From Allorhodopirellula solitaria (GTDB lineage: Bacteria; Planctomycetota; Planctomycetia; Pirellulales; Pirellulaceae), in the NCBI RefSeq assembly GCF_007859855.1, contig NZ_SJPK01000010.1:1-64000 (forward strand): a stretch of DNA of 64,000 nt. The letters are read 5' to 3'. A program made the position numbers and the translations under genes. Under the pieces are notes generated by a model. The model was not told where the DNA came from. It did not search any database and saw only the letters and a list, made by a program, of their open reading frames with translations. Shown piece by piece: positions 1 to 64,000 of this stretch. Within the stretch, counting starts at the first letter, position 1. The number at the start of each line of letters is the position of its first letter.

Positions 1-284
1 CAGGTCGCCTAATTCAAGCCAAGCGAACTCCGATTCAATCCATTCCATCGCCGCAGCCCTCCCTGAGCACACTAAGATCCTTTATGTGCCTGTGTATCTA
101 CCCGAAAAGATGTGTAGGATAAAGAGGGCGTTGCCTGGGGCTTTCATAGAACTGCCCCGTTGGGGCGTTGTCATGAGCTATCTTCAGCAATCGATAGAAT
201 GCTGCACTTGTGGGTAACCAACAGGAGACGACGAGTCCACTACGATGCTGGGGGGACTCGTGGCCTCGTCCACTACGGTGTTGC
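1..284. other. Gene-free left edge with dispersed-repeat hairpins
   Basis: No convincing gene is seen. The stretch contains a short perfect hairpin GCCCC-GTT-GGGGC at 154-166, embedded in a GC-box-like sequence of the kind often dispersed in planctomycete genomes, and a larger hairpin at 231-261 described separately. A 99-residue open frame on the minus strand runs from here into the ketoacyl synthase gene but looks like a repeat-derived shadow. Confidence 0.4.
231..261 (-). terminator. Candidate terminator hairpin after the ketoacyl synthase gene
   Basis: Perfect 8-bp stem ACGAGTCC / GGACTCGT with a 15-nt loop, 24 bp downstream of the synthase stop codon on the minus strand. There is no clear U-tract, so it could equally be a dispersed palindrome; a similar actctggGACTCG sequence lies near 3090. 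Confidence 0.35.
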
Positions 285-1661
285 TTAGCGGCGGATCCAG
301 ACTGCGGCAGCTTGTCCTTGAGGGGAGACGTTGACTTTGATGAAGCTATCGCCTGCTGCGACGTTGGAGCCGGTAACCGCACGGATCGGGCAGTCATCGG
401 CCAATTTGTCGAGGTTGCGGATCGCGAACAGGTCGCTGCCCAGAGACATCAGGCTGCTGATGATCTCCACCATCCCACTGCCGGCACCGAGATTGCCAAA
501 GTGCCCCTTGGCAGTCGTCACAGGAGGTTGGGACGAGGCATCACCGAACACGTCGACGATTGCCGCAGCCTCGTCGCGATCGCATCCGACATCGGACAGC
601 CCATGGGCGTGAATGTGTCCGATCGGTGTGTCGCCATGGCCCCGTGACTGGGCCGAGCGAATCGCCGCTCGCAAGGCGTTGGCGATCGCGATTTGAATCG
701 GGCGGGGACCGGCTGATTCACCGGCCGCGCTGGTTCCGTAACCAATGACTTCGCCGAGAATGTTGGCACCTCGAGCCTCCGCGTGCTCGCGAGATTCACA
801 AAGCATCGAGGCGGCACCTTCGCCGAGCACGCTGCCGTCGCGGGAGGCGTCAAAGGGCCGTGACATCTCAGTGGGATCTTCGCGGTCAGCGGCCAGTTGT
901 TCTTGGGTCGACGCGTGCAGGGTGCGGAGTGGATGGACCCGTGAGCCGGTCGCTCCCACGACGAGGGCATCAGCGTGGCCTCGCATGATCGTCGAAGTGG
1001 CCTCGGCGATCGCGGCGCAGCTCGACGCTTCTCGCACGGTCAGAGAATTATTCGGCCCACGAAGATCGTTGTAAATCGCGATATGCGAAGCCGGCATATT
1101 GGGTAGGTATTTCAACAGCCAAAGAGGACTGATCTTCGGCAATCCCTGCTGCCCCCATTTCGAAAACTGGAATTCGCCGTCCTCGATACAGGCCGCGATC
1201 CCCTCGGCGTATTCCTCGGGCAGGGACATGATGTAATCGCTGCCGAAGAGCACCCCGGTGCGATCACGATCAAACTTTTCGGTCGTGAACCCGGCGTCAT
1301 GCAGCGCCAGCTGGGCCGAGGCGACGCCCATCTCGATCTCACGGCACATCACTTTGCTGCCCTTTTTGATCGTTCGCTGCATCGGTTTTTCGAGCGGCCC
1401 GTAATCTTTGATGTCGCCCGTGAATCCGCGTGCCTCGGCCCCGTGACTGGTGCAATAGGCTCCCAAGGGAATTTGCGTGAACTCGGCAATCCCCGAGCGT
1501 CCGCTGCGGAGGCCCTCGAGGAGGTCGCCAGGTGTATTTCCCAACGGGCTGATGACTCCCAACCCCGTGATCACGACGCTGGAGGACGGTTTTCTCGCCA
1601 AAGTCGCCGCGGCTGGTGAAGGAGCGACGTCGGAGGTGGTTTGGGCAGTGGTTGCGGGCAT
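285..1661 (-). CDS. Beta-ketoacyl-ACP synthase (KAS I/II type)
   Basis: Condenses malonyl-ACP with an acyl-ACP in fatty-acid or polyketide-type chain elongation; cytoplasmic. From the start chosen here (Met of MPATTAQ) the protein is 458 residues, slightly longer than a typical FabF of about 410, the excess being an N-terminal Pro/Ala-rich extension of about 27 residues before the VVITGLGVISPLG start of the fold. The thiolase-fold triad is visible: Cys215 in EASSCAAIAEA, His353 in HAHGLSD (usual form HGT) and Lys385/His387 in KGHFGNLGAG. An upstream Met at 1715 would add 18 residues of poor character. It stands alone, with no acpP or fabG beside it, so it may serve a specialised pathway rather than housekeeping synthesis. 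Confidence 0.88.
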   Translation of the reverse strand: MPATTAQTTSDVAPSPAAATLARKPSSSVVITGLGVISPLGNTPGDLLEGLRSGRSGIAEFTQIPLGAYCTSHGAEARGFTGDIKDYGPLEKPMQRTIKKGSKVMCREIEMGVASAQLALHDAGFTTEKFDRDRTGVLFGSDYIMSLPEEYAEGIAACIEDGEFQFSKWGQQGLPKISPLWLLKYLPNMPASHIAIYNDLRGPNNSLTVREASSCAAIAEATSTIMRGHADALVVGATGSRVHPLRTLHASTQEQLAADREDPTEMSRPFDASRDGSVLGEGAASMLCESREHAEARGANILGEVIGYGTSAAGESAGPRPIQIAIANALRAAIRSAQSRGHGDTPIGHIHAHGLSDVGCDRDEAAAIVDVFGDASSQPPVTTAKGHFGNLGAGSGMVEIISSLMSLGSDLFAIRNLDKLADDCPIRAVTGSNVAAGDSFIKVNVSPQGQAAAVWIRR

Positions 1662-1862
1662 GGACAATTGACGCAGACAAAAGAAACTGAATTCACGACG
1701 CTGGGAAGATAGCAAATCCTGCCGCTCGAAGGAACGTCGCTATGAACCGATCGAAAAACGGTGAGCCTATCCTAGCCGCCCATATCGGGCCAAGTCATTT
1801 TGAAGCGGAAACCACGACTCGGTAAGAATCCGCCCGGATTTGTTTCGGGAAGGGTACCGAGC

Positions 1863-3050
1863 CTAGGTCAACCGCAATCGCTGCAGGGCGTCAATTAGCT
1901 CACGGCCGGCGAGTTCAATCTCGTCGCTAGTCGTCATCCGGCCAATCCCCATTCGCACGCTGCGGCGGGCCTGTGATTCGCTCAATCCCATTGCTAACAA
2001 CACGTGACTGGCGACCGGATCGCTGCTGCTACACGCCGATCCGCTGCTAAAGGCCACCCCGGGGGCCGCCGCCATCCACGTCTCTCCCTCCACCTCCCGC
2101 AAGTGAAAATTAAGATTCCCAGACACACGGCTGGAACGATCCGACAGCGGGGGGCCGTTGATTTCCAGCCCGTCGATGGAGCCGCGGAGGATATCCCAAA
2201 GCTGATTTCGCAGCGTCTCGATCCGCGCTGACTCGCCGCCGTGCGGGTCGGCAGACGTCTTGGCCAGCGACAAGGCGGTGGCCATTGCGATGATCCCCGC
2301 CGGGTTCATCGTCCCGCTGCGGAGCCCCTGTTGTTGTCCGCCACCGACGATTTGCGGCCGTAAACGCACACGCCGTTCACCTCCGCCCGCGACGAGAAAC
2401 CCGACGCCTTTGGGACCATAAAACTTGTGAGCCGAGGCGCTGACCAGGTCCAGCCCCATTTCGGCCACGTCGAGCGGTATCCGTCCGATCGCTTGCGTCG
2501 CATCACAGTGCACCAACGCGTCGGCCGCGTGTGCGATCCGCACGACTTCCCGGATGGGGTGAATGGCCCCTATTTCATTATTGACCAGCATCATGTTGAC
2601 CAGGGCCGTGTCGGGCGTGATCGCAGCGGCGAGAGCATCCAGATCGATCGTCCCGGGAGCGGCCTCGCCCCCACTCTGCTGAGGATGAACGCGGACGTGG
2701 CTCACCTCGACACCGGATCGCTGCAGATCGGAGGCAACGTCGAGCACCGCGGGGTGTTCAGTGCTGCAGACGACCATGTGATTGCGGCGGTTCCGGGGAT
2801 GCGTCATCACGCCTCGCATCGCCAGATTGATGCTCTCGGTAGCCCCCGAGGTCATCAGCAGCGAACTGGCCGGGGCGCCAATCGCACCAGCAATCGACTC
2901 GATCGCGCCGTTCATGGCCTCGGCAACCTGCCGGCCTGCCGCGTGCGAATCACTGTGCGGATTGGCGAAGGAATCACTCAACCATGGCAACATGGCCTCG
3001 ACGACCCGCCGGTCGCAAGGCGTCGTGGCGTGATAGTCCAAGTAGATCAT
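1863..3050 (-). CDS. Cysteine desulfurase (NifS/IscS family)
   Basis: PLP enzyme that removes sulfur from L-cysteine for Fe-S cluster or tRNA thiolation pathways. 395 residues, the normal length. The N-terminus MIYLDYHATTPCD is the classic start. His99 and Glu98 occur in STEHPAV, Asp183 in HCDATQAIG, the Schiff-base lysine is Lys209 in SASAHKFYGPKG, and the persulfide cysteine is Cys340 in SSGSACSSSD. The short SxSACxSS active loop fits the NifS/IscS (group I) class. No iscU, iscR or thiI is adjacent, so the partner cannot be inferred from context. Confidence 0.93.
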   Translation of the reverse strand: MIYLDYHATTPCDRRVVEAMLPWLSDSFANPHSDSHAAGRQVAEAMNGAIESIAGAIGAPASSLLMTSGATESINLAMRGVMTHPRNRRNHMVVCSTEHPAVLDVASDLQRSGVEVSHVRVHPQQSGGEAAPGTIDLDALAAAITPDTALVNMMLVNNEIGAIHPIREVVRIAHAADALVHCDATQAIGRIPLDVAEMGLDLVSASAHKFYGPKGVGFLVAGGGERRVRLRPQIVGGGQQQGLRSGTMNPAGIIAMATALSLAKTSADPHGGESARIETLRNQLWDILRGSIDGLEINGPPLSDRSSRVSGNLNFHLREVEGETWMAAAPGVAFSSGSACSSSDPVASHVLLAMGLSESQARRSVRMGIGRMTTSDEIELAGRELIDALQRLRLT

Positions 3051-3136
3051 GATGGCCGCCGAGACTCATGGGTAGCCGAGTCACTCTGGGACTCGGGCGA
3101 ATGTCGAGAAGCGGCATTCTCTCCGAGACTCCGGCG

Positions 3137-3228
3137 TGTGTCCAGAAAGGACACATCGACTACGGATCGACGCGAGTAAGTGGGACGCGTCGGCCACTAC
3201 ACTGCGTGCCTCGCAGAGACACGCAGTG
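3137..3228 (-). terminator. Two hairpins between exported protein and cysteine desulfurase genes
   Basis: Two perfect hairpins lie in the 200-bp gap downstream of the minus-strand exported-protein gene: TGTGTCC-AGAAA-GGACACA at 3137-3155 and CACTGCGTG / CACGCAGTG at 3200-3228 with an 11-nt loop. They are the best candidates for transcript termination or mRNA 3'-end stabilisation. Neither has an obvious U-run. Confidence 0.4.
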
Positions 3229-3251
3229 ACAAACGTACTTCGCAGGTCGAC

Positions 3252-4337
3252 TTAGTACAGAGAATTCTCTGCGTCTCCCTGGCTCGCCATTTGCTTTGGC
3301 TCTTGCGGCTGATAGGAGTTTTGGAAAACCTTCCAATCGCTCGGTGGCTTCTCATCGATAAAGTTTTTCATGAATCGATCGAAGAGGCCCTGTGAAATCG
3401 AATTGCGTTTCACGTCGACGAACTCATAGTGGTCCCACCGCGGCGCCGTTTTGATGTTGAAGTTTGGAGCATACATCAGCAGCGCTTCGGGCATGTACGT
3501 TTTCTCGTTCAAGGCAATCTGAACGAGTTTGTATTGCGAACGATCTTCTTGGCGTTTGGGATAGGCCTCGATCAGAATCATGCCCTCCTTGGGTGCCTGC
3601 ACCTGCCGCACCCAATATCGCTCGACGATCTGTTTGGCGTCGAGATTGAACACGAACGGCAGTGGACTTTCGAAAATCTTCTTACCACGCATCTCAGGCG
3701 GCAATTGTTGGATACGGCATTCTTTCTTGCTGTGGTCGAACTCGAGCAACTCTTCGCCGTTGCATACCCAGTGCTCACCGAACTGTCCCGGTTTTTCGCT
3801 GTACTGGGGTTTCTCATCCTTCATGCCATCGAAAGTGAGTTTCTGATCGACTTTGAACAAGCCACGGTCGGGCGCGGCGTACTTGATCTCGCCCTGGCAC
3901 TTGGTGGCGTGAACTCCGGCTGGGGCAGCAAAGAGATCGTAGTGCCAGCGTTGGAACCTACATTCGAGCGTCTTGGTGCCCTTGCTCTGAGTCTCCCAGG
4001 CGTGCAGCATCGCGCTGAGCTGGGCTTGAGCTTTCGCATCTAGCGGTGCGAAGGGTGCGGTGAGATTGGCCGGGACGGCGTGACTCGTGGCCCCGTTCTG
4101 CAGCGCCGCATTCTGAGCAGCTGTGGTTTGGGCTGCGCTGCCCGCCTGGGGTGGCCTCGCTTGGTTCTGAGCTGACGCGGGGGCTGCCCCCACCGTCGAT
4201 AGCAATAATCCTGTCACTGCAATCTTGGTCGCCAGCGAGCGGGTGCGACGCGCCCGCTCAGCTACACAACATAAAAGTGAAGCCATCGGCAACCGCGCCA
4301 GGCCAGTGGGGGGGCAACAGAGATTCATTCGCATCAT
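3252..4337 (-). CDS. Exported planctomycetal protein, TIGR03009 type
   Basis: About 361 residues with an N-terminal export signal (hydrophobic KIAVTGLLLSTVGAAPASA, cleavage likely after ASA). A Gln/Ala-rich linker is followed by a single globular domain containing WETQSKGTKTLECRFQRWHYD and a beta-rich stretch (GEIKYAAPDRGLFKVDQ) like the planctomycete-specific TIGR03009 domain, which has a LolA/LolB-like look. Function unknown; a periplasmic lipoprotein- or lipid-handling role is inference only. Start is uncertain: an AAGG sequence directly upstream suits the fourth codon (ATG at 4328) better than the first. Transcribed away from the DUF11 gene. Confidence 0.75.
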   Translation of the reverse strand: MMRMNLCCPPTGLARLPMASLLCCVAERARRTRSLATKIAVTGLLLSTVGAAPASAQNQARPPQAGSAAQTTAAQNAALQNGATSHAVPANLTAPFAPLDAKAQAQLSAMLHAWETQSKGTKTLECRFQRWHYDLFAAPAGVHATKCQGEIKYAAPDRGLFKVDQKLTFDGMKDEKPQYSEKPGQFGEHWVCNGEELLEFDHSKKECRIQQLPPEMRGKKIFESPLPFVFNLDAKQIVERYWVRQVQAPKEGMILIEAYPKRQEDRSQYKLVQIALNEKTYMPEALLMYAPNFNIKTAPRWDHYEFVDVKRNSISQGLFDRFMKNFIDEKPPSDWKVFQNSYQPQEPKQMASQGDAENSLY

Positions 4338-4661
4338 CCTTGACGCATCGAGTCGGGGTGGGCAGGACGAAACCGTCCGTTTGGGAACACCCTAACCGAT
4401 CGAGCCCAACCAGGGAAAGACCGAAAACAGCAACAGAGCCCCTCGTTTTCACACCCATTTCCACGGTTTTCTTCAAGTTTTCTCTCTTGGCGGCAGCACC
4501 GCCAATTTGATAGAGGCTAGGCAATACTCAACCTGCAGTTCTGAAGAGATCGCGGAGGTTGGTCTTACTAGTATCACCGAACAGACGTCCAGGACTCCTG
4601 CCACTTCGGTGGCAATACAGGGCGTTCACCCGCCCCGCGGACACGCAAAGGAATGCGAACG
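4338..4661. other. Divergent intergenic region
   Basis: About 320 bp between the minus-strand TIGR03009-type gene and the plus-strand DUF11 gene. It must hold promoters for both directions. A pyrimidine-rich, AT-richer patch occurs around 4440-4500; no consensus box or operator was recognised. An 88-residue minus-strand open frame crosses it but shows no family resemblance. Confidence 0.4.
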
Positions 4662-7604
4662 ATGATGGATTTCGGAAAACGACTGTCTTGGCGTCTCAGC
4701 GGCGGCGTCGCCGCTGTCGCGATGGGAGCCCTCGCTGCTGCTCAAGCCCAGTGGCAAGACCTGCCGCCCGAGACCGATTCGCCACAGCAACAAGCGTCCA
4801 TCGCCGATTCGCTTCCGCTTCCCATTGCTGCCGACGAAGGCCCAACCTCGCCCGTCCAGCCCGCTAACTTTCTGGCCGCTATCCCACCGACTGATTCCCA
4901 GAACAGTCCCGCGGGATTTGCCGCTGAACAGTCACAGCCCGGCCTCGATGACGCCCCCCCCGAAACCTTTGTCGCCCAAGTTGCTCATGAGGAACCTGTT
5001 CAAGGTTTCGATGACGCCCCCCCCGAGGACGCCGCTGATGGTCCGGCTACGGAGGCATCAATGTCACTGCCGGCACCAGGATTCGGCCCAGCCGGCATGA
5101 TGGGTCTCCCCAGCGAGACGACGGATCCCGATCAGGCGACCGGCCCAGAATCCAGCCCGACCGGCAACGAAGGCCCCGCCATGGCGATGTCCTACATGGG
5201 GTTGCCCGAAACCGATGCTGGACCACCACCCGCTCCAGCGGATTCCGCACCGCCGGAACAAGGATTCGCAATGGAACAGGTTCCTGAGATGGGACAGGCT
5301 CCTGAGATGGGACAGGACAGTCCGATCGCACAGTCCCCCGAGATGTCCGAGACCGGGTCGCTGCCGGAGATCCAGTTTGAGCAGGGACCGATGATGATGG
5401 ATTCAGCGCCAGCCGCTGGCGAAGCACCATCCGCTGGCGAAGCTCCGTCGATGATGGCAATGCCCCCGCCCCAGACACGTTCAGCTACCAGTGCTGGACC
5501 CACCATGGGCGTTCCCGCCCCGGGCCCCGACGCGGCACCGATGAACGCGATGCCCGAGATGGCATCCATGTCAGCCGCCGCGCCCATGCATGAGACTCCC
5601 CCCATGGATGATTCCGGGCCCATGAACGGCCCAGGACCTGTCCACAGCGCAGGCCCAATGCACAGCGCAGGCCCAATGCACGACGCAGGCCCAAGGAACG
5701 CGATGGGAGCGATGGCTGGCCCCGTCGATGAAGCGGGCCCTATGTACGGAAGCGCCCCAGCACCGTCGGCCGGTCAAGAAACACCGGCCATGCAGGGCTA
5801 TGCGGGCCCGGCCAACAGCGGCCCCAGTGAATCCTTTGGCAACAACTCGCTGAGACAGCCCGCGGCCATGGAGAACCAACTGCGTTCCGCCCCCGTCGCC
5901 GCGACGGCAGGACCGAATCAGCCCTCGGAACCGGCACTGCCCGAGTTGCCCCAACCGACACAGTACTCCAGTGGTCCCGCTGGCGGCATGTCTGGATACG
6001 ATCCTGCGAACACCCAGGCCTCTGCTGCGGCTGCGCCAGACTCTTATGCCTCCAGCCCGGCCATGAGCGGCCTCGGCGCGCCGGCCGCTCAAACCCCAGC
6101 TCAATTCGCTGGGCACCAGCGGGAGGGCAACCCAGCGATGGGCATGCCGGGGCGACCGGGCAGCGGAACACCTCAGGATCAGTATTTGGCAGCCGGTGAC
6201 GATCCCGTCTCGATTAATTTGCCGGGCGATCGCAAACTCGAAGGCGTGCAAACGCCGAGCATTGTCATCCACAAACGGGCTCCTGCGGAAGTCAAGGTCG
6301 GCCAGCCCGCCACGTTTGTGATCCAGGTCCGCAACACTGGTACTTCCGAAGCTCTCGGCGTGCTCGTTCACGACCGTGTCCCGGCAGGCATGGAACTCGT
6401 CGATGCAACCCCGGCCCCAACCATGCAAGGCGATCTGCTCGTCTGGCAACTCGGCGCGATGCCCGCTGGCGACGAACGCTCGATCACGATGCAACTGGTC
6501 CCGCAAGAGGAAGGTGAACTCGGCAGTGTCGCCCGGGTCACTTTCGAAGCCGCCGCATCGGTGCGAACACGATCCACCCGCCCCGAACTCAAAATCACTC
6601 AACGGGCGCCGCAAAAGGTGCTCATCGGACAACAACTCGAGATTGAACTGGAAGTGGCCAACGTCGGCACCGGCGCAGCGACGGGCGTGATCCTGCAGGC
6701 TGACGTGCCGCCAGGACTCGACCATCCCAATGGCCGACAACTCGACAACGCGATTGGATCCCTACGTCCGGGTGAAGTTCGTAAGGAAGTTCTGCGGATG
6801 CGTGCGGTAGAACCGGGCATGATCGAAAACGTCGTGCTGCTGACCTCCGAAGACGCCCAGCCTGCCAAACACTCCGTCAACGTGGAGGTCGTCTCGCCGA
6901 AATTGAAGGTGGCTGCCTCCGGCCCGAGTCGCCGGTTCCTCGAACGTCAGGCCACTTACGAGGTCAAGATCGAGAATCCTGGCACCGCATCGGCCCGCAA
7001 TGTCGAGGTGCTCGCTCGACTCGATCGCGGATTCACCTTCGTTAGCACCGAGAACAATGGCCAGTACGACGCCAACCTTCACGCTGTCCGCTGGTCGATC
7101 GTGGAACTGCCCGCTGGTGAAATCGCGTCGGTCCCACTCACGCTGCTACCCGTCGAAGCGGGTGACCAGGTCATCCGGATGGAAGCCTCCGCGGATCTCG
7201 ACACACGCAGCGAAAGCGAACATACCGTGGCTGTGGAATCCCAAGCCGAACTGAGCTTCAGCATCGCTGACACCGCCGACCCCATCGAACTCGGCAGCGA
7301 GACCACCTACGAGATCAAGGTCAAGAACGTGGGCTCGCGAAACGACACGAACGTGCAAGTTCAGTTGCTACTGCCGCCGGGCCTCGAGATGCTCGAAAGC
7401 GACTCCGACGCTGGCACCGACGGACGCGGTGGCGTGGTCTTCGCACCGCATGCCAACCTGCCTGCCGGCGGCGACTTGACGTATCGCATTCGTGTCCGTG
7501 GCGTGCAGCCCGACACGCACGTGATCAAGGCTGTTGTGACCAGCGAACAATCACGCGTGCCAGTGACCAAGGAAGAGAGCACGATGGTCTACGCCGACCA
7601 GTAG
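4662..7604 (+). CDS. Large surface protein with four DUF11 domains
   Basis: About 980 residues. A signal peptide (RLSWRLSGGVAAVAMGALAAAQAQ) leads into roughly 490 residues of low-complexity Met/Pro/Gly/Ala/Glu-rich sequence containing short tandem repeats (EMGQAPEMGQ, AGPMHSAGPMHSAGPMH, paired FDDAPPE motifs). From about residue 530 there are four consecutive DUF11 immunoglobulin-like domains, each opening with a VGQPATFVIQVRNTG-like strand pair; this fold is common in cell-surface and adhesin proteins. AAAGGA at 4647-4652 is well placed for the ATG at 4662 (or 4665) and too close to the ATG at 4653. Likely exported and envelope-associated. The low-complexity half is probably disordered and a target of repeat-length variation. 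Confidence 0.8.
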   Translation: MMDFGKRLSWRLSGGVAAVAMGALAAAQAQWQDLPPETDSPQQQASIADSLPLPIAADEGPTSPVQPANFLAAIPPTDSQNSPAGFAAEQSQPGLDDAPPETFVAQVAHEEPVQGFDDAPPEDAADGPATEASMSLPAPGFGPAGMMGLPSETTDPDQATGPESSPTGNEGPAMAMSYMGLPETDAGPPPAPADSAPPEQGFAMEQVPEMGQAPEMGQDSPIAQSPEMSETGSLPEIQFEQGPMMMDSAPAAGEAPSAGEAPSMMAMPPPQTRSATSAGPTMGVPAPGPDAAPMNAMPEMASMSAAAPMHETPPMDDSGPMNGPGPVHSAGPMHSAGPMHDAGPRNAMGAMAGPVDEAGPMYGSAPAPSAGQETPAMQGYAGPANSGPSESFGNNSLRQPAAMENQLRSAPVAATAGPNQPSEPALPELPQPTQYSSGPAGGMSGYDPANTQASAAAAPDSYASSPAMSGLGAPAAQTPAQFAGHQREGNPAMGMPGRPGSGTPQDQYLAAGDDPVSINLPGDRKLEGVQTPSIVIHKRAPAEVKVGQPATFVIQVRNTGTSEALGVLVHDRVPAGMELVDATPAPTMQGDLLVWQLGAMPAGDERSITMQLVPQEEGELGSVARVTFEAAASVRTRSTRPELKITQRAPQKVLIGQQLEIELEVANVGTGAATGVILQADVPPGLDHPNGRQLDNAIGSLRPGEVRKEVLRMRAVEPGMIENVVLLTSEDAQPAKHSVNVEVVSPKLKVAASGPSRRFLERQATYEVKIENPGTASARNVEVLARLDRGFTFVSTENNGQYDANLHAVRWSIVELPAGEIASVPLTLLPVEAGDQVIRMEASADLDTRSESEHTVAVESQAELSFSIADTADPIELGSETTYEIKVKNVGSRNDTNVQVQLLLPPGLEMLESDSDAGTDGRGGVVFAPHANLPAGGDLTYRIRVRGVQPDTHVIKAVVTSEQSRVPVTKEESTMVYADQ
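5643..5696 (+). repeat. In-frame 18-bp tandem repeat in the DUF11 gene
   Basis: Three units of 18 bp, the first two identical (CACAGCGCAGGCCCAATG) and the third degenerate, encoding SAGPMH. A second 18-bp pair occurs at 5279-5314. Unit length keeps the frame. Confidence 0.85.
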
Positions 7605-7640
7605 CCCCTCGTGCTTGAGAATCCCGAACCGGTCGGTTGC

Positions 7641-8768
7641 TCATTCGAAGCCATCGACCGAATCGTCGCATGCTGCCGTCCCGAGGGTTCCCCATAAGCC
7701 GTAGGGACTGGCTCGGTCACTCCAGGCGTTGGGTGCGGACGCCCCGAAATCCCCCGATTCGATGCTGTCGGTGATGAATTTCACCGCCCCGTCGGCCATC
7801 AGCACATGCATGCCGCCCGCGTGGTGGCTGCCCCCAGAATAAACGCCATCGACGGCATCAAGCCCGTCGACTGCGAAACTGATCTGGTTGGGCGGCAGGA
7901 TCGTATTGATTAGGGCAACGCCCGCGGCACCATCGGCCCAGCGACCACCGCGGCCAAGCTCACTCAAGGGTGCTTCCTCCACGTAGAATGCGGGTCGCTG
8001 CGGGTCGACGAATTGGCGGGCATCTTGCGGCGCGTCGAGAAACGCTACAGGTTGCTCGACCAGATAACTCCCCTTGATCATTCGGTCGGACCGGTTGGCG
8101 ATCTCCGTCATCGCGATCGTGTTGGCGAGCCCGTCGAGCACATCTTTGAACCGCGTCTGCCGCTGGCTCGCGGCCGCAAAGACACCGCGCGGCGGCAATA
8201 GCTCACCGCTGTCGGATGTCTTCTCGTGGTACAGATCACGTCCGGCATCGCCGATACAGAACGCGTAGTTGGTCAGTCCAAACGGCGTCGGCTCTGCCGG
8301 ATCACTCGGACAACGCAACACACTGATTTGAGTCGCCCAAGGATCGTACGTCGCCCTCGTCGGAGCTGGCCCCATCGCGGGATAGGTGACACTGGCGTCC
8401 TGCAGCGGCGAGTTGATCTGATCCCACAGAGCCTGCTGCTCCAAATACGGAAGCATCGCCACCAATCCGCTCAGCCGCCCCGCGTTGTCACGCCAATGCG
8501 ATGTCCCCTGATCATCACCTGAGAAACTCCCCGTCCCTCCCATCGCTGGCGGAAGTTGTTGGTAAGAGGTGTGATAGAGGTGCATTGCCAGCCCGACCTG
8601 TTTGAAATTGTTTGAACACGACATGCGTCGCGCGGCAACACTCGATGTTCGCATGGCTGGCAGAAGCAAACCAACTAAAATCATGATGGTCGCGATGACG
8701 AAAAATAGCTCGAGCAGAGTAAACCCAGTGGGCCGGCGACGCGTTTCAATCCAGATGAGGTGATCCAT
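7641..8768 (-). CDS. DUF1559 pseudopilin-like protein
   Basis: 375 residues. The N-terminus has a type IV prepilin/pseudopilin signal, RRPTG followed by FTLLELFFVIATIMILVGLLLPA (Gly/Phe cleavage, Glu5 present), then RRMSCSNNFKQVGLAMHLYH, the hallmark of the DUF1559 family that is greatly expanded in planctomycetes. The C-terminal part holds the usual HHAGGMHVLMADGAVKFI motif. Likely an inner-membrane or surface pseudopilin; a precise role is unknown for the family. The chosen ATG places the signal a normal distance from the start; longer upstream reading only adds sequence from the preceding gene. It overlaps the end of the DUF2306 gene by 23 bp, so the two are probably co-transcribed. Confidence 0.88.
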   Translation of the reverse strand: MDHLIWIETRRRPTGFTLLELFFVIATIMILVGLLLPAMRTSSVAARRMSCSNNFKQVGLAMHLYHTSYQQLPPAMGGTGSFSGDDQGTSHWRDNAGRLSGLVAMLPYLEQQALWDQINSPLQDASVTYPAMGPAPTRATYDPWATQISVLRCPSDPAEPTPFGLTNYAFCIGDAGRDLYHEKTSDSGELLPPRGVFAAASQRQTRFKDVLDGLANTIAMTEIANRSDRMIKGSYLVEQPVAFLDAPQDARQFVDPQRPAFYVEEAPLSELGRGGRWADGAAGVALINTILPPNQISFAVDGLDAVDGVYSGGSHHAGGMHVLMADGAVKFITDSIESGDFGASAPNAWSDRASPYGLWGTLGTAACDDSVDGFE

Positions 8769-9504
8769 GACGATACCTTCGAGGGGAGACGAACTTCGAT
8801 AGACTCCATGGTAACTTGCTCGCGTGGCCATGGTAGTAACACCACACCTCGTAGCACGCGAGCGGCAACAGCCAACTTGCCCAGGCATTGAGGCGGTAGA
8901 ACCCAGGCGTATCCCGCTGGATCACGAACGCGGCCCCGGTGGCAAACCGCAACAATAGCGGCGACCCCAGCAAAATCGCCGAGCGAATCGCCCAGCGCCG
9001 ATGCGACCGCAGGTGCCCACCGATCGCCGTCACGGCCGCTGCGGCGACACTCAGACCGGTCGCCAGCGACAAGCAGACGAGGCCGACAGCCGCGACCGGC
9101 CCAGCGAGTGCGTGCGTGGCCATCACCAATCCGCTCGGCACGAGCAAGAAGACGACCAAGCCGAACTGCACGCGTCCGGCGACCCGGTGCCACTTGCTGG
9201 CGGCGGGATTCGGCTTCCGCCCCGTCGTGACCAATAGCACGGCGAGCAAGAGCGTTGTCGGGGCGACGATCAAGTGCGTGTAAAACGCGATGGCATAGAG
9301 CCCCGCAAATGTCGCCTCGCGGCCATGCAAAAAGGTCGATTGAAAATCGGCGGGGAAGTAGAACCGATACTCGACCAAAATCGTCACGAAGACCTTGGCT
9401 GCGACCAGGGCGAGGGCAAGCAGCAAGATCGTGCGGGGGCGTGGTCGCCGCAATCTCGCCATCGGCTGATGCGGTGGCGGCAGCGATGCGATGGTATCGC
9501 TCAT
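8746..9504 (-). CDS. DUF2306 integral membrane protein
   Basis: 252 residues with about seven hydrophobic segments. The arrangement EYRFYFPADFQSTFLHGRE, then FYTHLIVAPTTLLLAVLLV, KWHRVAGRVQFGLVV, and HRRWAIRSAILLGSPLLLRF resembles the DUF2306 family, with conserved His residues in the first third (His in FLHG, FYTH, KWHR). Function unknown; the conserved histidines suggest metal or haem ligation, which is inference. It precedes the pseudopilin gene and overlaps it. Confidence 0.75.
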   Translation of the reverse strand: MSDTIASLPPPHQPMARLRRPRPRTILLLALALVAAKVFVTILVEYRFYFPADFQSTFLHGREATFAGLYAIAFYTHLIVAPTTLLLAVLLVTTGRKPNPAASKWHRVAGRVQFGLVVFLLVPSGLVMATHALAGPVAAVGLVCLSLATGLSVAAAAVTAIGGHLRSHRRWAIRSAILLGSPLLLRFATGAAFVIQRDTPGFYRLNAWASWLLPLACYEVWCYYHGHASKLPWSLSKFVSPRRYRHGSPHLD

Positions 9505-9632
9505 CCGGTCGATCCTGTGAAAACGCAGGCGGCGCTGTCACGCTTTGAGAAGAGCTTCCCGGTGATTGAAAAGAGTGAATGCGAAGCGAGCTGCTTCAAC
9601 TTATCACGTCCCAGCCCGCTGCACAAATTTTT

Positions 9633-9802
9633 GGTTCATCCGACGGAAGCGTGCGCAGAGCACAGCGGAAAGTTTTTTGAGTACTGTCATATCCAGAACG
9701 AAAATTTGCAGTGCGCGCGTACGCTCAGCGGCACCACCAATAGGGTAGCTTTTTCGACACTCAAAGTCCACTGTTTGTCGGCCAGCCAGCACGGCTCGGT
9801 TA
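9633..9802 (+). repeat. Inverted repeat, left copy
   Basis: 170 bp that is the reverse complement of 10129-10298 with about two mismatches by eye. Its outer end carries the TCATCCGACGGAAGCGTGCG motif, which also occurs near 54.7 kb and 55.8 kb. It may be one arm of a non-autonomous element or two independent insertions of the same repeat. Confidence 0.85.
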
Positions 9803-10128
9803 GGCAGCTTCTCGCTGGCAAGAAGCGTCGAGGCCCTCAATCGATCGGCGACTTGCTGATCGGCTTACTAATTCGTCTTGGAGTGAACCAGGAAAACACT
9901 GTAGAATCGAAACCGTCCGAAGCTCTGAAGCCTTAGGCTGAATTGTCGTGCTGCCAAGCACACTAACAACGTCGTCGCATGCCGAGGGTATCGGTGGAGC
10001 GTAGCTCTGCTGAGCAAGCCCGTGCTTGAGTGAGATGCTCTGTTAGCGGTTCAAACGCCGGATGAGACAGTGTGGGGCTCTCAGAGCTTCGGATATCTAC
10101 CAGGGTGGCGAGACTGAACCACCAAAGC

Positions 10129-10298
10129 TAACCGAGCCGTGCTGGCTGGCCGACAAACAGTGGACTTTGAGTGTCGAAAAAGCTACCCTACTGGTGGTGC
10201 CGCTGAGCGTACGCGCGCACTGCAAATTTTCGTTCTGGATATGACAGTACTCAAAAAACCTTCCGCTGTGCTCTGCGCACGCTTCCGTCGGATGAACC
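10129..10298 (-). repeat. Inverted repeat, right copy
   Basis: Reverse-complement partner of 9633-9802, same length, about 99 percent identical by eye. It ends in the same dispersed terminal motif. The spacer between the copies has no recognised gene. Confidence 0.85.
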
Positions 10299-10725
10299 GG
10301 AAAATGCAGTGCTTTGCGTGGTCAAGAGATCATCCTCGCTCACGCGTCGGGTTATCAAGACCGCTTTGCAAACTAAAGTAAGTGCCATTCGCCTCACGGT
10401 CCTCGGTTCACCATTGCGGGGCCAACGTCGATTAAATCGACAAACCGTGACGGCACTCGGCTCAGCCGATTGACAGCCCGTCGAGTAACTGGGCTGAGAT
10501 TCCGCTGCGGTGAAAGATTCAGCCACAGCTATCGATGTGGTGAAGTGATCGCGCCGAGGGCGGCTCGAAGAGGGGGGCGAGGCGGTAGATCTCGGGTGGC
10601 GTACTTCGGAGTCGCGGTGGTTGCATCAGACTGATCTTGACATCGGCGAAGAAAAAAACGAATGCTGCGGATGTTACGAACAGAATCTTGAGAAAATATT
10701 GTAAAAACCTCCAAAGTCTGATCCG

Positions 10726-12045
10726 GTGCCAAATTCAATTCTTGATAACCGCCTCTCCCATTCTCGCCTGCCAGCTTCGGTAGCGAGGGTTGCCGCCATG
10801 TGTCTGGTTGCGATCCTGTGGCACGCTGACGTCTCGGCGCAAGCTCCCCCGATGGACCCATACGCGACTGGGGCCTATTCGGGCGGGACCACGAATATCT
10901 TCACTTCGCCACAGGCTTGGCTTGGATACCCAGCCGGGGGTGGATATCCGAACTCCATGCAGGCGAGTGATCGGCTGTGGCTCCGCGCGGAATATTTGTA
11001 CTGGAGGACAGCGGGGATGGAGACGCCTCCACTGGCCACGACGAGTACCAGCGGGACGCCCCAAGATGAGGCGGGCATTCTCGGTTTTGACTCCACGAGC
11101 GTGTTGTTTGGAGGAGGCAAGATCAACAGTGGCACCACCAACGGTGCACGGATCAAAGGTGGATTTTACTTCACGCAATCGGCAGCGTTCGGCATCGAGG
11201 GTGAGTACTTCGGCTTGGCCGATCAGAGTGACGGATTCTCAGGCGGCAGCAATTACGAAATCTTGGCGAGACCGTTCTACGACACGACGAATGACCGTGA
11301 AACGGCCCAGCTGATCAACTATCCCGGTCGCTTCGAAGGCAATATGTCTATACAGTCGGCCAGTAGCCTGCGGTCGGCGATGCTGGTCGGGCGCACGTCG
11401 CTGTGTCCGACATGTGGCGGCAACTGTGTCTCGTGCCAGAACACCGACCGCGTGGATTGGATCGTCGGCTATCGGCATATGCGGTTATCGGACCAATTGA
11501 CGATTTCAGAATCAGCGGAATCCTTTGTTCCGGGTGCGTTGGGGACGATCCAGTTGAGTGATCAGTTCAGCACCAAGAATGACTTCAACGGTCTGCAGTT
11601 GGGGGTGGCTTACCAGGCCAACATGCAGCGCGTTTGGTTGGAGTCTTTGCTGCGTGTCGCTGTGGGGCAGAATAAGCAATCCGTCGGGATCGGCGGGTCG
11701 ACATCATTGACTGAGTTTGGGGCCACGACCGACTACCCGGGTGGGTTGCTCGCTCAGCGATTCAATTCAGGAACCTATGAACGCAACGAGTTCACGATGA
11801 TTCCCGAGATTGGATTGACGCTGGGGGTACGGATTTTGGATTGCCTGCACGCCACGGTCGGCTACACGCTCGTCTATCTTCCTGCCGTCGTGCGGGCGGG
11901 CGATCAGATTGACACCGAGGTAAATCCCAGTCTGCTCGCGCCACCGATCGACCCGTTGACCGGGGCGCAGCGACCCCAGTTTCGTTTTGTCGAGAGTGAC
12001 TATTATGCCCATGGTCTCAGCCTCGGGATGCAGCTGCAGTTTTAG
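10726..12045 (+). CDS. BBP7-family outer-membrane beta-barrel protein
   Basis: 439 residues from a GTG start. A signal peptide (VARVAAMCLVAILWHADVSA, cleavage before QAPP) is followed by the planctomycete BBP7 porin-like domain, opening with RLWLRAEYLYWRTAGMETPPL. It contains alternating hydrophobic strands, a GFYFTQSAAFGIEGEYF hairpin, DWIVGYRHMRLSDQL and a terminal strand ending SLGMQLQF with C-terminal Phe, all consistent with outer-membrane insertion. A CPTCGGNCVSCQN cluster (four cysteines) lies in a loop near the middle and could form disulfides or bind metal. Probably a porin or structural barrel. Confidence 0.82.
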   Translation: MPNSILDNRLSHSRLPASVARVAAMCLVAILWHADVSAQAPPMDPYATGAYSGGTTNIFTSPQAWLGYPAGGGYPNSMQASDRLWLRAEYLYWRTAGMETPPLATTSTSGTPQDEAGILGFDSTSVLFGGGKINSGTTNGARIKGGFYFTQSAAFGIEGEYFGLADQSDGFSGGSNYEILARPFYDTTNDRETAQLINYPGRFEGNMSIQSASSLRSAMLVGRTSLCPTCGGNCVSCQNTDRVDWIVGYRHMRLSDQLTISESAESFVPGALGTIQLSDQFSTKNDFNGLQLGVAYQANMQRVWLESLLRVAVGQNKQSVGIGGSTSLTEFGATTDYPGGLLAQRFNSGTYERNEFTMIPEIGLTLGVRILDCLHATVGYTLVYLPAVVRAGDQIDTEVNPSLLAPPIDPLTGAQRPQFRFVESDYYAHGLSLGMQLQF

Positions 12046-12155
12046 GCAGCAGCACCGATCCGGACGCTAGTTGAAATCGGTCGGTTTGCCCACGCGTGTT
12101 TCCCATCATCATCGCAATCCAGCTCGTGAGATAGATGCAATGATCGGCAGGTGCT

Positions 12156-13133
12156 ATGCTTGTCCGACCGCTCACCAACGGCTGCCTGATGATAACCATG
12201 ACGCGATCGCTTCCCCCTGTCACTGAAACTGCCTCAGAGCAGGGTAGCATCGCCGAAGTATGGATCTGTGCATCGCCAAAGGCGGGCAGTGGCCAGGGAC
12301 GCCATGAGATTGGATTGTTAGTCGATCGCTTGCGGGCAGGCTTGATTGATGTCCACGTCACGCACAGTATCGCGGCGCTGCGTGCCCGCGTGGCGGATGA
12401 GTCTCGGTCGACGGCCCGGTTTGCCGTGGTCGCCGCAGGGGGCGACGGGACACTGGCTCTCGTGGCACAGAATCTTCCCCAAGAGATCCCAATCGTGCCG
12501 ATGCCGATGGGAACTGAGAATCTGTTGGCGCGGTACTTTGGTTACGCCTGTCGGGCGGCGAGCGTCTACGAATGCTTGGAGCGTGCAGAGCGATTTTCGA
12601 TCGATGCCGGTCTGGCCAATGGGCGGATGTTCCTCGTGATGGTTACTGCGGGGATGGATGCGGAAGTGGTGCGGGGGATGCATCTGACCCGGCGAGGGCA
12701 TATCACGCGATGGAGTTATGCTCGCCCGATCTGGAGAGCCATATCCAAGTATCGCTTTCCCGCGATCACTGCGCAGGAATCGACCGAGGATGGGGAGGTC
12801 GCGACCACGTCGGCGTGCTGGATGATGGCGTTCAACCTACCCCGTTATGGTGGCGGTTTGGGAATCGAGCCGGGTGCGGTCGCGGACGACGGGAAGCTCG
12901 ACCGGATCGCGCTGCTGCAAGGTTTCTTCTTTCAAGGCCTTCACTACTTTGCACGGATCAAACTGGGCAAGCATCTGCGGCATCGCGATATCTCTCGCCG
13001 CCGCTTCCAACGAGCCCTGTGGACGTCGCCCGAACGGGTCCCCTATCAGATTGATGGCGACTACGGTGGGCGGCTTCCATTGGAGATTGAGGTGCTGCCT
13101 GGGCGGGTGACTCTGTTGCGGCCGTCGACCTGA
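12156..13133 (+). CDS. Diacylglycerol/lipid kinase-like protein (DAGK catalytic domain)
   Basis: 325 residues. The domain starts WICASPKAGSGQGRHE, equivalent to the usual NPxSG entry, followed by the nucleotide-binding VVAAGGDGTLALVAQNL and the MPMGTENLLARYFG motif typical of YegS/BmrU-type lipid kinases. A C-terminal beta domain ends YQIDGDYGGRLPLEIEVLP, again as in the family. Predicted to phosphorylate a diacylglycerol or related lipid at the membrane. The first 14 residues may not be translated, since later ATGs at 12189 and 12198 are possible starts. Confidence 0.85.
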   Translation: MLVRPLTNGCLMITMTRSLPPVTETASEQGSIAEVWICASPKAGSGQGRHEIGLLVDRLRAGLIDVHVTHSIAALRARVADESRSTARFAVVAAGGDGTLALVAQNLPQEIPIVPMPMGTENLLARYFGYACRAASVYECLERAERFSIDAGLANGRMFLVMVTAGMDAEVVRGMHLTRRGHITRWSYARPIWRAISKYRFPAITAQESTEDGEVATTSACWMMAFNLPRYGGGLGIEPGAVADDGKLDRIALLQGFFFQGLHYFARIKLGKHLRHRDISRRRFQRALWTSPERVPYQIDGDYGGRLPLEIEVLPGRVTLLRPST

Positions 13134-13676
13134 TCGATTGGCGTCATTGAGCCCGCTGCCCAGGCTGTAAACAGTTCCCCGTCGGTTGGGGGCATTGTGA
13201 ACAGATGGGGCATCTGGCTGCCCCATGGAACCCCTCTGTGGACATGGGGGACCCGTTGTGGGCATTCAGCGGGGCAGGGGAATACTTTGTGGGTTTGCAA
13301 CAGAATTCTTGCGGATCCCTCTTTACTCCAACCGAACACAGGGAATAATCCTCAAGTTATCGATGAACGTTGATTGAGATTTGCTGACTCAGTTTGTCGA
13401 CCTTTTCGCCAGCAATTAACAAGACGCCTCTTCCAATCGGCTCAGTTTTTGCATGTCGAGCGAAGTCTAATCCATCGCGTGATGGGTAGATGCGACTCGA
13501 TGATCAGAAGCAGTAGCCGGATGTCGGGCGCCAGTTCAAACCCACTCAGAGATCCGCTGTTGGATGGCAGCGCGGTCATTGGATCTGTCACGCAATAGTT
13601 GCTCGCTTTTCATCATCGCCGATGTCGGCATGATTCGAGCAACACAGTTTCTCCTCAAATTGAAAGAGAACGGTCA
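13134..13676 (+). other. Long leader upstream of the poly-gamma-glutamate operon
   Basis: 540 bp without a supported gene. It contains a GGGGCA / TGCCCC hairpin near 13205-13223 just after the kinase gene, which may end that transcript, and an AT-richer stretch around 13350-13420 likely to contain the pgs promoter. No riboswitch or operator was recognised. Confidence 0.4.
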
Positions 13677-15038
13677 GTGAACGGCTTGGTAGCATTGGTG
13701 GCAGTCGCCGCCATCGTCGGTTTGATAGCCCTGTTGGAAGCGTGGTGGTACCACCATCAGCTCAAGAAGATCCCCTATCGGATTCATGTCAACGGAACTC
13801 GAGGGAAATCCTCGGTGACGCGACTGATTGCCGCAGGTTTGCGGGCCGGTGGCGTGCGTACCTGTGCTAAGACGACAGGGACGTTGGCCAGAATGATCTT
13901 CGATGACGGCCGCGAGTTGCCGATTTTTCGTCCCGATCGGGCCAACGTGATCGAGCAAAAGCGGATTGTCAAAACGGCAGTCGCTGAGCGTGCCGAAGCG
14001 CTGGTGATCGAGTGCATGGCGTTGCAACCGCTGCTGCAATCTGTTTGTGAATTGAAGTTGGTGCGCTCCACGCACGGGGTGATCACCAATGCGCGGGCGG
14101 ATCACTTGGATGTGATGGGCCCGACGCGTCTCGATGTCGCCCGAGCACTCTCCGCGACCGTGCCGGTGGGAGGCACGTTGCTGACGGCCGAGGACCGCGA
14201 CGATTCATTGCGGGTGATGAGCGAAGCTTGTCAGGACCGAGGGTCGTCCCTGAAGAATATCACGGCGGCCGATTCGGCCTCCATCACTCCCGAGGAACTG
14301 GCTCAGTTCTCTTATTTGGAACATGCCGAGAACGTCGCTTTATCGCTGGCCGTGTGTGAGCAGATGGGGGTTTCCCGCGAAGTGGCGCTGCAGGGCATGT
14401 GGGCCGCCCAACCGGATCCTGGTGCGATGCGAGTGCACCAGCACACAATCAGTGGTGATTCCTGGCACTTTGTGAACGCCTTCGCCGCCAACGACCCCGA
14501 ATCGACAACGCGAATTTGGGATGCCGCGTATGACTATTTCCCTGGCGCTTCGCGGCGTGTGTTGGTGATGAATTGCCGCGTCGACCGGATCGATCGCTCG
14601 GTCACAATGGCCAACGCCTGTGTGGATTGGCGTACCTACGACCGGGTCGTGATCATCGGTTCGGGCACGGACGTGTTCTTGCGCCGATTGCTCAAGGGCG
14701 GTATCGACCAAAATCGAATTTTGTGTCTGGGTAACGCGACGGGTGACGAAGTGGTCACGATGCTGTTGGAGTCCTTTGCTGCCGAAGCGGCCGCGAAGTC
14801 CTCGCAGACACCGCAACTCGTCGCCAGCCAGGGCGATGCAATCGCCGAAGGTAGTTCGTCGATCACTGCGACCGATTCGACGACAACAACCGATACCGAT
14901 GCAGGTGTGCTGCTCGTGGGCATTGGCAATATCGCTGGCCCGGGGATGGCTTTGGCAGAATTCTTTGAAGGACAGGAGGGTTGGGACCGCTACGAACGCC
15001 CTCAATCGACCCCTGCCCGTGCGCTGGAGATGGTTTGA
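13677..15038 (+). CDS. pgsB: Poly-gamma-glutamate synthase PgsB/CapB
   Basis: ATP-dependent ligase that polymerises glutamate at the inner membrane face. From the GTG start it has 453 residues: an N-terminal membrane helix (GLVALVAVAAIVGLIALLEAWW), then the Mur-ligase-like P-loop in HVNGTRGKSSVTRLIAAGL, followed by CAKTTGTLARMIFDDGRELPI and IIECMALQP-type strands as in PgsB. The GTG is preceded by a GAAAGAGA sequence and gives the normal N-terminal helix; an in-frame ATG at 13599 would add 26 residues of non-PgsB character. An acidic, Ser/Thr-rich insertion lies near residues 390-415. pgsC begins one base after the stop codon. Confidence 0.93.
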   Translation: MNGLVALVAVAAIVGLIALLEAWWYHHQLKKIPYRIHVNGTRGKSSVTRLIAAGLRAGGVRTCAKTTGTLARMIFDDGRELPIFRPDRANVIEQKRIVKTAVAERAEALVIECMALQPLLQSVCELKLVRSTHGVITNARADHLDVMGPTRLDVARALSATVPVGGTLLTAEDRDDSLRVMSEACQDRGSSLKNITAADSASITPEELAQFSYLEHAENVALSLAVCEQMGVSREVALQGMWAAQPDPGAMRVHQHTISGDSWHFVNAFAANDPESTTRIWDAAYDYFPGASRRVLVMNCRVDRIDRSVTMANACVDWRTYDRVVIIGSGTDVFLRRLLKGGIDQNRILCLGNATGDEVVTMLLESFAAEAAAKSSQTPQLVASQGDAIAEGSSSITATDSTTTTDTDAGVLLVGIGNIAGPGMALAEFFEGQEGWDRYERPQSTPARALEMV

Positions 15039-15039
15039 A

Positions 15040-15546
15040 ATGGAATGGCTCGCTCTTTCAATTGGAATTGGTTTAGTCGTCAGTCTGCTATTCACCGAAG
15101 CCTTCGGCTTGAGCGTCGGAGGAATGATTGTTCCGGGGTACCTGGCGCTTTCATTCGATCAACCGTTAACGGTCATCGCTACGATCACTGCTGCACTATT
15201 GACGGCGTGGTTGGTGCATCAGATCGATCGCTACGCGATCCTCTTTGGACGCCGACGGGTGGTGCTGACGATGGTGTTTGGATTTGCAGTGGCTGCCATG
15301 CTACGTGCAGGTCTCGAGATGGTGTGGCCGAGCGTTAGCACGGCGATGGTAGGCAGTTCGGTCGTCGAACCGGGGGGCTCGCTCGCCTGGATGCATAGCA
15401 TGACGGTGATCGGGTTCGTGATTCCCGGATTGGTAGCATTGTGGATCGCCCGCAGCGGTGTTGTGCAAACGCTCTCGCCGCTGATCATCGCAACGTCGTT
15501 GGTCTATCTCACTCTTGTCGCTCTCGGTGTCACGAACCTCGCTTGA
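15040..15546 (+). CDS. pgsC: Poly-gamma-glutamate biosynthesis protein PgsC/CapC
   Basis: 168 residues, close to the usual 150. Multi-pass membrane protein beginning MEWLALSIGIGLVVSLLFTEAFGLSVGGMIVPGYLAL, the characteristic PgsC start, with four or five membrane helices. Partner of PgsB in the synthase. The ATG lies one base after the pgsB stop, implying translational coupling. Confidence 0.93.
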   Translation: MEWLALSIGIGLVVSLLFTEAFGLSVGGMIVPGYLALSFDQPLTVIATITAALLTAWLVHQIDRYAILFGRRRVVLTMVFGFAVAAMLRAGLEMVWPSVSTAMVGSSVVEPGGSLAWMHSMTVIGFVIPGLVALWIARSGVVQTLSPLIIATSLVYLTLVALGVTNLA

Positions 15547-15647
15547 AATCTGTGGTTCGGGCTGTGGTCTGCTGTCAGGCGGATCAGGAGCCGAACTTTG
15601 TTGTCTTCCCCCGTGTTAGTTGGCCCCCGTTCCTCGAAGAACGAACC

Positions 15648-16934
15648 ATGAAGAAACTGTACTACCGACCGCAGAAAATATCTTCGGTGTCTTTGTTGTT
15701 TTTGGCTGCCTTGTCCGTCGTGGTCGTGATCGCCTTGCGGCACGCACCCAGTCGTTCCCAAGGGGTTGAGCGTCTCGCGGGAAGGGCCGTGCAAATCCCT
15801 GACTTCGAGCAGCGCATGCTGCGGGCGTCCGAGCAGGCTGCGGCGGGCTTCGAAGCCATTCACTGCCAGCGAACTGCGCTCGGTCACCGCATGCTGAAGA
15901 TTCACGACCCTGCCAACACGGGTATGGTGGGGCCATCGATGTCGATGGTGACGAGCCTGCCGGGACACCTCGACGCGAAACTGACGAGTGTCAATCCGAA
16001 CTTTGCTGCCGTCGCGATGCGATTGCTCGTCGATGCAGGCGTGCGTCCAGGCGACCGGATTGCGATCGGTTGCACGGGATCCTTTCCCGCATTGGATATC
16101 GCGGTCTATACCGCCGCGGAAGCGTTGGACCTGCGCCCGGTCATCGTCAGCAGTGCGGCATCGAGCCAGTTCGGCGCCAATTCGCCCGACATGATGTGGC
16201 CCGACATGGAGAAGTTGCTTTACGAACAGGGCATCATTCATCATCGCAGTGAGGCGATCTCACGCGGTGGTTTCCAGGACCGTGCGGCCGGGATGAGCGA
16301 TGAGACGCTCGACATGCTCGATGCTTCGATCCGTCGCAGCGGGTTACCGATGATGGACAGCCAAAGCGATGAGGATGCGATTGAACGACGCATGTTGGTT
16401 TACTCGCAAGCCGTGGAGGACGAAACCTACACCGCTTACATCAATGTCGGCGGCGGGGATGCCTCGGTCGGCGGGACGGTGGGCAACGATGTGCTCGGCG
16501 AGGGTTTGATCCGTCCCATGTCGAAACTCAATCCGCGCCGCCTGCTCGGGCTTGGACGCGACACGACGGCCGCCGCGACCGTGCGTGTTGTCACCGACGA
16601 AGACCCGACGGGCGAATCGAGCGCGGCTACAGCGACCGATTGTGTCGCCACACGGTTCCTAGCTTCGGGTGTGCCCGTCATCAACATGATCAACGTGGTG
16701 TCCTTGGCTGAACAGTACGGGTTGCCTGTTTGCTCCACCGAGTTCATTCGCGTCGGCGAGGGCGGTGTCTACACGATTGCTGACTTGCGTCGGCCATTGG
16801 CTGTACTCGGTATCTTGTTCATCATGGTATCCACGTTGTTGGTGGTCCGCCCGCCTGCCCGCGTCGTCGATGCAGCTAAGAAACGCGGCTGGTTCGGGGA
16901 CGATGCCAAGTCGCAGCCCCAGTGGATGGTATAG
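15648..16934 (+). CDS. pgsW: Poly-gamma-glutamate system protein PgsW type (TIGR04332)
   Basis: 428 residues. An N-terminal helix (SVSLLFLAALSVVVVIALRHA) anchors a large domain with GPSMSMVTSLPGHLDAKLTSVNPNFAAVAMRLL and DRIAIGCTGSFPALDIAVY, then a second helix near the C-terminus (PLAVLGILFIMVSTLLVV). This is the protein found with PgsB/PgsC in Gram-negative and planctomycete systems. Role in assembly or export is not established. The ATG is 101 bp after pgsC and in the same direction. No CapA/PgsA or gamma-glutamyl hydrolase is present in the window. Confidence 0.85.
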   Translation: MKKLYYRPQKISSVSLLFLAALSVVVVIALRHAPSRSQGVERLAGRAVQIPDFEQRMLRASEQAAAGFEAIHCQRTALGHRMLKIHDPANTGMVGPSMSMVTSLPGHLDAKLTSVNPNFAAVAMRLLVDAGVRPGDRIAIGCTGSFPALDIAVYTAAEALDLRPVIVSSAASSQFGANSPDMMWPDMEKLLYEQGIIHHRSEAISRGGFQDRAAGMSDETLDMLDASIRRSGLPMMDSQSDEDAIERRMLVYSQAVEDETYTAYINVGGGDASVGGTVGNDVLGEGLIRPMSKLNPRRLLGLGRDTTAAATVRVVTDEDPTGESSAATATDCVATRFLASGVPVINMINVVSLAEQYGLPVCSTEFIRVGEGGVYTIADLRRPLAVLGILFIMVSTLLVVRPPARVVDAAKKRGWFGDDAKSQPQWMV

Positions 16935-16953
16935 CGGGCGCAGAAAAGACGCC

Positions 16954-17286
16954 TCACGCGGAGATTTCTTGCACGTAGGGATCTTCGCGGTGCTCAGCCA
17001 GCACTGGCGAGCTGATGTGGGTGCGTGGGGTCGTTGTATCGGCGAGCCCGAACCACTTCGGTGTTTGACCTTTCGTCTCGAAGCAGATCGCGACTGGGCC
17101 ATCGAAGTCGTTCGCCGTGACCACGCGTTGGCGTTTCCCACCGATGGTGATCGTGACGCTATTGAACCAGGTCGCTCCGTTGACCTCGCCCACGCGATCG
17201 CCAAAGGAAACGAATGGGAAGCCATTGAGTTTGCTGGTGTGGAGTTGCTTGTTGCCTCGATAGTAGGTGATGAATGACTTGTTCAT
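16954..17286 (-). CDS. Unknown small protein, 110 residues
   Basis: Not recognised. It starts MNKSFITYYRGNKQLHT at an ATG preceded by GGAGCACCCTCC. Its predicted beta strands (NSVTITIGGKRQRVVTA, GPVAICFETKG) suggest a small beta-barrel-like fold. Cytoplasmic by composition. Convergent with pgsW, 19 bp away, so unlikely to belong to that operon. Confidence 0.6.
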   Translation of the reverse strand: MNKSFITYYRGNKQLHTSKLNGFPFVSFGDRVGEVNGATWFNSVTITIGGKRQRVVTANDFDGPVAICFETKGQTPKWFGLADTTTPRTHISSPVLAEHREDPYVQEISA

Positions 17287-17361
17287 GGAGGGTGCTCCTG
17301 TTGGTACGATTGAATCGATGGCCGTCAGGTATAGTTTTGGTCTCGGGGTGGACACGTTTGG

Positions 17362-18204
17362 TCAGGTGGGCAGCCACAGGTTGGACTTTTCCTGTTGCGT
17401 TGATTCTCGCGATTCGCTACCGCCGCGGCGGCGGGCCTTGATTCGGACGTACGGAGCGATGACCGCGCCTCGGTCAGCGAAGCTATTCACAGCGGCATCC
17501 TGGGTAGCGTGTTTGGGTTCAATCAAGTCTTCGATGTGGAAGCCGGCGCGACACATGCCGCCAACGAGTTGTTCCCAGCGATGCAGGAACTCGACCGCGC
17601 CATTTTCACGCAGTCGCTGCGAGACCGCCGTGGGGTTCTCCGGTGGCGGCACGGGGGCGGTTCGGTAGTAATCGTGCAGCCAGGTGAAGTGGCCATCGCG
17701 GCGATGCGCCGAGGATTGTAGGCTGGCGGGTGTTTTGTGCTGGCTGACGTAAAGTCCACCGGGCCGGATCACCGCCGCAACTTGCGCATAGACCGAGGCG
17801 ATGTCGGGCAGGTAGCAGGTGCTGACCGGTTGGATGACGAGATCGAAGGAAGCGCGCGGCAGCATGGAAAGATCGTCCATCGAGCCCTCGATCAAGCGCA
17901 CTGGGAATTTTCGCTGCGCGGCCGCTTGGCGATCAAGTTCCAACATCGCGGGGCTGAGATCAACGACAGTCACGCGGGCCCCGGCAGCAGCGTACAGGCA
18001 GCTTTGACGCCCCCCGCCTGCTGCCAGGCAGAGCACATTCCAATCCCGGATATTGCCGCCTAGCCAACCCACACCGTCAACGGTTCCCAGCGGATCTTGC
18101 AGTTCCTCGTCGGAGACAATTCGGCAGAGTGGCGAACCAGCGGCCTGCATTTGCTGGTAGCATTGTCGGTTAGCTTGCAGAAGGGAGTGGCGGTCGACGG
18201 ACAA
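17362..18204 (-). CDS. Class I SAM-dependent methyltransferase
   Basis: 280 residues. Rossmann-fold methyltransferase with motif I as VLCLAAGGGRQSCLYAAAGARVTVVDLSPAMLELDR (GGGR in place of GxGxG, acidic Asp at the end of strand 2), a motif II-like SFDLVIQPVSTCYLP and motif III VIRPGGLYVSQHK. A C-terminal alpha/beta cap may determine substrate specificity, which cannot be predicted. The last about 25 residues are basic and polar. Confidence 0.85.
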   Translation of the reverse strand: MSVDRHSLLQANRQCYQQMQAAGSPLCRIVSDEELQDPLGTVDGVGWLGGNIRDWNVLCLAAGGGRQSCLYAAAGARVTVVDLSPAMLELDRQAAAQRKFPVRLIEGSMDDLSMLPRASFDLVIQPVSTCYLPDIASVYAQVAAVIRPGGLYVSQHKTPASLQSSAHRRDGHFTWLHDYYRTAPVPPPENPTAVSQRLRENGAVEFLHRWEQLVGGMCRAGFHIEDLIEPKHATQDAAVNSFADRGAVIAPYVRIKARRRGGSESRESTQQEKSNLWLPT

Positions 18205-18489
18205 AAGAGCCTGCGTGATTGAGAAAGGAGGGAAGGGTATCGAATTCGCCGCGAGGATCGCTCAGGCGGGCCGATTTCGCCCTTTCGGGAGACGGGGAGC
18301 GGCAACGAAGTAGAAGTTTGCCTCGGTTTTTGCTTAATTTAGGAACTTTTCCTGGGTACAAGTCATCTCAGTTCTATCAACCAAACCGGACGATCTTTTC
18401 ACCACAGGGATGTAACGCGACGCAGCCGAGCAAACGGATTCGCTCAGAGAAGCCTCGCCGCGCCCAGATTCTATTGAGACCACGACAGC

Positions 18490-19761
18490 ATGTCAGCTCC
18501 CAAACCCGATTTCGACCAACTTCTCAGCGACCATCTTGACGGACGGCTCGATGAGACGGATGCGCAGTTGCTTCGGCAGCAGTTGCGCGACGATCCTGCG
18601 CTGCAATCTCAGTTGGAGGGGCTGCGTGCGGACCGAGAAAGTCTCCGCGCCCTGTTCGCTGCCGAGCGATCCGGGGGCTCGCGTTTGGGACGTGACTTTG
18701 CGTCCGGTGTGCTCGCCGAAAGTCGTCGCCGGGGAGTTTCGATGAGCGGGCGCCGCCAGTCGGATGAGGATGCTGCAGTCGAGCCGGCTCACGCGGTTCA
18801 AGACCGTGAGCAACCCGACGTCGCTTGGATCCGAAAACGAGCGCCCATGTTCATTGGCTGGCTGTCTGCGGCGGCAGCGGTGCTGTTGATTGTGTCGTGG
18901 AACATCCGTGAAAACGAGCCTGGAGATGCCATTCACACGGTCGCTCAGAACGATCCCGATGGTCACTCAAGTCCCAATGGTCACTCAAGTCCTGAGGGGC
19001 CGGTGGTCGCGCAGCCGGGAGAAGGTGTCGAGCCAGGCGACAGCGCCGAAGGATCCAGTCAGTCGCCGGCTACGGCGATTGCTTCCTCCGACAAGGAATC
19101 AGCGGCCGCCACCGCCGCAGCCCCCACGCCAGACGCGATCGTCTCCGATTCTTCGTCCGATCCGGTGATGGATCGTTCAGCGATGGCTTCGGTCGGCGAC
19201 GACACCGCTTTGCCGAGTGGTTCGCCGTTCACCGGAGCGATGATGGTGTACGAAGTGCGTTTGAGCCCGCGCGGCCGCCAGACGAATTTTTTGAGTGAAG
19301 CGATGCGAGAAGTTGGGTTGCAGGACGCGCAACGGTTGCCGGTCAATCGCGACGTCATCGCGGCGGCGAAGCAAGCGGACACGTTTGATGAAGATTCGCG
19401 ATTCCAGGTCCTCTATCTGCAGGCATCGGCAAGGAAAGTTGATCAACTGTTCTTGAAGCTGCGTCGTGACCCACAACAGGTTGAGGCAGTCGGGTTGTCA
19501 TTGGTCACCGACGCGCCGGTTTTGCAGATGGCAGGTGATTTGGCGAAGGTCGAAGCAACTGAGATCCAGCATGACGAGCCACTTAGCTTTGAATTGAACG
19601 ACAGCGAGAGTGAAGAGCTCGCGACTTTCCGCGAACTGCTGGGCGAGAAAGCGTTCTTGCCGCTGCCCTCGCCATCCTCGGGCGACGTGGACGTGCAACC
19701 CGAATCGCTTTCAAGCACGGGTAACGATGTCATGACGCGAGTCTTGATCTTGGTACGCTAA
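18490..19761 (+). CDS. Anti-sigma-factor-like membrane protein
   Basis: 423 residues. The N-terminal part (DFDQLLSDHLDGRLDETDAQLLRQQLRDDPALQSQLEGL) resembles the cytoplasmic region of planctomycete anti-sigma factors but lacks the HxxxCxxC zinc motif. A single membrane helix lies at residues 119-138 (MFIGWLSAAAAVLLIVSWNI), followed by a low-complexity Ser/Pro/Gly linker with an 18-bp tandem duplication (encoding GHSSPN/GHSSPE) and a C-terminal globular domain outside the membrane. No ECF sigma gene is adjacent, which leaves the role unproven. Confidence 0.65.
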   Translation: MSAPKPDFDQLLSDHLDGRLDETDAQLLRQQLRDDPALQSQLEGLRADRESLRALFAAERSGGSRLGRDFASGVLAESRRRGVSMSGRRQSDEDAAVEPAHAVQDREQPDVAWIRKRAPMFIGWLSAAAAVLLIVSWNIRENEPGDAIHTVAQNDPDGHSSPNGHSSPEGPVVAQPGEGVEPGDSAEGSSQSPATAIASSDKESAAATAAAPTPDAIVSDSSSDPVMDRSAMASVGDDTALPSGSPFTGAMMVYEVRLSPRGRQTNFLSEAMREVGLQDAQRLPVNRDVIAAAKQADTFDEDSRFQVLYLQASARKVDQLFLKLRRDPQQVEAVGLSLVTDAPVLQMAGDLAKVEATEIQHDEPLSFELNDSESEELATFRELLGEKAFLPLPSPSSGDVDVQPESLSSTGNDVMTRVLILVR

Positions 19762-19917
19762 GGGATCACGAGGCCGGGCGACACCGCTCTGGCGGGCCGC
19801 AGGGATGAGGTTGCTCTTGTCACTGCAGTGCATTTCGGAGGTGGCGCCTGCGGGACCCGTCTCTGCTAGGATGCCGTGCTGCATTCGGTACTTCCTCCCC
19901 CTGCATTCTCTGTTGGC

Positions 19918-21015
19918 ATGATCAAGCAGCAATCCATTGAATCCATCCGCCGGATCGTACTTTGTTATCCGGTCGAGGCGCGCCATCGCCAGCAGATCGA
20001 GCGTACGCTCGCCGAGCTCAAGGACGACGCCACGGTCCCGCTCGAACACGCGGTCGATGTCGTTGATGCCGGCCAGGAGCGGATTGATGAGTTACTGCCG
20101 ACGGCAGACATTTTTGTCGGGCATGCCAAGGTCCCCGTGGACTGGGACCGAGTGCTGGCGGCTAAGCGGCTGCAGTGGATCCAGTCGTCCGCCGCGGGGC
20201 TGGATCATTGTCTCGTGCCTGGTGTGATCGCTGAGCCTCGGATTGTTGTCAGCAGTGCATCGGGATTGTTCGCTCCACAGGTTGCCGAGCAAACGTTTGC
20301 GTTGCTAATGGGCCTGCTGCGCCGCATCGGCCTGTTTGAGCGGGCGCGTCAGATTCCGGAGTTCATTCGTCGTCCGACTGGCGATTTGCGGGGCAAGACG
20401 GTTGGGATCGTGGGATTGGGCGGCAATGGTCGAGAGATCGCCAAAATGCTGCGGCCTTGGGAAGTGCGCATTCTCGCGACGGATTATTATCCAGAGAATC
20501 CTCCGCCGGAGGTTGATGAACTTTGGCCGGCGGCGCGGTTGAACGACTTATTCGCAGCATCCGATATCGTGATTCTGACACTGCCGTTGAACTCCACGAC
20601 ACGTCACTACGTGGGAGCGGAACAGTTTGCCGCGATGAAGCCCGGTGGTTATTTCGTCAATGTCGCTCGAGGATCGGTCGTCGACGAAGCTGCTCTGGTG
20701 GCAGCATCCACGAGTGGGCATCTGGCAGGCGTCGGGGTGGACGTGACCGAGGTCGAACCGCTGCCACCTGAAAGCCCTCTCTGGACTGACCCGCGAGCTT
20801 TGATCACGCCTCACGTGGGTGCCCAGTCAGCACGGCGCGTCGATGATACGACGGATCTCGTTTGCGTCAATCTGCGGCGGTACTTCACAGCCGCCCCCCT
20901 GTTCAACCGCGTCGACAAGGAGCTCGGGTTCCCCCACCCCAGCGTCTCGTATCGGGTTGCCGGGGCCGCCGAGACGGGAGGAAATGTTTCCCGGCGCGAT
21001 CGAGACCGATCATGA
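19918..21015 (+). CDS. D-2-hydroxyacid dehydrogenase
   Basis: 365 residues from the ATG at MIKQQS. NAD-binding motif GIVGLGGNGREIAK, with catalytic Arg in NVARGSVVDEAAL, Glu in DVTEVEPLPPESPLW and His in LITPHVGAQS, all typical of the D-isomer-specific family. Substrate unknown; sequence features fit a 2-ketoacid reductase rather than formate dehydrogenase. Its stop overlaps the start of the following small ORF as ATGA. Confidence 0.9.
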   Translation: MIKQQSIESIRRIVLCYPVEARHRQQIERTLAELKDDATVPLEHAVDVVDAGQERIDELLPTADIFVGHAKVPVDWDRVLAAKRLQWIQSSAAGLDHCLVPGVIAEPRIVVSSASGLFAPQVAEQTFALLMGLLRRIGLFERARQIPEFIRRPTGDLRGKTVGIVGLGGNGREIAKMLRPWEVRILATDYYPENPPPEVDELWPAARLNDLFAASDIVILTLPLNSTTRHYVGAEQFAAMKPGGYFVNVARGSVVDEAALVAASTSGHLAGVGVDVTEVEPLPPESPLWTDPRALITPHVGAQSARRVDDTTDLVCVNLRRYFTAAPLFNRVDKELGFPHPSVSYRVAGAAETGGNVSRRDRDRS

Positions 21016-21248
21016 GCAGCCCCCGCGCGGCAATCGATTCGGCAGCCGTCGTCTGCCACGGGCCACGGGCCGTCGGACCCATGGTCGTGCCGCCCACCGA
21101 CAGTGAGTCTTTTGTGGAAGAATTCAACCGTACCTACCGCTCGATCGGATTGACAGTGACGATCAATGATCAGGGACGCCCTTTAGTCTCGCAGCCGAAA
21201 GGTTTACACTCTGCAGGTGCAACGGCGGCGGCGACGAGCCGAGCGTGA
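21012..21248 (+). CDS. Small unknown protein coupled to the dehydrogenase
   Basis: 78 residues. Its ATG overlaps the dehydrogenase stop (ATGA at 21012-21015), a sign of translational coupling. The middle has a plausible amphipathic segment (SESFVEEFNRTYRSIGLTVTINDQGRPLV), the ends are low-complexity. No family recognised; too short for the composition to be decisive. Confidence 0.5.
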   Translation: MSSPRAAIDSAAVVCHGPRAVGPMVVPPTDSESFVEEFNRTYRSIGLTVTINDQGRPLVSQPKGLHSAGATAAATSRA

Positions 21249-21281
21249 ATAATCCTGACCGGTGAAAAGATCGAGAGAGCA

Positions 21282-21650
21282 ATGAGTGACGCAAAAGTAC
21301 GTGGTGTGGTCCATTTGGTAGAGGAAACCAAGACCTACGGTCAGAAAGGCTTTCGCAAGCGGATGGTCGTTCTGGAACAGGATAAGGGCAGCTTTACCAA
21401 CTATGTTCCTGTCGAATTCACCCGCGACGCCTGCGATACCGTCGATGGTCTGAAAAAGGGCGACGAAGTTGAGATTGTCTATCGGCTCAACGGACGTCGT
21501 TGGCAGCGGGATGCGGACAGCGAAGTGAAGTTTTTCGTCAATCTCGAAGCGTTGACCTACCAGGTCGTCGGTGGCAGTTCCGGTGCGAGCGGTTCGGCAA
21601 ACGATGCCTTCGCCGAAGCCGGTGGGGAAGATGACGACGCTCCCTTCTAG
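21282..21650 (+). CDS. DUF3127 SSB-like OB-fold protein
   Basis: 122 residues. The body (KVRGVVHLVEETKTYGQKGFRKRMVVLEQDKGSFTNYVPVEF...GDEVEIVYRLNGRRWQ) is the DUF3127 OB-fold, a single-stranded-DNA-binding-like domain. The last residues, after a Gly/Ser/Ala linker, are EDDDAPF, closely resembling the DDDIPF tip by which bacterial SSB recruits partner proteins. Likely binds nucleic acid and interacts with DNA-repair or replication proteins; not the housekeeping SSB. Lies 34 bp after the small coupled ORF. Confidence 0.85.
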   Translation: MSDAKVRGVVHLVEETKTYGQKGFRKRMVVLEQDKGSFTNYVPVEFTRDACDTVDGLKKGDEVEIVYRLNGRRWQRDADSEVKFFVNLEALTYQVVGGSSGASGSANDAFAEAGGEDDDAPF

Positions 21651-21744
21651 AAATTCGCGTTCTCGGAGCCGTCGCAATCGCGTCGTCTGCTCGGTTTGAG
21701 TAGAATATCAGGGCAGCTGCATCCTCCGCGCGTACTGACCCTGT

Positions 21745-24093
21745 ATGAAATCTCGCTCGCTATCCCGATTTCGCTCGCTTTTCGATTCGCTGCGCAGTCA
21801 TTGGCGGCAGGAACGAAGCGAATCGATCGGGGTGGGCAGACTCCGTACCGATTCGCAGCCGGCCCAGCCTTGGGTTCCGCGGGTCCGCACGCTCGAACCG
21901 CGCATCGTGCTCAATGCCACTGCGGAACTCGGTGTTTTGGGAGATCTCGTTCTCTCCGGTGATGCTGCCGATGATGCCCTCGACGTGACACTCAATGGGG
22001 CGGGGCAGATCGAAATCTTTGACGCCAGTGCCACGGTGGTGCCGATCCGGATCGGCACCGACATGATGGGCAATCCCATTACCGTTGACTCGCTCGACCC
22101 GAACCAGATCACTTCGGGACGGCTACGGGCGGACCTCGGCGGCGGCAATGATTCCCTGCGAGTTGACGTCCCGGTGGGATTGAATGTCACGGTGGTCGAC
22201 GGGGCTGGGAACGATTCACTCGACATCTCGCTCAACGCAGATGCCTCCGGCGAGTCCGCCAATCAATTAGACCTCGCTGCCGAGGACATTCATATCGATG
22301 GCGGCGGAGATGACATCGATCTGGCAGCAAGCCAACTGCTGGCCACGGGACCAGGTGCCCAGATTACGATTGACGATGCCCGGTCGGTGCGACTCGGAGA
22401 AGTAGCCGTTGCCGAGGGGGCCCTGAGAGTCGGTGCGGTGGGCGATCCGCTGCAGGGTGAGGTCAGCCAAGCCGCTGGGACGAGTGTTTCCGCAAGCCAC
22501 CTCTGGGTTAGCGCCGAGGGCGACGTCGACCTCTCCGATGATGCCAATTCCATCGTCACCGTCGACCGTGTCCATAGTGCGGGTAGCATTGATCTGCACA
22601 GTGATGTCAGCGGCCAGCCCGATGCGACGATGACTGTGCACGACATGGTTACCACCAGCGGTGCTCTGCAGGGTGATATCAACGTCGATGTCGACGGTTC
22701 GGTGGACCTCGTGTCATCGGATCTTAGTAACGACAATGTGTTAGTAACTGAGAACGGTCAGATCTCGGTCACTGCGAGTGGGGATATTCAGGTCATGGAC
22801 TTCGTCGCTGCCAATGATGCTGACGATGTGGCGACGAGCCACGAGATTATCGCTGGTGGAGACAATGGTCGATTAATGATGTCGGCTGGCAATGAGTGGG
22901 TGGCGGGTGATTCGGTTCAGATCCACGCCAGCCAGACTACCGATGGTGCGGTTCGGCTTGATGCATCGAGTTTTGTCATCGGTGATGATTTTGAGATCAA
23001 TACGGGCGATGGCGTCGGGATTGCCCGTCGCTTTGCCCCACGACCGGAGCTCGATGTTGTTCCGCCGAGTGGCATCGAGCCGGTTTACCCGGGCCTGATT
23101 ACGGACCCCACGGATCCAAACTATGTGAAAATCGAGACCGCATTCTACGATGTGGAATCGATTCAAACCGATACGTTGACGCAGGCGAACGAGAACGATG
23201 CGACTGGGGTATTGTCGATCGATATTGGCGCTGCCGGCGAAAATGGGCTGACTCTTTCGATTGATTGGGGCGGCCCAGCGAACCGCTTCGAACGGATAGA
23301 AAATCTCGCGGGAGATTCGACGCGTGTGGACGTCTCTCACGTCTATCTTGAATCGGATATTTTGAACTCGACACTCAATGGTCGCCCCAGCGCCACGGAT
23401 CCTTTGGCGGTTCGCTTTGCTGTATCCCACCATGACTCCATCGTTTTGACCGGAGATTCGATCGTACAAACAGTGCCGCCGGACCAAGTTGTGACTGCGG
23501 GCGGCCCGACGCTACAAGATTCGGTGCCCGGGGGTGTTCTGACCTCGACGGACAATCCGCTGACGCCACAGCTCGAGAGCGGACGGGCGTTCTTTGTTAT
23601 CCCCCGTGTCAACGTGCCGCTCGCGTTCCTCCCGGTACGAGATGTGATTCCCGATCCAGTCGAACCGGCGACTCCTGTGATTTTGACGTCTTCGGTGCAG
23701 CTTAACCAGGTCATGGTGGATGCGGTTGAATCATCTGCCTCACCACCCTCGATCCGCGATGAGTATTTTCAATTGCGCGTGCTATCGCCCGACCCTGACG
23801 GAGATGACTTGGTCGACCCGATTCGTCTGCCCGATAGCATCCTAGCCGAGGATCGTTTGGATGAACTTTTCTCCGAACTACCCGACGGTGCTTATGAGAT
23901 TGATTACGTGATCGGTGAGAGCGATCAACGCGTGATCTTGCGTGTTGATTTGCGAAACGGGAAAGCCATCATCTCAGACGATGATGTCGGTGGTGCGCCC
24001 TTGAAGCTCGACATGCTCGAGATCCACAATGAACTCGAACCGATTGAGGTTGAGATGCTGCCTGCGACAGAGGCGGAGCATGAATCGAGATAA
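21745..24093 (+). CDS. LEPR-XLL surface protein
   Basis: 782 residues. The N-terminus is basic, with RTLEPRIVLNATAELG at residues 49-64, the LEPR-XLL motif of planctomycete secreted or surface proteins. It continues into an Asp/Gly/Ser-rich beta region (GGGNDSLRVDV, DGAGNDSLDISL, calcium-binding-like). The middle has parallel-beta-like repeats, the C-terminal third is Pro/Val-rich. Probably an exported structural or adhesive protein. It overlaps the kinase gene by 14 bp, an unusual pairing of a surface protein with a signalling kinase. Confidence 0.75.
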   Translation: MKSRSLSRFRSLFDSLRSHWRQERSESIGVGRLRTDSQPAQPWVPRVRTLEPRIVLNATAELGVLGDLVLSGDAADDALDVTLNGAGQIEIFDASATVVPIRIGTDMMGNPITVDSLDPNQITSGRLRADLGGGNDSLRVDVPVGLNVTVVDGAGNDSLDISLNADASGESANQLDLAAEDIHIDGGGDDIDLAASQLLATGPGAQITIDDARSVRLGEVAVAEGALRVGAVGDPLQGEVSQAAGTSVSASHLWVSAEGDVDLSDDANSIVTVDRVHSAGSIDLHSDVSGQPDATMTVHDMVTTSGALQGDINVDVDGSVDLVSSDLSNDNVLVTENGQISVTASGDIQVMDFVAANDADDVATSHEIIAGGDNGRLMMSAGNEWVAGDSVQIHASQTTDGAVRLDASSFVIGDDFEINTGDGVGIARRFAPRPELDVVPPSGIEPVYPGLITDPTDPNYVKIETAFYDVESIQTDTLTQANENDATGVLSIDIGAAGENGLTLSIDWGGPANRFERIENLAGDSTRVDVSHVYLESDILNSTLNGRPSATDPLAVRFAVSHHDSIVLTGDSIVQTVPPDQVVTAGGPTLQDSVPGGVLTSTDNPLTPQLESGRAFFVIPRVNVPLAFLPVRDVIPDPVEPATPVILTSSVQLNQVMVDAVESSASPPSIRDEYFQLRVLSPDPDGDDLVDPIRLPDSILAEDRLDELFSELPDGAYEIDYVIGESDQRVILRVDLRNGKAIISDDDVGGAPLKLDMLEIHNELEPIEVEMLPATEAEHESR

Positions 24094-27000
24094 AAAGATC
24101 CATCAAGACGATCTGGATGCCACGCAGAACGAAATCCCTGAATCGGATCCGGATGCCACCATCGAGGACACGACAGCGTTTGAATCCAATCTGACCCAGG
24201 AGGACGTAGCCGGCAGCGATCCCAACGCGACTTTGGAGGAAACTGCGGGCAGTGATCCCAATGCCACGTTAGAAGAGATCGATGCTGCTGATCCGAATGC
24301 GACGATCGAGGTGTCGCCCCCGGCTGATTCGGCCGGCACGTATCCAGGTAGTGGCAACACGGACCACGATGCGACGATCGAAATCGGCGAGGAGCTGGAT
24401 CCCAATGCGACGTTGGAAATCGACGACGGATTGGATACTGACGCGACGGTTGACCAAACTTCGGAGTTCGATCCCAACGCCACCGTGGACGCTGCCGGTG
24501 CATTTGACCCGCAGGCGACGGTCGACTCCAGTGACGATTTTTCAGTGGATCTGGGCCCGTCGCCTGTTGATGGCAGCGACCGCTCGGTGCTGGACGATTC
24601 CAATCTGGGCCAGACCATCAACCCTCGCGAGTTGTCCGATGACGAGGCGAGTTATTGGGCGGGGATTTCTGCTGAGTTCACTTCTCCGGGCGACCCAACG
24701 GTACAGCCGCCGCCAATCGATCGCACGATCGTCGAGACGCGGTTACGGATCCGCAATCAAACGGTTGCAACTCAGATCCAGGACGCCGGAGAGCCGGCCG
24801 ACTACCGGCTCGTGCGATTGCTCGGACGGGGCGGAATGGGCAACGTGTTCGTTGCGCGACAGGGTTCGTTGGATCGGCTGATCGCGGTGAAAGTGATTCG
24901 TCCACTCGACGACTCCAAGCGAGAGAAACTGCAGCAGCAGGGCCAGCTCGAAGCCGTCGAGCAAGGCCGAAGGCAACAGTTCTTGACCGAAGCTGTCGTC
25001 ACGGGGGACCTCGACCATCCCAATATCGTGCCGATCCATGACGTCGCGTTGACCGGCGACAGCACGTTGTTTTATTCCATGAAACGTGTCATTGGCACGC
25101 CATGGTCAGATGTGATTCAGGAGAAAACCCGGGATGAGAATCTTGAGATTCTGATCAAGGTGGCCGATGCGATTGGATTCGCCCACACGCGAGGTGTGGT
25201 GCACCGCGATATCAAACCTGAAAATGTGATGTTGGGTGATTTCGGGGTCGTCATGGTGATGGACTGGGGGATCGCCCTGGCCAAGCCGGACTTCGAGAAA
25301 CTCGATTCGATCACGCCTGCCACGGGACTCGGTGGCACGCCCTCGATGATGGCGCCTGAGATGGCCACCGGGCCGCTCGAGAAAATCGGGCCGGCCGCGG
25401 ATATCTACTTGCTCGGCGCGACCCTGTTCATGATCATCACGGGCAAGCCACCTCACCACGCGCCCAACGTGAGCCAGTGTTTACGCGCGGTCGCGAACAA
25501 TGAAATCAGCGAGTTCGACCCCACGCACCAGGGCGAACTGATGAACATCGCTCTCAAGGCGATGGCCAGGGAGCCCGCCGATCGCTACCCCGATACGAAA
25601 TCCTTTCAAGATGTTATTCGGCAATACCGTTCTCACGCTGAGAGCATCGCTCTGGGTAGCCGCGCCCAGCAAGACCTCCGGATCGCCAACGAAGAGAAGT
25701 CGTACACGCAGTACACACGCGCGCAATTCGGATTTGAAGAGGCAATTGCGTTATGGGAGGGCAACCAAGCAGCACAGGAAGGGCTCAGCGAAGCCAAAGT
25801 TGCTCACGCTGACGCCGCTTTCGAGAACGAGGATTATGATCTAGGGCTCTCGATGCTCGACGCTCAGAATCCTGAGCACCAGGAACGGATCGAGCGATTG
25901 CAGGCGGCACTCCGGCAACGGCGCCAAAGCGAAGCGAGGTTCGGCATCTTGAAGAAGGTGGCTGTGGCACTACTCGCCTTTATTTTGGTCGGTGGTTCCG
26001 TGGCGATTTATTTGATTGATCGAGAAAGCAAGATCGCCCATCGCAACGCTCTCGAGGCAATCGAGAAATCCAAGCTTGCCGAGCAACAGACTGAACTGGC
26101 TGAACGAAGAACCGCCGAGGTGGTCGAGCAACGGAATCGAGCCGACAAGAATGCCCTGCAGTCTAAACTCAATGCGGAGCGAGCGAGTCGCAACGCTGCC
26201 GAGGCGATTGCCAATGGAAAGGAGGCGGTGCAGCAGGCCGAACGAGCCGACGAGAACGCCGAGGAGGCGAGAGCCAATGCGATCGCAGCACAAGAGAATG
26301 CCGATCGAGCACAACGCAATGAACGACAAGCAATACTGGCGCAGGAAAAAGCGGAGTATGAGGCGTACGTTTCCGGAGTGGGGCTCGCCAAGGCACGGAT
26401 CGACCGCAACGAGTTCACCGATGCCAGACGCTTGATCGCAGACCTGATCGGCCAACGCAGCCCGCAGGACGTTCCCTGGGAACTTCGTTACCTCTCGTCG
26501 CTCGCCAATCAATCCACCGCGTCGGTAGCCACCGCCACCGGCGTCACCAGACTGGCGGTTGCCGACCGTGCTGGTGAAACCGGTAATGCCGCCGCCTGGG
26601 TGCGGCTCGATGATGGTAGGTTGGCGACGTACGAGATCGACCCGGCTGCCGAGCAGCCGATCGTTGCCGGGACGCCAAACGCATTGGGCGTGTCCGGTGA
26701 TGTGCAGGCAGCCTGTATCGCAGTCACGGCCGACAATACGCTGGCGGCGGTTGGGAGCGAGAATGGTGAAATCCTGATTATCCCCACGGGACGACTCGAA
26801 TCGGGAGAACCAGCCGCAGAGGCGCCTCTTCAAAGGCTGGTCGGCCATAGTGGACCCGTTACCGCGCTGCAGTGGATGGGCAGCGAGTACCTGGTTTCCG
26901 CATCGAGCGACCGGACGGTTCGGATCTGGAACATCGAGTCTCCGAGCGACGAGGAGGTCATGTGGCACATCGCACCGGTGGTCGATCTTGCCTGCTCCCC

Positions 27001-29896
27001 CACCGCAGAAGGCTTTCGGATTGCTGCGGCAATTTCCGGCAAAGGTCTTGGTCGAGTCGTGTTTTGGGACGTGTCTACCGATGGCGAGCTTCGCGCCGAT
27101 CGCATTGGCGTCTTTGCAGGTAACGCCACGCCTTTGACGAGTGTTGCAATCTCTCCCGACGGTCAACTCGCTGCCGCAGGAGACGTCAATGGTGAAGTCC
27201 TGTTGTGGCCAGTCTCGCAGATCCAATCGCGTGATATCGGCAACCTCGTTAAAAATGCGGTCGACAGCGTAGGCCAACCCGACCCAGAATCTCGGGAACA
27301 ATCCTCCGAACAATCCGGTAGCGCCGAAAAGGTGTCCGACCCCTTTTTGGAAGCGGGACGCCTTCGCGGGCCCCCGATGGCTGGCGAAGATGTCTCCGAA
27401 ATGGCGGAGCCCATGCCCGCCCACCGGTCCAATGTACGCCAGGTACGGTTTTCGGCTGATGGCCGAACCCTGCTCACCTGCGGCGATGATTACCTGATTC
27501 ATCTTTGGGAAGTGATCCCAGCGGAGGCGGCGAATGAGCGTCCTCAAGGCCGTTTGCGGCGGACACTGCGTGGGCATGGCGGCGCCGTTGCAGACGCACG
27601 ATTTTTATCGGCTGATGGACAAGATGTACTATCGGTCGGCGCTGATGATTCTATTCGTCTCTGGACGTCGGGGGGCGAATCCGGTCCCACCTCGTCGGCC
27701 TCCTTCCGGCCGGGCGGCGAAAACCCGGTCCCAGGCAGAGGAGCAGGACCGAGCCGAGACGGTGCGGATGCCGAGACGATGAGGCACGATCCTGTGATGA
27801 CGCATGTTCACGACGACGCGATCACGTCGGCTGCGCTTTCGGCCGACGGCCAGCACGTGGTTACAGCGAGTCGTGATCGCACGGCAAAAATTTTGACCAT
27901 GGATCCGGCGACCCTGCGGCTGAAAACGACCGCCGAGATGGCAACCGGTGAATCCGCAGTCGATGAGAATCGTTCGCAGATCGCGCAGGCCAAACCAATT
28001 GTTTCGCTCGACGAGGGCACCGAGTTCCGGGCTATGTCGATGCGGTTGAGCCGCGCCGCCGGACGGCTTTTTGTCGGCGGGGCCGACGCGGTGGTGCGAA
28101 TTTGGGATCTGCAGCGCGGGACGGAGATGGGAACGATACCCGGCACGGGACTCAATCAGGTACTGGCTGTTTCCGCTGATTCCCGCGTAATCATGACCGG
28201 TTCGAGTTCACCGGAGGCCCGGGTGATTCTCTGGCGATTTGACCCGGCGACATCGACCGCGACGGTGCGGCACCGGCTCGGCGGACATGAGGAATCGGTA
28301 ACCGCGGTAGCGATCGCTCCGAACGCGGCGACCGCTGTGACGGCCGATCGTGCAGGACGCATGATGGTGTGGGATGTGCAGTCCGGTGCGGTGATAGGCG
28401 AGCCGATCGACTTGCTGCTCGGGACACGCATCAATCATGTTGTGTTCTCTCCTGATGGGGCGAGTGTTTGGATCGCTGCCGACGACAACCAACTCTCTCG
28501 ATTCAACGTTCGCTCTCGGCAGATCGTCGATCGCCTGAACCATGACGGCATGGTCACTCGTGTGGATTTGTCGGCCGACGGCCGCCGAGCAGTTACCTCC
28601 TCCGAGTTACAGAAAGTGGATGCCACTGTCCATCATGCGGTGTTGTGGCAATTGACTACTTCCGAATCGGCCGCTGTGCGGCAAACGCTCCTGACGCAGA
28701 GCATCCCCGTTGATGCGCGTACCCGATCGGGAGGACGAGCGGGTATCGCTTACGTTGCCATCGGCGAGTCAGGCGATCACGTGTTCGTGGCCGTGAATCC
28801 ATCGGGTGATCAACCACGTCGTGTCGAGCAATGGCGATGCGATGATGGGGTGGGGCAAGCCGCCAAGGAGATGGTTTTGGGGTTGCCCGACCGTCTCGGT
28901 GATGTCTCATCTATCATTCCGGTCGCGGACAATGAATTGATTTCTCTGCATGGCAATTCCGCTTACCGTTGGAACACGGCCTCACGCAGTCTCGAGGTCA
29001 GCTACCGAATTCACGGATCAATCGGCGTGACAGCGTTTTCGCCGGACGGGTCGATTGTGCTAACGGGAAGCGGCAGCCTGAAAGCCTGGGATGCCCGTAG
29101 CGGCGTGGCGATGGCGAAACTCGAGTCACCGCATGCCGGATCAGTGCGTTCGATCGCTTATCGAGGCGTCGCAACACCGGCACAGTTCTTTACGGGCGGC
29201 GAAGATGGCATGATCCACGAATGGTTGTTGGACCGCGATTCTGGAACGTTTGAACAACTCGGTACGATTGCCATTGAACGCGATAGCTCGACAATGAGTA
29301 CCGAGTTTCTGTTGTCGTTGACGGTTTCGCCCGCGGGCCGACAACTCCTGGCGACGACGAATCAGGGGCGAGTGATCTTGATCGATCTCGATAACGGGAA
29401 ACAACGAGTTTTATTCTCGGACTCGGAGGTTGGAAGCATCCTTTCAGGCTGTTTTTCATCCGATGGACGCTTCGTGGCCGCTGCCGGTCAGGATCGATTG
29501 GCACGGATGTGGGATTTGTCCCAACGTGATCGCCCTGGTGATTCACCGGACGCAGTCTTTCAAGGGCACGCCGAAGCGATTGAAGCCGTGGATCTGATTG
29601 GTTCGGCGCCCTCGAGCGAACCCGGGCCCGGACTCCTCTCACCGTCCACGCTCCGTTTGGTTACCGCTTCGCTCGACCGTAGCGTTCGCATCTGGGACCC
29701 ACGTTTCACACTGGGAGTGGCTGACGAGGAGGGGAATTCGTCACCGAGCCGGCTAGGACCGGAGGGACGAGAACTGCTCGAGCTGGTTCGCCACCGCGAT
29801 GGCGTCAGCGCAGTCGATTTCAATCCTGGGGAGACCCTCATGATAACGGCAGGACGCGATGGCAACGTTGTGATCTGGCCAGCGAACGATCCGTAG
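24080..29896 (+). CDS. Ser/Thr protein kinase with threonine-repeat tail and WD40 propeller
   Basis: 1938 residues. N-terminal tail of twelve 12-residue units with invariant Thr (residues 11-154). Kinase domain about residues 242-520: glycine loop GRGGMG 249-254, Lys271 in AVKVIR, HRDIKPEN at 375-382, MDWG in place of DFG at 395-397, and MAPE at 424-427. One membrane helix at about 626-646, then a long Ala/Glu/Arg/Gln-rich coiled coil (about 650-780), and from about 860 to the end numerous WD40-like repeats (DRTVRIWN, DGNVVIWP). The propeller is predicted outside the membrane relative to the kinase. The start at MNRDKKIHQDD overlaps the upstream gene and is the first Met with normal character. 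Confidence 0.9.
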   Translation: MNRDKKIHQDDLDATQNEIPESDPDATIEDTTAFESNLTQEDVAGSDPNATLEETAGSDPNATLEEIDAADPNATIEVSPPADSAGTYPGSGNTDHDATIEIGEELDPNATLEIDDGLDTDATVDQTSEFDPNATVDAAGAFDPQATVDSSDDFSVDLGPSPVDGSDRSVLDDSNLGQTINPRELSDDEASYWAGISAEFTSPGDPTVQPPPIDRTIVETRLRIRNQTVATQIQDAGEPADYRLVRLLGRGGMGNVFVARQGSLDRLIAVKVIRPLDDSKREKLQQQGQLEAVEQGRRQQFLTEAVVTGDLDHPNIVPIHDVALTGDSTLFYSMKRVIGTPWSDVIQEKTRDENLEILIKVADAIGFAHTRGVVHRDIKPENVMLGDFGVVMVMDWGIALAKPDFEKLDSITPATGLGGTPSMMAPEMATGPLEKIGPAADIYLLGATLFMIITGKPPHHAPNVSQCLRAVANNEISEFDPTHQGELMNIALKAMAREPADRYPDTKSFQDVIRQYRSHAESIALGSRAQQDLRIANEEKSYTQYTRAQFGFEEAIALWEGNQAAQEGLSEAKVAHADAAFENEDYDLGLSMLDAQNPEHQERIERLQAALRQRRQSEARFGILKKVAVALLAFILVGGSVAIYLIDRESKIAHRNALEAIEKSKLAEQQTELAERRTAEVVEQRNRADKNALQSKLNAERASRNAAEAIANGKEAVQQAERADENAEEARANAIAAQENADRAQRNERQAILAQEKAEYEAYVSGVGLAKARIDRNEFTDARRLIADLIGQRSPQDVPWELRYLSSLANQSTASVATATGVTRLAVADRAGETGNAAAWVRLDDGRLATYEIDPAAEQPIVAGTPNALGVSGDVQAACIAVTADNTLAAVGSENGEILIIPTGRLESGEPAAEAPLQRLVGHSGPVTALQWMGSEYLVSASSDRTVRIWNIESPSDEEVMWHIAPVVDLACSPTAEGFRIAAAISGKGLGRVVFWDVSTDGELRADRIGVFAGNATPLTSVAISPDGQLAAAGDVNGEVLLWPVSQIQSRDIGNLVKNAVDSVGQPDPESREQSSEQSGSAEKVSDPFLEAGRLRGPPMAGEDVSEMAEPMPAHRSNVRQVRFSADGRTLLTCGDDYLIHLWEVIPAEAANERPQGRLRRTLRGHGGAVADARFLSADGQDVLSVGADDSIRLWTSGGESGPTSSASFRPGGENPVPGRGAGPSRDGADAETMRHDPVMTHVHDDAITSAALSADGQHVVTASRDRTAKILTMDPATLRLKTTAEMATGESAVDENRSQIAQAKPIVSLDEGTEFRAMSMRLSRAAGRLFVGGADAVVRIWDLQRGTEMGTIPGTGLNQVLAVSADSRVIMTGSSSPEARVILWRFDPATSTATVRHRLGGHEESVTAVAIAPNAATAVTADRAGRMMVWDVQSGAVIGEPIDLLLGTRINHVVFSPDGASVWIAADDNQLSRFNVRSRQIVDRLNHDGMVTRVDLSADGRRAVTSSELQKVDATVHHAVLWQLTTSESAAVRQTLLTQSIPVDARTRSGGRAGIAYVAIGESGDHVFVAVNPSGDQPRRVEQWRCDDGVGQAAKEMVLGLPDRLGDVSSIIPVADNELISLHGNSAYRWNTASRSLEVSYRIHGSIGVTAFSPDGSIVLTGSGSLKAWDARSGVAMAKLESPHAGSVRSIAYRGVATPAQFFTGGEDGMIHEWLLDRDSGTFEQLGTIAIERDSSTMSTEFLLSLTVSPAGRQLLATTNQGRVILIDLDNGKQRVLFSDSEVGSILSGCFSSDGRFVAAAGQDRLARMWDLSQRDRPGDSPDAVFQGHAEAIEAVDLIGSAPSSEPGPGLLSPSTLRLVTASLDRSVRIWDPRFTLGVADEEGNSSPSRLGPEGRELLELVRHRDGVSAVDFNPGETLMITAGRDGNVVIWPANDP
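24110..24541 (+). repeat. Twelve-unit 36-bp in-frame repeat (threonine tail)
   Basis: Encodes twelve 12-residue units, most containing D-P-N-A-T-(I/L/V)-(E/D). Threonines fall at residues 15, 27, 39, 51, 63, 75, 87, 99, 111, 123, 135 and 147, exactly every 12. Two units (35-46 and 83-94) have lost the DPNA core but keep the Thr. DNA identity between units is modest, so the periodicity is old. Confidence 0.85.
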
Positions 29897-29907
29897 TAGT
29901 CGAAATC

Positions 29908-31020
29908 ATGTCAATCACGGATGCTTTCTCGCACAGCGACACGCGGCCACAATTTCCAGTTCTTTTTTCGCCGTGGGTTGATCTGCTCACTTTCGGCGGC
30001 AGCGCGTTGTTGGCATTAGCGATGCTGCCTCTCGGTGCAGCGATGGGGATTTTGCACGAAGACACGCCGGGGTGGACGTGGGTCGCGGCGATCCTATTGA
30101 TCGATGTTGCACACGTTTACGCGACCGGCTTTCGTGTTTATTTCGACCCTGTTGAACTGCGCCGCCGGCCGTGGTTGTACGCCCTGACACCGTTGCTCGC
30201 GTTTCTCGTCGGCGCAGCGGTGTACAGTGAGAGCGTTGTGTTGTTTTGGAGTTTCCTGGCCTATCTCGCTGTCTTTCATTTCATCCGCCAACAGTACGGA
30301 TGGGTGGCCCTGTATCGCTCTCGCGAGAACGATCGTGAGCCGGTGGGGTGGTGGATCGATGCGGCAGCGATCTACCTCGCGACGATCTATCCGTTGGTTT
30401 ACTGGCACGCGCACCTGCCGCGTAATTTCAGTTGGTTCACCGCAGGCGACTTCGTCACACTGCCGCCGTTCACCGCCACGATTCTCCAACCCATCTACTG
30501 GCTATCGTTGGCGATATACGCTGGCCGATCGCTCTACCGCGGTCTCTCATGCGGTGCTTGGAATCCAGGGAAAGATCTCGTCGTGGTGACGACGGCGCTG
30601 TGTTGGTATATCGGGATCATCACGCTCAATTCCGACTACGCGTTCACCGTCACCAATGTGATCATCCACGGCATTCCCTACATGGTGCTGATCTATTGGT
30701 ATCGCTGGCAACGCGGAGCCTCATCGATGACCTCACGTTGGCAGACGACCGTGGGCCGAGTCTCGCTGTTTCTCGGCGCGATTTGGATACTGGCCTATGC
30801 GGAGGAATTGCTATGGGATTGTGGCCTATCGCATCAACGCACATGGCTGTTTGGGTGGGCCGATCTGGGGGCCGCGGATCAAGCGGATGGGACGGGCGAT
30901 CGGCTTGCAATCGGCATGTGGTTAGCCCCGCTACTCGCCGTGCCCCAGATCACGCACTATGTCCTCGATGGCTTTATCTGGAAACGCTCGGCCCGACGCA
31001 GTTCAACCGTCTCGTCGTAG
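29908..31020 (+). CDS. Multi-pass membrane protein of unknown function
   Basis: 370 residues with about eight membrane helices and several helix-embedded histidines: FHFIRQQYGWVALYR, NVIIHGIPYMVLIYWYRWQR and ITHYVLDGFIWKRS. Such His-containing helices recur in a family of uncharacterised bacterial membrane proteins; a metal-dependent membrane enzyme is possible but inferred. It starts 11 bp after the kinase stop and is probably in its operon. Confidence 0.7.
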   Translation: MSITDAFSHSDTRPQFPVLFSPWVDLLTFGGSALLALAMLPLGAAMGILHEDTPGWTWVAAILLIDVAHVYATGFRVYFDPVELRRRPWLYALTPLLAFLVGAAVYSESVVLFWSFLAYLAVFHFIRQQYGWVALYRSRENDREPVGWWIDAAAIYLATIYPLVYWHAHLPRNFSWFTAGDFVTLPPFTATILQPIYWLSLAIYAGRSLYRGLSCGAWNPGKDLVVVTTALCWYIGIITLNSDYAFTVTNVIIHGIPYMVLIYWYRWQRGASSMTSRWQTTVGRVSLFLGAIWILAYAEELLWDCGLSHQRTWLFGWADLGAADQADGTGDRLAIGMWLAPLLAVPQITHYVLDGFIWKRSARRSSTVSS

Positions 31021-31117
31021 ACGTTGTTGCGGAACCGTGCTCGAAAAATGCATCGGCGGAGATCGTGAGATCGCTGCCCGGTCGTCTTCCACTCGAATCG
31101 GCAAGAAGTTATCCGGA

Positions 31118-31133
31118 CAGGCCCCTGGGCCTG
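31118..31133. terminator. Candidate bidirectional terminator hairpin
   Basis: Perfect GC-rich stem CAGGCCC / GGGCCTG with a 2-nt loop, in the 125-bp gap between the convergent membrane-protein and SGNH-hydrolase genes. No U-tract is visible. Confidence 0.35.
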
Positions 31134-31145
31134 GCTAGTCGCTCG

Positions 31146-31925
31146 TTACTTCGTCTGGTTTGCCGTTGGATGGTCCAATGCTTTCTCGATGACAGTCGCC
31201 ACCCGCTCGGCTTGGACGGTTCGGCCTTTGGCATTGAAGTGGACGTTCTTATGGAGTTGGAGCTCTTCCATGCGGTCTTGGCAGAGTGCGTGCAGATCAT
31301 TGATCTCGATATCGTGGGACCGCATGATCTCGACGGCGAGCTCATTGTAGAGATTGGCGTCGGCAGGCAGTCGAGCCGGCTTCACGCCTGCGGGGTACCC
31401 GGTCGTGGTGGCGTATATCAACTTGGCCTCGGTGGCGCTGAGTTTTTTGACGATCTCCGTTAGGTTCTTTCGGTAGGCTTCCGGTTCCGCTTGGCGTGGA
31501 TCCTGCATCGAATTAGAGGCTTGTGCCGCTCCCGCTTCCTTGACGTGTTTCAGATCGTGCAAGCCGAAGTTGAAGTGAATCACATCCCAGTCACGACCAT
31601 CCAGCCAACGGTCAATCGATGCCACGCCCTTGGTCGTGCCGCTGCAGTTCTCTGGGCGTTGACCGTCGTCGGAAATCGGCCGGAACACATTGGCTTTACC
31701 CTGCAGTGTTTCTCGGACTTGCAGTGTGTAGCCAATCGAGATGGAGTCACCCAGGATCAGGACATTGGGGAGATTTGGGTCCGGTGTGAAGGCCCAATTG
31801 CCCTGTCGGACTTCGGCCGTTGACCCCGTTTCCGGTTGGGAGGGGGTGGCTTGGTCCGCAGACGTCAAAGCGGGCGTCGCGATGGTGACACAAAGCAAGA
31901 AGAGCAGGCGGGTGTAGCGGTGCAT
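31146..31925 (-). CDS. Secreted SGNH/GDSL hydrolase
   Basis: 259 residues with a signal peptide (YTRLLFLLCVTIATPALTSA). Block I VLILGDSISIGY with nucleophile Ser61, a block II-like Gly, block III HFNFGLHDLK, and a block V His in LHKNVHFNAKG. The aspartate normally three residues before this His is Lys here, with Asn adjacent; related planctomycete proteins often vary at this place. Predicted carbohydrate esterase. It follows the GH16 gene by 25 bp, suggesting a polysaccharide-degrading unit. Confidence 0.85.
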   Translation of the reverse strand: MHRYTRLLFLLCVTIATPALTSADQATPSQPETGSTAEVRQGNWAFTPDPNLPNVLILGDSISIGYTLQVRETLQGKANVFRPISDDGQRPENCSGTTKGVASIDRWLDGRDWDVIHFNFGLHDLKHVKEAGAAQASNSMQDPRQAEPEAYRKNLTEIVKKLSATEAKLIYATTTGYPAGVKPARLPADANLYNELAVEIMRSHDIEINDLHALCQDRMEELQLHKNVHFNAKGRTVQAERVATVIEKALDHPTANQTK

Positions 31926-31950
31926 GGCTATTTCTCGGTTGAGGGAAGGG

Positions 31951-32799
31951 CTATTGATAGACGCGGACGTAGTCGACGAGGAGCTGTTGTGGAAAAGCTG
32001 TGGTGGCGTCTGGGGAGCCGACGAAACCGCCGCCGACGGCCAGGTTCAATAGCAAATGAAACCTCTGATCAAACGGCGCAGGGTACTCGGCCTGACTGGA
32101 ATGCCACTTGGTCTCGGTGCGATAGGCGTGTCCATCGACTGACCAGACCATTTTTTCGGCTTGCCAATCCAGTGTGAAGACATGGAATTCCTCAGCAAAC
32201 GTGCCGGCGGGCAGTTTGTACGATGCGCTCGAATGGGTGTTCTCGGGCCAGCTACCGCCGAAGTGCAGTGTGCCCAGCACTTCGTTGGGCGTTTGGCCGC
32301 GATACTCCATGATGTCAATCTCTCCGCTCGCCGCCCAACCGCCATATGCGTCGTCGGTGGGAAGCATCCAGATCGCTGGCCAAATTCCTTGACCGACTGG
32401 TAGCTTGGCTCGCACCTCGACGCGGCCGTAGGTCCAATCGCCACGATGTTTAGTATGGATTCGGCCCGACGAATATTCCCGCTCGGTTCCCGCGATCGCG
32501 GCGTGGTCGTGCCGCGCCTCCAGAACCAGGTTGCCGTTCTCGACGCGAACGTTCTCGGGGCGGTCGGTGTAGATTTGGAGCTCGTGGTTGCCACCACCGA
32601 ATGCGTTCACGGCGACGCCCCATTTGGAATAGTCCAGCGAATCGCCATCGAACTCATCGCTCCACACCAACTCGGCTTGGGGCGTGGTGTCTTGGGCCGG
32701 TGCGAGCGCCTGGCCCATGATCAGGGTGCCCAAGGCGGTTCTCAAAATGATGGGCAGACGCTCGGTCAATCGAGTGGCCAGCTTTGATAATTTCTTCAT
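31951..32799 (-). CDS. GH16 family glycoside hydrolase (beta-glucanase/laminarinase-like)
   Basis: 282 residues. A signal peptide (LRTALGTLIMGQALAPAQ) precedes a GH16 jelly roll starting LVWSDEFDGDSLDYSKW. The catalytic motif GEIDIMEYRG gives Glu160 (nucleophile), Asp162 and Glu165 (acid/base). The C-terminal strand DYVRVYQ is characteristic. Secreted endo-glycosidase acting on beta-glucans such as laminarin, or related galactans. The ATG of MKKLSK is used because the upstream reading has no signal-like sequence. Operon with the esterase-like gene. Confidence 0.92.
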   Translation of the reverse strand: MKKLSKLATRLTERLPIILRTALGTLIMGQALAPAQDTTPQAELVWSDEFDGDSLDYSKWGVAVNAFGGGNHELQIYTDRPENVRVENGNLVLEARHDHAAIAGTEREYSSGRIHTKHRGDWTYGRVEVRAKLPVGQGIWPAIWMLPTDDAYGGWAASGEIDIMEYRGQTPNEVLGTLHFGGSWPENTHSSASYKLPAGTFAEEFHVFTLDWQAEKMVWSVDGHAYRTETKWHSSQAEYPAPFDQRFHLLLNLAVGGGFVGSPDATTAFPQQLLVDYVRVYQ

Positions 32800-32857
32800 C
32801 AACGATATCTCTGTGAGTTGGTGTGGCGGTGACAACCGCCGGTCAATCGCGTTTCGT

Positions 32858-34822
32858 CTAATCGATCGGTGGCGAGGACCTATCATAACTGTAGAGTATC
32901 TTGTGGCCCGCAGTACGAACCTCGGACGCTCGATCCTGCGGAAGCTGACCGTGGCGGCGTTGGTCGGTAGCACTGCCCCGACCATCTGACGAGTTCGAGC
33001 TTTGGCGGCCTTCCGATTGCGAGCCTCGCTTCAGCAGCTCGCGAATTGCTGCAGACACCTGCGGCTTGACCCGCTGAGCCCCATGTTCGGATAGATGAGC
33101 TCGGTCGTGGAACAATTGGCGCCCCGCCTTATTGAGCAAGACGATTTCGCCATCCGGGCGTTGGAACTCGGAGTTGATGCGAACCACTGCGATGCGATCC
33201 GAAGCAAGTGTTGCGAGAAACTCGTTCGTGCGATGTCGTCGACTCTCTAATTCCGCATCCTCATAAACAGGCTCGATACCGTGCTCTCGAAAGTACTGCC
33301 GTGTCGCGTTCTGAGGGAGGACAGGCGGCTGAGTGATGAGCACGATCGACGAAGAGTGTTGTAAAATTGCATCTAACGCCACCGTTAGTTTGGCTTGATC
33401 TCCATCGAGTTTCGTTGCCCACGCCGCTGCAAAAACAGTCACATCGGGCTGATAAGACTGAAGGCACTTCAGAGATTCCCGGTATTGTCGCGTCCCTGGA
33501 AAGGGCGCCCCCGCAGCGACACTGATCACATTCAAGTTCAGTTTCTCTTCTGCAGCCAGCGATTTCATCATGGTTCCGTACATGGACCCGTTGCTGTCAC
33601 CCATCAACACGATACGTGGCGAGTTGCTTTCCCCAGGGAATTGGATACCACCGCTCGCGATTTCACGAACCGACGAGTCGATGTAATTGTCTTGCCGGAT
33701 GGTGTAGCCTGCCCAGCCGAGCATCGCCACGCCGACTGCGAGGCCAATGAATCCAAGCGACTTCCGCTGGGGTTGGTTCAGGTAAGCACGAAACGGTTTC
33801 TCGATGAGAAAATAGGAAGCCACCGAACACGCTACCGTTAACGCGACCTTCAGACCGATGCGCACTGACGGCGTGTCCGAGAACAAGCGATAATCAACGA
33901 AGCAGTAGATCGGCCAGTGCCATAGATAAAGTGAATACGAAAGCCGACCGATACGAATCAGCCAATCGTGAGAGAGAAGCCGCTCTGTCAGTTGCTCAGG
34001 TTCATGGGCCACCCCAATCAGCAAAACGCTTCCTAGAACCGGAAACAGAGCAACGTAACCTGGAAACGGCATCGATTCGTTGATCAAACCCATTGAGAGC
34101 ACGATCAAGGAAAGTCCAATTAAGGAGAGGGCATTCTTGGCTCGCAGGGATGACTGCCCCGCACGGGTAGCGGTGACAGCGAGAATTGCCCCGGCGAGCA
34201 GTTCCCAGGCCCTCGTCGGTAGCAGGTAGAAGGCCCAGGTGGGGTTCAGGGGAGTGGCGTACAGGCACGCCGCGAAGCTGCTCAGAGCGAGTATCCACAG
34301 GACCGAAAGCAACACACCTCGTGAGAATCGAAATCGCTGGGCAACCATCAGCAGCACCGGAAGAAAGATGTAGAACTGCTCTTCTACCGACAACGACCAG
34401 AAATGCAGAAAGGGCTGGCTGTCGGCGGTGACATCAAAGTAATCGCCCTGCAGCATCAGTTTGAGGTTAGCAACCGAAAGCACCGAGGCCACGGCTAATG
34501 CCCCTGCGGAAGCAAAGTCCTGGGGGCTGTAGATCCACGAAGCTGCCACGAGGATCGCCAGCGTCACGGCAAAGAGAACCGGAAAGATTCGCGAGATGCG
34601 GCGTTGATAGAATCTTGAAATCGAAAAGTGATTCGCTTCCGCCGCGCGATAGATGATTGACGTGATCAGATACCCGGAGATAACGAAGAACACGTCGACG
34701 CCTACGAAACCACCGGGCAGCAGGCATTCATCTAAATGAAAAAGCAGGACGCCCAGGACAGCGATCGCGCGCATCCCGTCGATCGAAGGGCGGTATCGAA
34801 TACCGGACAAACGCAGCTCCAT
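32858..34822 (-). CDS. Acyltransferase-3 (OafA type) with SGNH domain
   Basis: 654 residues from MELRLSG. The N-terminal about 360 residues form the acyltransferase-3 membrane domain with RPSIDGMRAIAVLGVLLFHLDECLLPGGFVGVDVFFVISGYLIT, RFYQRRISRIFPVL and HFWSLSVEEQFYIFLP, all family hallmarks. The C-terminal part is a periplasmic SGNH domain with IVLMGDSNGSMYG and a terminal LFHDRAHLSEHGAQ motif (Asp and His of the triad). Predicted to O-acetylate a cell-surface polysaccharide. Separated from the GH16 gene by 58 bp. Confidence 0.92.
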   Translation of the reverse strand: MELRLSGIRYRPSIDGMRAIAVLGVLLFHLDECLLPGGFVGVDVFFVISGYLITSIIYRAAEANHFSISRFYQRRISRIFPVLFAVTLAILVAASWIYSPQDFASAGALAVASVLSVANLKLMLQGDYFDVTADSQPFLHFWSLSVEEQFYIFLPVLLMVAQRFRFSRGVLLSVLWILALSSFAACLYATPLNPTWAFYLLPTRAWELLAGAILAVTATRAGQSSLRAKNALSLIGLSLIVLSMGLINESMPFPGYVALFPVLGSVLLIGVAHEPEQLTERLLSHDWLIRIGRLSYSLYLWHWPIYCFVDYRLFSDTPSVRIGLKVALTVACSVASYFLIEKPFRAYLNQPQRKSLGFIGLAVGVAMLGWAGYTIRQDNYIDSSVREIASGGIQFPGESNSPRIVLMGDSNGSMYGTMMKSLAAEEKLNLNVISVAAGAPFPGTRQYRESLKCLQSYQPDVTVFAAAWATKLDGDQAKLTVALDAILQHSSSIVLITQPPVLPQNATRQYFREHGIEPVYEDAELESRRHRTNEFLATLASDRIAVVRINSEFQRPDGEIVLLNKAGRQLFHDRAHLSEHGAQRVKPQVSAAIRELLKRGSQSEGRQSSNSSDGRGSATDQRRHGQLPQDRASEVRTAGHKILYSYDRSSPPID

Positions 34823-34939
34823 CGACGGGGAAACGCGGGTAAACAAGAAAGATAATGACGCGCCGCACCAACGAACAACTGCCAGAGAGAATTTCCCCCT
34901 GGCAGTGATGTTCAGCGAGTCGTGTGGGCAATCGGCCGT

Positions 34940-36679
34940 TTAGAACTGGCCACTGTTCTGCTGCTGCATCTGCTGAGCTTGTGCTTGGCGGATGGCGCCA
35001 CCGATCGCACGCAGCAGTCCGTCACGCAGAACAACCCGCGTCGATTGACCGTTGTCGATTGGCTCACTGACGGCTCGCAGCGTCCCGGGATCATCGGCGC
35101 GGCTGAGTGCGTCAATCATGCTCGAGATCCCATCATTGGCTTCTACCGACTGGGTGTACTGTAGAATCGGCATCAGGTTGATTTCAAAACGAGCCAATTC
35201 CGTAGCTGCTGAGGCGGACGGCGTGGCTGCCGAATCGATCAGCTCCTTCATCAAAGGCACGCTCTGGTCGCCCAGTGCGACGTAAACAGCTTTGTCTGCG
35301 GTACCAATGTGGACCCGCACCGTATCGCCAAAAATCTTGCGTACTTCGTCGTCTTTCTCAGGGACATCGGCGGCGATCAAGTGCATCTTGACACCGTTGT
35401 AAGTCTCCCGGTCAAACTCGAAGCGAGGCGCGTCGCTGTGGCCTTCAGCCTTGCTAGCGATGTCTTGAAGGATCGCAGCAGCTTCGGCACCATCGGCGAC
35501 ATAGCCCCCCATGACAAATTTCATCGAACCGGCGTCGGTCAGCAGCACAGCGCCGGCGTCCACCTTGCCGTCTTGGTAGGTCGCGAGCACCAATTCGGCG
35601 ATCCGGTTGACCACTTCGGTCGCGTTTTTGGCTTCTGTCTCATCGAGCTTGTCCGACTTCTGGAAAGCTTGACCGACCATCTTCAGCATGCTGTCGACAC
35701 CGGCACTGGCATCTTCAACCGCTTGGGGGCTAATCGACGAGGCAAAATGGAAGTATCCGGCGGCATCGTCACGCACCACCATTGAGAATGCGGATGGAAT
35801 CGGTTTTTGGTCGGCGTACATTGCCGCCAGCTTGGTGCCGGGCAGAGCCGTGAACGAACCGTCCAAGACGATGCGTTTGCCCGCCGAATCAATATCGATG
35901 CCGAACATCACGTCATCGGTTTGACTGATCATCTGCTCGAGTTGATCCATCGACTGTTGGGCGTATTGGCGGGTCGATTCAGCATCTTCTCCCTGCTGTT
36001 GGCTCATCGCTTGGTCGAACCCTTGCCGGATCTGTGCGACCAGGGCTTCGCGGACCGAGTTGGGGATCTGCTGCATGTCCAGGCGAACTGCCAAATCATA
36101 GTCGGCTCCCATCTGAGCGATGACACTCGACGGGTCGGCGGGAGCTTGATCGAGCACACGGCGATTGCGTGCGAGCACTGCCCAATTTCCAACCTGACGG
36201 ATGAAAATCGTGTTGGCTCCGACAGCAACGACGAGGGTGCCATCGTCGAGCTCATCGGCGGGGCCGGTTTTGTCTTCGAGGCGTTTGAGTACTGTCTTGA
36301 CGTCCGCGGTGGGGATCAAGGCGATGGGTTCGGGAGCACCGTCCACCAACGGGACGAGCACACCAACCGGCTGGCTCGTGTCGATGCCCTGCGTGAACGT
36401 GCCCGCCATCATCGCGAACATGCCACCCACCTGCGGTTGACCCAAGGCGCCAGTGAGGTAGTTGAGGTCCTGGGTCATCTGGTTGACGCTACCAACGGTC
36501 ACGACAACGACCGGGTCGGTCACTGCGGGGGCGGCAACAGTCTCACCGGCCGAGATCGGCTGCTTATCCTGAGCCGACACGCTGCGAAGCGGCAGCTGTG
36601 CCGTCGCAAAGGTCGACAGAGCGACGACAGCCACTGCGGCTGAGCGAGAAAATCGGGAGGGGGCAAAAATGCAACTCAC
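34940..36679 (-). CDS. Exported planctomycetal protein of unknown function
   Basis: 579 residues from a GTG start chosen because AAGGA lies seven bases upstream and a proper signal peptide follows (FSRSAAVAVVALSTFATAQLPLRSVSA, cleavage before QD). The rest is rich in alternating alpha/beta segments without recognised catalytic motif, plus a Gln-rich helix (QAMSQQQGEDAESTRQYAQQ) and C-terminal QQMQQQNSGQF. Periplasmic or envelope-associated. Longer upstream readings add 37 residues with no signal character. Confidence 0.65.
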   Translation of the reverse strand: MSCIFAPSRFSRSAAVAVVALSTFATAQLPLRSVSAQDKQPISAGETVAAPAVTDPVVVVTVGSVNQMTQDLNYLTGALGQPQVGGMFAMMAGTFTQGIDTSQPVGVLVPLVDGAPEPIALIPTADVKTVLKRLEDKTGPADELDDGTLVVAVGANTIFIRQVGNWAVLARNRRVLDQAPADPSSVIAQMGADYDLAVRLDMQQIPNSVREALVAQIRQGFDQAMSQQQGEDAESTRQYAQQSMDQLEQMISQTDDVMFGIDIDSAGKRIVLDGSFTALPGTKLAAMYADQKPIPSAFSMVVRDDAAGYFHFASSISPQAVEDASAGVDSMLKMVGQAFQKSDKLDETEAKNATEVVNRIAELVLATYQDGKVDAGAVLLTDAGSMKFVMGGYVADGAEAAAILQDIASKAEGHSDAPRFEFDRETYNGVKMHLIAADVPEKDDEVRKIFGDTVRVHIGTADKAVYVALGDQSVPLMKELIDSAATPSASAATELARFEINLMPILQYTQSVEANDGISSMIDALSRADDPGTLRAVSEPIDNGQSTRVVLRDGLLRAIGGAIRQAQAQQMQQQNSGQF

Positions 36680-36844
36680 AAATACATCCTTCGGTGTGTT
36701 GTACTGACGGGAGAGAGCGATCATCGATACACGGGGCCACAAGATTTGACAAGCCGCGTCCAGATCGCTCAACACCCTCATTACCCCCACAAGCCGGGCA
36801 AAGTTTCAGTAAAAGGGGCAAAATGCGAGATTTCTTTGCGAAAC

Positions 36845-38017
36845 TTAGTCTTCGTCCGTTTCCTCCTCGTCGGCGAGCTCAGGAAACTGGATTTCCCGTT
36901 CAATGCGCACGATCATCAACCGAATCATTCTCGCCTCGCGCTGGGTCACGGACAGTTCCTGCCGCAATCGATGCAGCCGCTTTTCGGGCGTCGAGCGAAA
37001 CAGACGGGCTGACACATCGAGTAGAACGAGGGCGCGAAACGCTCTCAAAACGGTTCCACGCAGCCGGTAGGCTCGCGCCAATTTCGTCAGCTGAGGCACT
37101 TTGGCCAGCTTCGCCAGCCGTGTTCCCCGGACTGCCTGGAGCGACCGCAGAAACGAGAAAAACGGTAGCACGATGATCGCTAAGTCGATCCAGTGACGGC
37201 GGAGATAGTCGAATTTTTTCTCCGCGATCGAGATCATTAAGATGAATTCCGCGGCGAATGCAAACCAAATCACGCCCGTCCCAATGTGCAGGGCAACCCG
37301 CAGCCAAGCATACCGAGCGACTTGGTCTTTCAGCAGAAACTCGACGACCAGTACCGGGACAATCAACATCGCGATCCCAATCATCGGGACGCTAAAGGAC
37401 TGCTCCAAACGCCTTCGCAATCGTCGGTCGGGACGCTGCCAAGACCATCTGGGCAGCCACAACCGATCCCCCATCTCGGCGCTCCGGGCACACATCCGAA
37501 GCGAGGGGCTGATGCAAAATATCAACGAATACGCGTGCATCGGCGCCGTGGCCCAGGTTTTCGGCCGAATCATCCAGTGGTAGACGGATTCGAGGAGAAC
37601 GATCGGCCAAATCAGACACATCGCGATCACCGCCGCCCCCTCCAACATCAACTGGGCCGGAGAGGTCGGACCGAGCAAGGCTCGGTGAAGCGTCTCGATT
37701 TGGTGCTGGTCGGGGTCGATCGATGGGGGGCTGGGGGAGGGGGTTGGGTTGGAGGGGGTGAGGGGGGCTTGCTCGCTGGGGGCGTGCTCGCGACGGGCGG
37801 AGTCGTCGGTCGACAATTCGCCGTCGGTCGCTGATGGGTTGGTGGGGTTAGTGGCTGCGGCCAGTGATTTTTCCCGCAGCGTGGGAACATCGACCCACAT
37901 CACGATCAATACGGCCTGGCAGACGAGGAACACGACCGCCAGCACAAACATTAGCGGAGCGGTCCAGATCGCGATGCGTCGATGCAGCATCGGCACGGGG
38001 TGTGATGCGTTATTCAC
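36845..38017 (-). CDS. Membrane protein with voltage-sensor-like helices
   Basis: 390 residues. One N-terminal membrane helix, a Pro/Ser-rich loop (about 60-100), two helices, then four helices resembling S1-S4 of ion channels, the last carrying regularly spaced basic residues (LQAVRGTRLAKLAKVPQLTKLARAYRLRGTVLRAFRALVLL). No pore helix or TxGYG filter follows; the C-terminus is a charged coiled coil ending EEETDED. Similar to ion-transport family fragments but not an obvious channel. Confidence 0.6.
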   Translation of the reverse strand: MNNASHPVPMLHRRIAIWTAPLMFVLAVVFLVCQAVLIVMWVDVPTLREKSLAAATNPTNPSATDGELSTDDSARREHAPSEQAPLTPSNPTPSPSPPSIDPDQHQIETLHRALLGPTSPAQLMLEGAAVIAMCLIWPIVLLESVYHWMIRPKTWATAPMHAYSLIFCISPSLRMCARSAEMGDRLWLPRWSWQRPDRRLRRRLEQSFSVPMIGIAMLIVPVLVVEFLLKDQVARYAWLRVALHIGTGVIWFAFAAEFILMISIAEKKFDYLRRHWIDLAIIVLPFFSFLRSLQAVRGTRLAKLAKVPQLTKLARAYRLRGTVLRAFRALVLLDVSARLFRSTPEKRLHRLRQELSVTQREARMIRLMIVRIEREIQFPELADEEETDED

Positions 38018-38062
38018 GACTCACCGTTCCGAAACTCGCGCCAATCTGTTGTACTCTCTCTC

Positions 38063-39259
38063 ATGAAAACTAACTTACACTTTGAATGCGTCAGTGGCAT
38101 CAGTGGTGACATGACGTTGGCGGCGCTCTTTGACCTGGGGGTTTCCCCCCAACTCGTTCGCGACGGTCTGGCTTCGCTCGATGTGGCGGATTTAAAACTG
38201 CACGTCGACGACATCCAAAAATGCGGCTTTCGAGCCAAGTCCATTCGCGTTGAGCATCCCGAGCAACACGCCCATCGTCATCTCCATCACATCGAAGCCA
38301 TGATCGGCTCGTCGGCGGGGATTACGGACTCAGCAAAAGAGCTTGCGTTGCGGATTTTTCGCTGCATTGGCGAGGCCGAAGCTAAAGTCCACGGCTGTGA
38401 CCTGCAGAAGGTCCATTTCCACGAAGTCGGGGCCGTCGATTCGATCGCCGATATCGTGGGGGTCGCGATCGCGATCGACTCACTCGGGATCGACTCGGTG
38501 TCGTCCTCGCCAATCCCAACCGGCACGGGGTCGATCGTCATCGATCATGGACGTGTCGCGATTCCAGCGCCAGCGACCGCCGAACTCTTGATCGGGGTGC
38601 CGCTGATGCACAGCGACATCGAATCGGAGCTCACAACCCCGACCGGCGCCGCCATCATCAAAACCCTCTCGTCCACATTCGGCCCCTCCCCAGCGATGAT
38701 AGCGCGACGGGTTGGCTATGGCGCCGGAACACGTGACCTGCCCGGTCAAGCCAATGTGCTGCGCATCACTCTCGGCGAACTCACCGAATCGACCGCGACA
38801 TCGCGGCACGTCCAGACGGACCGAGTCACCCTGCTGGAAACCAATATTGACGACGCGACGGCCGAACAGATGGCCGCTGCGACGGCGCGCTTGTTCGCCG
38901 CCGGTGCGATCGATGTCTGGCAAACCCCGTGTGTGATGAAGAAGGGGAGATTGGCGGGCATCGTGTCAGTTCTTTGCGACGATTCCGATGTGGTGGCGAT
39001 GCAGAATTTGTTGTTCCATCACACGTCCACGATCGGTATCCGCCGGCAGACGCTCGATCGAGCCAAACTCGCCCGGCAAGCAGTTCAGATCGAAACAACT
39101 CATGGTGCCGCCCAAGGCAAAGTCGTGACATTGCCCGACGGTTCCCAGCGGTTCTCACTCGAAGATGCCGAGGCCTGCCGACTCGCCGATCAAAGCGGCG
39201 CATCGACTCGGGAGATCCACGACGACGCCCTGCGATGTTGGCACAGTCAGAAGAGTTAA
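38063..39259 (+). CDS. larC: LarC, nickel-pincer cofactor nickel insertase
   Basis: 398 residues. Begins LHFECVSGISGDMTLAALFDLG and contains HHHIEAMI-type His residues, KVHFHEVGAVDSIADIVG, ELTTPTGAAIIKTL and LETNIDDATAEQM, the signatures of LarC (DUF111). It inserts nickel into the pyridinium-thiocarboxylate cofactor used by lactate racemase-like enzymes. No larB, larE or larA is next to it here. The next gene, fhcA, starts about 300 bp downstream, so a shared transcript is possible but not shown. Confidence 0.92.
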   Translation: MKTNLHFECVSGISGDMTLAALFDLGVSPQLVRDGLASLDVADLKLHVDDIQKCGFRAKSIRVEHPEQHAHRHLHHIEAMIGSSAGITDSAKELALRIFRCIGEAEAKVHGCDLQKVHFHEVGAVDSIADIVGVAIAIDSLGIDSVSSSPIPTGTGSIVIDHGRVAIPAPATAELLIGVPLMHSDIESELTTPTGAAIIKTLSSTFGPSPAMIARRVGYGAGTRDLPGQANVLRITLGELTESTATSRHVQTDRVTLLETNIDDATAEQMAAATARLFAAGAIDVWQTPCVMKKGRLAGIVSVLCDDSDVVAMQNLLFHHTSTIGIRRQTLDRAKLARQAVQIETTHGAAQGKVVTLPDGSQRFSLEDAEACRLADQSGASTREIHDDALRCWHSQKS

Positions 39260-39556
39260 AGCAGCTGCGCACCTTCAGGGCCGCTTCGAGCGAACGTCGC
39301 TAGAAAGGCTTTGATCCTTTCTCGCCTCTTCACCTGCGGCCGCGTACCGTTCGCGTGCCAGCCGATTCGGATGGGCAGATTGCTGGGGATCTGATGCGTA
39401 GCAAACTCGCTAGCGAAGTGTTAAGTTTCTTCCTGCGCGGCTTCCTCGCCATCGGTCCTGCGTCAACAGAATTTCGTGGCCACACCACAAAACTAGCCAT
39501 TGATCGAGCGACACTCAGTGGCCAGCGGTCTCTCATTGTTCGGTTATTGGAAGCTC

Positions 39557-41296
39557 ATGTTAACCCGTATCCACGGCAGTCGATTGATCGATCCTGAGCG
39601 ATCTGTTGACGGGACGACAGCTGGTATCTCGCCCCCGTCGGATTTGTGGATGCGAGATGGTCGTCTTTTGGACGCACCGGAGCAGCCTGTCACGCCGGAC
39701 CTGGACATCGACGCGACCGGTTGCCTGAGCATGGCGGGCGGGATCGATTTGCATACACATATCGGGGGCGGCAAGGTTTCGTTGGCGCGGATGCTGTTGC
39801 GAGACCAGATGCCTCCATGGCGAGGGGCGCAGCCGACGGATTCCTCCGATCCCGCTGATTGCCGGTTCCTGCCTTCGGCGAGTACGACGGCCTCGCGGTA
39901 TCTCGACATGGGATACACGACTTGCCTCGAACCCGCCGTGATCCCCTGCAACGCGCGTGCGGCGCATGCGGAGATGGCGGACGTCCGCGGGATCGATACA
40001 GGCGGCTACTGCCTACTCGGCAATGATGACGTGCTGTTGCAGTTGATCGCCGAAAAATCGCCGCAAGAGACCATCAACGCCTACGTGGCTTGGATGGTGA
40101 TGGCGACCCGCTGTATCGCGGTCAAAGTCGTCAACCCAGGTGGGATTCATGCGTTCAAATTCAACCATCGATCATTGGATGTTGACACCCCGCACCCGTG
40201 CAGCGGTGTCACGCCGGGGCAAATTGTGCGCGTGTTGTGCCGGGCGGTGCACGAGATCGGCTTGGCCCATCCGCTGCACGTCCACTGCAGCAATCTTGGC
40301 GTGCCCGGTAATATTGCCTCCACGCTCGCCACGATTGAGGCCGCCGATGGATACCCGATTCATTTGACGCACGCGCAGTTTCATTGCTACGGCAAGGATG
40401 GCCCCTACCAGTTCTCGTCGGCCGCTTCGGCGCTAGTCGAGGCAATGGGTAAGCACTCCAACGTGACCATTGATGTTGGCCAGGTGCAGTTTGGTCAAAC
40501 GGTCACGATCAGTGCCGATTCCATGCACCAACACGTCAACTCCGCCCACGCCAAGCCGCGTAAGTCGGTGTTGGTGGATGTGGAATGCGAAGCGGGGTGC
40601 GGTGTCGTTCCGTTTCGATATCGGCGGCGGGAGTTTGTGCATTCGCTGCAGTGGGCGATCGGACTCGAATTGTTCCTGATGGTTGATGATCCGTCACGAG
40701 TCTTTTTGACGACCGACCATCCCAACGGCGGTCCCTTCACCGCCTACCCCCATTTGCTCGGTCTGCTCGCCGACCGCACGCTGCGAGAAACAGCCCTGGC
40801 TGAAATTCACCCGGAGGCGGCTGCCGCCAGTTCGCTGGCAGGAATCTCGCGTGAGTACTCACTCTCGGATATCGCGATGATGACGCGAAACGCTCCAGCC
40901 CGTATTTTGGGGCTATCTGATCGAGGGACATTGGCCCCCGGTTGTGTTGCCGATGTGGTGGTGTACCGCCAACAGGCAAGCATCGAGAAAATGTTCGCGG
41001 TCCCCGAGCTGGTCTTCAAATCGGGGGAATTGATTCGCCGCTGCGGCGCCGCCGTAGAGCCCACAGGTTCCCCGCAGCTCGATTGCACACTCGCGGCGGA
41101 TGCGCAGGCGATCGGCAGCCGGGTCGCCTCCAAACAACTCACTGATTTTCGCAAACGATATGCTCAGAACGGCACCTTCGCACTGGATCGCTTGTGGATC
41201 AGCGATGCGGAGCTGGAAGACGTGCTCGGCAGTCGGTTGCGAAATACTGGGATGCAGGGCGAGACGTCGACGGTCCACGGGGGGGCCGCATCGTGA
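39557..41296 (+). CDS. fhcA: Formylmethanofuran dehydrogenase/hydrolase subunit A
   Basis: 579 residues from MLTRIHGSRL. Amidohydrolase-fold subunit of the formyltransferase/hydrolase complex (Fhc) of the tetrahydromethanopterin C1 pathway. The metal site is GGIDLHTHIGGGKV, with HPLHVHCSNLG and FLTTDHPNGGPF further on, all as in FwdA/FhcA. It overlaps fhcD as GTGA. The pathway oxidises formyl units to formate and serves C1 detoxification or energy metabolism in planctomycetes and methylotrophs. Confidence 0.93.
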   Translation: MLTRIHGSRLIDPERSVDGTTAGISPPSDLWMRDGRLLDAPEQPVTPDLDIDATGCLSMAGGIDLHTHIGGGKVSLARMLLRDQMPPWRGAQPTDSSDPADCRFLPSASTTASRYLDMGYTTCLEPAVIPCNARAAHAEMADVRGIDTGGYCLLGNDDVLLQLIAEKSPQETINAYVAWMVMATRCIAVKVVNPGGIHAFKFNHRSLDVDTPHPCSGVTPGQIVRVLCRAVHEIGLAHPLHVHCSNLGVPGNIASTLATIEAADGYPIHLTHAQFHCYGKDGPYQFSSAASALVEAMGKHSNVTIDVGQVQFGQTVTISADSMHQHVNSAHAKPRKSVLVDVECEAGCGVVPFRYRRREFVHSLQWAIGLELFLMVDDPSRVFLTTDHPNGGPFTAYPHLLGLLADRTLRETALAEIHPEAAAASSLAGISREYSLSDIAMMTRNAPARILGLSDRGTLAPGCVADVVVYRQQASIEKMFAVPELVFKSGELIRRCGAAVEPTGSPQLDCTLAADAQAIGSRVASKQLTDFRKRYAQNGTFALDRLWISDAELEDVLGSRLRNTGMQGETSTVHGGAAS

Positions 41297-42315
41297 CCGA
41301 TTCAAGAAAACTCACCGGCGATACCGCAGGAGACTGGGCCATCGGTTCATCGCTGCGAATTGCTGGCGTGCCAATTCACGCCACGTTTGCGGAAGCTTTC
41401 GACATGAAGATGACGCGGTTGATCGTGACAGCTGCTGACCGGCAGTGGTGTGAGGCGGCGGCCGCGGCGATGGTAGGGTTTGGAACGAGCGTGATTGCCT
41501 GCGGTGTTGAGATCGCCGTCGAACGGGAGCTCGCGCCGCAGGAGACACCCGATGGGCGGCCGGGCGTGGCAATTTTAGCGTTTGCCGTCTCGGGGAAAGA
41601 ACTCGAAGAACAGATCCCGCGCCGCGCCGGTCAGTGCATTTTGACGTGTCCCACAACGGCCCTCTACGCCGGCTTAATCGGAGGCCCATCGGTGTACCCG
41701 AAACGTGTGCCGCTGGGCAAGACGCTGCGTTATTTCGGTGATGGCAATCAGATCAGCAAACAGATTTGGTCTACCGGTTTGGGTGAGGGGGAGCCCACCG
41801 AGACCGAAGCGACGCGTTATTGGCGGGTTCCGGTGATGGATGGAGAATTCGTGTGTGAGCACGATTGCGGACGGACCGAGGCGATCGGCGGTGGTAACTT
41901 CATCCTGCTCGGCCGGTCCATCGAGACTGTCGTGACCGCGTGCCGCGCGGCGGTTGCGGCGATCGCGCCGCTGTCCGGCGTGATCACGCCGTTCCCGGGC
42001 GGTGCGACTCGCAGTGGTTCCAAGGTGGGGTCGAAGTACGCTTCTCTATTCGCATCGACCAACGAAGGATTTTGTCCTTCGCTGCGCGAGCTGACCAAGA
42101 CAGAACTGCCCTCGGGAACGAAGGCCGTGCTTGAAATTGTCCTCGATGGAGCGAGTTTCGACGCGATCGCCGAGGCGATCGCAGCGGGCGTGGTCGCGGC
42201 TTGTGAAGCGGTCGGCGGCGATGGATTGACGGGCATCACAGCGGGCAACTACGGAGGCAAACTCGGCCGCCACCACTTTCACCTTCATGACCTCATGACG
42301 GGGAGGGAAGCATGA
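41293..42315 (+). CDS. fhcD: Formylmethanofuran:tetrahydromethanopterin formyltransferase
   Basis: 340 residues from a GTG that overlaps the fhcA stop (GTGA at 41293-41296). Homologue of Ftr/FhcD, transferring the formyl group between tetrahydromethanopterin and the methanofuran analogue. Characteristic segments: IAGVPIHATFAEAFDMKMTRLIVTA, QCILTCPTTALYAG, FPGGATRSGSKVGSKY, TGITAGNYGGKLGRHHFHLHDL. Its last codons overlap fhcC as ATGA. Confidence 0.93.
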   Translation: MTDSRKLTGDTAGDWAIGSSLRIAGVPIHATFAEAFDMKMTRLIVTAADRQWCEAAAAAMVGFGTSVIACGVEIAVERELAPQETPDGRPGVAILAFAVSGKELEEQIPRRAGQCILTCPTTALYAGLIGGPSVYPKRVPLGKTLRYFGDGNQISKQIWSTGLGEGEPTETEATRYWRVPVMDGEFVCEHDCGRTEAIGGGNFILLGRSIETVVTACRAAVAAIAPLSGVITPFPGGATRSGSKVGSKYASLFASTNEGFCPSLRELTKTELPSGTKAVLEIVLDGASFDAIAEAIAAGVVAACEAVGGDGLTGITAGNYGGKLGRHHFHLHDLMTGREA

Positions 42316-43097
42316 AGGCGATTTCACTTCGGTTGCGAACCGGCACCACCGAATCGATTGATATTTCGAGCCTGCGGCTTGAGGACTTGGTGGAGAGGAC
42401 CCCGGATCAGATATCACACCTCGTGATTCGGGTCGACTCGCTCTCCGTGCAGTTGGGTGAAATCTTTGAATTGGAATCCCAGACGACGGGGGATTCCCAT
42501 CCGACTTTGGTTCTCAAAGGAGACTGTCGGCGAGTCCATCATCTCGGCCATCAACATCGCGTTGGGCGGATCATGGTGGAAGCGGATATCGGTGACCACT
42601 GCGGCGCCTGCATGAGTGGTGGTTCGATCCGGATCGCTGGAAACGCAGGCCGATATCTGGCGGCGCCAACGGGCTCGCGAAAGGGTGGCATGGACGGCGG
42701 GCAGATTGTCGTCGGCGGCAGTGCAGGGGATTTTGCTGGGTCTCGAATGCGACGAGGCGAGATTTGGATCGCTGGCGATGCGGGGGCGAAAGTCGCGGCG
42801 TGGCAGGTGGCGGGCACGATCGGTGTTGGCGGCGTCGTCGGCAATCACGTGGGCTATGGCATGCGGCGTGGCACATTGATACTCGCCGCCGCGACGAGGT
42901 TGCCGGAGTTTCGCTTCACGACGCCGATCGAACTCGCAACACCCTTTCTCGCTCTGCGTCTGCACAACTCGGCGTTGCGATCGATCTGGCCGCCAGCCCG
43001 CCCCGAGACGGGACTAACGCAGTGGTTCACCAGTCGCGGGGACCGCAGTATCGGTGGCATCGGCGAAGTCTGGCACCCATTGCCACCCCCCAATTGA
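42312..43097 (+). CDS. fhcC: Formylmethanofuran dehydrogenase subunit C
   Basis: 261 residues. Parallel beta-helix subunit with repeating GGxIxIxGNAG turns (GGSIRIAGNAGRYLAAP, GGQIVVGGSAGDFAGSRMRRGEIWIAGDAG, VAGTIGVGGVVGNHVGYGMRRGTLIL), as in FwdC/FhcC and the GltB C-terminus. It completes the coupled set fhcA-fhcD-fhcC. fhcB is not in the window. Confidence 0.92.
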   Translation: MKAISLRLRTGTTESIDISSLRLEDLVERTPDQISHLVIRVDSLSVQLGEIFELESQTTGDSHPTLVLKGDCRRVHHLGHQHRVGRIMVEADIGDHCGACMSGGSIRIAGNAGRYLAAPTGSRKGGMDGGQIVVGGSAGDFAGSRMRRGEIWIAGDAGAKVAAWQVAGTIGVGGVVGNHVGYGMRRGTLILAAATRLPEFRFTTPIELATPFLALRLHNSALRSIWPPARPETGLTQWFTSRGDRSIGGIGEVWHPLPPPN

Positions 43098-43178
43098 TTT
43101 TTCTCAGATTGATCTTGGTGGGGGATTGGCAAATCAGTAGACTGCCGGCGTGATACCCAGTTCTCGAAAGGATTTCGA

Positions 43179-44213
43179 ATGTCGTCGCTTGCAGGAAGCC
43201 ATGTTTTAATTACCGGTGGCACCGGTTCGTTTGGAAAGAAATGTGTCGAAACGCTGCTGCGCGAACATCGACCAAAGCGTTTGGTCGTCTTTAGCCGCGA
43301 CGAACAAAAGCATGTTGATATGGCGCGGAACCATTTCCCTGCCGCCGATTTCCCAGAGGTGCGCTACTTCGTGGGGGACGTTCGCGATAAGAACCGGCTG
43401 CAACGCGCTCTCGGTGGCATCGACTATGTGATCCACGCTGCAGCAATGAAGCACGTCGATATCGCTGAGTACAATCCGCAAGAATGCATCAGCACCAATA
43501 TTGGTGGCGCCGAAAACCTGATCGATGCGTGCATTGACACCGGCGTTAAGAAACTGGTCGCCCTGTCGACCGACAAAGCGGCGGCTCCAGTGAATCTTTA
43601 TGGAGCGACGAAGCTGTGCAGCGACAAACTGTTCGCCGCCGCGAATTCGCTCTCGGGCGAGAGCGGAACTCGTTTCTGTGCGGTTCGCTACGGCAACGTG
43701 CTCGGTTCCAATGGTAGTGTGGTGCCGTTCTTCGAGAGCAAACGCGGCGAGGGAGTCTTGCCCATCACCAGCCCTGATATGACTCGGTTCGTGATCACGC
43801 TCGAAGAAGGCGTGGAGTTTGTGTTGAAATCATTCGAACGAATGGAAGGCGGCGAGATTTTCGTGCCGAAGATTCCGAGTGTTTCGATCATGGACATCGC
43901 GAAAGCCGTCGCGCCGGAATGCAAGACGAAAGTCGTCGGGGTTCGTCCGGGCGAAAAAATGCATGAATGCATGATCCCAGCTGACGAGGCCCGCATGACC
44001 CTCGAATTCGATGATCACTACATTGTTCAGCCATCGGCACGCCCGTGGTGCAAAGACGCACCGAGCTATGTCGCGTCCGGAAAACCTTGCACAGACAATT
44101 TCTGCTACGCGAGCGATAACAACCCGCATTGGCTAAGCGTTGAGGAACTCCGTGACACGATCGCGCGTTGCTGCGGTCCCGTCGAACCCCATCGTCTGCG
44201 AGTGGCTGCTTAA
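43179..44213 (+). CDS. pseB: UDP-GlcNAc 4,6-dehydratase (inverting), PseB
   Basis: 344 residues. Extended SDR fold starting HVLITGGTGSFGKKCVETLLREH (GxxGxxG motif), with HAAAMKHVDIAEYNPQECISTNI and NLYGATKLCSDKLF (YxxxK active site). Makes UDP-4-keto-6-deoxy-AltNAc as first step to pseudaminic-acid-type sugars. The C-terminus IVQPSARPWCKDAP... is typical. Cytoplasmic, first gene of the nonulosonic acid cluster. Confidence 0.9.
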   Translation: MSSLAGSHVLITGGTGSFGKKCVETLLREHRPKRLVVFSRDEQKHVDMARNHFPAADFPEVRYFVGDVRDKNRLQRALGGIDYVIHAAAMKHVDIAEYNPQECISTNIGGAENLIDACIDTGVKKLVALSTDKAAAPVNLYGATKLCSDKLFAAANSLSGESGTRFCAVRYGNVLGSNGSVVPFFESKRGEGVLPITSPDMTRFVITLEEGVEFVLKSFERMEGGEIFVPKIPSVSIMDIAKAVAPECKTKVVGVRPGEKMHECMIPADEARMTLEFDDHYIVQPSARPWCKDAPSYVASGKPCTDNFCYASDNNPHWLSVEELRDTIARCCGPVEPHRLRVAA

Positions 44214-44225
44214 CGCCTGTCCGAA

Positions 44226-44250
44226 TAAGGGGCTGACCCCTTGGAGGCGA
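44226..44250 (+). repeat. AGGGG(T/C)CTGACCCC dispersed palindrome
   Basis: 25-bp copy of a short repeat containing GGGGCTGACCCC followed by TTGGAGGCGA, in the gap between pseB and pseC. A reverse-complement copy with the GGAGGCGA arm lies after pseC at 45868-45894. Confidence 0.75.
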
Positions 44251-44478
44251 ATCCGTCGGCCTGCTCGGGAACGTCCTCGGCGAATGCGGACGGTCTTCTT
44301 TCTGAACACCTTCTCGGAAAGGCTTTTAGCTTGATTGGGGTAGCTTCGATTGTCGGAGAGCCTCTACTACGGCGTGAGAGAACAGTATTGACTGGCGTTT
44401 CCTCGTGTTTGCATCAGCATCCGATATGGTGCTGTGCTGGACGTGAGTGAGTCAGCATCACGACCATTACTATTGGCC

Positions 44479-44485
44479 AAGGAGG
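44479..44485 (+). promoter_or_regulatory. Strong ribosome binding site that sets the pseC start
   Basis: AAGGAGG nine bases upstream of the GTG at 44495. It argues for that GTG over the earlier GTG at 44447, which has no such site. Confidence 0.7.
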
Positions 44486-44494
44486 GCCATTCAC

Positions 44495-45691
44495 GTGATT
44501 CCATACGGCCGTCAATCGATTGACGAGACGGACATCGAAGCCGTCGCTAACGCTCTGCGTTCAGACTGGTTGACGCAAGGACCTGCGATCGACGCCTTTG
44601 AGGCATCCCTGGCTCAGCGATGCCAATCTCGTTACGCGGTAGCGTGCAATTCCGGAACCGCGGCTTTGCATATGGCCTATGCGGCTGCGGACGTGGGGCC
44701 GGGCACTGTCGTGGTCGTGCCAGCGAATACTTTTTTAGCGACCGCCAATGCAGCAATCTACTTGGGTGCAGAGGTTCGTTTTTGCGATGTTGATTCCCAA
44801 ACGGGACTGATGACCGCCGAGACGCTCGCCGCAGCACTGTCGAGTGATGTGCGCCAGCGGGTTCGAGCGGTGGCCCCTGTTCACTTCGCTGGCCAAGCCT
44901 GCGATATGGCGGCGATTGCCGATACGGTGAACCGTTTGTGCCCTCAGGCGGTGGTAGTCGAAGATGCCAGCCATGCGATTGGTGGCGTTCACCAGGATGG
45001 TGTGCCCGTCGGTTCACTCGGTCACGCAGCCATGGTGACCTTTAGTTTCCATCCCGTTAAACATATCGCTGCCGGTGAAGGCGGTGCGGTGACTACAGAT
45101 TGTCCTGAGCTGCAGAACAAACTCAATCAATTTCGTTGCCATGGGATGACGAAGGATCCCGGCGAGTTGCGCCGGCCCGAGGAGGGGCCTTGGTACTACG
45201 AAATGCACACACCGGGATTCAATTACCGCATCCCCGAGATGTCGTGTGCACTCGCGTGTTCGCAGTTGAAGAAGCTGGATCGATTCATCACCCGGCGACG
45301 TGAGATAGCCGAGCGCTACCTCGACGAACTGCGGAATGTTAGCCATCTCAAACTGCCGTCGTCGCACACGCTCAACACTTCGGCGTGGCACCTGTTCTGC
45401 CTGCATGTTGATTTCCAATCGCTGGGATGCGACCGGGCGGAGTTGATGCAGCGTCTTGTTAACTGCGGTGTGGGAACCCAGGTCCACTACTACCCAGTCC
45501 CACTCCAGCCGTTTTACGTCGATCGATATCAACATACCGCCTCCCAATTCCCGGGCGCTGTTGGGCATTACGACCGGGCATTGAGTATCCCGGTCTTTCC
45601 AGCCATGACCGACGCGGAGGTCAAGCAAGTGATCTCTTCGGTTCGCCGGACATTCGCGACCGCGGGCCATGTGCGGACGATGGCCGCCTAA
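44495..45691 (+). CDS. pseC: PLP aminotransferase PseC
   Basis: 398 residues from GTG. DegT/DnrJ/EryC1/StrS family enzyme that aminates the PseB product at C4. Starts IPYGRQSIDETDIEAVANALRSDWLTQGP, contains CNSGTAALHMAY, VEDASHAIGG and the Schiff-base lysine in FSFHPVKHIAAGEGGAV. Length matches the family. Separated from pseB by about 280 bp of repeat-containing sequence, so not a tight operon. Confidence 0.92.
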   Translation: MIPYGRQSIDETDIEAVANALRSDWLTQGPAIDAFEASLAQRCQSRYAVACNSGTAALHMAYAAADVGPGTVVVVPANTFLATANAAIYLGAEVRFCDVDSQTGLMTAETLAAALSSDVRQRVRAVAPVHFAGQACDMAAIADTVNRLCPQAVVVEDASHAIGGVHQDGVPVGSLGHAAMVTFSFHPVKHIAAGEGGAVTTDCPELQNKLNQFRCHGMTKDPGELRRPEEGPWYYEMHTPGFNYRIPEMSCALACSQLKKLDRFITRRREIAERYLDELRNVSHLKLPSSHTLNTSAWHLFCLHVDFQSLGCDRAELMQRLVNCGVGTQVHYYPVPLQPFYVDRYQHTASQFPGAVGHYDRALSIPVFPAMTDAEVKQVISSVRRTFATAGHVRTMAA

Positions 45692-45817
45692 AGCGGCCAC
45701 CTCAAGAACGAAATCAGCAAATACGAGGTAGACAACCACTGCTCTCGGGAAGTGGTTGAATCGGAGAATGTGGCCACCCCGATTTTGGGGATGGCTCGAG
45801 CAAACAGTCTCGCCAAG

Positions 45818-45894
45818 AAGGGGTCTGACCCTCGCCGGTGAGAACGACGAGAAACAAGTCAAAGGACTCGCCTCCAAAGGGTCAGACCCCTTTA
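45818..45894. repeat. Inverted pair of AGGGGTCTGACCCT palindromes
   Basis: Two inverted copies of the repeat seen at 44226 lie at 45818-45832 and 45868-45894, about 35 bp apart, and can form a long hairpin between pseC and the spsF-type gene. The right copy ends 24 bp before the downstream start codon. Confidence 0.75.
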
Positions 45895-45917
45895 CGGATA
45901 GTGCTAAAGTAAAACCC

Positions 45918-46664
45918 ATGAAAACAGTTGTTATCATTCAAGCTCGAGTGGGATCGACCCGGTTGCCGCGGAAGGTGCTACTACGCCTTGGCGATCAAAC
46001 CGTGCTCGGCCGAATCGTCGATCGGATGCGGGCCTGCAAGCGGGTCGATGAGGTTGTGGTAGCGACCACGCATGAGTCCGCTGATGATGCGATCATCGAG
46101 GAATGTCAACGTTGCCGGGTGCGGGTGGTTCGCGGCAGCGAACACGATGTGTTGGCTCGCTACCATCATGCCGCCTTGGTTTCTCGGGCCACCGATGTGA
46201 TTCGGATCACAGCGGATTGCCCGCTGATCGATCCCCAATTGGCAGACCAGCTCATCGCGCAGTATCGAGTCCACCGGAACAACGTTCCTCCGGTGGATTA
46301 CATTTCCAATACGCGTCCGCGCAGCTATCCGCATGGACTCGACATGGAGATGTTCAGCATGGAAGCATTGGAAGTGGCGCACCGCGAAGCGACAGCCGCT
46401 TACGAGCGTGAGCACGTGACGCCTTATTTCTATCAACACCCCGAGCGATTCCACTTAGAGAATATCGTTCAGCAGGTCGACCAATCGGCGCTAAGGTGGA
46501 CGCTCGATGAGCCGACCGATTTTGTCTTCTTTCAAGCTGTGTTCCGACACTTTGGCGGTACGGACTTTGTCACCACCGCGGAAGTATTGAAACTACTCGA
46601 CCAGCATCCGCACCTCCAACGTATCAACGCAGCCGTGAAACAGAAGAAGCTGAGAGCCGCATGA
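45918..46664 (+). CDS. SpsF/PseF-type cytidylyltransferase
   Basis: 248 residues from MKTVVIIQARVGSTRLPRKVLLRLGDQTVLGRIVDRM, the nucleotide-binding start of the acylneuraminate cytidylyltransferase superfamily, in the SpsF subgroup. DVIRITADCPLIDPQLAD and RSYPHGLDMEMFSMEALE follow. Likely activates the nonulosonic acid with CMP. It overlaps pseI as ATGA (46661-46664). Confidence 0.88.
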   Translation: MKTVVIIQARVGSTRLPRKVLLRLGDQTVLGRIVDRMRACKRVDEVVVATTHESADDAIIEECQRCRVRVVRGSEHDVLARYHHAALVSRATDVIRITADCPLIDPQLADQLIAQYRVHRNNVPPVDYISNTRPRSYPHGLDMEMFSMEALEVAHREATAAYEREHVTPYFYQHPERFHLENIVQQVDQSALRWTLDEPTDFVFFQAVFRHFGGTDFVTTAEVLKLLDQHPHLQRINAAVKQKKLRAA

Positions 46665-47719
46665 CATTGCCGAGTTTTCCAATCGCGACGACCTCGATTG
46701 GAACGGATCAGCCTCCGTTCGTGATCGCAGAGATGTCGGGGAATCATAACCAGTCGCTCGATCGAGCCATTGCGATCGTCGATGCAGCGGCCGATGCTGG
46801 AGCGCACGCGGTCAAACTGCAGACGTACACCGCCGATACCATGACCCTCGATGTCGATCGGGATGAGTTCAAGATCCTCGACCCGGAGAGCCTGTGGTTT
46901 GGGCGTCGGTTGCATGAGCTCTATCGAGAGGCCGCCACTCCGTGGGATTGGCACGACGCGATCTTTGCGCATGCCAAGTCACGCGGGATCATCGCATTCA
47001 GTTCACCATTTGACGAAACGGCTGTCGATTTTCTCGAGACACTCGATGCGCCCGCCTACAAAATCGCTTCTTTTGAACTGACGGATTTGCCGCTGATCGC
47101 CAAGACCGCTGCGACCGGAAAACCGCTGGTCATGTCAACGGGAATGGCGACGTTGGCGGAGATTGATCAAGCCATCGAGTGCGCTCGTGAGCATGGCTGT
47201 GGCGACTTGGTACTGCTCAAATGTACGAGCAACTATCCCGCTACACCGGAATCGACGAACCTGCGAACGATCGAGCACCTGAGGGATAGTTTCGGTGTGC
47301 AAGTTGGTCTGTCTGATCACACCGGTGGGATTGGTGCTGCGGTCGCTGCCGTGGCCATGGGCGCGACCGTAATCGAAAAACACTTCACTCTCCGCCGCGC
47401 CGATGGCGGTGTGGATTCCGCATTCTCTCTCGAACCCAATGAGCTGAAGAGTTTGGTTGTCGAGACCGAGCGAGCTTGGCAAGCGTTGGGTGAAATTCGC
47501 TATGGCAGTGCGGGCCCACAGCAAAAATCCCTGATTTTCCGCCGCTCTATTTTCGTAACTCGAGACGTGGAAAAAGGCGAAGTCGTGGGCCCCGACTGTC
47601 TCCGCATCGTACGTCCTGGACATGGATTGACGCCGAAGAATTGGTCGCGGGTCTGCGGTCGGACGACGAACCGGAAACTGACTCGAGGTGAACCAACGAA
47701 CTGGGATATGTTCGTCTGA
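46661..47719 (+). CDS. pseI: Pseudaminic acid synthase PseI (NeuB family)
   Basis: 352 residues. TIM-barrel domain (FVIAEMSGNHNQSLDRAIAIVDAAADAGAHAVKLQTYTADTMT, KPLVMSTGMATL, LKCTSNYPA, GLSDHTGG) and a C-terminal SAF/antifreeze-like domain (RRSIFVTRDVEKGEVVGPDCLRIVRPGHGLTP). MSGNHN and the DTMTLD segment match the pseudaminic rather than the sialic branch. Condenses a 6-deoxy-hexosamine with phosphoenolpyruvate. Confidence 0.92.
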   Translation: MTLPSFPIATTSIGTDQPPFVIAEMSGNHNQSLDRAIAIVDAAADAGAHAVKLQTYTADTMTLDVDRDEFKILDPESLWFGRRLHELYREAATPWDWHDAIFAHAKSRGIIAFSSPFDETAVDFLETLDAPAYKIASFELTDLPLIAKTAATGKPLVMSTGMATLAEIDQAIECAREHGCGDLVLLKCTSNYPATPESTNLRTIEHLRDSFGVQVGLSDHTGGIGAAVAAVAMGATVIEKHFTLRRADGGVDSAFSLEPNELKSLVVETERAWQALGEIRYGSAGPQQKSLIFRRSIFVTRDVEKGEVVGPDCLRIVRPGHGLTPKNWSRVCGRTTNRKLTRGEPTNWDMFV

Positions 47720-47736
47720 GGGCTCGTCTCTTGCGA

Positions 47737-48072
47737 TCAGTCTTCGAGTTCGATCATCTCGACGGGCATGATCACATCCTCACTGCGGATGAGACGGATG
47801 TTGCTGCAGCGGTTGAAATAGAATTGACGGGGTTGTTCGCGGCACAGGCACAATCCGAGAAACCGATCCGAATTGGAATAGCGAATCGGGCTGACGGTGC
47901 GGCGAGTGCGTTTGCCTTTGCTATCGGCATACTCCAGTTCCACTACCCACTCATCGGAATCGAGCATCGCGATTCGAAGCATCTGCTGAGTCGTTAGCGG
48001 TTTTCGTCGTCGCGACGGGGCGATAGCGAAGGGGGCTGAGGAAACAGCGGGATCGAGAGTCAAAGTGGTCAT
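47737..48072 (-). CDS. Small WYL-like domain protein
   Basis: 111 residues. After a Ser/Ala/Pro-rich leader, the sequence DEWVVELEYADSKGKRTRRTVSPIRYSNSDRFLGLCLCREQPRQFYFNRCSNIRLIR has the strand pattern of a WYL sensor domain, here without a DNA-binding domain. Convergent with pseI. Function unknown. Confidence 0.55.
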   Translation of the reverse strand: MTTLTLDPAVSSAPFAIAPSRRRKPLTTQQMLRIAMLDSDEWVVELEYADSKGKRTRRTVSPIRYSNSDRFLGLCLCREQPRQFYFNRCSNIRLIRSEDVIMPVEMIELED

Positions 48073-48228
48073 GGTTGGAAGTCGTCAGAGGGATGTGAAA
48101 TGGGCCTGCAGCGGGTGATTTGCAATCCACAGATCGAAGCCTTGCGTTCGGCTCGGTGCGGCGTTCGCCTTGGATTACTAGTAGGATCGCAGCACAGGGT
48201 GACACGTTTGGTCAGGGGGGGGCGAAAG

Positions 48229-49251
48229 ATGAGAAATAACGGCTGTTTGCTAAGCAAATCGATTGGGTTGAGCCGAGTGGGGACGCGTCGGGGTATCGAT
48301 CTCGAACGCTCGCGCATTCTAGTGCAGGCGGCGATCCGCCCTCCTGCTCGGTGGAAGATCCCGGCTCCGCCACTGGCACGTTTCATCGTGATCGGGTTGC
48401 TGCTGTTCGGGACGAGATCCCTCTCCGCTCAATTCCCACCGAGTGCTGGCGTCTCGATGACCTCCGATCAGACCCGGCAATCGGTGCAGTGGCTCGCCCA
48501 CGAACTGATGATGCAGGTCCCCCCATGCATCGATGGCGATGATGATTGGGGCGAGACGAAGAAAGTGTGGGCAGGTGTGAAGGTCCATCGGGACGGCTGG
48601 GAACTGAAGACGCATCGACGTTGGCGAGAGCTGCGGCACGGTCGCTGGCTCCGGTATGAAATTGAGCTGTCCGAGCAGAACACAGCGCCCGCGTCGGCGG
48701 GCTCGGATTCGACGGCCGCTTCGGTCACGGTTTCCGATGGCAATGTCGCTACGCTGCTGCAGCCCTATGCAGCCTCCGACGTGGTGACGATTCACAGTGT
48801 GACAGCAGTGACATCCGATGCCGGACTGCAAAGCTGGCGAGCCGACGCGACGGTCGCGACACCAGCTCGCTTTGCGGTGCGGGTCGAACGTTGGAACCTG
48901 GGGATGAAGTGGTACAGCATCGAGATATCGGGCAAGATGAACGTATCGATGAGGTCGACGCTCACGATGGGGATGTCGGCGGACTTCGCCGAGGTGCCGC
49001 CGGCGGTCGAGCTGAACGTCAATGTTGAGAAGGCGTCCTTGTCTGTGGACCGATTCGAGGTCGAGCGGATCAGCAAACTCGGAGGCGATGCGGCGGAGGA
49101 GATCGGTGATCTCGCTGAAAACACGATCGGCAAGGTTTGGATCCGCAAAGAGAACACCCGCTTGGTCGACCGGCTCAATGACGCCATTGCCGACAATCGT
49201 GATTCTCTGCGGTGGTCGATGGCCGATTGGCTTGTTCAACTGGCACCATGA
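48229..49251 (+). CDS. Exported protein of unknown function
   Basis: About 340 residues. A basic leader followed by a hydrophobic segment ARFIVIGLLLFGTRSLSAQFPPSAG indicates export. The body has beta-rich sequence (NVSMRSTLTMGMSADFAEVPPAVELNVNVEKASLSVDRFEVERISKLGG) reminiscent of lipid-binding tubular folds, but no family is recognised. Start at MRNNGCLL is chosen because a GGGGGCGAAAG ribosome-site-like sequence lies upstream. It overlaps the next gene as ATGA. Confidence 0.6.
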   Translation: MRNNGCLLSKSIGLSRVGTRRGIDLERSRILVQAAIRPPARWKIPAPPLARFIVIGLLLFGTRSLSAQFPPSAGVSMTSDQTRQSVQWLAHELMMQVPPCIDGDDDWGETKKVWAGVKVHRDGWELKTHRRWRELRHGRWLRYEIELSEQNTAPASAGSDSTAASVTVSDGNVATLLQPYAASDVVTIHSVTAVTSDAGLQSWRADATVATPARFAVRVERWNLGMKWYSIEISGKMNVSMRSTLTMGMSADFAEVPPAVELNVNVEKASLSVDRFEVERISKLGGDAAEEIGDLAENTIGKVWIRKENTRLVDRLNDAIADNRDSLRWSMADWLVQLAP

Positions 49252-49964
49252 ATTTTCTCTGTCACGCGCTCCCTGCGATGCACTCGTTGCCTGGCCCGTC
49301 GTCGGATGCATCGTCTGAGCTCGATTTAGCGGTGCAAGCCATCTGTACGGGCATGCCTGATTTCCTATCGGTGATCGACCGCCGCATCCGAGCTCGCCGG
49401 CGGGCTGCCGAACCGTTTTTAAATGCTCCCAATACGGTCATGCGCAGCGTCGCGACCGGCATCGTCTCTCACGTCACCGATGACCAGTGGTTCCATGGTG
49501 GTGAGACATTCGCACGCATGAATCTTGAGTTCGCTGTGCAGTTGCGAGATCGCATGCCCGGCGATGCAGGGTTTCGGCCGTCGTTTGTCGGTCATATCCT
49601 GATCGAGATGTTGCTCGATGCGAACTATGTGATCGCGCAGCGGCACTGGGTTGATCGGTACTACGCGCTGTTCGACGAGGCTCCTCTGGAGGAGATCGAA
49701 TCCAGTGTCAACGAGATAACAGGAAAGCCCACCGATCGCATCGCTGAGACGCTGCGTCGGTTCGCAACAACACGGTTTCTCTATGACTACGCCGACGATA
49801 CGAAGCTATTGATGCGGCTCAACCAAGTCATGGCGCGCGTGGGCCTGGAGCAACTACCCGAGGCGGTTCAGCGGTGGTTGCCCGAGGCTCGAGCGGAAGT
49901 GCTCGCCAACCACACGCGTCTGCTCAGTGACCCCAGTAGGGCCACCCACTATCCGCCGCTTTGA
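49248..49964 (+). CDS. ACP phosphodiesterase-like / unknown protein
   Basis: 238 residues, all-alpha. The start MNFLCHALPAMHS and TGMPDFLSVIDRRIRARRRAAEPFL, then VSHVTDDQWFHGGETFARMN and SFVGHILIEMLLDANY (His/Asp pairs) resemble the AcpH/HD-like all-helical phosphodiesterases, with a possible metal-binding His/Asp set. The similarity is weak. Translationally coupled (ATGA) to the exported protein upstream. Confidence 0.6.
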   Translation: MNFLCHALPAMHSLPGPSSDASSELDLAVQAICTGMPDFLSVIDRRIRARRRAAEPFLNAPNTVMRSVATGIVSHVTDDQWFHGGETFARMNLEFAVQLRDRMPGDAGFRPSFVGHILIEMLLDANYVIAQRHWVDRYYALFDEAPLEEIESSVNEITGKPTDRIAETLRRFATTRFLYDYADDTKLLMRLNQVMARVGLEQLPEAVQRWLPEARAEVLANHTRLLSDPSRATHYPPL

Positions 49965-50002
49965 GAGATCGTGCGGATACGCGTTTTATACTGTCGGTCG
50001 TT

Positions 50003-50018
50003 GAGCCGAATGCGGCTC
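50003..50018. terminator. Candidate hairpin between convergent genes
   Basis: GAGCCG-AATG-CGGCTC in the 122-bp gap between the coupled pair (plus) and the GroES-like gene (minus). No U-tract. Confidence 0.3.
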
Positions 50019-50086
50019 TCGGCAACTCAGGATTGACGATCCTACCGTTCTGCAGGTTTCGATCACCCGCCATCGGTGCGCTGCGA

Positions 50087-50419
50087 TTACTCCGCCGGCG
50101 TTTCCCGGCGGAACACAGCCACGATGTCATCGACAGGCACGACGAACAATTGATTGTCGTGCTCCAGGTCCACTGGGATCGCATTTTTGGGATGGAATAG
50201 GATCTTGTCGTACTGACGCAGCGGCAGTTCATCGTCATGCTCCACGACTGCGCTGATCGTGACGATGCGGCCCGTAATGGTTGGAATCTCGGCGGCATCA
50301 GGCAACGCGATTCCACCTCGGGTTTCCCGCTTGGGTTCATCCTTGCGGACGAGCACTCGGTCACCGATGGGTTCGACATACTCGAACGAGGAGGGAGCTA
50401 CTTTTTTCTTCGTCATCAA
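50087..50419 (-). CDS. GroES-like co-chaperonin
   Basis: 110 residues. The Cpn10 fold is visible: VEPIGDRVLVRKDEPKRETRGGIALPDAAEIPTITGRIVTIS (mobile loop with GGIALPD) and YDKILFHPKNAIPVDLEHDNQLFVVPVDDIVAV. It stands without groEL and is diverged, so may be a secondary GroES; planctomycetes commonly carry several. Confidence 0.85.
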   Translation of the reverse strand: MMTKKKVAPSSFEYVEPIGDRVLVRKDEPKRETRGGIALPDAAEIPTITGRIVTISAVVEHDDELPLRQYDKILFHPKNAIPVDLEHDNQLFVVPVDDIVAVFRRETPAE

Positions 50420-50463
50420 TTCAAATCCTATTGGGGCGGGCCCCTTATTTCTCTCAGTGATTC

Positions 50464-51465
50464 TCAGTTGACCTTGGCAAAAATCATCTTGCCAGCGTTC
50501 GTCTGCAACGTGCTCGTTACCCGAACGTCCAGTTCTTGGCCGATTTTATTGCGTCCGCCTTCGACCACGACCATGGTGCCGTCGTCCAGGTATCCAATCC
50601 CCTGTTCGGGGCCTTCACCAGGCTTGATGACCCGCAAGCGGAATGTTTCATCGGGCAAGAACACCGGTCGGAGCGAATTGCTGATCTCATTCAGATTGAT
50701 GACCGGCACGCCATGAACCTTGGCAACCTTGTTCAGGTTGAAATCGCCCGTCACCACCTTGCCTTCGAGATGCTTGGCTAATAGGACCAATTTCAAATCG
50801 ACCGTTTGCCCAGCGAGTTCGGGGAGCTCTCGATCAAATATTTGCAGATCCACATTCTCATCCGCTCGCAACCGATTGAGCACATCGAGCCCGCGGCGAC
50901 CACGCGTGCGACGCAACTTATCGCTGCTATCGGCGATCGCCTGTAACTCGCTCAAGGCAAACCGTGGCATGATCAATTGATTGTCAAACACCCCCGTCGC
51001 AACGAGATCCGCGATCCGACCATCAATCACCACGCTCGTATCCAGGATCAACGGTTTGAAACCCTTGACCTCGCGCACAAACTCGACATACGGAATGAGA
51101 AATCGAAAGTCATCCTTGGTCTGCAACAGCACCGAGGTGCAGAGGTAGCAGAGGCAAATCCCGATCAGCAAACGGGCATGATCGGCGCTGCCGAATTGCT
51201 CCAGCAGCGGAGCGGCCGCGATACTTAAAATGTACGTCAGCAACACACCGATCAAGACACCAAAATAGACCGATGTGATCGTGTCGATGCGTTTTCGAGG
51301 CAGATAGATATCGACCACGACCATGATCACGGCCACGCCCATGATGACGATGAAGTTCAGCCACGGCAAAACCGAAGGTCCACCGCTCGGCAGCGCGGAA
51401 TTGATGATTGCTGAAACGCCACCGGCGCACAACAAAAAGAACAGTCGAAGAACAATCAATGCCAT
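50464..51465 (-). CDS. PIN/TRAM domain membrane protein (YacL family)
   Basis: 333 residues. Four N-terminal membrane helices, then a PIN nuclease domain starting FKPLILDTSVVIDGRIADLVATG with further acidic residues (ELQAIADSSDKLRRTRGRRGLDVLNRL, VTGDFNLNKVA), and a C-terminal TRAM domain (EGPEQGIGYLDDGTMVVVEGGRNKIGQELDVRVTSTLQTNAG). Membrane-anchored putative ribonuclease of the YacL type. It precedes the GroES-like gene by 44 bp. Confidence 0.92.
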   Translation of the reverse strand: MALIVLRLFFLLCAGGVSAIINSALPSGGPSVLPWLNFIVIMGVAVIMVVVDIYLPRKRIDTITSVYFGVLIGVLLTYILSIAAAPLLEQFGSADHARLLIGICLCYLCTSVLLQTKDDFRFLIPYVEFVREVKGFKPLILDTSVVIDGRIADLVATGVFDNQLIMPRFALSELQAIADSSDKLRRTRGRRGLDVLNRLRADENVDLQIFDRELPELAGQTVDLKLVLLAKHLEGKVVTGDFNLNKVAKVHGVPVINLNEISNSLRPVFLPDETFRLRVIKPGEGPEQGIGYLDDGTMVVVEGGRNKIGQELDVRVTSTLQTNAGKMIFAKVN

Positions 51466-51613
51466 GGGTGCTAGCGGCCAGCGTGGGAAACGCGGGTCGA
51501 CCTGACGCGGGGAGTGGGAGGAAACAGTGAGGTGGTGTGCGGCCTAGTGTAAATGCTCGCGACGAATCGCCCAGGGGTTGAGTTCCGCTTGGCACTCGAC
51601 AAGGCAAAAAACT

Positions 51614-52774
51614 TCACCAATCTGCCAGGGGGCCTCCTGTGGAGTGGTCCAAACTCGCGAATTGCTCGTCGCAGAATCGGTCCGTCATCCCCGCAATGTA
51701 CTCGCCCACGACGCGAGCGAGCGGCACCAATTCTGCCCGTCTTCGGAATCTCAGCGGCAAACGCATCGGATTTCGCGTCAATGTGCCGAAAAGCACGCTG
51801 ACGCGGTGAGCGGCCGATTCTCGCACCGGCAATAATCGCGGGTGACGATAAACGGCATCGAAGAGAAATCGCTCCAGTTCACGACGTTCCGTTGCTAACG
51901 AATCGCTGTGGTGCAAACGAATCCCCGCATCGCGAACATGGTCCGCTGACATCCCCTGAGCCGTTTGCAGCAGCTCGACCGCAATCTGCAATAAATCGCT
52001 GACCTGCAGATCGATCAATTCGTGCACGAGCAATTGGCGCGTCGGGCCCATCGGCAGGTTGCCCGCTTTCTGACGCACGCGATCCATGGCGCGACGAATA
52101 ATCGCCAACTCCGAGAGACTGTCAATCGACAAGAGACCCATCTGCAATGCGTCGTCGACGTCATGGGCGTCGTAGGCGATGGAGTCTGCCGCATCGACGA
52201 TTTGCACTTCCAGCAACGGAGCCCGGCCCACCGCCGCCTCCGATTTGTGCGCCCGGGTGTCCTGGCCCGCTAGCGTTTCGGCGGACAGGTTCAAGCCAGC
52301 AAAGGCGTGATAGCGTTGCTCGAGTTCTTCCACAATCGTCAGCGCAAACTGATTGTGCGAAAAACCGCCTACGCCCGCCATGCATTCGCTCAGAACATCC
52401 TCACCGCAATGTCCGTAGGGCGGGTGCCCGATGTCGTGCATCAAGGCCAAGGCCTCAGTCAAATCCTCATTCAGACGCAACACCCGAGCCAACGTCCGGG
52501 CCACCGACGCCACCTCGAAAGTATGCGTCAATCGTGTGCGATGGTAGGTCCCCATCTCGCCGGTGAAGACCTGCATTTTTCCCGACAGTCTGCGAAAGGC
52601 GCTGCTGTGCAGGATACGATCCCGGTCGCGCCCGTAGGGCCCGCGGTAGGCGTGCGGTGGTTCATGCTGCGCCCGACCAGCCGAATCGCTGCTGTGCATG
52701 GCGTAGGACGCCAGTAAGAGGTGTTCCCGATCGGCGTATCTTCGCAGATCGATCAAGGGGCCACCGGTCGACAT
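51614..52774 (-). CDS. dGTPase-like HD-domain phosphohydrolase
   Basis: 386 residues from MSTGGPL. HD motif residues: RTRLTHTFEVASVARTLAR, LALMHDIGHPPYGHCGED, and DAADSIAYDAHDVDDALQMG. Entry segment GRDRDRILHSSAFRRLSGKMQVF is characteristic of the dNTP triphosphohydrolase family. Hydrolyses dNTPs to nucleoside and tripolyphosphate. The start is chosen after a poor 28-residue upstream extension. Confidence 0.9.
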   Translation of the reverse strand: MSTGGPLIDLRRYADREHLLLASYAMHSSDSAGRAQHEPPHAYRGPYGRDRDRILHSSAFRRLSGKMQVFTGEMGTYHRTRLTHTFEVASVARTLARVLRLNEDLTEALALMHDIGHPPYGHCGEDVLSECMAGVGGFSHNQFALTIVEELEQRYHAFAGLNLSAETLAGQDTRAHKSEAAVGRAPLLEVQIVDAADSIAYDAHDVDDALQMGLLSIDSLSELAIIRRAMDRVRQKAGNLPMGPTRQLLVHELIDLQVSDLLQIAVELLQTAQGMSADHVRDAGIRLHHSDSLATERRELERFLFDAVYRHPRLLPVRESAAHRVSVLFGTLTRNPMRLPLRFRRRAELVPLARVVGEYIAGMTDRFCDEQFASLDHSTGGPLADW

Positions 52775-52924
52775 GATAGATGGGGGTACGCTCGGAATAA
52801 CGTGGAGAAAACGATCCACTGATAAGGTAGCCTCCGGGGACCGCATCGCCCAGGGCAACGAAAACCACGCTGGAATCGGGGTGGTTCTGCGGCATCGGGA
52901 ATTCAGAGGATGAACGCTAACACG

Positions 52925-54073
52925 CTATTCTAGCGACTTTACCTCGCGTCCAGCCTTGGTACCCAGGGCGCCCCACAAGCCATACGGACTCTCTTCGCCC
53001 GGAGTGCCGGCCTTGGGCAGCGTGGCGCGGCTTTGATCGCCCGCTTCGATGCTTTCTGTGATGAACCGGATCGCACCGTCGGCCATCAAAATGTGACAAC
53101 CCCCTTGGTGACGACTGCCCATCGTCAACGTGCCGTCAGCACCGTCGCCGCCCCACAGGCAGCTCTCCTTGTTCGGCGGACGCACCGTGTTGACGCTGCT
53201 GTACATCGGCCGTCCATCGGCCCAGCGCTTGCCACGGCGTTGATCGCCAGCACCCGTGTCGCTCGCATCGAGCCAGAACTGGGGACGCGCGGGATCGACA
53301 TTCTCCTGGTAGCAGAGTTGTGGATCAAAGAAGAATGGATCCTGCTGATTCATCTTCGGCTGCGCATTGATTTCCAAGTTACCCGCGTCGGTCACATACT
53401 CACCACACATCAGCGTGTTGGACGTGCCGTCGAGAATGTCACGGAAACTGGTGTCGTATCGGGGCTCAAAAACACCCCGCAGTCGTGTCTTCACGCTCGC
53501 GTCGACCACCTGACCCAATGCATCAACGCCTCCATCGTGAGTGGTTTGAATCGCATCACCAACGCAACAGGCGTAATTTGAAAGGCCGGTTTGACCAGCG
53601 GTCCCTACCGTTGGATCACTCGGGCAACGAAACGAGCCGACCGTCGTGATCCAGGGTGTGTAGTTTGTGTCCCAGGGATTCGGACCCATCGCTTGATAGG
53701 CAGGCGTCTTGGGCGTCCCATTGGCATTGAGTGCCAACGGGTTGCTGATCTGTTGCCAGAGGGCTTGCTGCTCGAGAAAGGGCAGTGTGCCAACGAGCCA
53801 ACTGAGGATGTGATTGTTGTCGCCCACCCCAGCAGGCGATGAACAGCAATACGTGCCACCGGACTCCTTCGGGAATTGATTGTACGCCGCGTGGTAGTTG
53901 TGTAGCGACAAACCGATCTGCTTGAAGTTATTGCTGCAGCTCATTCGGCGAGCAGCCTCCCGAGCGGCTTGGACGGCCGGCAAGAGCAAACCTACGAGCA
54001 CGCCGATGATGGCGATCACAACCAACAATTCAACCAGAGTGAAACCGCTCCGGTCTCTCGGTGAGTATTTCAT
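52925..54073 (-). CDS. DUF1559 pseudopilin-like protein (second copy)
   Basis: 382 residues from MKYSPRDRSG, which is followed by FTLVELLVVIAIIGVLVGLLLPAVQAAREAARRMSCSNNFKQIG, the standard prepilin-like N-terminus of DUF1559. C-terminal HQGGCHILMADGAIRFI and a Ser/Pro-rich end match the family. More canonical than the copy at 7641. Longer upstream reading is not supported. The small lipoprotein gene lies just upstream in the same direction. Confidence 0.92.
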   Translation of the reverse strand: MKYSPRDRSGFTLVELLVVIAIIGVLVGLLLPAVQAAREAARRMSCSNNFKQIGLSLHNYHAAYNQFPKESGGTYCCSSPAGVGDNNHILSWLVGTLPFLEQQALWQQISNPLALNANGTPKTPAYQAMGPNPWDTNYTPWITTVGSFRCPSDPTVGTAGQTGLSNYACCVGDAIQTTHDGGVDALGQVVDASVKTRLRGVFEPRYDTSFRDILDGTSNTLMCGEYVTDAGNLEINAQPKMNQQDPFFFDPQLCYQENVDPARPQFWLDASDTGAGDQRRGKRWADGRPMYSSVNTVRPPNKESCLWGGDGADGTLTMGSRHQGGCHILMADGAIRFITESIEAGDQSRATLPKAGTPGEESPYGLWGALGTKAGREVKSLE

Positions 54074-54242
54074 TTCGAGTATTGAGTTGAAAAGTAAAAA
54101 GATTCCATCGCTTGGGCCTTGGGCATCGCCCAGGCAATGGTGGTCCAGGCAATGTAGCGCGGGCGATGGTGATTGATCGATAGGCGACGAGAGCGCAATC
54201 GCTGGGGGGCCAGTCCTACGCATCCGTGTTCCCGACAGTTCT

Positions 54243-54497
54243 CTACCGACTGCGGTCACGTTCTCGCATGCGTTTCTGCTCGGCAGCATATTCAGCAGCT
54301 CTCTCGTCGGCCTCCGCCGCGAGTTCTTCGGCCGTTGGTGTGTTTTCAGGCGGCGCCGCGACGCTGTTCTCCGGTGTCCCACCGCAACCAGGCAGCCCGA
54401 GACAGACAGATAGCAGCAGCACGGGCCAGATCGAAGAGAAAGATCGTTGCATTGAGCGAGAGGTAACCATGGCGGCATCAATGGAGGAGCGAGACAT
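54243..54497 (-). CDS. Small putative lipoprotein
   Basis: 84 residues or fewer. A hydrophobic signal ends in a lipobox, LSVCLGLPGCGG, with Cys as the lipidation site; the mature part is a short Glu/Ala/Arg-rich helix (TAEELAAEADERAAEYAAEQKRMRERDRSR). Small lipoproteins like this commonly accompany DUF1559 genes in planctomycetes. Start codon uncertain (alternatives at 54470 or 54452). Confidence 0.65.
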   Translation of the reverse strand: MSRSSIDAAMVTSRSMQRSFSSIWPVLLLSVCLGLPGCGGTPENSVAAPPENTPTAEELAAEADERAAEYAAEQKRMRERDRSR

Positions 54498-54714
54498 CCC
54501 TCAATCGCGCGTCGGCGATCGGGTTCGTAGGTCGATAGCACCCACACAGGAAGGGTGGAGAGAGGGGGCGACAGTGGATTCGCTTTCGTTGCACACTTCT
54601 CGGCCCTTCCCGAACACTATAACCCAAGCATGTTGTCATTCGCTCTCAAAAAGAGCAAGTACCGCAATGATGTCCTGGTTCGAGAGGTTTTCGCGATCCC
54701 AGCGATGATTTGTG

Positions 54715-54749
54715 GCTCATCCGACGGAAGCGTGCGCCCGAGGTTTTCA
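54715..54749 (+). repeat. Degenerate terminal motif next to MITE copy 1
   Basis: GCTCATCCGACGGAAGCGTGCG followed by a diverged tail ending in GGTTTTCA, directly abutting the left end of the element at 54750. Related to the ends of the 9.6-10.3 kb inverted repeat. Confidence 0.6.
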
Positions 54750-54986
54750 AGGCATGGCTCCAGTATCGAAGGATTTATTTGTGGGGTGTGATTATCAATG
54801 TTAGACTGGCACTGCCGGGAGAAACGTAGCCGAGCTCTGCAGAGGTGCTGGCTTGGCAAGGGATATCTCGGTCGCCAGCGTTTCCCTGCAAAAGCGGTAC
54901 GCCAATGGTGTTGTCGGTCTCTGGCGAGCGTTTGTTCGTCAGGGACGCCTTTTTTTGAACGATCATTGGATACGAGAGCCATGCCT
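54750..54986 (+). mobile_element. MITE-like element, uninterrupted copy
   Basis: 237 bp with imperfect terminal inverted repeats: AGGCATGGCTCCAGTATC at the left, and the complement of AGGCATGGCTCTCGTATC at the right. No coding capacity. The interior (TTAGACTGGCACTGCCGGGA onward) matches a second copy at 55419-55795 almost base for base. Confidence 0.75.
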
Positions 54987-55082
54987 GGTATGTCCCCAAG
55001 TTAGCCTAAAAAACTACCAGGGGCGCATTCTGAGTGCTTTCATTGAAGGAATTCACTTTCCCTTCAATCAAGGAACTCCGAT

Positions 55083-55250
55083 ATGGCAATCGCCACCAAG
55101 AAACGTTCGTCAAAATCGTCAAAATCCAATCAGGCCCGTTACATCGGCAAGCCAGCTGGGGTGATTCAGCAGCGAGTCGAGGCGGTCGGTCCCTCTCACT
55201 TTGGTGTCGTTTCGGTCGACTGCGCCAAACGCAGATCCAAGTGGGATTGA
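55083..55250 (+). pseudogene. IS110-family transposase, N-terminal fragment
   Basis: 55 codons: MAIATKKRSSKSSKSNQARY, then a segment ending GVVSVDCAKRRSKW and a stop. This matches the N-terminus of IS110-type (DEDD) transposases, including the first Asp in SVDCAK, but the remaining about 300 residues are absent. The fragment ends abruptly in unrelated sequence, so it is a remnant of an insertion. Confidence 0.65.
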
Positions 55251-55306
55251 ATTTCAGAATCTGCGATTGCTTGAGTGAGGCTTCCAACGATACCTTTGAC
55301 ATCCAT

Positions 55307-55364
55307 GAGGCTTCCTTTCCTGCGGTGTTAGTTTGAGCACCAACATTTTGCAGGAGGAAGCCTC
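55307..55364. repeat. GAGGCTTCC / GGAAGCCTC inverted repeat
   Basis: Stem of at least 9 bp with further partial pairing (TTTCCTGC / GCAGGA). Each arm contains a ribosome-site-like purine run (AGGAGGAAG on the plus strand, GGAAAGGAAG on the minus strand) just ahead of a short open frame in each direction. Confidence 0.6.
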
Positions 55365-55369
55365 TTTTC

Positions 55370-55501
55370 ATGAATACCAATCTCGCCGGATCACAGGCGC
55401 ACTACGCGGATCGCACCCCATGGCTCCCGTATCCAAGGATTTATTTGTGGGATGTGATTATCAATGTTAAGCAGGTCGGGGTAGTTGTTTCGGTCTATTA
55501 G
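55370..55501 (+). other. Possible disrupted gene start
   Basis: 43-codon frame beginning MNTNLAGSQAHYADRTPW after a good AGGAGGAAG site. After about 17 codons the frame enters the left end of MITE copy 2 and stops in the nested insertion. It may be the N-terminus of a gene cut by the element; no family recognised. Confidence 0.3.
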
Positions 55502-55795
55502 CCGGTGGGCGTTAGCCCCGGTTCCTTCAACGCTTCGCGTTTGGCGGCAGAAAACCGGGGCTAACGCCCACCGGCTAATTGAGTTATGCGGAAAAACTTC
55601 CCCAGACGTGCTTAGACTGGCACTGCCGGGAGAAACGGAGCCGAGCTCTGCAGAGGTGCGGGCTTGGCAAGGAATATCTCGGTCGCCAGCGTTTCCCTGC
55701 AAAAGCGGCACGCCAATGGTGTTGTCGGTCCCTGGCGAGCGTTTGTTCGTCAGCGACGCATTTTTGAACGATCATTGGATACGAGAGCCATGCCT
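55419..55795 (+). mobile_element. MITE-like element, copy 2, carrying a nested insertion
   Basis: Same element as 54750-54986 (ends CATGGCTCCCGTATC and complement of AGGCATGGCTCTCGTATC), interrupted after TCAATGTTA by about 147 bp. Without the insertion it is about 230 bp and about 93 percent identical to copy 1 by eye. Confidence 0.75.
55468..55614 (+). mobile_element. Nested palindromic element inside MITE copy 2
   Basis: 147 bp with imperfect ends TAAGCAGGTC / complement of TAAGCACGTC, flanked by what looks like a duplicated TTA. Its core is a perfect 26-bp inverted repeat (55498-55523 and 55553-55578) beginning TTAGCCGGTGGGCGTTAG, separated by 29 bp, able to form a very stable hairpin. 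No coding capacity. Confidence 0.75.
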
Positions 55796-55842
55796 CAAAA
55801 AACCTTCCGCTGTGCTCTACGCACGCTTCCGTCGGATGAACC
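55796..55842 (-). repeat. Dispersed terminal motif next to MITE copy 2
   Basis: 47 bp, minus-strand reading GGTTCATCCGACGGAAGCGT onward to GGTTTTTTG, abutting the right end of copy 2. Nearly identical to the ends of the 9633-9802 and 10129-10298 repeats. Confidence 0.75.
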
Positions 55843-56408
55843 AGACAAGACCGGTCTCTCTACCGTGCGCGTGAAGACTCAAGACTCAATAGTCCAAGCG
55901 AACGCGTAATGGCTCGTCGAGCGACACCAGAAGATACCACCTACTCGCATGGAGGCGTCGTGATCGCATCCGCATTGGTCGACGCTACCGCGGATAAAAC
56001 GCTTTCGGCAAGACAGGCATTCACTCGCCGTCGTGCTCAGTGAATGCGGCACTCCCACCCGAGCGAAGATGCCTTGCGGCGTCGCCGCCGGCTTAACCAC
56101 CGAGCGGCTGGAGTTATCGGAGGGTGCTCCAAGACACGCTGGCTCGCTGCCACGTGGTTTCTTAGGGGCTGACGGCGATTGAGTTGAGCTGAATCGACAG
56201 CCCGGCATGCAGAAGGGTGGACAGCGTCACCCGGTGTCTTCTTAGGGGAACAACAAGTAGCGAGCTTGAAGGTGGCGTAAACTTCCAGCTCGCGATTCTT
56301 TCCGACCGCAAGCTGGAAGCCTACTCCACTTGTTGTCCTCCCGTTGCTTCCGCACTCGGCTCAGCGGATGGGACTCAGCGAATGCTGTTCGGCGCCCGGT
56401 TCCACTTC
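55843..56408. other. Gene-free stretch with repeat debris
   Basis: No supported gene in about 565 bp downstream of the tyrosine autokinase gene. It includes two partial copies of a TTCTTAGGGG-containing sequence (about 56158 and 56238) and an imperfect long hairpin at 56249-56336 whose arms share ACAACAAGT / ACTTGTTGT and CTTCCAGCT / AGCTGGAAG, a type of dispersed palindrome. Confidence 0.5.
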
Positions 56409-58859
56409 CTATTTCGTCTTGGCCTTGCCGTTCGCCGAAGCATTGCCGCCCGCCGAAGCTTTGCCGTTGGCTTGGGCCTTGCCGTTGGCTTGAGATTTAC
56501 CGTTGACCTGGACGGTGGCAACACGGCTGGTCCGTTCAGCCGAGGCTGACTTGGAAGTGGGCCGCGTGTAGTCGCTGCGGTAGTAACCGTAGTAGCCGCC
56601 GTCGGCATCAAAGGCTTTCGCTGCGCCGTAGGTATTGAGCATGCAGCCGACAAAATTGCCCCCGGCGGTTTCGACGCGGCGAAGCGTATTGACGACTTCG
56701 TCACGACGTACCTTGGAGACTCGGACGACGAGGATTGCGCCGTCGAGGCGAGGCAGCACCACGACGGGGTCCGACACTGCCAACACGGGTGGCAGGTCAA
56801 CGAGCACAAAATCGAACTGGGATCGCGCGGTCGCGAGTACCTCGTCGAGCTCTTCGGACTGCAAGAACTCGGCGGGCGAAGTGCTCGACGATCCGGCTGG
56901 CATCACGTGCACATTGTCGACCTTGGTCTCTTTGACGGCTTCGTTAAAATCGATGCGTCCTTCGAGCAGATCGCACAAGCCGTTCTCTTTGCTGAGGTTA
57001 AAGAAACGGTGGGCACTTGGGCGTCGCAGGTCGGCATCGATAATCAGAATTTTCAAGCCGATTTGCGAGAAGGAGACGGCGAAGTTCGAAACGACCGTAG
57101 ACTTCCCATCACCCTGCATGGGGCTGGTGAATCCGATCGTTCGCAACGCACCGCTGCGGATTTCGGGCAACAGCATTGTACGTCCGAGCCGGAAGGCTTC
57201 GGCGTCGGGTGATTCGCCGGTGGCGATCAAGCCAGAGACCCCCTTCTTGATCGACTCCAGTTTCCCGACACGTCCGAGGCTGGTCAAACCAATGGCTTCA
57301 TCGAGTTCTGCCGCGGAGCGGAAGCGACCATCACGCAGATCATTGGCAACGGCAAGGAAGAGGCCGGAGAACAACCCCAGCATCAGGCCACCGAGTCCGC
57401 AGAGCGAAAGTTTCGGCCACGATTTTTCACCGCGACGTGGGACTTCGAGAAACTCGTACAGATAGCCGCTCAAACCGCTCGCGGTATCGAGATCTCGTAA
57501 CTGCTGCACGATGCCTTCGAACAACGCTTCTTGGCGAGTGATCTTTTTCTGCAGCACCATGTCGGTGAGCTCATACTCGATCAATTCCTTCGCCTTGCGT
57601 TCGGCATCGGCAGCGAGGAACGTCAGTTCCTTGCGCCGCTCGGTCAGTGTCGCGAGGTCATGGTTAAGAAATCCGACATAGGCTTTGAGCAATCCCTCGG
57701 GATTCAATGCAGTGTCGGTAAACGCCATCGCTGGGTTGGTGAGTTCCTGCTTGTCCTGCAGGAACTCTTTGACGAGATCAATCTGGTTCTGAATCTCGAG
57801 AACCTTGGGGTGAGCGGCACCGAAGATGGACGACAAACGCCGTTTCTCACTATTGAGTTCGAGCAGGTGGGTGATCTGTGTGTGCGCTTCTTCCACCTTG
57901 GCAGGCATCGCTGCTTTAAACTCGGCCGTGTTCGAAGCGTTCATCTGAAGACCGGCGAAGACACCGAGACGCTCGAGACTCTCGCTATCGATCAACGCGA
58001 GCTTATCGAGGTGGTCGACAGGATTGTCCGATCCATCCATCTCCTTGAGTGTGGCGTCGACGCGTTGCAACCGCGTGCGGACGGTGGACTCCTTGATGTC
58101 CAGATCGAGCAGTTCTTCTTGGATGCGGCGGTAGCGGTCCTGGTAGACGTTGCTGCTGCCTTCGCCTTGGAAGAAGAGCGGTGCACTCTGGCGGGACTTC
58201 ATGTGCTCTTGTTCGGCAGCGACCAAATCCGCTTCAATGTCCTGCTTGGCCTCGTTAACCATTTCGTTGGCACGGCCCATCAGCTGTTCGACCTGGGCGA
58301 TGATAAACTGCTCATATCGCTTCATGACCGCCGTCAGGATCAACTGAGCGTCATCGGGATCCGTATGGGTCATCGTTACCCGGAGGCTACGAGCTGCCTT
58401 CGCGGAACCTTCGCCACCCTTGGAGATCGAAATATGCTCCACGACGTAGTCCGTGGCATCAAACCCAGGACGCTCCTGATTGAGATGTGTCGTGATCGAC
58501 GGCAATTCAGACAGCTCGTTTTGCTCGAGAGCCTCGCCCACGATCATGCGGCTTTTGATTAACTGGATGTGGTTAGCGAGGATGTCTTCCTCCACCATCT
58601 CCTGGCCGGTGCCGTCGGAATCCAGCCCCGCGCTCTTTTGATTGATCAGTACCGTCGCGCTGGACTGATACCAAACGGGAGCGTAAAGGGAATATGCGAC
58701 GCCCGCGGTCAGTCCGCAGATGCACAGGAACAGAATGATCCAGCGTTGGCGTTGGAGGATCTGCAGGACATCCAACGAATCAGCCTGATCGTCGTCCGAT
58801 TTCGGGCGCGTCAAGGCTTGGATCCGATTCTTGGGTTCGTTGGGTTCTGCCATAATCAT
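56409..58859 (-). CDS. Polysaccharide co-polymerase / tyrosine autokinase (Wzc-like)
   Basis: 816 residues. N-terminal Wzz-type domain with first membrane helix (RWIILFLCICGLTAGVAYSLYAPVWYQSSATVLI), a long periplasmic coiled coil, a second helix (LSLCGLGGLMLGLFSGLFLAVANDL), then the BY-kinase domain with Walker A SPMQGDGKST near residue 585, Walker A' LIIDADLRRPSAHRFF and Walker B FVLVDLPPVL. The tail has a tyrosine cluster (GGYYGYYRSDY), the usual autophosphorylation site, and ends in a Gly/Lys/Asn/Ala repeat (QANGKAQANGKA). Controls exopolysaccharide chain length and export. No wza or glycosyltransferase genes are adjacent. Confidence 0.92.
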   Translation of the reverse strand: MIMAEPNEPKNRIQALTRPKSDDDQADSLDVLQILQRQRWIILFLCICGLTAGVAYSLYAPVWYQSSATVLINQKSAGLDSDGTGQEMVEEDILANHIQLIKSRMIVGEALEQNELSELPSITTHLNQERPGFDATDYVVEHISISKGGEGSAKAARSLRVTMTHTDPDDAQLILTAVMKRYEQFIIAQVEQLMGRANEMVNEAKQDIEADLVAAEQEHMKSRQSAPLFFQGEGSSNVYQDRYRRIQEELLDLDIKESTVRTRLQRVDATLKEMDGSDNPVDHLDKLALIDSESLERLGVFAGLQMNASNTAEFKAAMPAKVEEAHTQITHLLELNSEKRRLSSIFGAAHPKVLEIQNQIDLVKEFLQDKQELTNPAMAFTDTALNPEGLLKAYVGFLNHDLATLTERRKELTFLAADAERKAKELIEYELTDMVLQKKITRQEALFEGIVQQLRDLDTASGLSGYLYEFLEVPRRGEKSWPKLSLCGLGGLMLGLFSGLFLAVANDLRDGRFRSAAELDEAIGLTSLGRVGKLESIKKGVSGLIATGESPDAEAFRLGRTMLLPEIRSGALRTIGFTSPMQGDGKSTVVSNFAVSFSQIGLKILIIDADLRRPSAHRFFNLSKENGLCDLLEGRIDFNEAVKETKVDNVHVMPAGSSSTSPAEFLQSEELDEVLATARSQFDFVLVDLPPVLAVSDPVVVLPRLDGAILVVRVSKVRRDEVVNTLRRVETAGGNFVGCMLNTYGAAKAFDADGGYYGYYRSDYTRPTSKSASAERTSRVATVQVNGKSQANGKAQANGKASAGGNASANGKAKTK

Positions 58860-59347
58860 TCAGTTCATCCCCACGTGGAAAGCAACCACGCCTAGCTTGT
58901 TTTGATAAGTTCGATGGATTGGGTGGGCTTTTGCAGCCCCGATAAGGTCTTCAATAATCCTCCGCTTTACGGGGATCGTCAAGGTAAAAAATGCTGCCCG
59001 ATCCGATTTGCTAGCAGAGTCACGGCCAATCCGCACGACCGATGCAGGCGGAAGGGTTTGCGTTGTTCTGACCTCGAAAACGGGGCGAATTTGGTCTCCA
59101 CAGGGGTCACGGGAGCCCATGAAACCACGGTGACGCATCAAGGTGGAGAAACCACCCGCTCGTGCGGGCGGCAGACCCCGTCTCGGATATCGCGTAGCGT
59201 TGGCCCGCTAGTGGTGAAAGCCGCCGCCGAAAATTTCTCCTATCGGCAGAAAGTGCGGATCGGCATTGGGAAATGCTACAAGTTCTCCACAATCGCAGAA
59301 TTTGGTCCCCGACCATTGACTGAGTCTATTGCCGATCTGACTCTCGA
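58860..59347. other. Intergenic region upstream of the autokinase gene
   Basis: 488 bp between the minus-strand acyltransferase gene, which ends here, and the autokinase start. It should contain the terminator of the first and promoter of the second. A CCCGC-TCGT-GCGGG hairpin lies around 59156-59169. No promoter box was recognised and no gene is supported. Confidence 0.4.
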
Positions 59348-61339
59348 TTATCCACAGGGCTCGAGCGGCAATTGGCTGGCGATCTCGGCCCACCGCGTCA
59401 GCAACCGCTCTGCCGCCCTGGTATCCAAAAGTCCACTGGGTGAGCGATTGGAGATTGCGATACGCCCCTCGAACTCCCAGACCGTGAGAGAGAGTTGACC
59501 TCCCGCCTGAACGGGCCCCTCGAAAAAAACATCCTCAAGCGTGGCGCCGGCGACCCAGAGGGCGGCCCCGTCGCGGCGGACGCCAAACCGTTTTCCTAGT
59601 CGCAGGCCCGCTACGCTTGTTAATGCCGCCGTCGGCGTGAAGGTTCCCCAGCTCTCCATCAGAGACAGACACCCCGGGATTCGCTCGGCAATCGCGATTC
59701 CGCTCGCCATTTCATGGGCAGTTCCATACCGGCGAACATTCTGCATCTGCTCACTGACCGAGGCCAATGTGTCCGAAAAACGATGAAGTTGGCCGACGGT
59801 TCGTCGCACGAAAGCGATTCCGATGTGATTTTGGGTGTCGTGGCGTTGCTCCCACGTTCGCGTTTCGACTGGGTTCATGATCATGACATGGCGGCGCGGG
59901 GATATCGCCGCGTCGGAAATGGTCGCCAATGCATGCAACGTCACGGCGACGGCCCAATCGTTCAGATTGACATGACGTGCAAGCAGCGATGCGCGAATGC
60001 GGTCGCTCAGCGATCGCGAGAACATCAATCGCAGCTGACCTTGGAAGCTCGCCAAGGTGCTATCGGCACCCAGCACCGCGGCGTGAGCGCCAGCTGATTC
60101 AATACTCGGACCAACGACAGGGCGCTTCGGCAATCGGGCATTGCTCCCGCGAACCGTCGCCCACAGATTCCGCAAATCGGGAAGTGCAGTGTAGCCAGAC
60201 GGCTCCGACCGTCTGGGCTGACCATCGACCTCAGACCCACTCGACGAGCCGCCCTGGGTATCCGGCGCCCGTTCTCCCGACGGGCGGAGCCGTCGGTCGA
60301 CTTTGTAGCCAGACGGCTCCGACCGTCTGGGCTGGCCGTCGACCTCAGACTCACTCGGCGAGCCGTCCTGGGTATCCGGCGCCCGTTCTCCCGACGGGCA
60401 GAGCCGTCGGTCGACTTTGTAGCCAGACGGCTCCGACCGTCTGAGCTGGCCGTCGACCTCAGACTCACTCGGCGAGCCGTCCTGGGTATCCGGCGCCCGC
60501 TCTCCCGACGGGCGGAGCCGTCGGTCGACTTTGTAGCCAGACGGCTCCGACCGTCTGAGCTGGCCGTCGACCTCAGACTCACTCGGCGAGCCGTCCTGGG
60601 TATCCGGCGCCCGTTCTCCCGACGGGCAGAGCCGTCGGTCGACTTTGTAGCCAGACGGCTCCGACCGTCTGGGCTGACCATCGACCTCTGACCCACTCGA
60701 CGAGCCGTCCTGGGTATCCGGCGCCCGTTCTCCCGACGGGCAGAGCCGTCGGTCGACTTTGTAGCCAGACGGCTCCGACCGTCTGGGCTGGCCGTCGACC
60801 TCAGACCCACTCGGCGAACCGTCCTGGGTATCCGGCGCCCGGTCTCCCGACGGGCGGAGCCGTCGGTCGACTATGCCCCCGCACAGCTGGGCATAGGCAT
60901 GGAAAATTTGTCCAGTCAATCGGATGGCACCGACCCCGTCGCAACACGCATGATGGAACAGGATACGAACGGACCAATTTTGTTGGTCGAGGGACTGCAC
61001 GACACAGCGCCCCCCCATGCCCTGACGGGGACGCACGCATTCAGCATCATCTACTTCGGCTGCGACATCGGCAGCGAGCGTGCGGTAAACGAACGATTCC
61101 TCCCTTGCCCGCTCTTGCCGCTCCCATCGCTGGCCCTGCCCACGCCCGACGAGCTGGGCATACATACGCGGGTGTTCCTGCAGATGCTCGAACCAGACCT
61201 CCCGAAGAGATTCGATCTCAACGTTTCCCTTGAGCACGACCGTGAGGCTGAACACCATGCCGCTGCCATGACTGGGTCGCGCCAGGTAGCGTTCCATGAC
61301 GGTCGTGGGAAGAAACGACTGAGAGAGGGGGAGAGCCAT
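59348..61339 (-). CDS. Condensation/WS-DGAT-type acyltransferase carrying a repeat array
   Basis: 663 residues. The fold is that of HHxxxDG acyltransferases: N-terminal SQSFLPTTVMERYLARPSHGSGMVFSLTVVLKGNV, catalytic HHACCDG at 129-135, and C-terminal half (LNDWAVAVTLHALATISDA, RRHVMIMNPVETR, HIGIAFVRRTV). Without the insert it is about 435 residues, normal for the family. Residues 157-384 are six copies of a 38-residue unit, Arg/Ser/Pro/Asp-rich and surely unstructured, placed just after the first subdomain's helix. Probably esterifies or transfers the acyl product of the upstream PKS. Third gene of the operon, 126 bp after the reductase gene. Confidence 0.8.
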   Translation of the reverse strand: MALPLSQSFLPTTVMERYLARPSHGSGMVFSLTVVLKGNVEIESLREVWFEHLQEHPRMYAQLVGRGQGQRWERQERAREESFVYRTLAADVAAEVDDAECVRPRQGMGGRCVVQSLDQQNWSVRILFHHACCDGVGAIRLTGQIFHAYAQLCGGIVDRRLRPSGDRAPDTQDGSPSGSEVDGQPRRSEPSGYKVDRRLCPSGERAPDTQDGSSSGSEVDGQPRRSEPSGYKVDRRLCPSGERAPDTQDGSPSESEVDGQLRRSEPSGYKVDRRLRPSGERAPDTQDGSPSESEVDGQLRRSEPSGYKVDRRLCPSGERAPDTQDGSPSESEVDGQPRRSEPSGYKVDRRLRPSGERAPDTQGGSSSGSEVDGQPRRSEPSGYTALPDLRNLWATVRGSNARLPKRPVVGPSIESAGAHAAVLGADSTLASFQGQLRLMFSRSLSDRIRASLLARHVNLNDWAVAVTLHALATISDAAISPRRHVMIMNPVETRTWEQRHDTQNHIGIAFVRRTVGQLHRFSDTLASVSEQMQNVRRYGTAHEMASGIAIAERIPGCLSLMESWGTFTPTAALTSVAGLRLGKRFGVRRDGAALWVAGATLEDVFFEGPVQAGGQLSLTVWEFEGRIAISNRSPSGLLDTRAAERLLTRWAEIASQLPLEPCG
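60191..60873 (-). repeat. Tandem array, 6 units of 114 bp, in frame
   Basis: Unit starts (plus coordinates) at 60191, 60305, 60419, 60533, 60647 and 60761. Each unit encodes VDRRL(R/C)PSGERAPDTQD, a variable middle, then RRSEPSGYK: 38 residues. Each holds two hairpins, AGACGG-CTCCGA-CCGTCT and CCGACGG-GCGGAG-CCGTCGG (loop GCAGAG in three units). Stems are identical in all units. Confidence 0.95.
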
Positions 61340-61465
61340 AGTCGAGCGCGGAACTCTTGGGGAAATGAAAACAGCGAACGCAAGGACGCATTCCTCGCGT
61401 TTGATTGCGTGCAGGGATAAGCGAAGACCTCGCTGGAGGCACAGCGAACTCGCCAGTCCTCCCGC

Positions 61466-62248
61466 TCACACGCGAATGCTCACTCCGCCATCGACAACGA
61501 TCGTTTGCCCTTGGATCAGATCACTATCGGAACTGCACAGAAACGCCACGACTTTGGCAACATCATGTTGGGCCAGCTTTCGTTCACCGAGCATCATTCG
61601 TTCACTGGCCGCTTTAACGAGGTTATCGGAATCCGGCATGCTGGCGATCGCATCAGTGGCGATAATCCCAGGGAGGACGCAGTTAAAATTGATACCGTCG
61701 TCGCCAAGTTCGAGAGCGAGATGGCGAATCAAACTTTCCAAGGCGGCTTTCGACGCCCCGATCGCACCGTAATGGGGAACCGACCAGCGAGAGCCGTGGC
61801 TACTCACAGCGACAACCTTGCCGTTTTCCGGGCCCGCACCGAGCGCCACCGCCGCAGCCTGAGCCAACCAGATGACTGGGGACGCGTTCGTTCGGAGCAC
61901 GGCTTCGAAGTTAACAGGAGTCAGATCGGCTAAGGCTCGGAACCCGCCCGCCGCCGCGTTGCTGACAACGATATCGAGTCCGCCGAAGCGAGATTGAACC
62001 TCGTCGACCATCGAATGGACATCTTCGCATCGCGACACGTCCGCTTTCACCAGCATCACGTCGGCATCGGCCGCCTTTCGCTCTGCGATCTGCTTGGCGA
62101 CCTCGACAGCTTTTTCTTGCGAATTCAGAAAGTTGACTGCGACACTTGCGCCACGAGCAGCCAATTCCAGCGCGATCTCGCGCCCAATCCCTCGACTCGC
62201 TCCGCTCACGAGAGCTCGCTTTCCCTTCAGATCTTGATTCATTTTCAT
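61466..62248 (-). CDS. Enoyl-ACP reductase III-like SDR (FabL type)
   Basis: 260 residues. SDR start KRALVSGASRGIGREIALELAARG, NAAAGG motif, and SSHGSRWSVPHYGAIGASKAALESLIRHLALEL, where the spaced Tyr and Lys follow the FabL pattern (YxxxxxxK-like, with GxSKAALE) rather than a plain ketoreductase; the C-terminus IQGQTIVVDGGVSIRV is also FabL-like. Likely reduces the enoyl product of the upstream KR-DH protein. The ATG (MKMNQD) overlaps the PKS stop as ATGA, so they are translationally coupled. Confidence 0.88.
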   Translation of the reverse strand: MKMNQDLKGKRALVSGASRGIGREIALELAARGASVAVNFLNSQEKAVEVAKQIAERKAADADVMLVKADVSRCEDVHSMVDEVQSRFGGLDIVVSNAAAGGFRALADLTPVNFEAVLRTNASPVIWLAQAAAVALGAGPENGKVVAVSSHGSRWSVPHYGAIGASKAALESLIRHLALELGDDGINFNCVLPGIIATDAIASMPDSDNLVKAASERMMLGERKLAQHDVAKVVAFLCSSDSDLIQGQTIVVDGGVSIRV

Positions 62249-64000
62249 CCCAACCATCCAATTTGATAACCGACGAGTTCCAAGATGCAGTCGCCATTGA
62301 GCCCCATTAGGCTGGCTCGGAGCGTGGCACCGTTTTCATCGTCACTCTCGCAGTCCACGATCACTCGGAGCGGTTCCCCCGGCACGGGCAAGCGGCCGAT
62401 TTTGATCGTGTCGAATGAGATCGGCAGACTCGGTCGGCCGCCGACACGGTAGGCCAACATCCCCGCGGCATAGAGCACCGCGTCCATCGCGGCGGGCGAA
62501 ATCACCCATCCTCGCAGCGGTCGATTCTCACCTGCGAGATGCGAGGGACTGGGCGTGACAATCACCCCCATGGCAGTTCGCCCATCGGCGGTGAAGCCGA
62601 GTTCTCGCAGACATTGGAACTGCGGTCCGTGGTAAACGGGAGCGTCGATGGATTGATAGTGGACCACATTGTAGTCAGACGGCTCAGACCGTCTGGACTC
62701 TCCATCAGCCGCTACTTCTCGCGACGGGCGGAGCCGTCGGTCGACATTGTAGTCAGACGGCTCCGACCGTCTGGACTCTCCATCAGCCGCCACTTCTCGC
62801 GACGGGCGGAGCCGTCGGTCGACATTGTAGTCAGACGGCTCCGACCGTCTGGACTCTCCATCGGCCGATACTTCTCGCGACGGGCGGAGCCGTCGGTCGA
62901 CATTGTAGTCAGACGGCTCCGACCGTCTGGACTCTACATCGGCCGCTACCTCTCGCGACGGGCGGAGCCGTCGGTCGACTTTGTAGTCAGACGGCTCCGA
63001 CCGTCTGGACTCTCCATCGGCCGCTACCTCTCGCGACGGGCGGAGCCGTCGGTCGACATTGTAGTCAGACGGCTCCGACCGTCTGGACTCATCATCAGCC
63101 GCCACTTCTCGCGACGGGCGGAGCCGTCGGTCGACATTGTAGTCAGACGGCTCCGACCGTCTGGACTCGCCATCGGCCGCTACTTCTCGCGACGGGCGGA
63201 GCCGTCGGTCGACATTGTAGTCAGACGGCTCCGACCGTCTGGACTCATCATCGGCCGCTACTTCTCGCGACGGGCGGAGCCGTCGGTCGACATTTTCTCC
63301 CAATTCGATGGTGGCACTGAAGTGTGGCCGCGAGGCTTCGACGAGACGTCCGTCGCGGCGTCGCAGGTCGCTGACGAGCGTCCATCGCTGGTGCGATGGC
63401 GAGGTGCTCTCCGGTGCAGCACCCTGCGCATTCACTGGCAGGAGTTCCACGGAGATGGGATCCGACGTCAGGCATTTCAGGGGACGATGGGCCTGCACGT
63501 CGTGCAATGCGATGACACCTCGGTTGGTTCCGGCTCGAGCAGCTTCGGCGAGCATCTCAATGGCGATCACGAACGGCAAGGTGGGACGTCCTTGCACCAA
63601 GTGCTCGCTCAAGAATCGATCGCTGGTAGGGTCAAGCGTGACGTTATGCGAGGCGAAGGACGCAGAGTCTTGCCATTGACTTCGGTCGCCTTCGGGATCG
63701 AGCATCGGTAGCGGCAGGCCGATTTCGCAACGATCGGAACGCCTCGAAAGCTCACTATCGCAGGAACACGTCTCCTCGCCTTCGGGAAAGAACTTCCGGA
63801 CGTATCTCCGGTCCGTAATCAGGACTTCCGTCGCATCGCCGCCACACTCGATCTCGTTAAGGAAGTGTTGCAGGCCCTCATGGGCGGGCATGAAATCCAT
63901 GCCGATCATGTCGAGGGCTAGTTTCGCCTCGGGTTTCGTGGCCATGCCGATGTCACCCCAAGCATGCCAATGAAACGTGACGCAGTGGGTATCGGGACGT
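62245..64000 (-). CDS. Type I PKS/fatty-acid synthase, KR-DH C-terminal part (5' end outside window)
   Basis: The frame stays open to the right window edge, so only the C-terminal about 585 residues are seen. Upstream of an internal Met at 63945 it reads FHWHAWGDIGMA, then LGMDFMPAHEGLQHFL-like sequence, the end of a PKS ketoreductase. Then a double-hotdog dehydratase: catalytic His in HLVQGRPTLP (HxxxGxxxxP), YHGPQF in the second hotdog and Asp in SPAAMDAVLYA. Residues numbered from the Met at 63945: His115, array 219-426, Asp488. The array, eight 26-residue units, sits exactly in the linker between the two hotdogs. Stop overlaps the reductase start. Confidence 0.87.
   Translation of the reverse strand, partial: RPDTHCVTFHWHAWGDIGMATKPEAKLALDMIGMDFMPAHEGLQHFLNEIECGGDATEVLITDRRYVRKFFPEGEETCSCDSELSRRSDRCEIGLPLPMLDPEGDRSQWQDSASFASHNVTLDPTSDRFLSEHLVQGRPTLPFVIAIEMLAEAARAGTNRGVIALHDVQAHRPLKCLTSDPISVELLPVNAQGAAPESTSPSHQRWTLVSDLRRRDGRLVEASRPHFSATIELGENVDRRLRPSREVAADDESRRSEPSDYNVDRRLRPSREVAADGESRRSEPSDYNVDRRLRPSREVAADDESRRSEPSDYNVDRRLRPSREVAADGESRRSEPSDYKVDRRLRPSREVAADVESRRSEPSDYNVDRRLRPSREVSADGESRRSEPSDYNVDRRLRPSREVAADGESRRSEPSDYNVDRRLRPSREVAADGESRRSEPSDYNVVHYQSIDAPVYHGPQFQCLRELGFTADGRTAMGVIVTPSPSHLAGENRPLRGWVISPAAMDAVLYAAGMLAYRVGGRPSLPISFDTIKIGRLPVPGEPLRVIVDCESDDENGATLRASLMGLNGDCILELVGYQIGWLG
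62671..63294 (-). repeat. Tandem array, 8 units of 78 bp, in frame
   Basis: Unit starts (plus coordinates) 62671, 62749, 62827, 62905, 62983, 63061, 63139 and 63217. Each unit encodes VDRRLRPSREVAAD, one or two variable residues, ESRRSEPSDYN: 26 residues. Hairpins AGACGG-CTCCGA-CCGTCT (loop CTCAGA in the first unit) and CGACGG-GCGGAG-CCGTCG occur in every unit. Confidence 0.95.

Follow-up and report, generated by a model that had tools for sequence, protein, structure and literature searches.

The locus and its repeat arrays

The window analysed here, i.e. the whole stretch of 64,000 nucleotides at positions 1 to 64,000 of contig NZ_SJPK01000010.1 from Allorhodopirellula solitaria (assembly GCF_007859855.1), closes with the 3' part of a PKS-type gene, the dehydratase (DH) domain of which carries eight 78-bp units (8 × 78 = 624 bp, 208 codons) in frame (Table 1). 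That these units lie between the two hotdogs of the domain had been proposed in an initial annotation, and the TRF call (62666–63294, period 78, 8.1 copies, 96% matches, 0% indels), the unit table and the Pfam matches all agree with it. With the unit boundaries set from the first palindrome, the units descend from 63291 to 62668, no two of the eight being identical. The reading frame runs without a stop over 584 amino acids in the window and over 3,248 amino acids in the genome. From the motifs of its upstream part, we read the gene as encoding also a ketosynthase, an acyltransferase, two ACP and a KR.

The array fills the gap downstream of the motif HLVQGRPTLP and ahead of YHGPQF. The H, G and P of the DH motif and the D of the second hotdog—which we take to be the catalytic D of the DH—are kept both in the host protein and in its relative from Neorhodopirellula pilleata Pla100 (66% identity), and they are invariant over 12 orthologue rows (11 distinct), in accordance with the earlier statement that both halves retain their catalytic motifs. 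The array had also been described as interrupting the domain; the two hotdogs are, however, separate folded halves, so that it represents a linker insertion breaking no fold. A profile search of the PDB with the DH retrieved three DH domains (5hqw, 8qk4 and 3kg6), confirming the fold family only, and the AlphaFold2 model, based on a two-row alignment, was too poor for use (mean pLDDT 42.9, pTM 0.28), the array appearing in it without predicted secondary structure.

The gene next but one to the PKS-type gene, acyltransferase-like by its motif, has a related array of 114-bp units, situated in frame in its central linker and left unconnected with the DH array in the initial annotation. It contains both palindromes of the DH array with a few single-base differences, the spacer and the joint being different. 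A third intragenic copy in the window, a single palindrome half, is found near the N-terminal hydrophobic stretch of a probable membrane protein. The window also contains short 18-bp tandem repeats in two to three copies, at 5271–5694, 18954–18992, 51315–51349 and 56425–56505.

Table 1 Features of the window discussed in the text
Feature	Position	Strand	Basis and remarks
Single half A, 1 mismatch, in frame as STDDSARRE	37791..37814	-	in 390-aa ORF without Pfam match
HHACCDG-motif acyltransferase-like gene, host of the 114-bp array	59348..61339	-	weak TIGR02946 match, 31.6 bits, cut-off 309.95
Related array, six 114-bp units (228 codons)	60188..60871	-	TRF, unit table
SDR-type reductase gene, array-free, between both array-bearing genes	61466..62257	-	
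Host PKS-type gene, 3' end (runs on past the window)	62245..64000	-	open frame, translation
DH second hotdog (PS-DH, residues 447–579 of P0001)	62263..62661	-	Pfam; coordinates converted from residues
DH array, REPIN-like units in the inter-hotdog linker	62668..63291	-	TRF, unit table, translation
DH first hotdog (PKS_DH_N, residues 121–185 of P0001)	63445..63639	-	Pfam; coordinates converted from residues

Anatomy of the unit

In each unit of the DH array, half A GTCGACCGACGGCTCYGCCCGTCG and half B CAGACGGTCGGAGCCGTCTGRCTAC are separated by a 26-nt spacer, and a 3-nt joint completes the unit. Both halves are, by sequence, imperfect palindromes, half B resembling the reverse complement of half A at 15 of the 18 central positions. 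The order A–spacer–B, with the REPs inverted and their tags facing outward, is that of a REPIN. Concerning the foot tags, half B read in reverse starts with GTAG, whereas the GTCG at the start of half A would be compatible with the GTMG variant of PMC3733652. Self-folding of the consensus unit beats that of shuffled sequences (z of -2.46 as DNA and -2.51 as RNA), 3 of 200 shuffles being equally good.

Across the loci, the spacer measures from 23 to about 155 nt and differs from one locus to another, a CGAG start and an AGCT end being frequent, while the joint between units is A/T-rich and mostly 3 nt long. In all 17 surveyed arrays having four or more units of equal length, each array entered once, variation is greater in the spacer than in the palindrome cores; in terms of variable columns the comparison is 117/718 for spacers versus 53/833 for cores, yet duplicated units do not provide independent columns and the weight is therefore put on the 17 arrays rather than on the column totals. 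The units had previously been described as nearly identical; this holds for the palindromes, which are uniform, but not for the spacers, which vary.

A palindrome family spread over the genome

Allowing up to three mismatches, half A has 298 and half B 233 matches in the A. solitaria genome (G000; G002, G007, G009 and G010 below are congeners, and L numbers denote loci). Both reversed controls gave 0 matches, which for half A excludes chance. A survey of arrays covering 42 sources—the window and 41 further stretches—yielded at least 359 matches in at least 55 clusters, among them at least 32 arrays of three or more units. Outside the curated coding set are 26 of these 32 surveyed arrays. Among the matches listed, the period of the regular arrays ranges from 33 to 191 bp and their unit number reaches at least 11, and some arrays consist of half A only or half B only. 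At L071:1374–2873 (G000:C3), copies of half A alternate in orientation within a composite array, the steps being 52 and 247 bp and in one case 280 bp. The DH array is thus no speciality of a PKS dehydratase, as which it had originally been presented, but belongs to a REP family with many arrays throughout the genome; three of these arrays, that of the DH included, are read in frame in genes for which homologues were compared.

Another GTAG palindrome, GTAGGGCCGGTTCCYACCGGCC, has 134 matches in the same genome (e.g. L163:3185 and 4328, L159:8131 and L167:2185–2864) and represents a second family, which flanks one Y1_Tnp gene on both sides. Since this family, too, has regularly spaced dimer arrays among the matches listed, tandem growth is not peculiar to one REP family.

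In-frame arrays in other genes

The third homologue-checked gene encodes TrpE, the anthranilate synthase component I (L072:1112–3133, G000:C3). Its array, 4 × 45 bp of half A in frame (L072:1957–2115), corresponds to residues 281–334, between the domains Anth_synt_I_N (127–268) and Chorismate_bind (402–655). No second TrpE was found in the A. solitaria genome at E 1e-80, and the array-bearing one is therefore probably the working copy. As judged from the alignments, each of the in-frame arrays of the DH, the acyltransferase-like gene and TrpE occupies a variable linker. The arrays at L048, L079 and L082 are likewise situated within long open frames, each flanked by a Pfam domain on a single side; that of L079 may lie ahead of the true start.

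Orthologues and history of the sites

The DH array is present in none of the 11 aligned orthologue loci, which cover nine of the 12 congeners and two genomes of other genera (L144 was left out of the count, being identical to L091 over the DH stretch). In these loci the inter-hotdog linker is 120–153 nt long; in the three other congeners there was no DH match at E 1e-15. The alignment to array-free homologues suggested in the initial annotation thus showed this array in none of the aligned homologues and supports the lineage-specific expansion put forward there. The DH of N. pilleata is identical to that of G010. The array of the acyltransferase-like gene is absent from the homologues in the three of the 12 congeners in which the gene is present. 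The TrpE array is absent from all 12 congeners, 11 by alignment and one by adjoining search pieces: L154 (G002), represented by a wrong ORF, was left out of the alignment, and its two search pieces overlap, leaving no space for an array.

Half A itself has a narrow distribution. Among the 13 genomes of the genus, it has 298 matches in A. solitaria, 21 in G007 and 0 in the other 11; in 104 more distant genomes there was one match each in four, at three mismatches, the reversed control being higher (17 single matches). In the DH linker of G007 there is one A-like copy, agreeing at 22 of 30 positions and having the orientation and frame of the array, the score of half A in the other ten DH loci being 14–17 of 30. 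Similarly, the TrpE linker of G007 has one A-like copy with 24/30 at the site and in the frame of the array, with 13–18 of 30 in the linkers of ten other congeners. No null window reaches these values (0/966 for 22 and 0/1,036 for 24), although the windows overlap and the fractions are not exact probabilities. In both linkers half A alone was detected, and the acyltransferase linker of G007 shows no remnant (half A 15/30).

The DH and TrpE loci thus line up, from the sequences compared, as a series of an empty site, a single decayed copy and an array, the acyltransferase-like gene being without the middle step. One palindrome probably entered the DH site before the split from G007, in which case insertion and expansion would be two events. 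The expansion had been considered recent; it is indeed lineage-specific, but the insertion is probably older than that split.

Reading frames and selection

The palindrome frame VDRRLRPS is common to the DH, the acyltransferase-like gene and L082, whereas TrpE uses the frame STDGSARRE and the arrays of L048 and L079 are on the opposite strand. Frames and strands differing between the genes, no single peptide is being kept. In the DH array, six of the eight variable columns are third codon positions, with nine synonymous and five non-synonymous changes, and this bias hints at some constraint at the protein level. The acyltransferase array is without such a bias (seven synonymous and 13 non-synonymous changes), and, the changes in duplicated units being moreover non-independent, the codon-position test was dropped as a proof of selection on the protein.

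It should be pointed out that the period is divisible by three in all six curated coding arrays versus seven of 26 others (p = 0.002), a comparison that is partly circular as the class was chosen partly by the open frame; for the DH, the acyltransferase-like gene and TrpE the coding class rests on homologues. Frame-shifting steps, 0/23 in the curated coding arrays and 20/137 elsewhere, are not decisive (p = 0.08). In comparison with G007, pN is well below pS on either side of the array in all three homologue-checked genes (pN/pS of 0.211/0.670 and 0.160/0.667 for the two DH flanks), most of this divergence being older than the expansion.

The RAYT-like gene and the question of the mover

No cognate RAYT recognizable by its adjacency was found at the 16 Y1_Tnp loci of the A. 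solitaria genome: the REP of the DH array is near none of them (within about 1.5 kb, up to seven mismatches), the GTAGGGCCGGTTCCYACCGGCC family being found there instead. In the congener G002, three Y1_Tnp matches of identical score follow each other in tandem about 1 kb apart (G002:C1:6437942–6440280).

There is, in addition, a divergent multicopy RAYT-like gene, scoring 36.7 bits with the NCBIfam model REP_Tyr_transpos (cut-off 80) and giving weak matches only in a PDB search with its ORF (best E 0.17). In A. solitaria, five copies of it, the query included, are at least 88% identical, and in four of these (L166, L167, L168 and L170) a B–A pair of the DH-array family lies inside the reading region, twice in L168; the fifth, L169, is without the 206-bp stretch that contains the pair. 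The pair sits in a variable inter-domain linker. The A. solitaria copies are truncated or contain stops, while those of G010 have 380–400 amino acids. Two G007 copies (L196 and L207), the frames of which are intact over 417 and 447 codons, each have a single degenerate half A, read in frame, in the corresponding linker; at this place the copies of G010, G002 and G009 gave no match to half A. The linker of the RAYT-like gene reads, once again, as single in G007 and as a pair or tandem pair in A. solitaria. The palindrome pair may mark the mover, or it may be a tolerated linker insertion carried along as the gene multiplied.

Origin of the DH array

Based on the above results, the DH array is very probably a tandemly amplified REPIN, its 26-residue peptide being a by-product. 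The linker between the hotdogs would have received a REP in a common ancestor of A. solitaria and G007, as suggested by the single decayed copy in the latter. The unit would then have been multiplied in tandem in the A. solitaria lineage, probably by slippage or unequal recombination aided by hairpins. The array could persist because its palindromes are free of stops in the DH frame, its unit length is divisible by three and its site is a linker of variable length, which the enzyme presumably tolerates. The observed uniformity of the palindrome cores may be due to selection or conversion acting on the DNA element. Against this reading count the missing remnant in the acyltransferase linker of G007, the presence of half A alone in its DH and TrpE linkers, the lack of the REP near any of the 16 Y1_Tnp loci, the GTCG foot of half A and the third-position bias of the DH array.

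The opposite order of causes, i.e. an Arg/Ser/Glu-rich 26-residue peptide functional as a docking element, scaffold or flexible spacer and amplified for that function, would account for the frame held across eight units, for the third-position bias of the DH array and for the frame shared by the DH, the acyltransferase-like gene and L082. It is nevertheless quite improbable in view of the different TrpE frame, the opposite strand at L048 and L079, the prevalence of surveyed arrays outside the curated coding set, the unbiased acyltransferase array and the absence of the repeat from the aligned DH loci. Highly improbable, too, is a hypermutable in-frame switch, a contingency locus at which frequent changes of the unit number would alter the enzyme activity: the units are in tandem and predicted to fold into hairpins, their number differs from gene to gene and their growth is lineage-specific, but units that are multiples of three are unable to turn a gene off, and the unit numbers compared come from one genome per species. 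A more far-reaching version of the REPIN reading, doubtful at present, sees REPINs as a general linker-growing agent that enters inter-domain joints of enzymes in any open frame and expands there to as many as 228 residues, with the unit number tuning the spacing of the catalytic halves (in the DH didomain and in TrpE) and the RAYT-like gene as the mover.

The least probable reading is an ordinary minisatellite, produced on the spot by slippage of the linker sequence itself with no mobile element involved; the locus-specific spacers do mean that tandem duplication necessarily took place on the spot, so that such a process may hold for the multiplication step, but for the palindromes it is refuted, both of them recurring at many unlinked loci and being absent from 11 of the 12 congeners. 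An assembly artefact or a decaying pseudogene is extremely improbable as well. The genome consists of 62 contigs, and an assembly from short reads, if such it is, could have miscounted the units, whereas an artefact, the alternative named in the initial annotation, is unlikely since all eight units differ; decay of the gene is at odds with the uninterrupted frame of 3,248 amino acids and with the low pN on both flanks, even if most of that divergence precedes the expansion.

If the amplified-REPIN reading is right, the loci offer a readable history of a selfish palindrome turning into protein, from an empty site through one decayed copy to an array, with position and frame shared in two genes. 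They open to test the tolerance of enzymes to 60 to 228 added linker residues, the drift of the unit number in culture and the uniformity of palindromes amid diverging spacers. They are also a warning that a tandem repeat in a protein from such a genome can be a DNA parasite rather than a domain.

Comparison with known systems

The GTAG-tagged REPs (Di Nocera et al. 2013, PMC3733652), as far as the portions compared go, are short tagged palindromes occurring as dimers and as dimer clusters in tandem with flanking DNA, some of them within ORFs, where the authors suggest that insertion into flexible linkers was neutral; R. baltica is named there as harbouring several REP families. The A. solitaria family shares with them the hairpin-capable palindrome and the high dispersed copy number, but the ORF clusters given in those portions have 43 to 82 amino acids versus 208 and 228 in the present arrays. 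The REPINs (Bertels and Rainey 2011, PMC3116915) are, like the A. solitaria units, inverted REP pairs with a hairpin, and they form ordered tandem clusters of near-identical members. The largest such cluster in the portions compared comprises four REPINs and one REP and the counts are extragenic, while A. solitaria has at least 11 units and arrays in frame; unlike the REPIN systems described there, no adjacent RAYT was found for its family at the 16 Y1_Tnp loci.

Rickettsia palindromic elements (RPE), as summarized in the portions of PMC3733652 compared, are palindromic DNA in frame in many protein genes, the likeness being the mode of insertion, which is seen here in the DH, the acyltransferase-like gene and TrpE, all with putative product functions. 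They belong to another lineage, and the A. solitaria insert has been multiplied into long tandem arrays. The prokaryotic satellites (PMC6749651), among which R. baltica is tabulated, also form long-unit tandem arrays with coding periods divisible by three; in the portions compared, only L. interrogans and M. conradii are named as having genome-spread families of non-coding satellites, whereas in A. solitaria the arrays at many loci are seeded by a single palindrome pair.

Among the open-licence papers listed, none deals with the A. solitaria palindrome family, nor with REP arrays inside the gene of a PKS dehydratase or of TrpE. REPs within genes, their clustering in tandem and their neutral insertion into linkers have been published before, and the arrays of A. 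solitaria are an extreme case of such intragenic REPs. What is new with respect to the compared portions of these papers are the lengths of 208 and 228 codons and the series of empty, single and array states at one site and in one frame.
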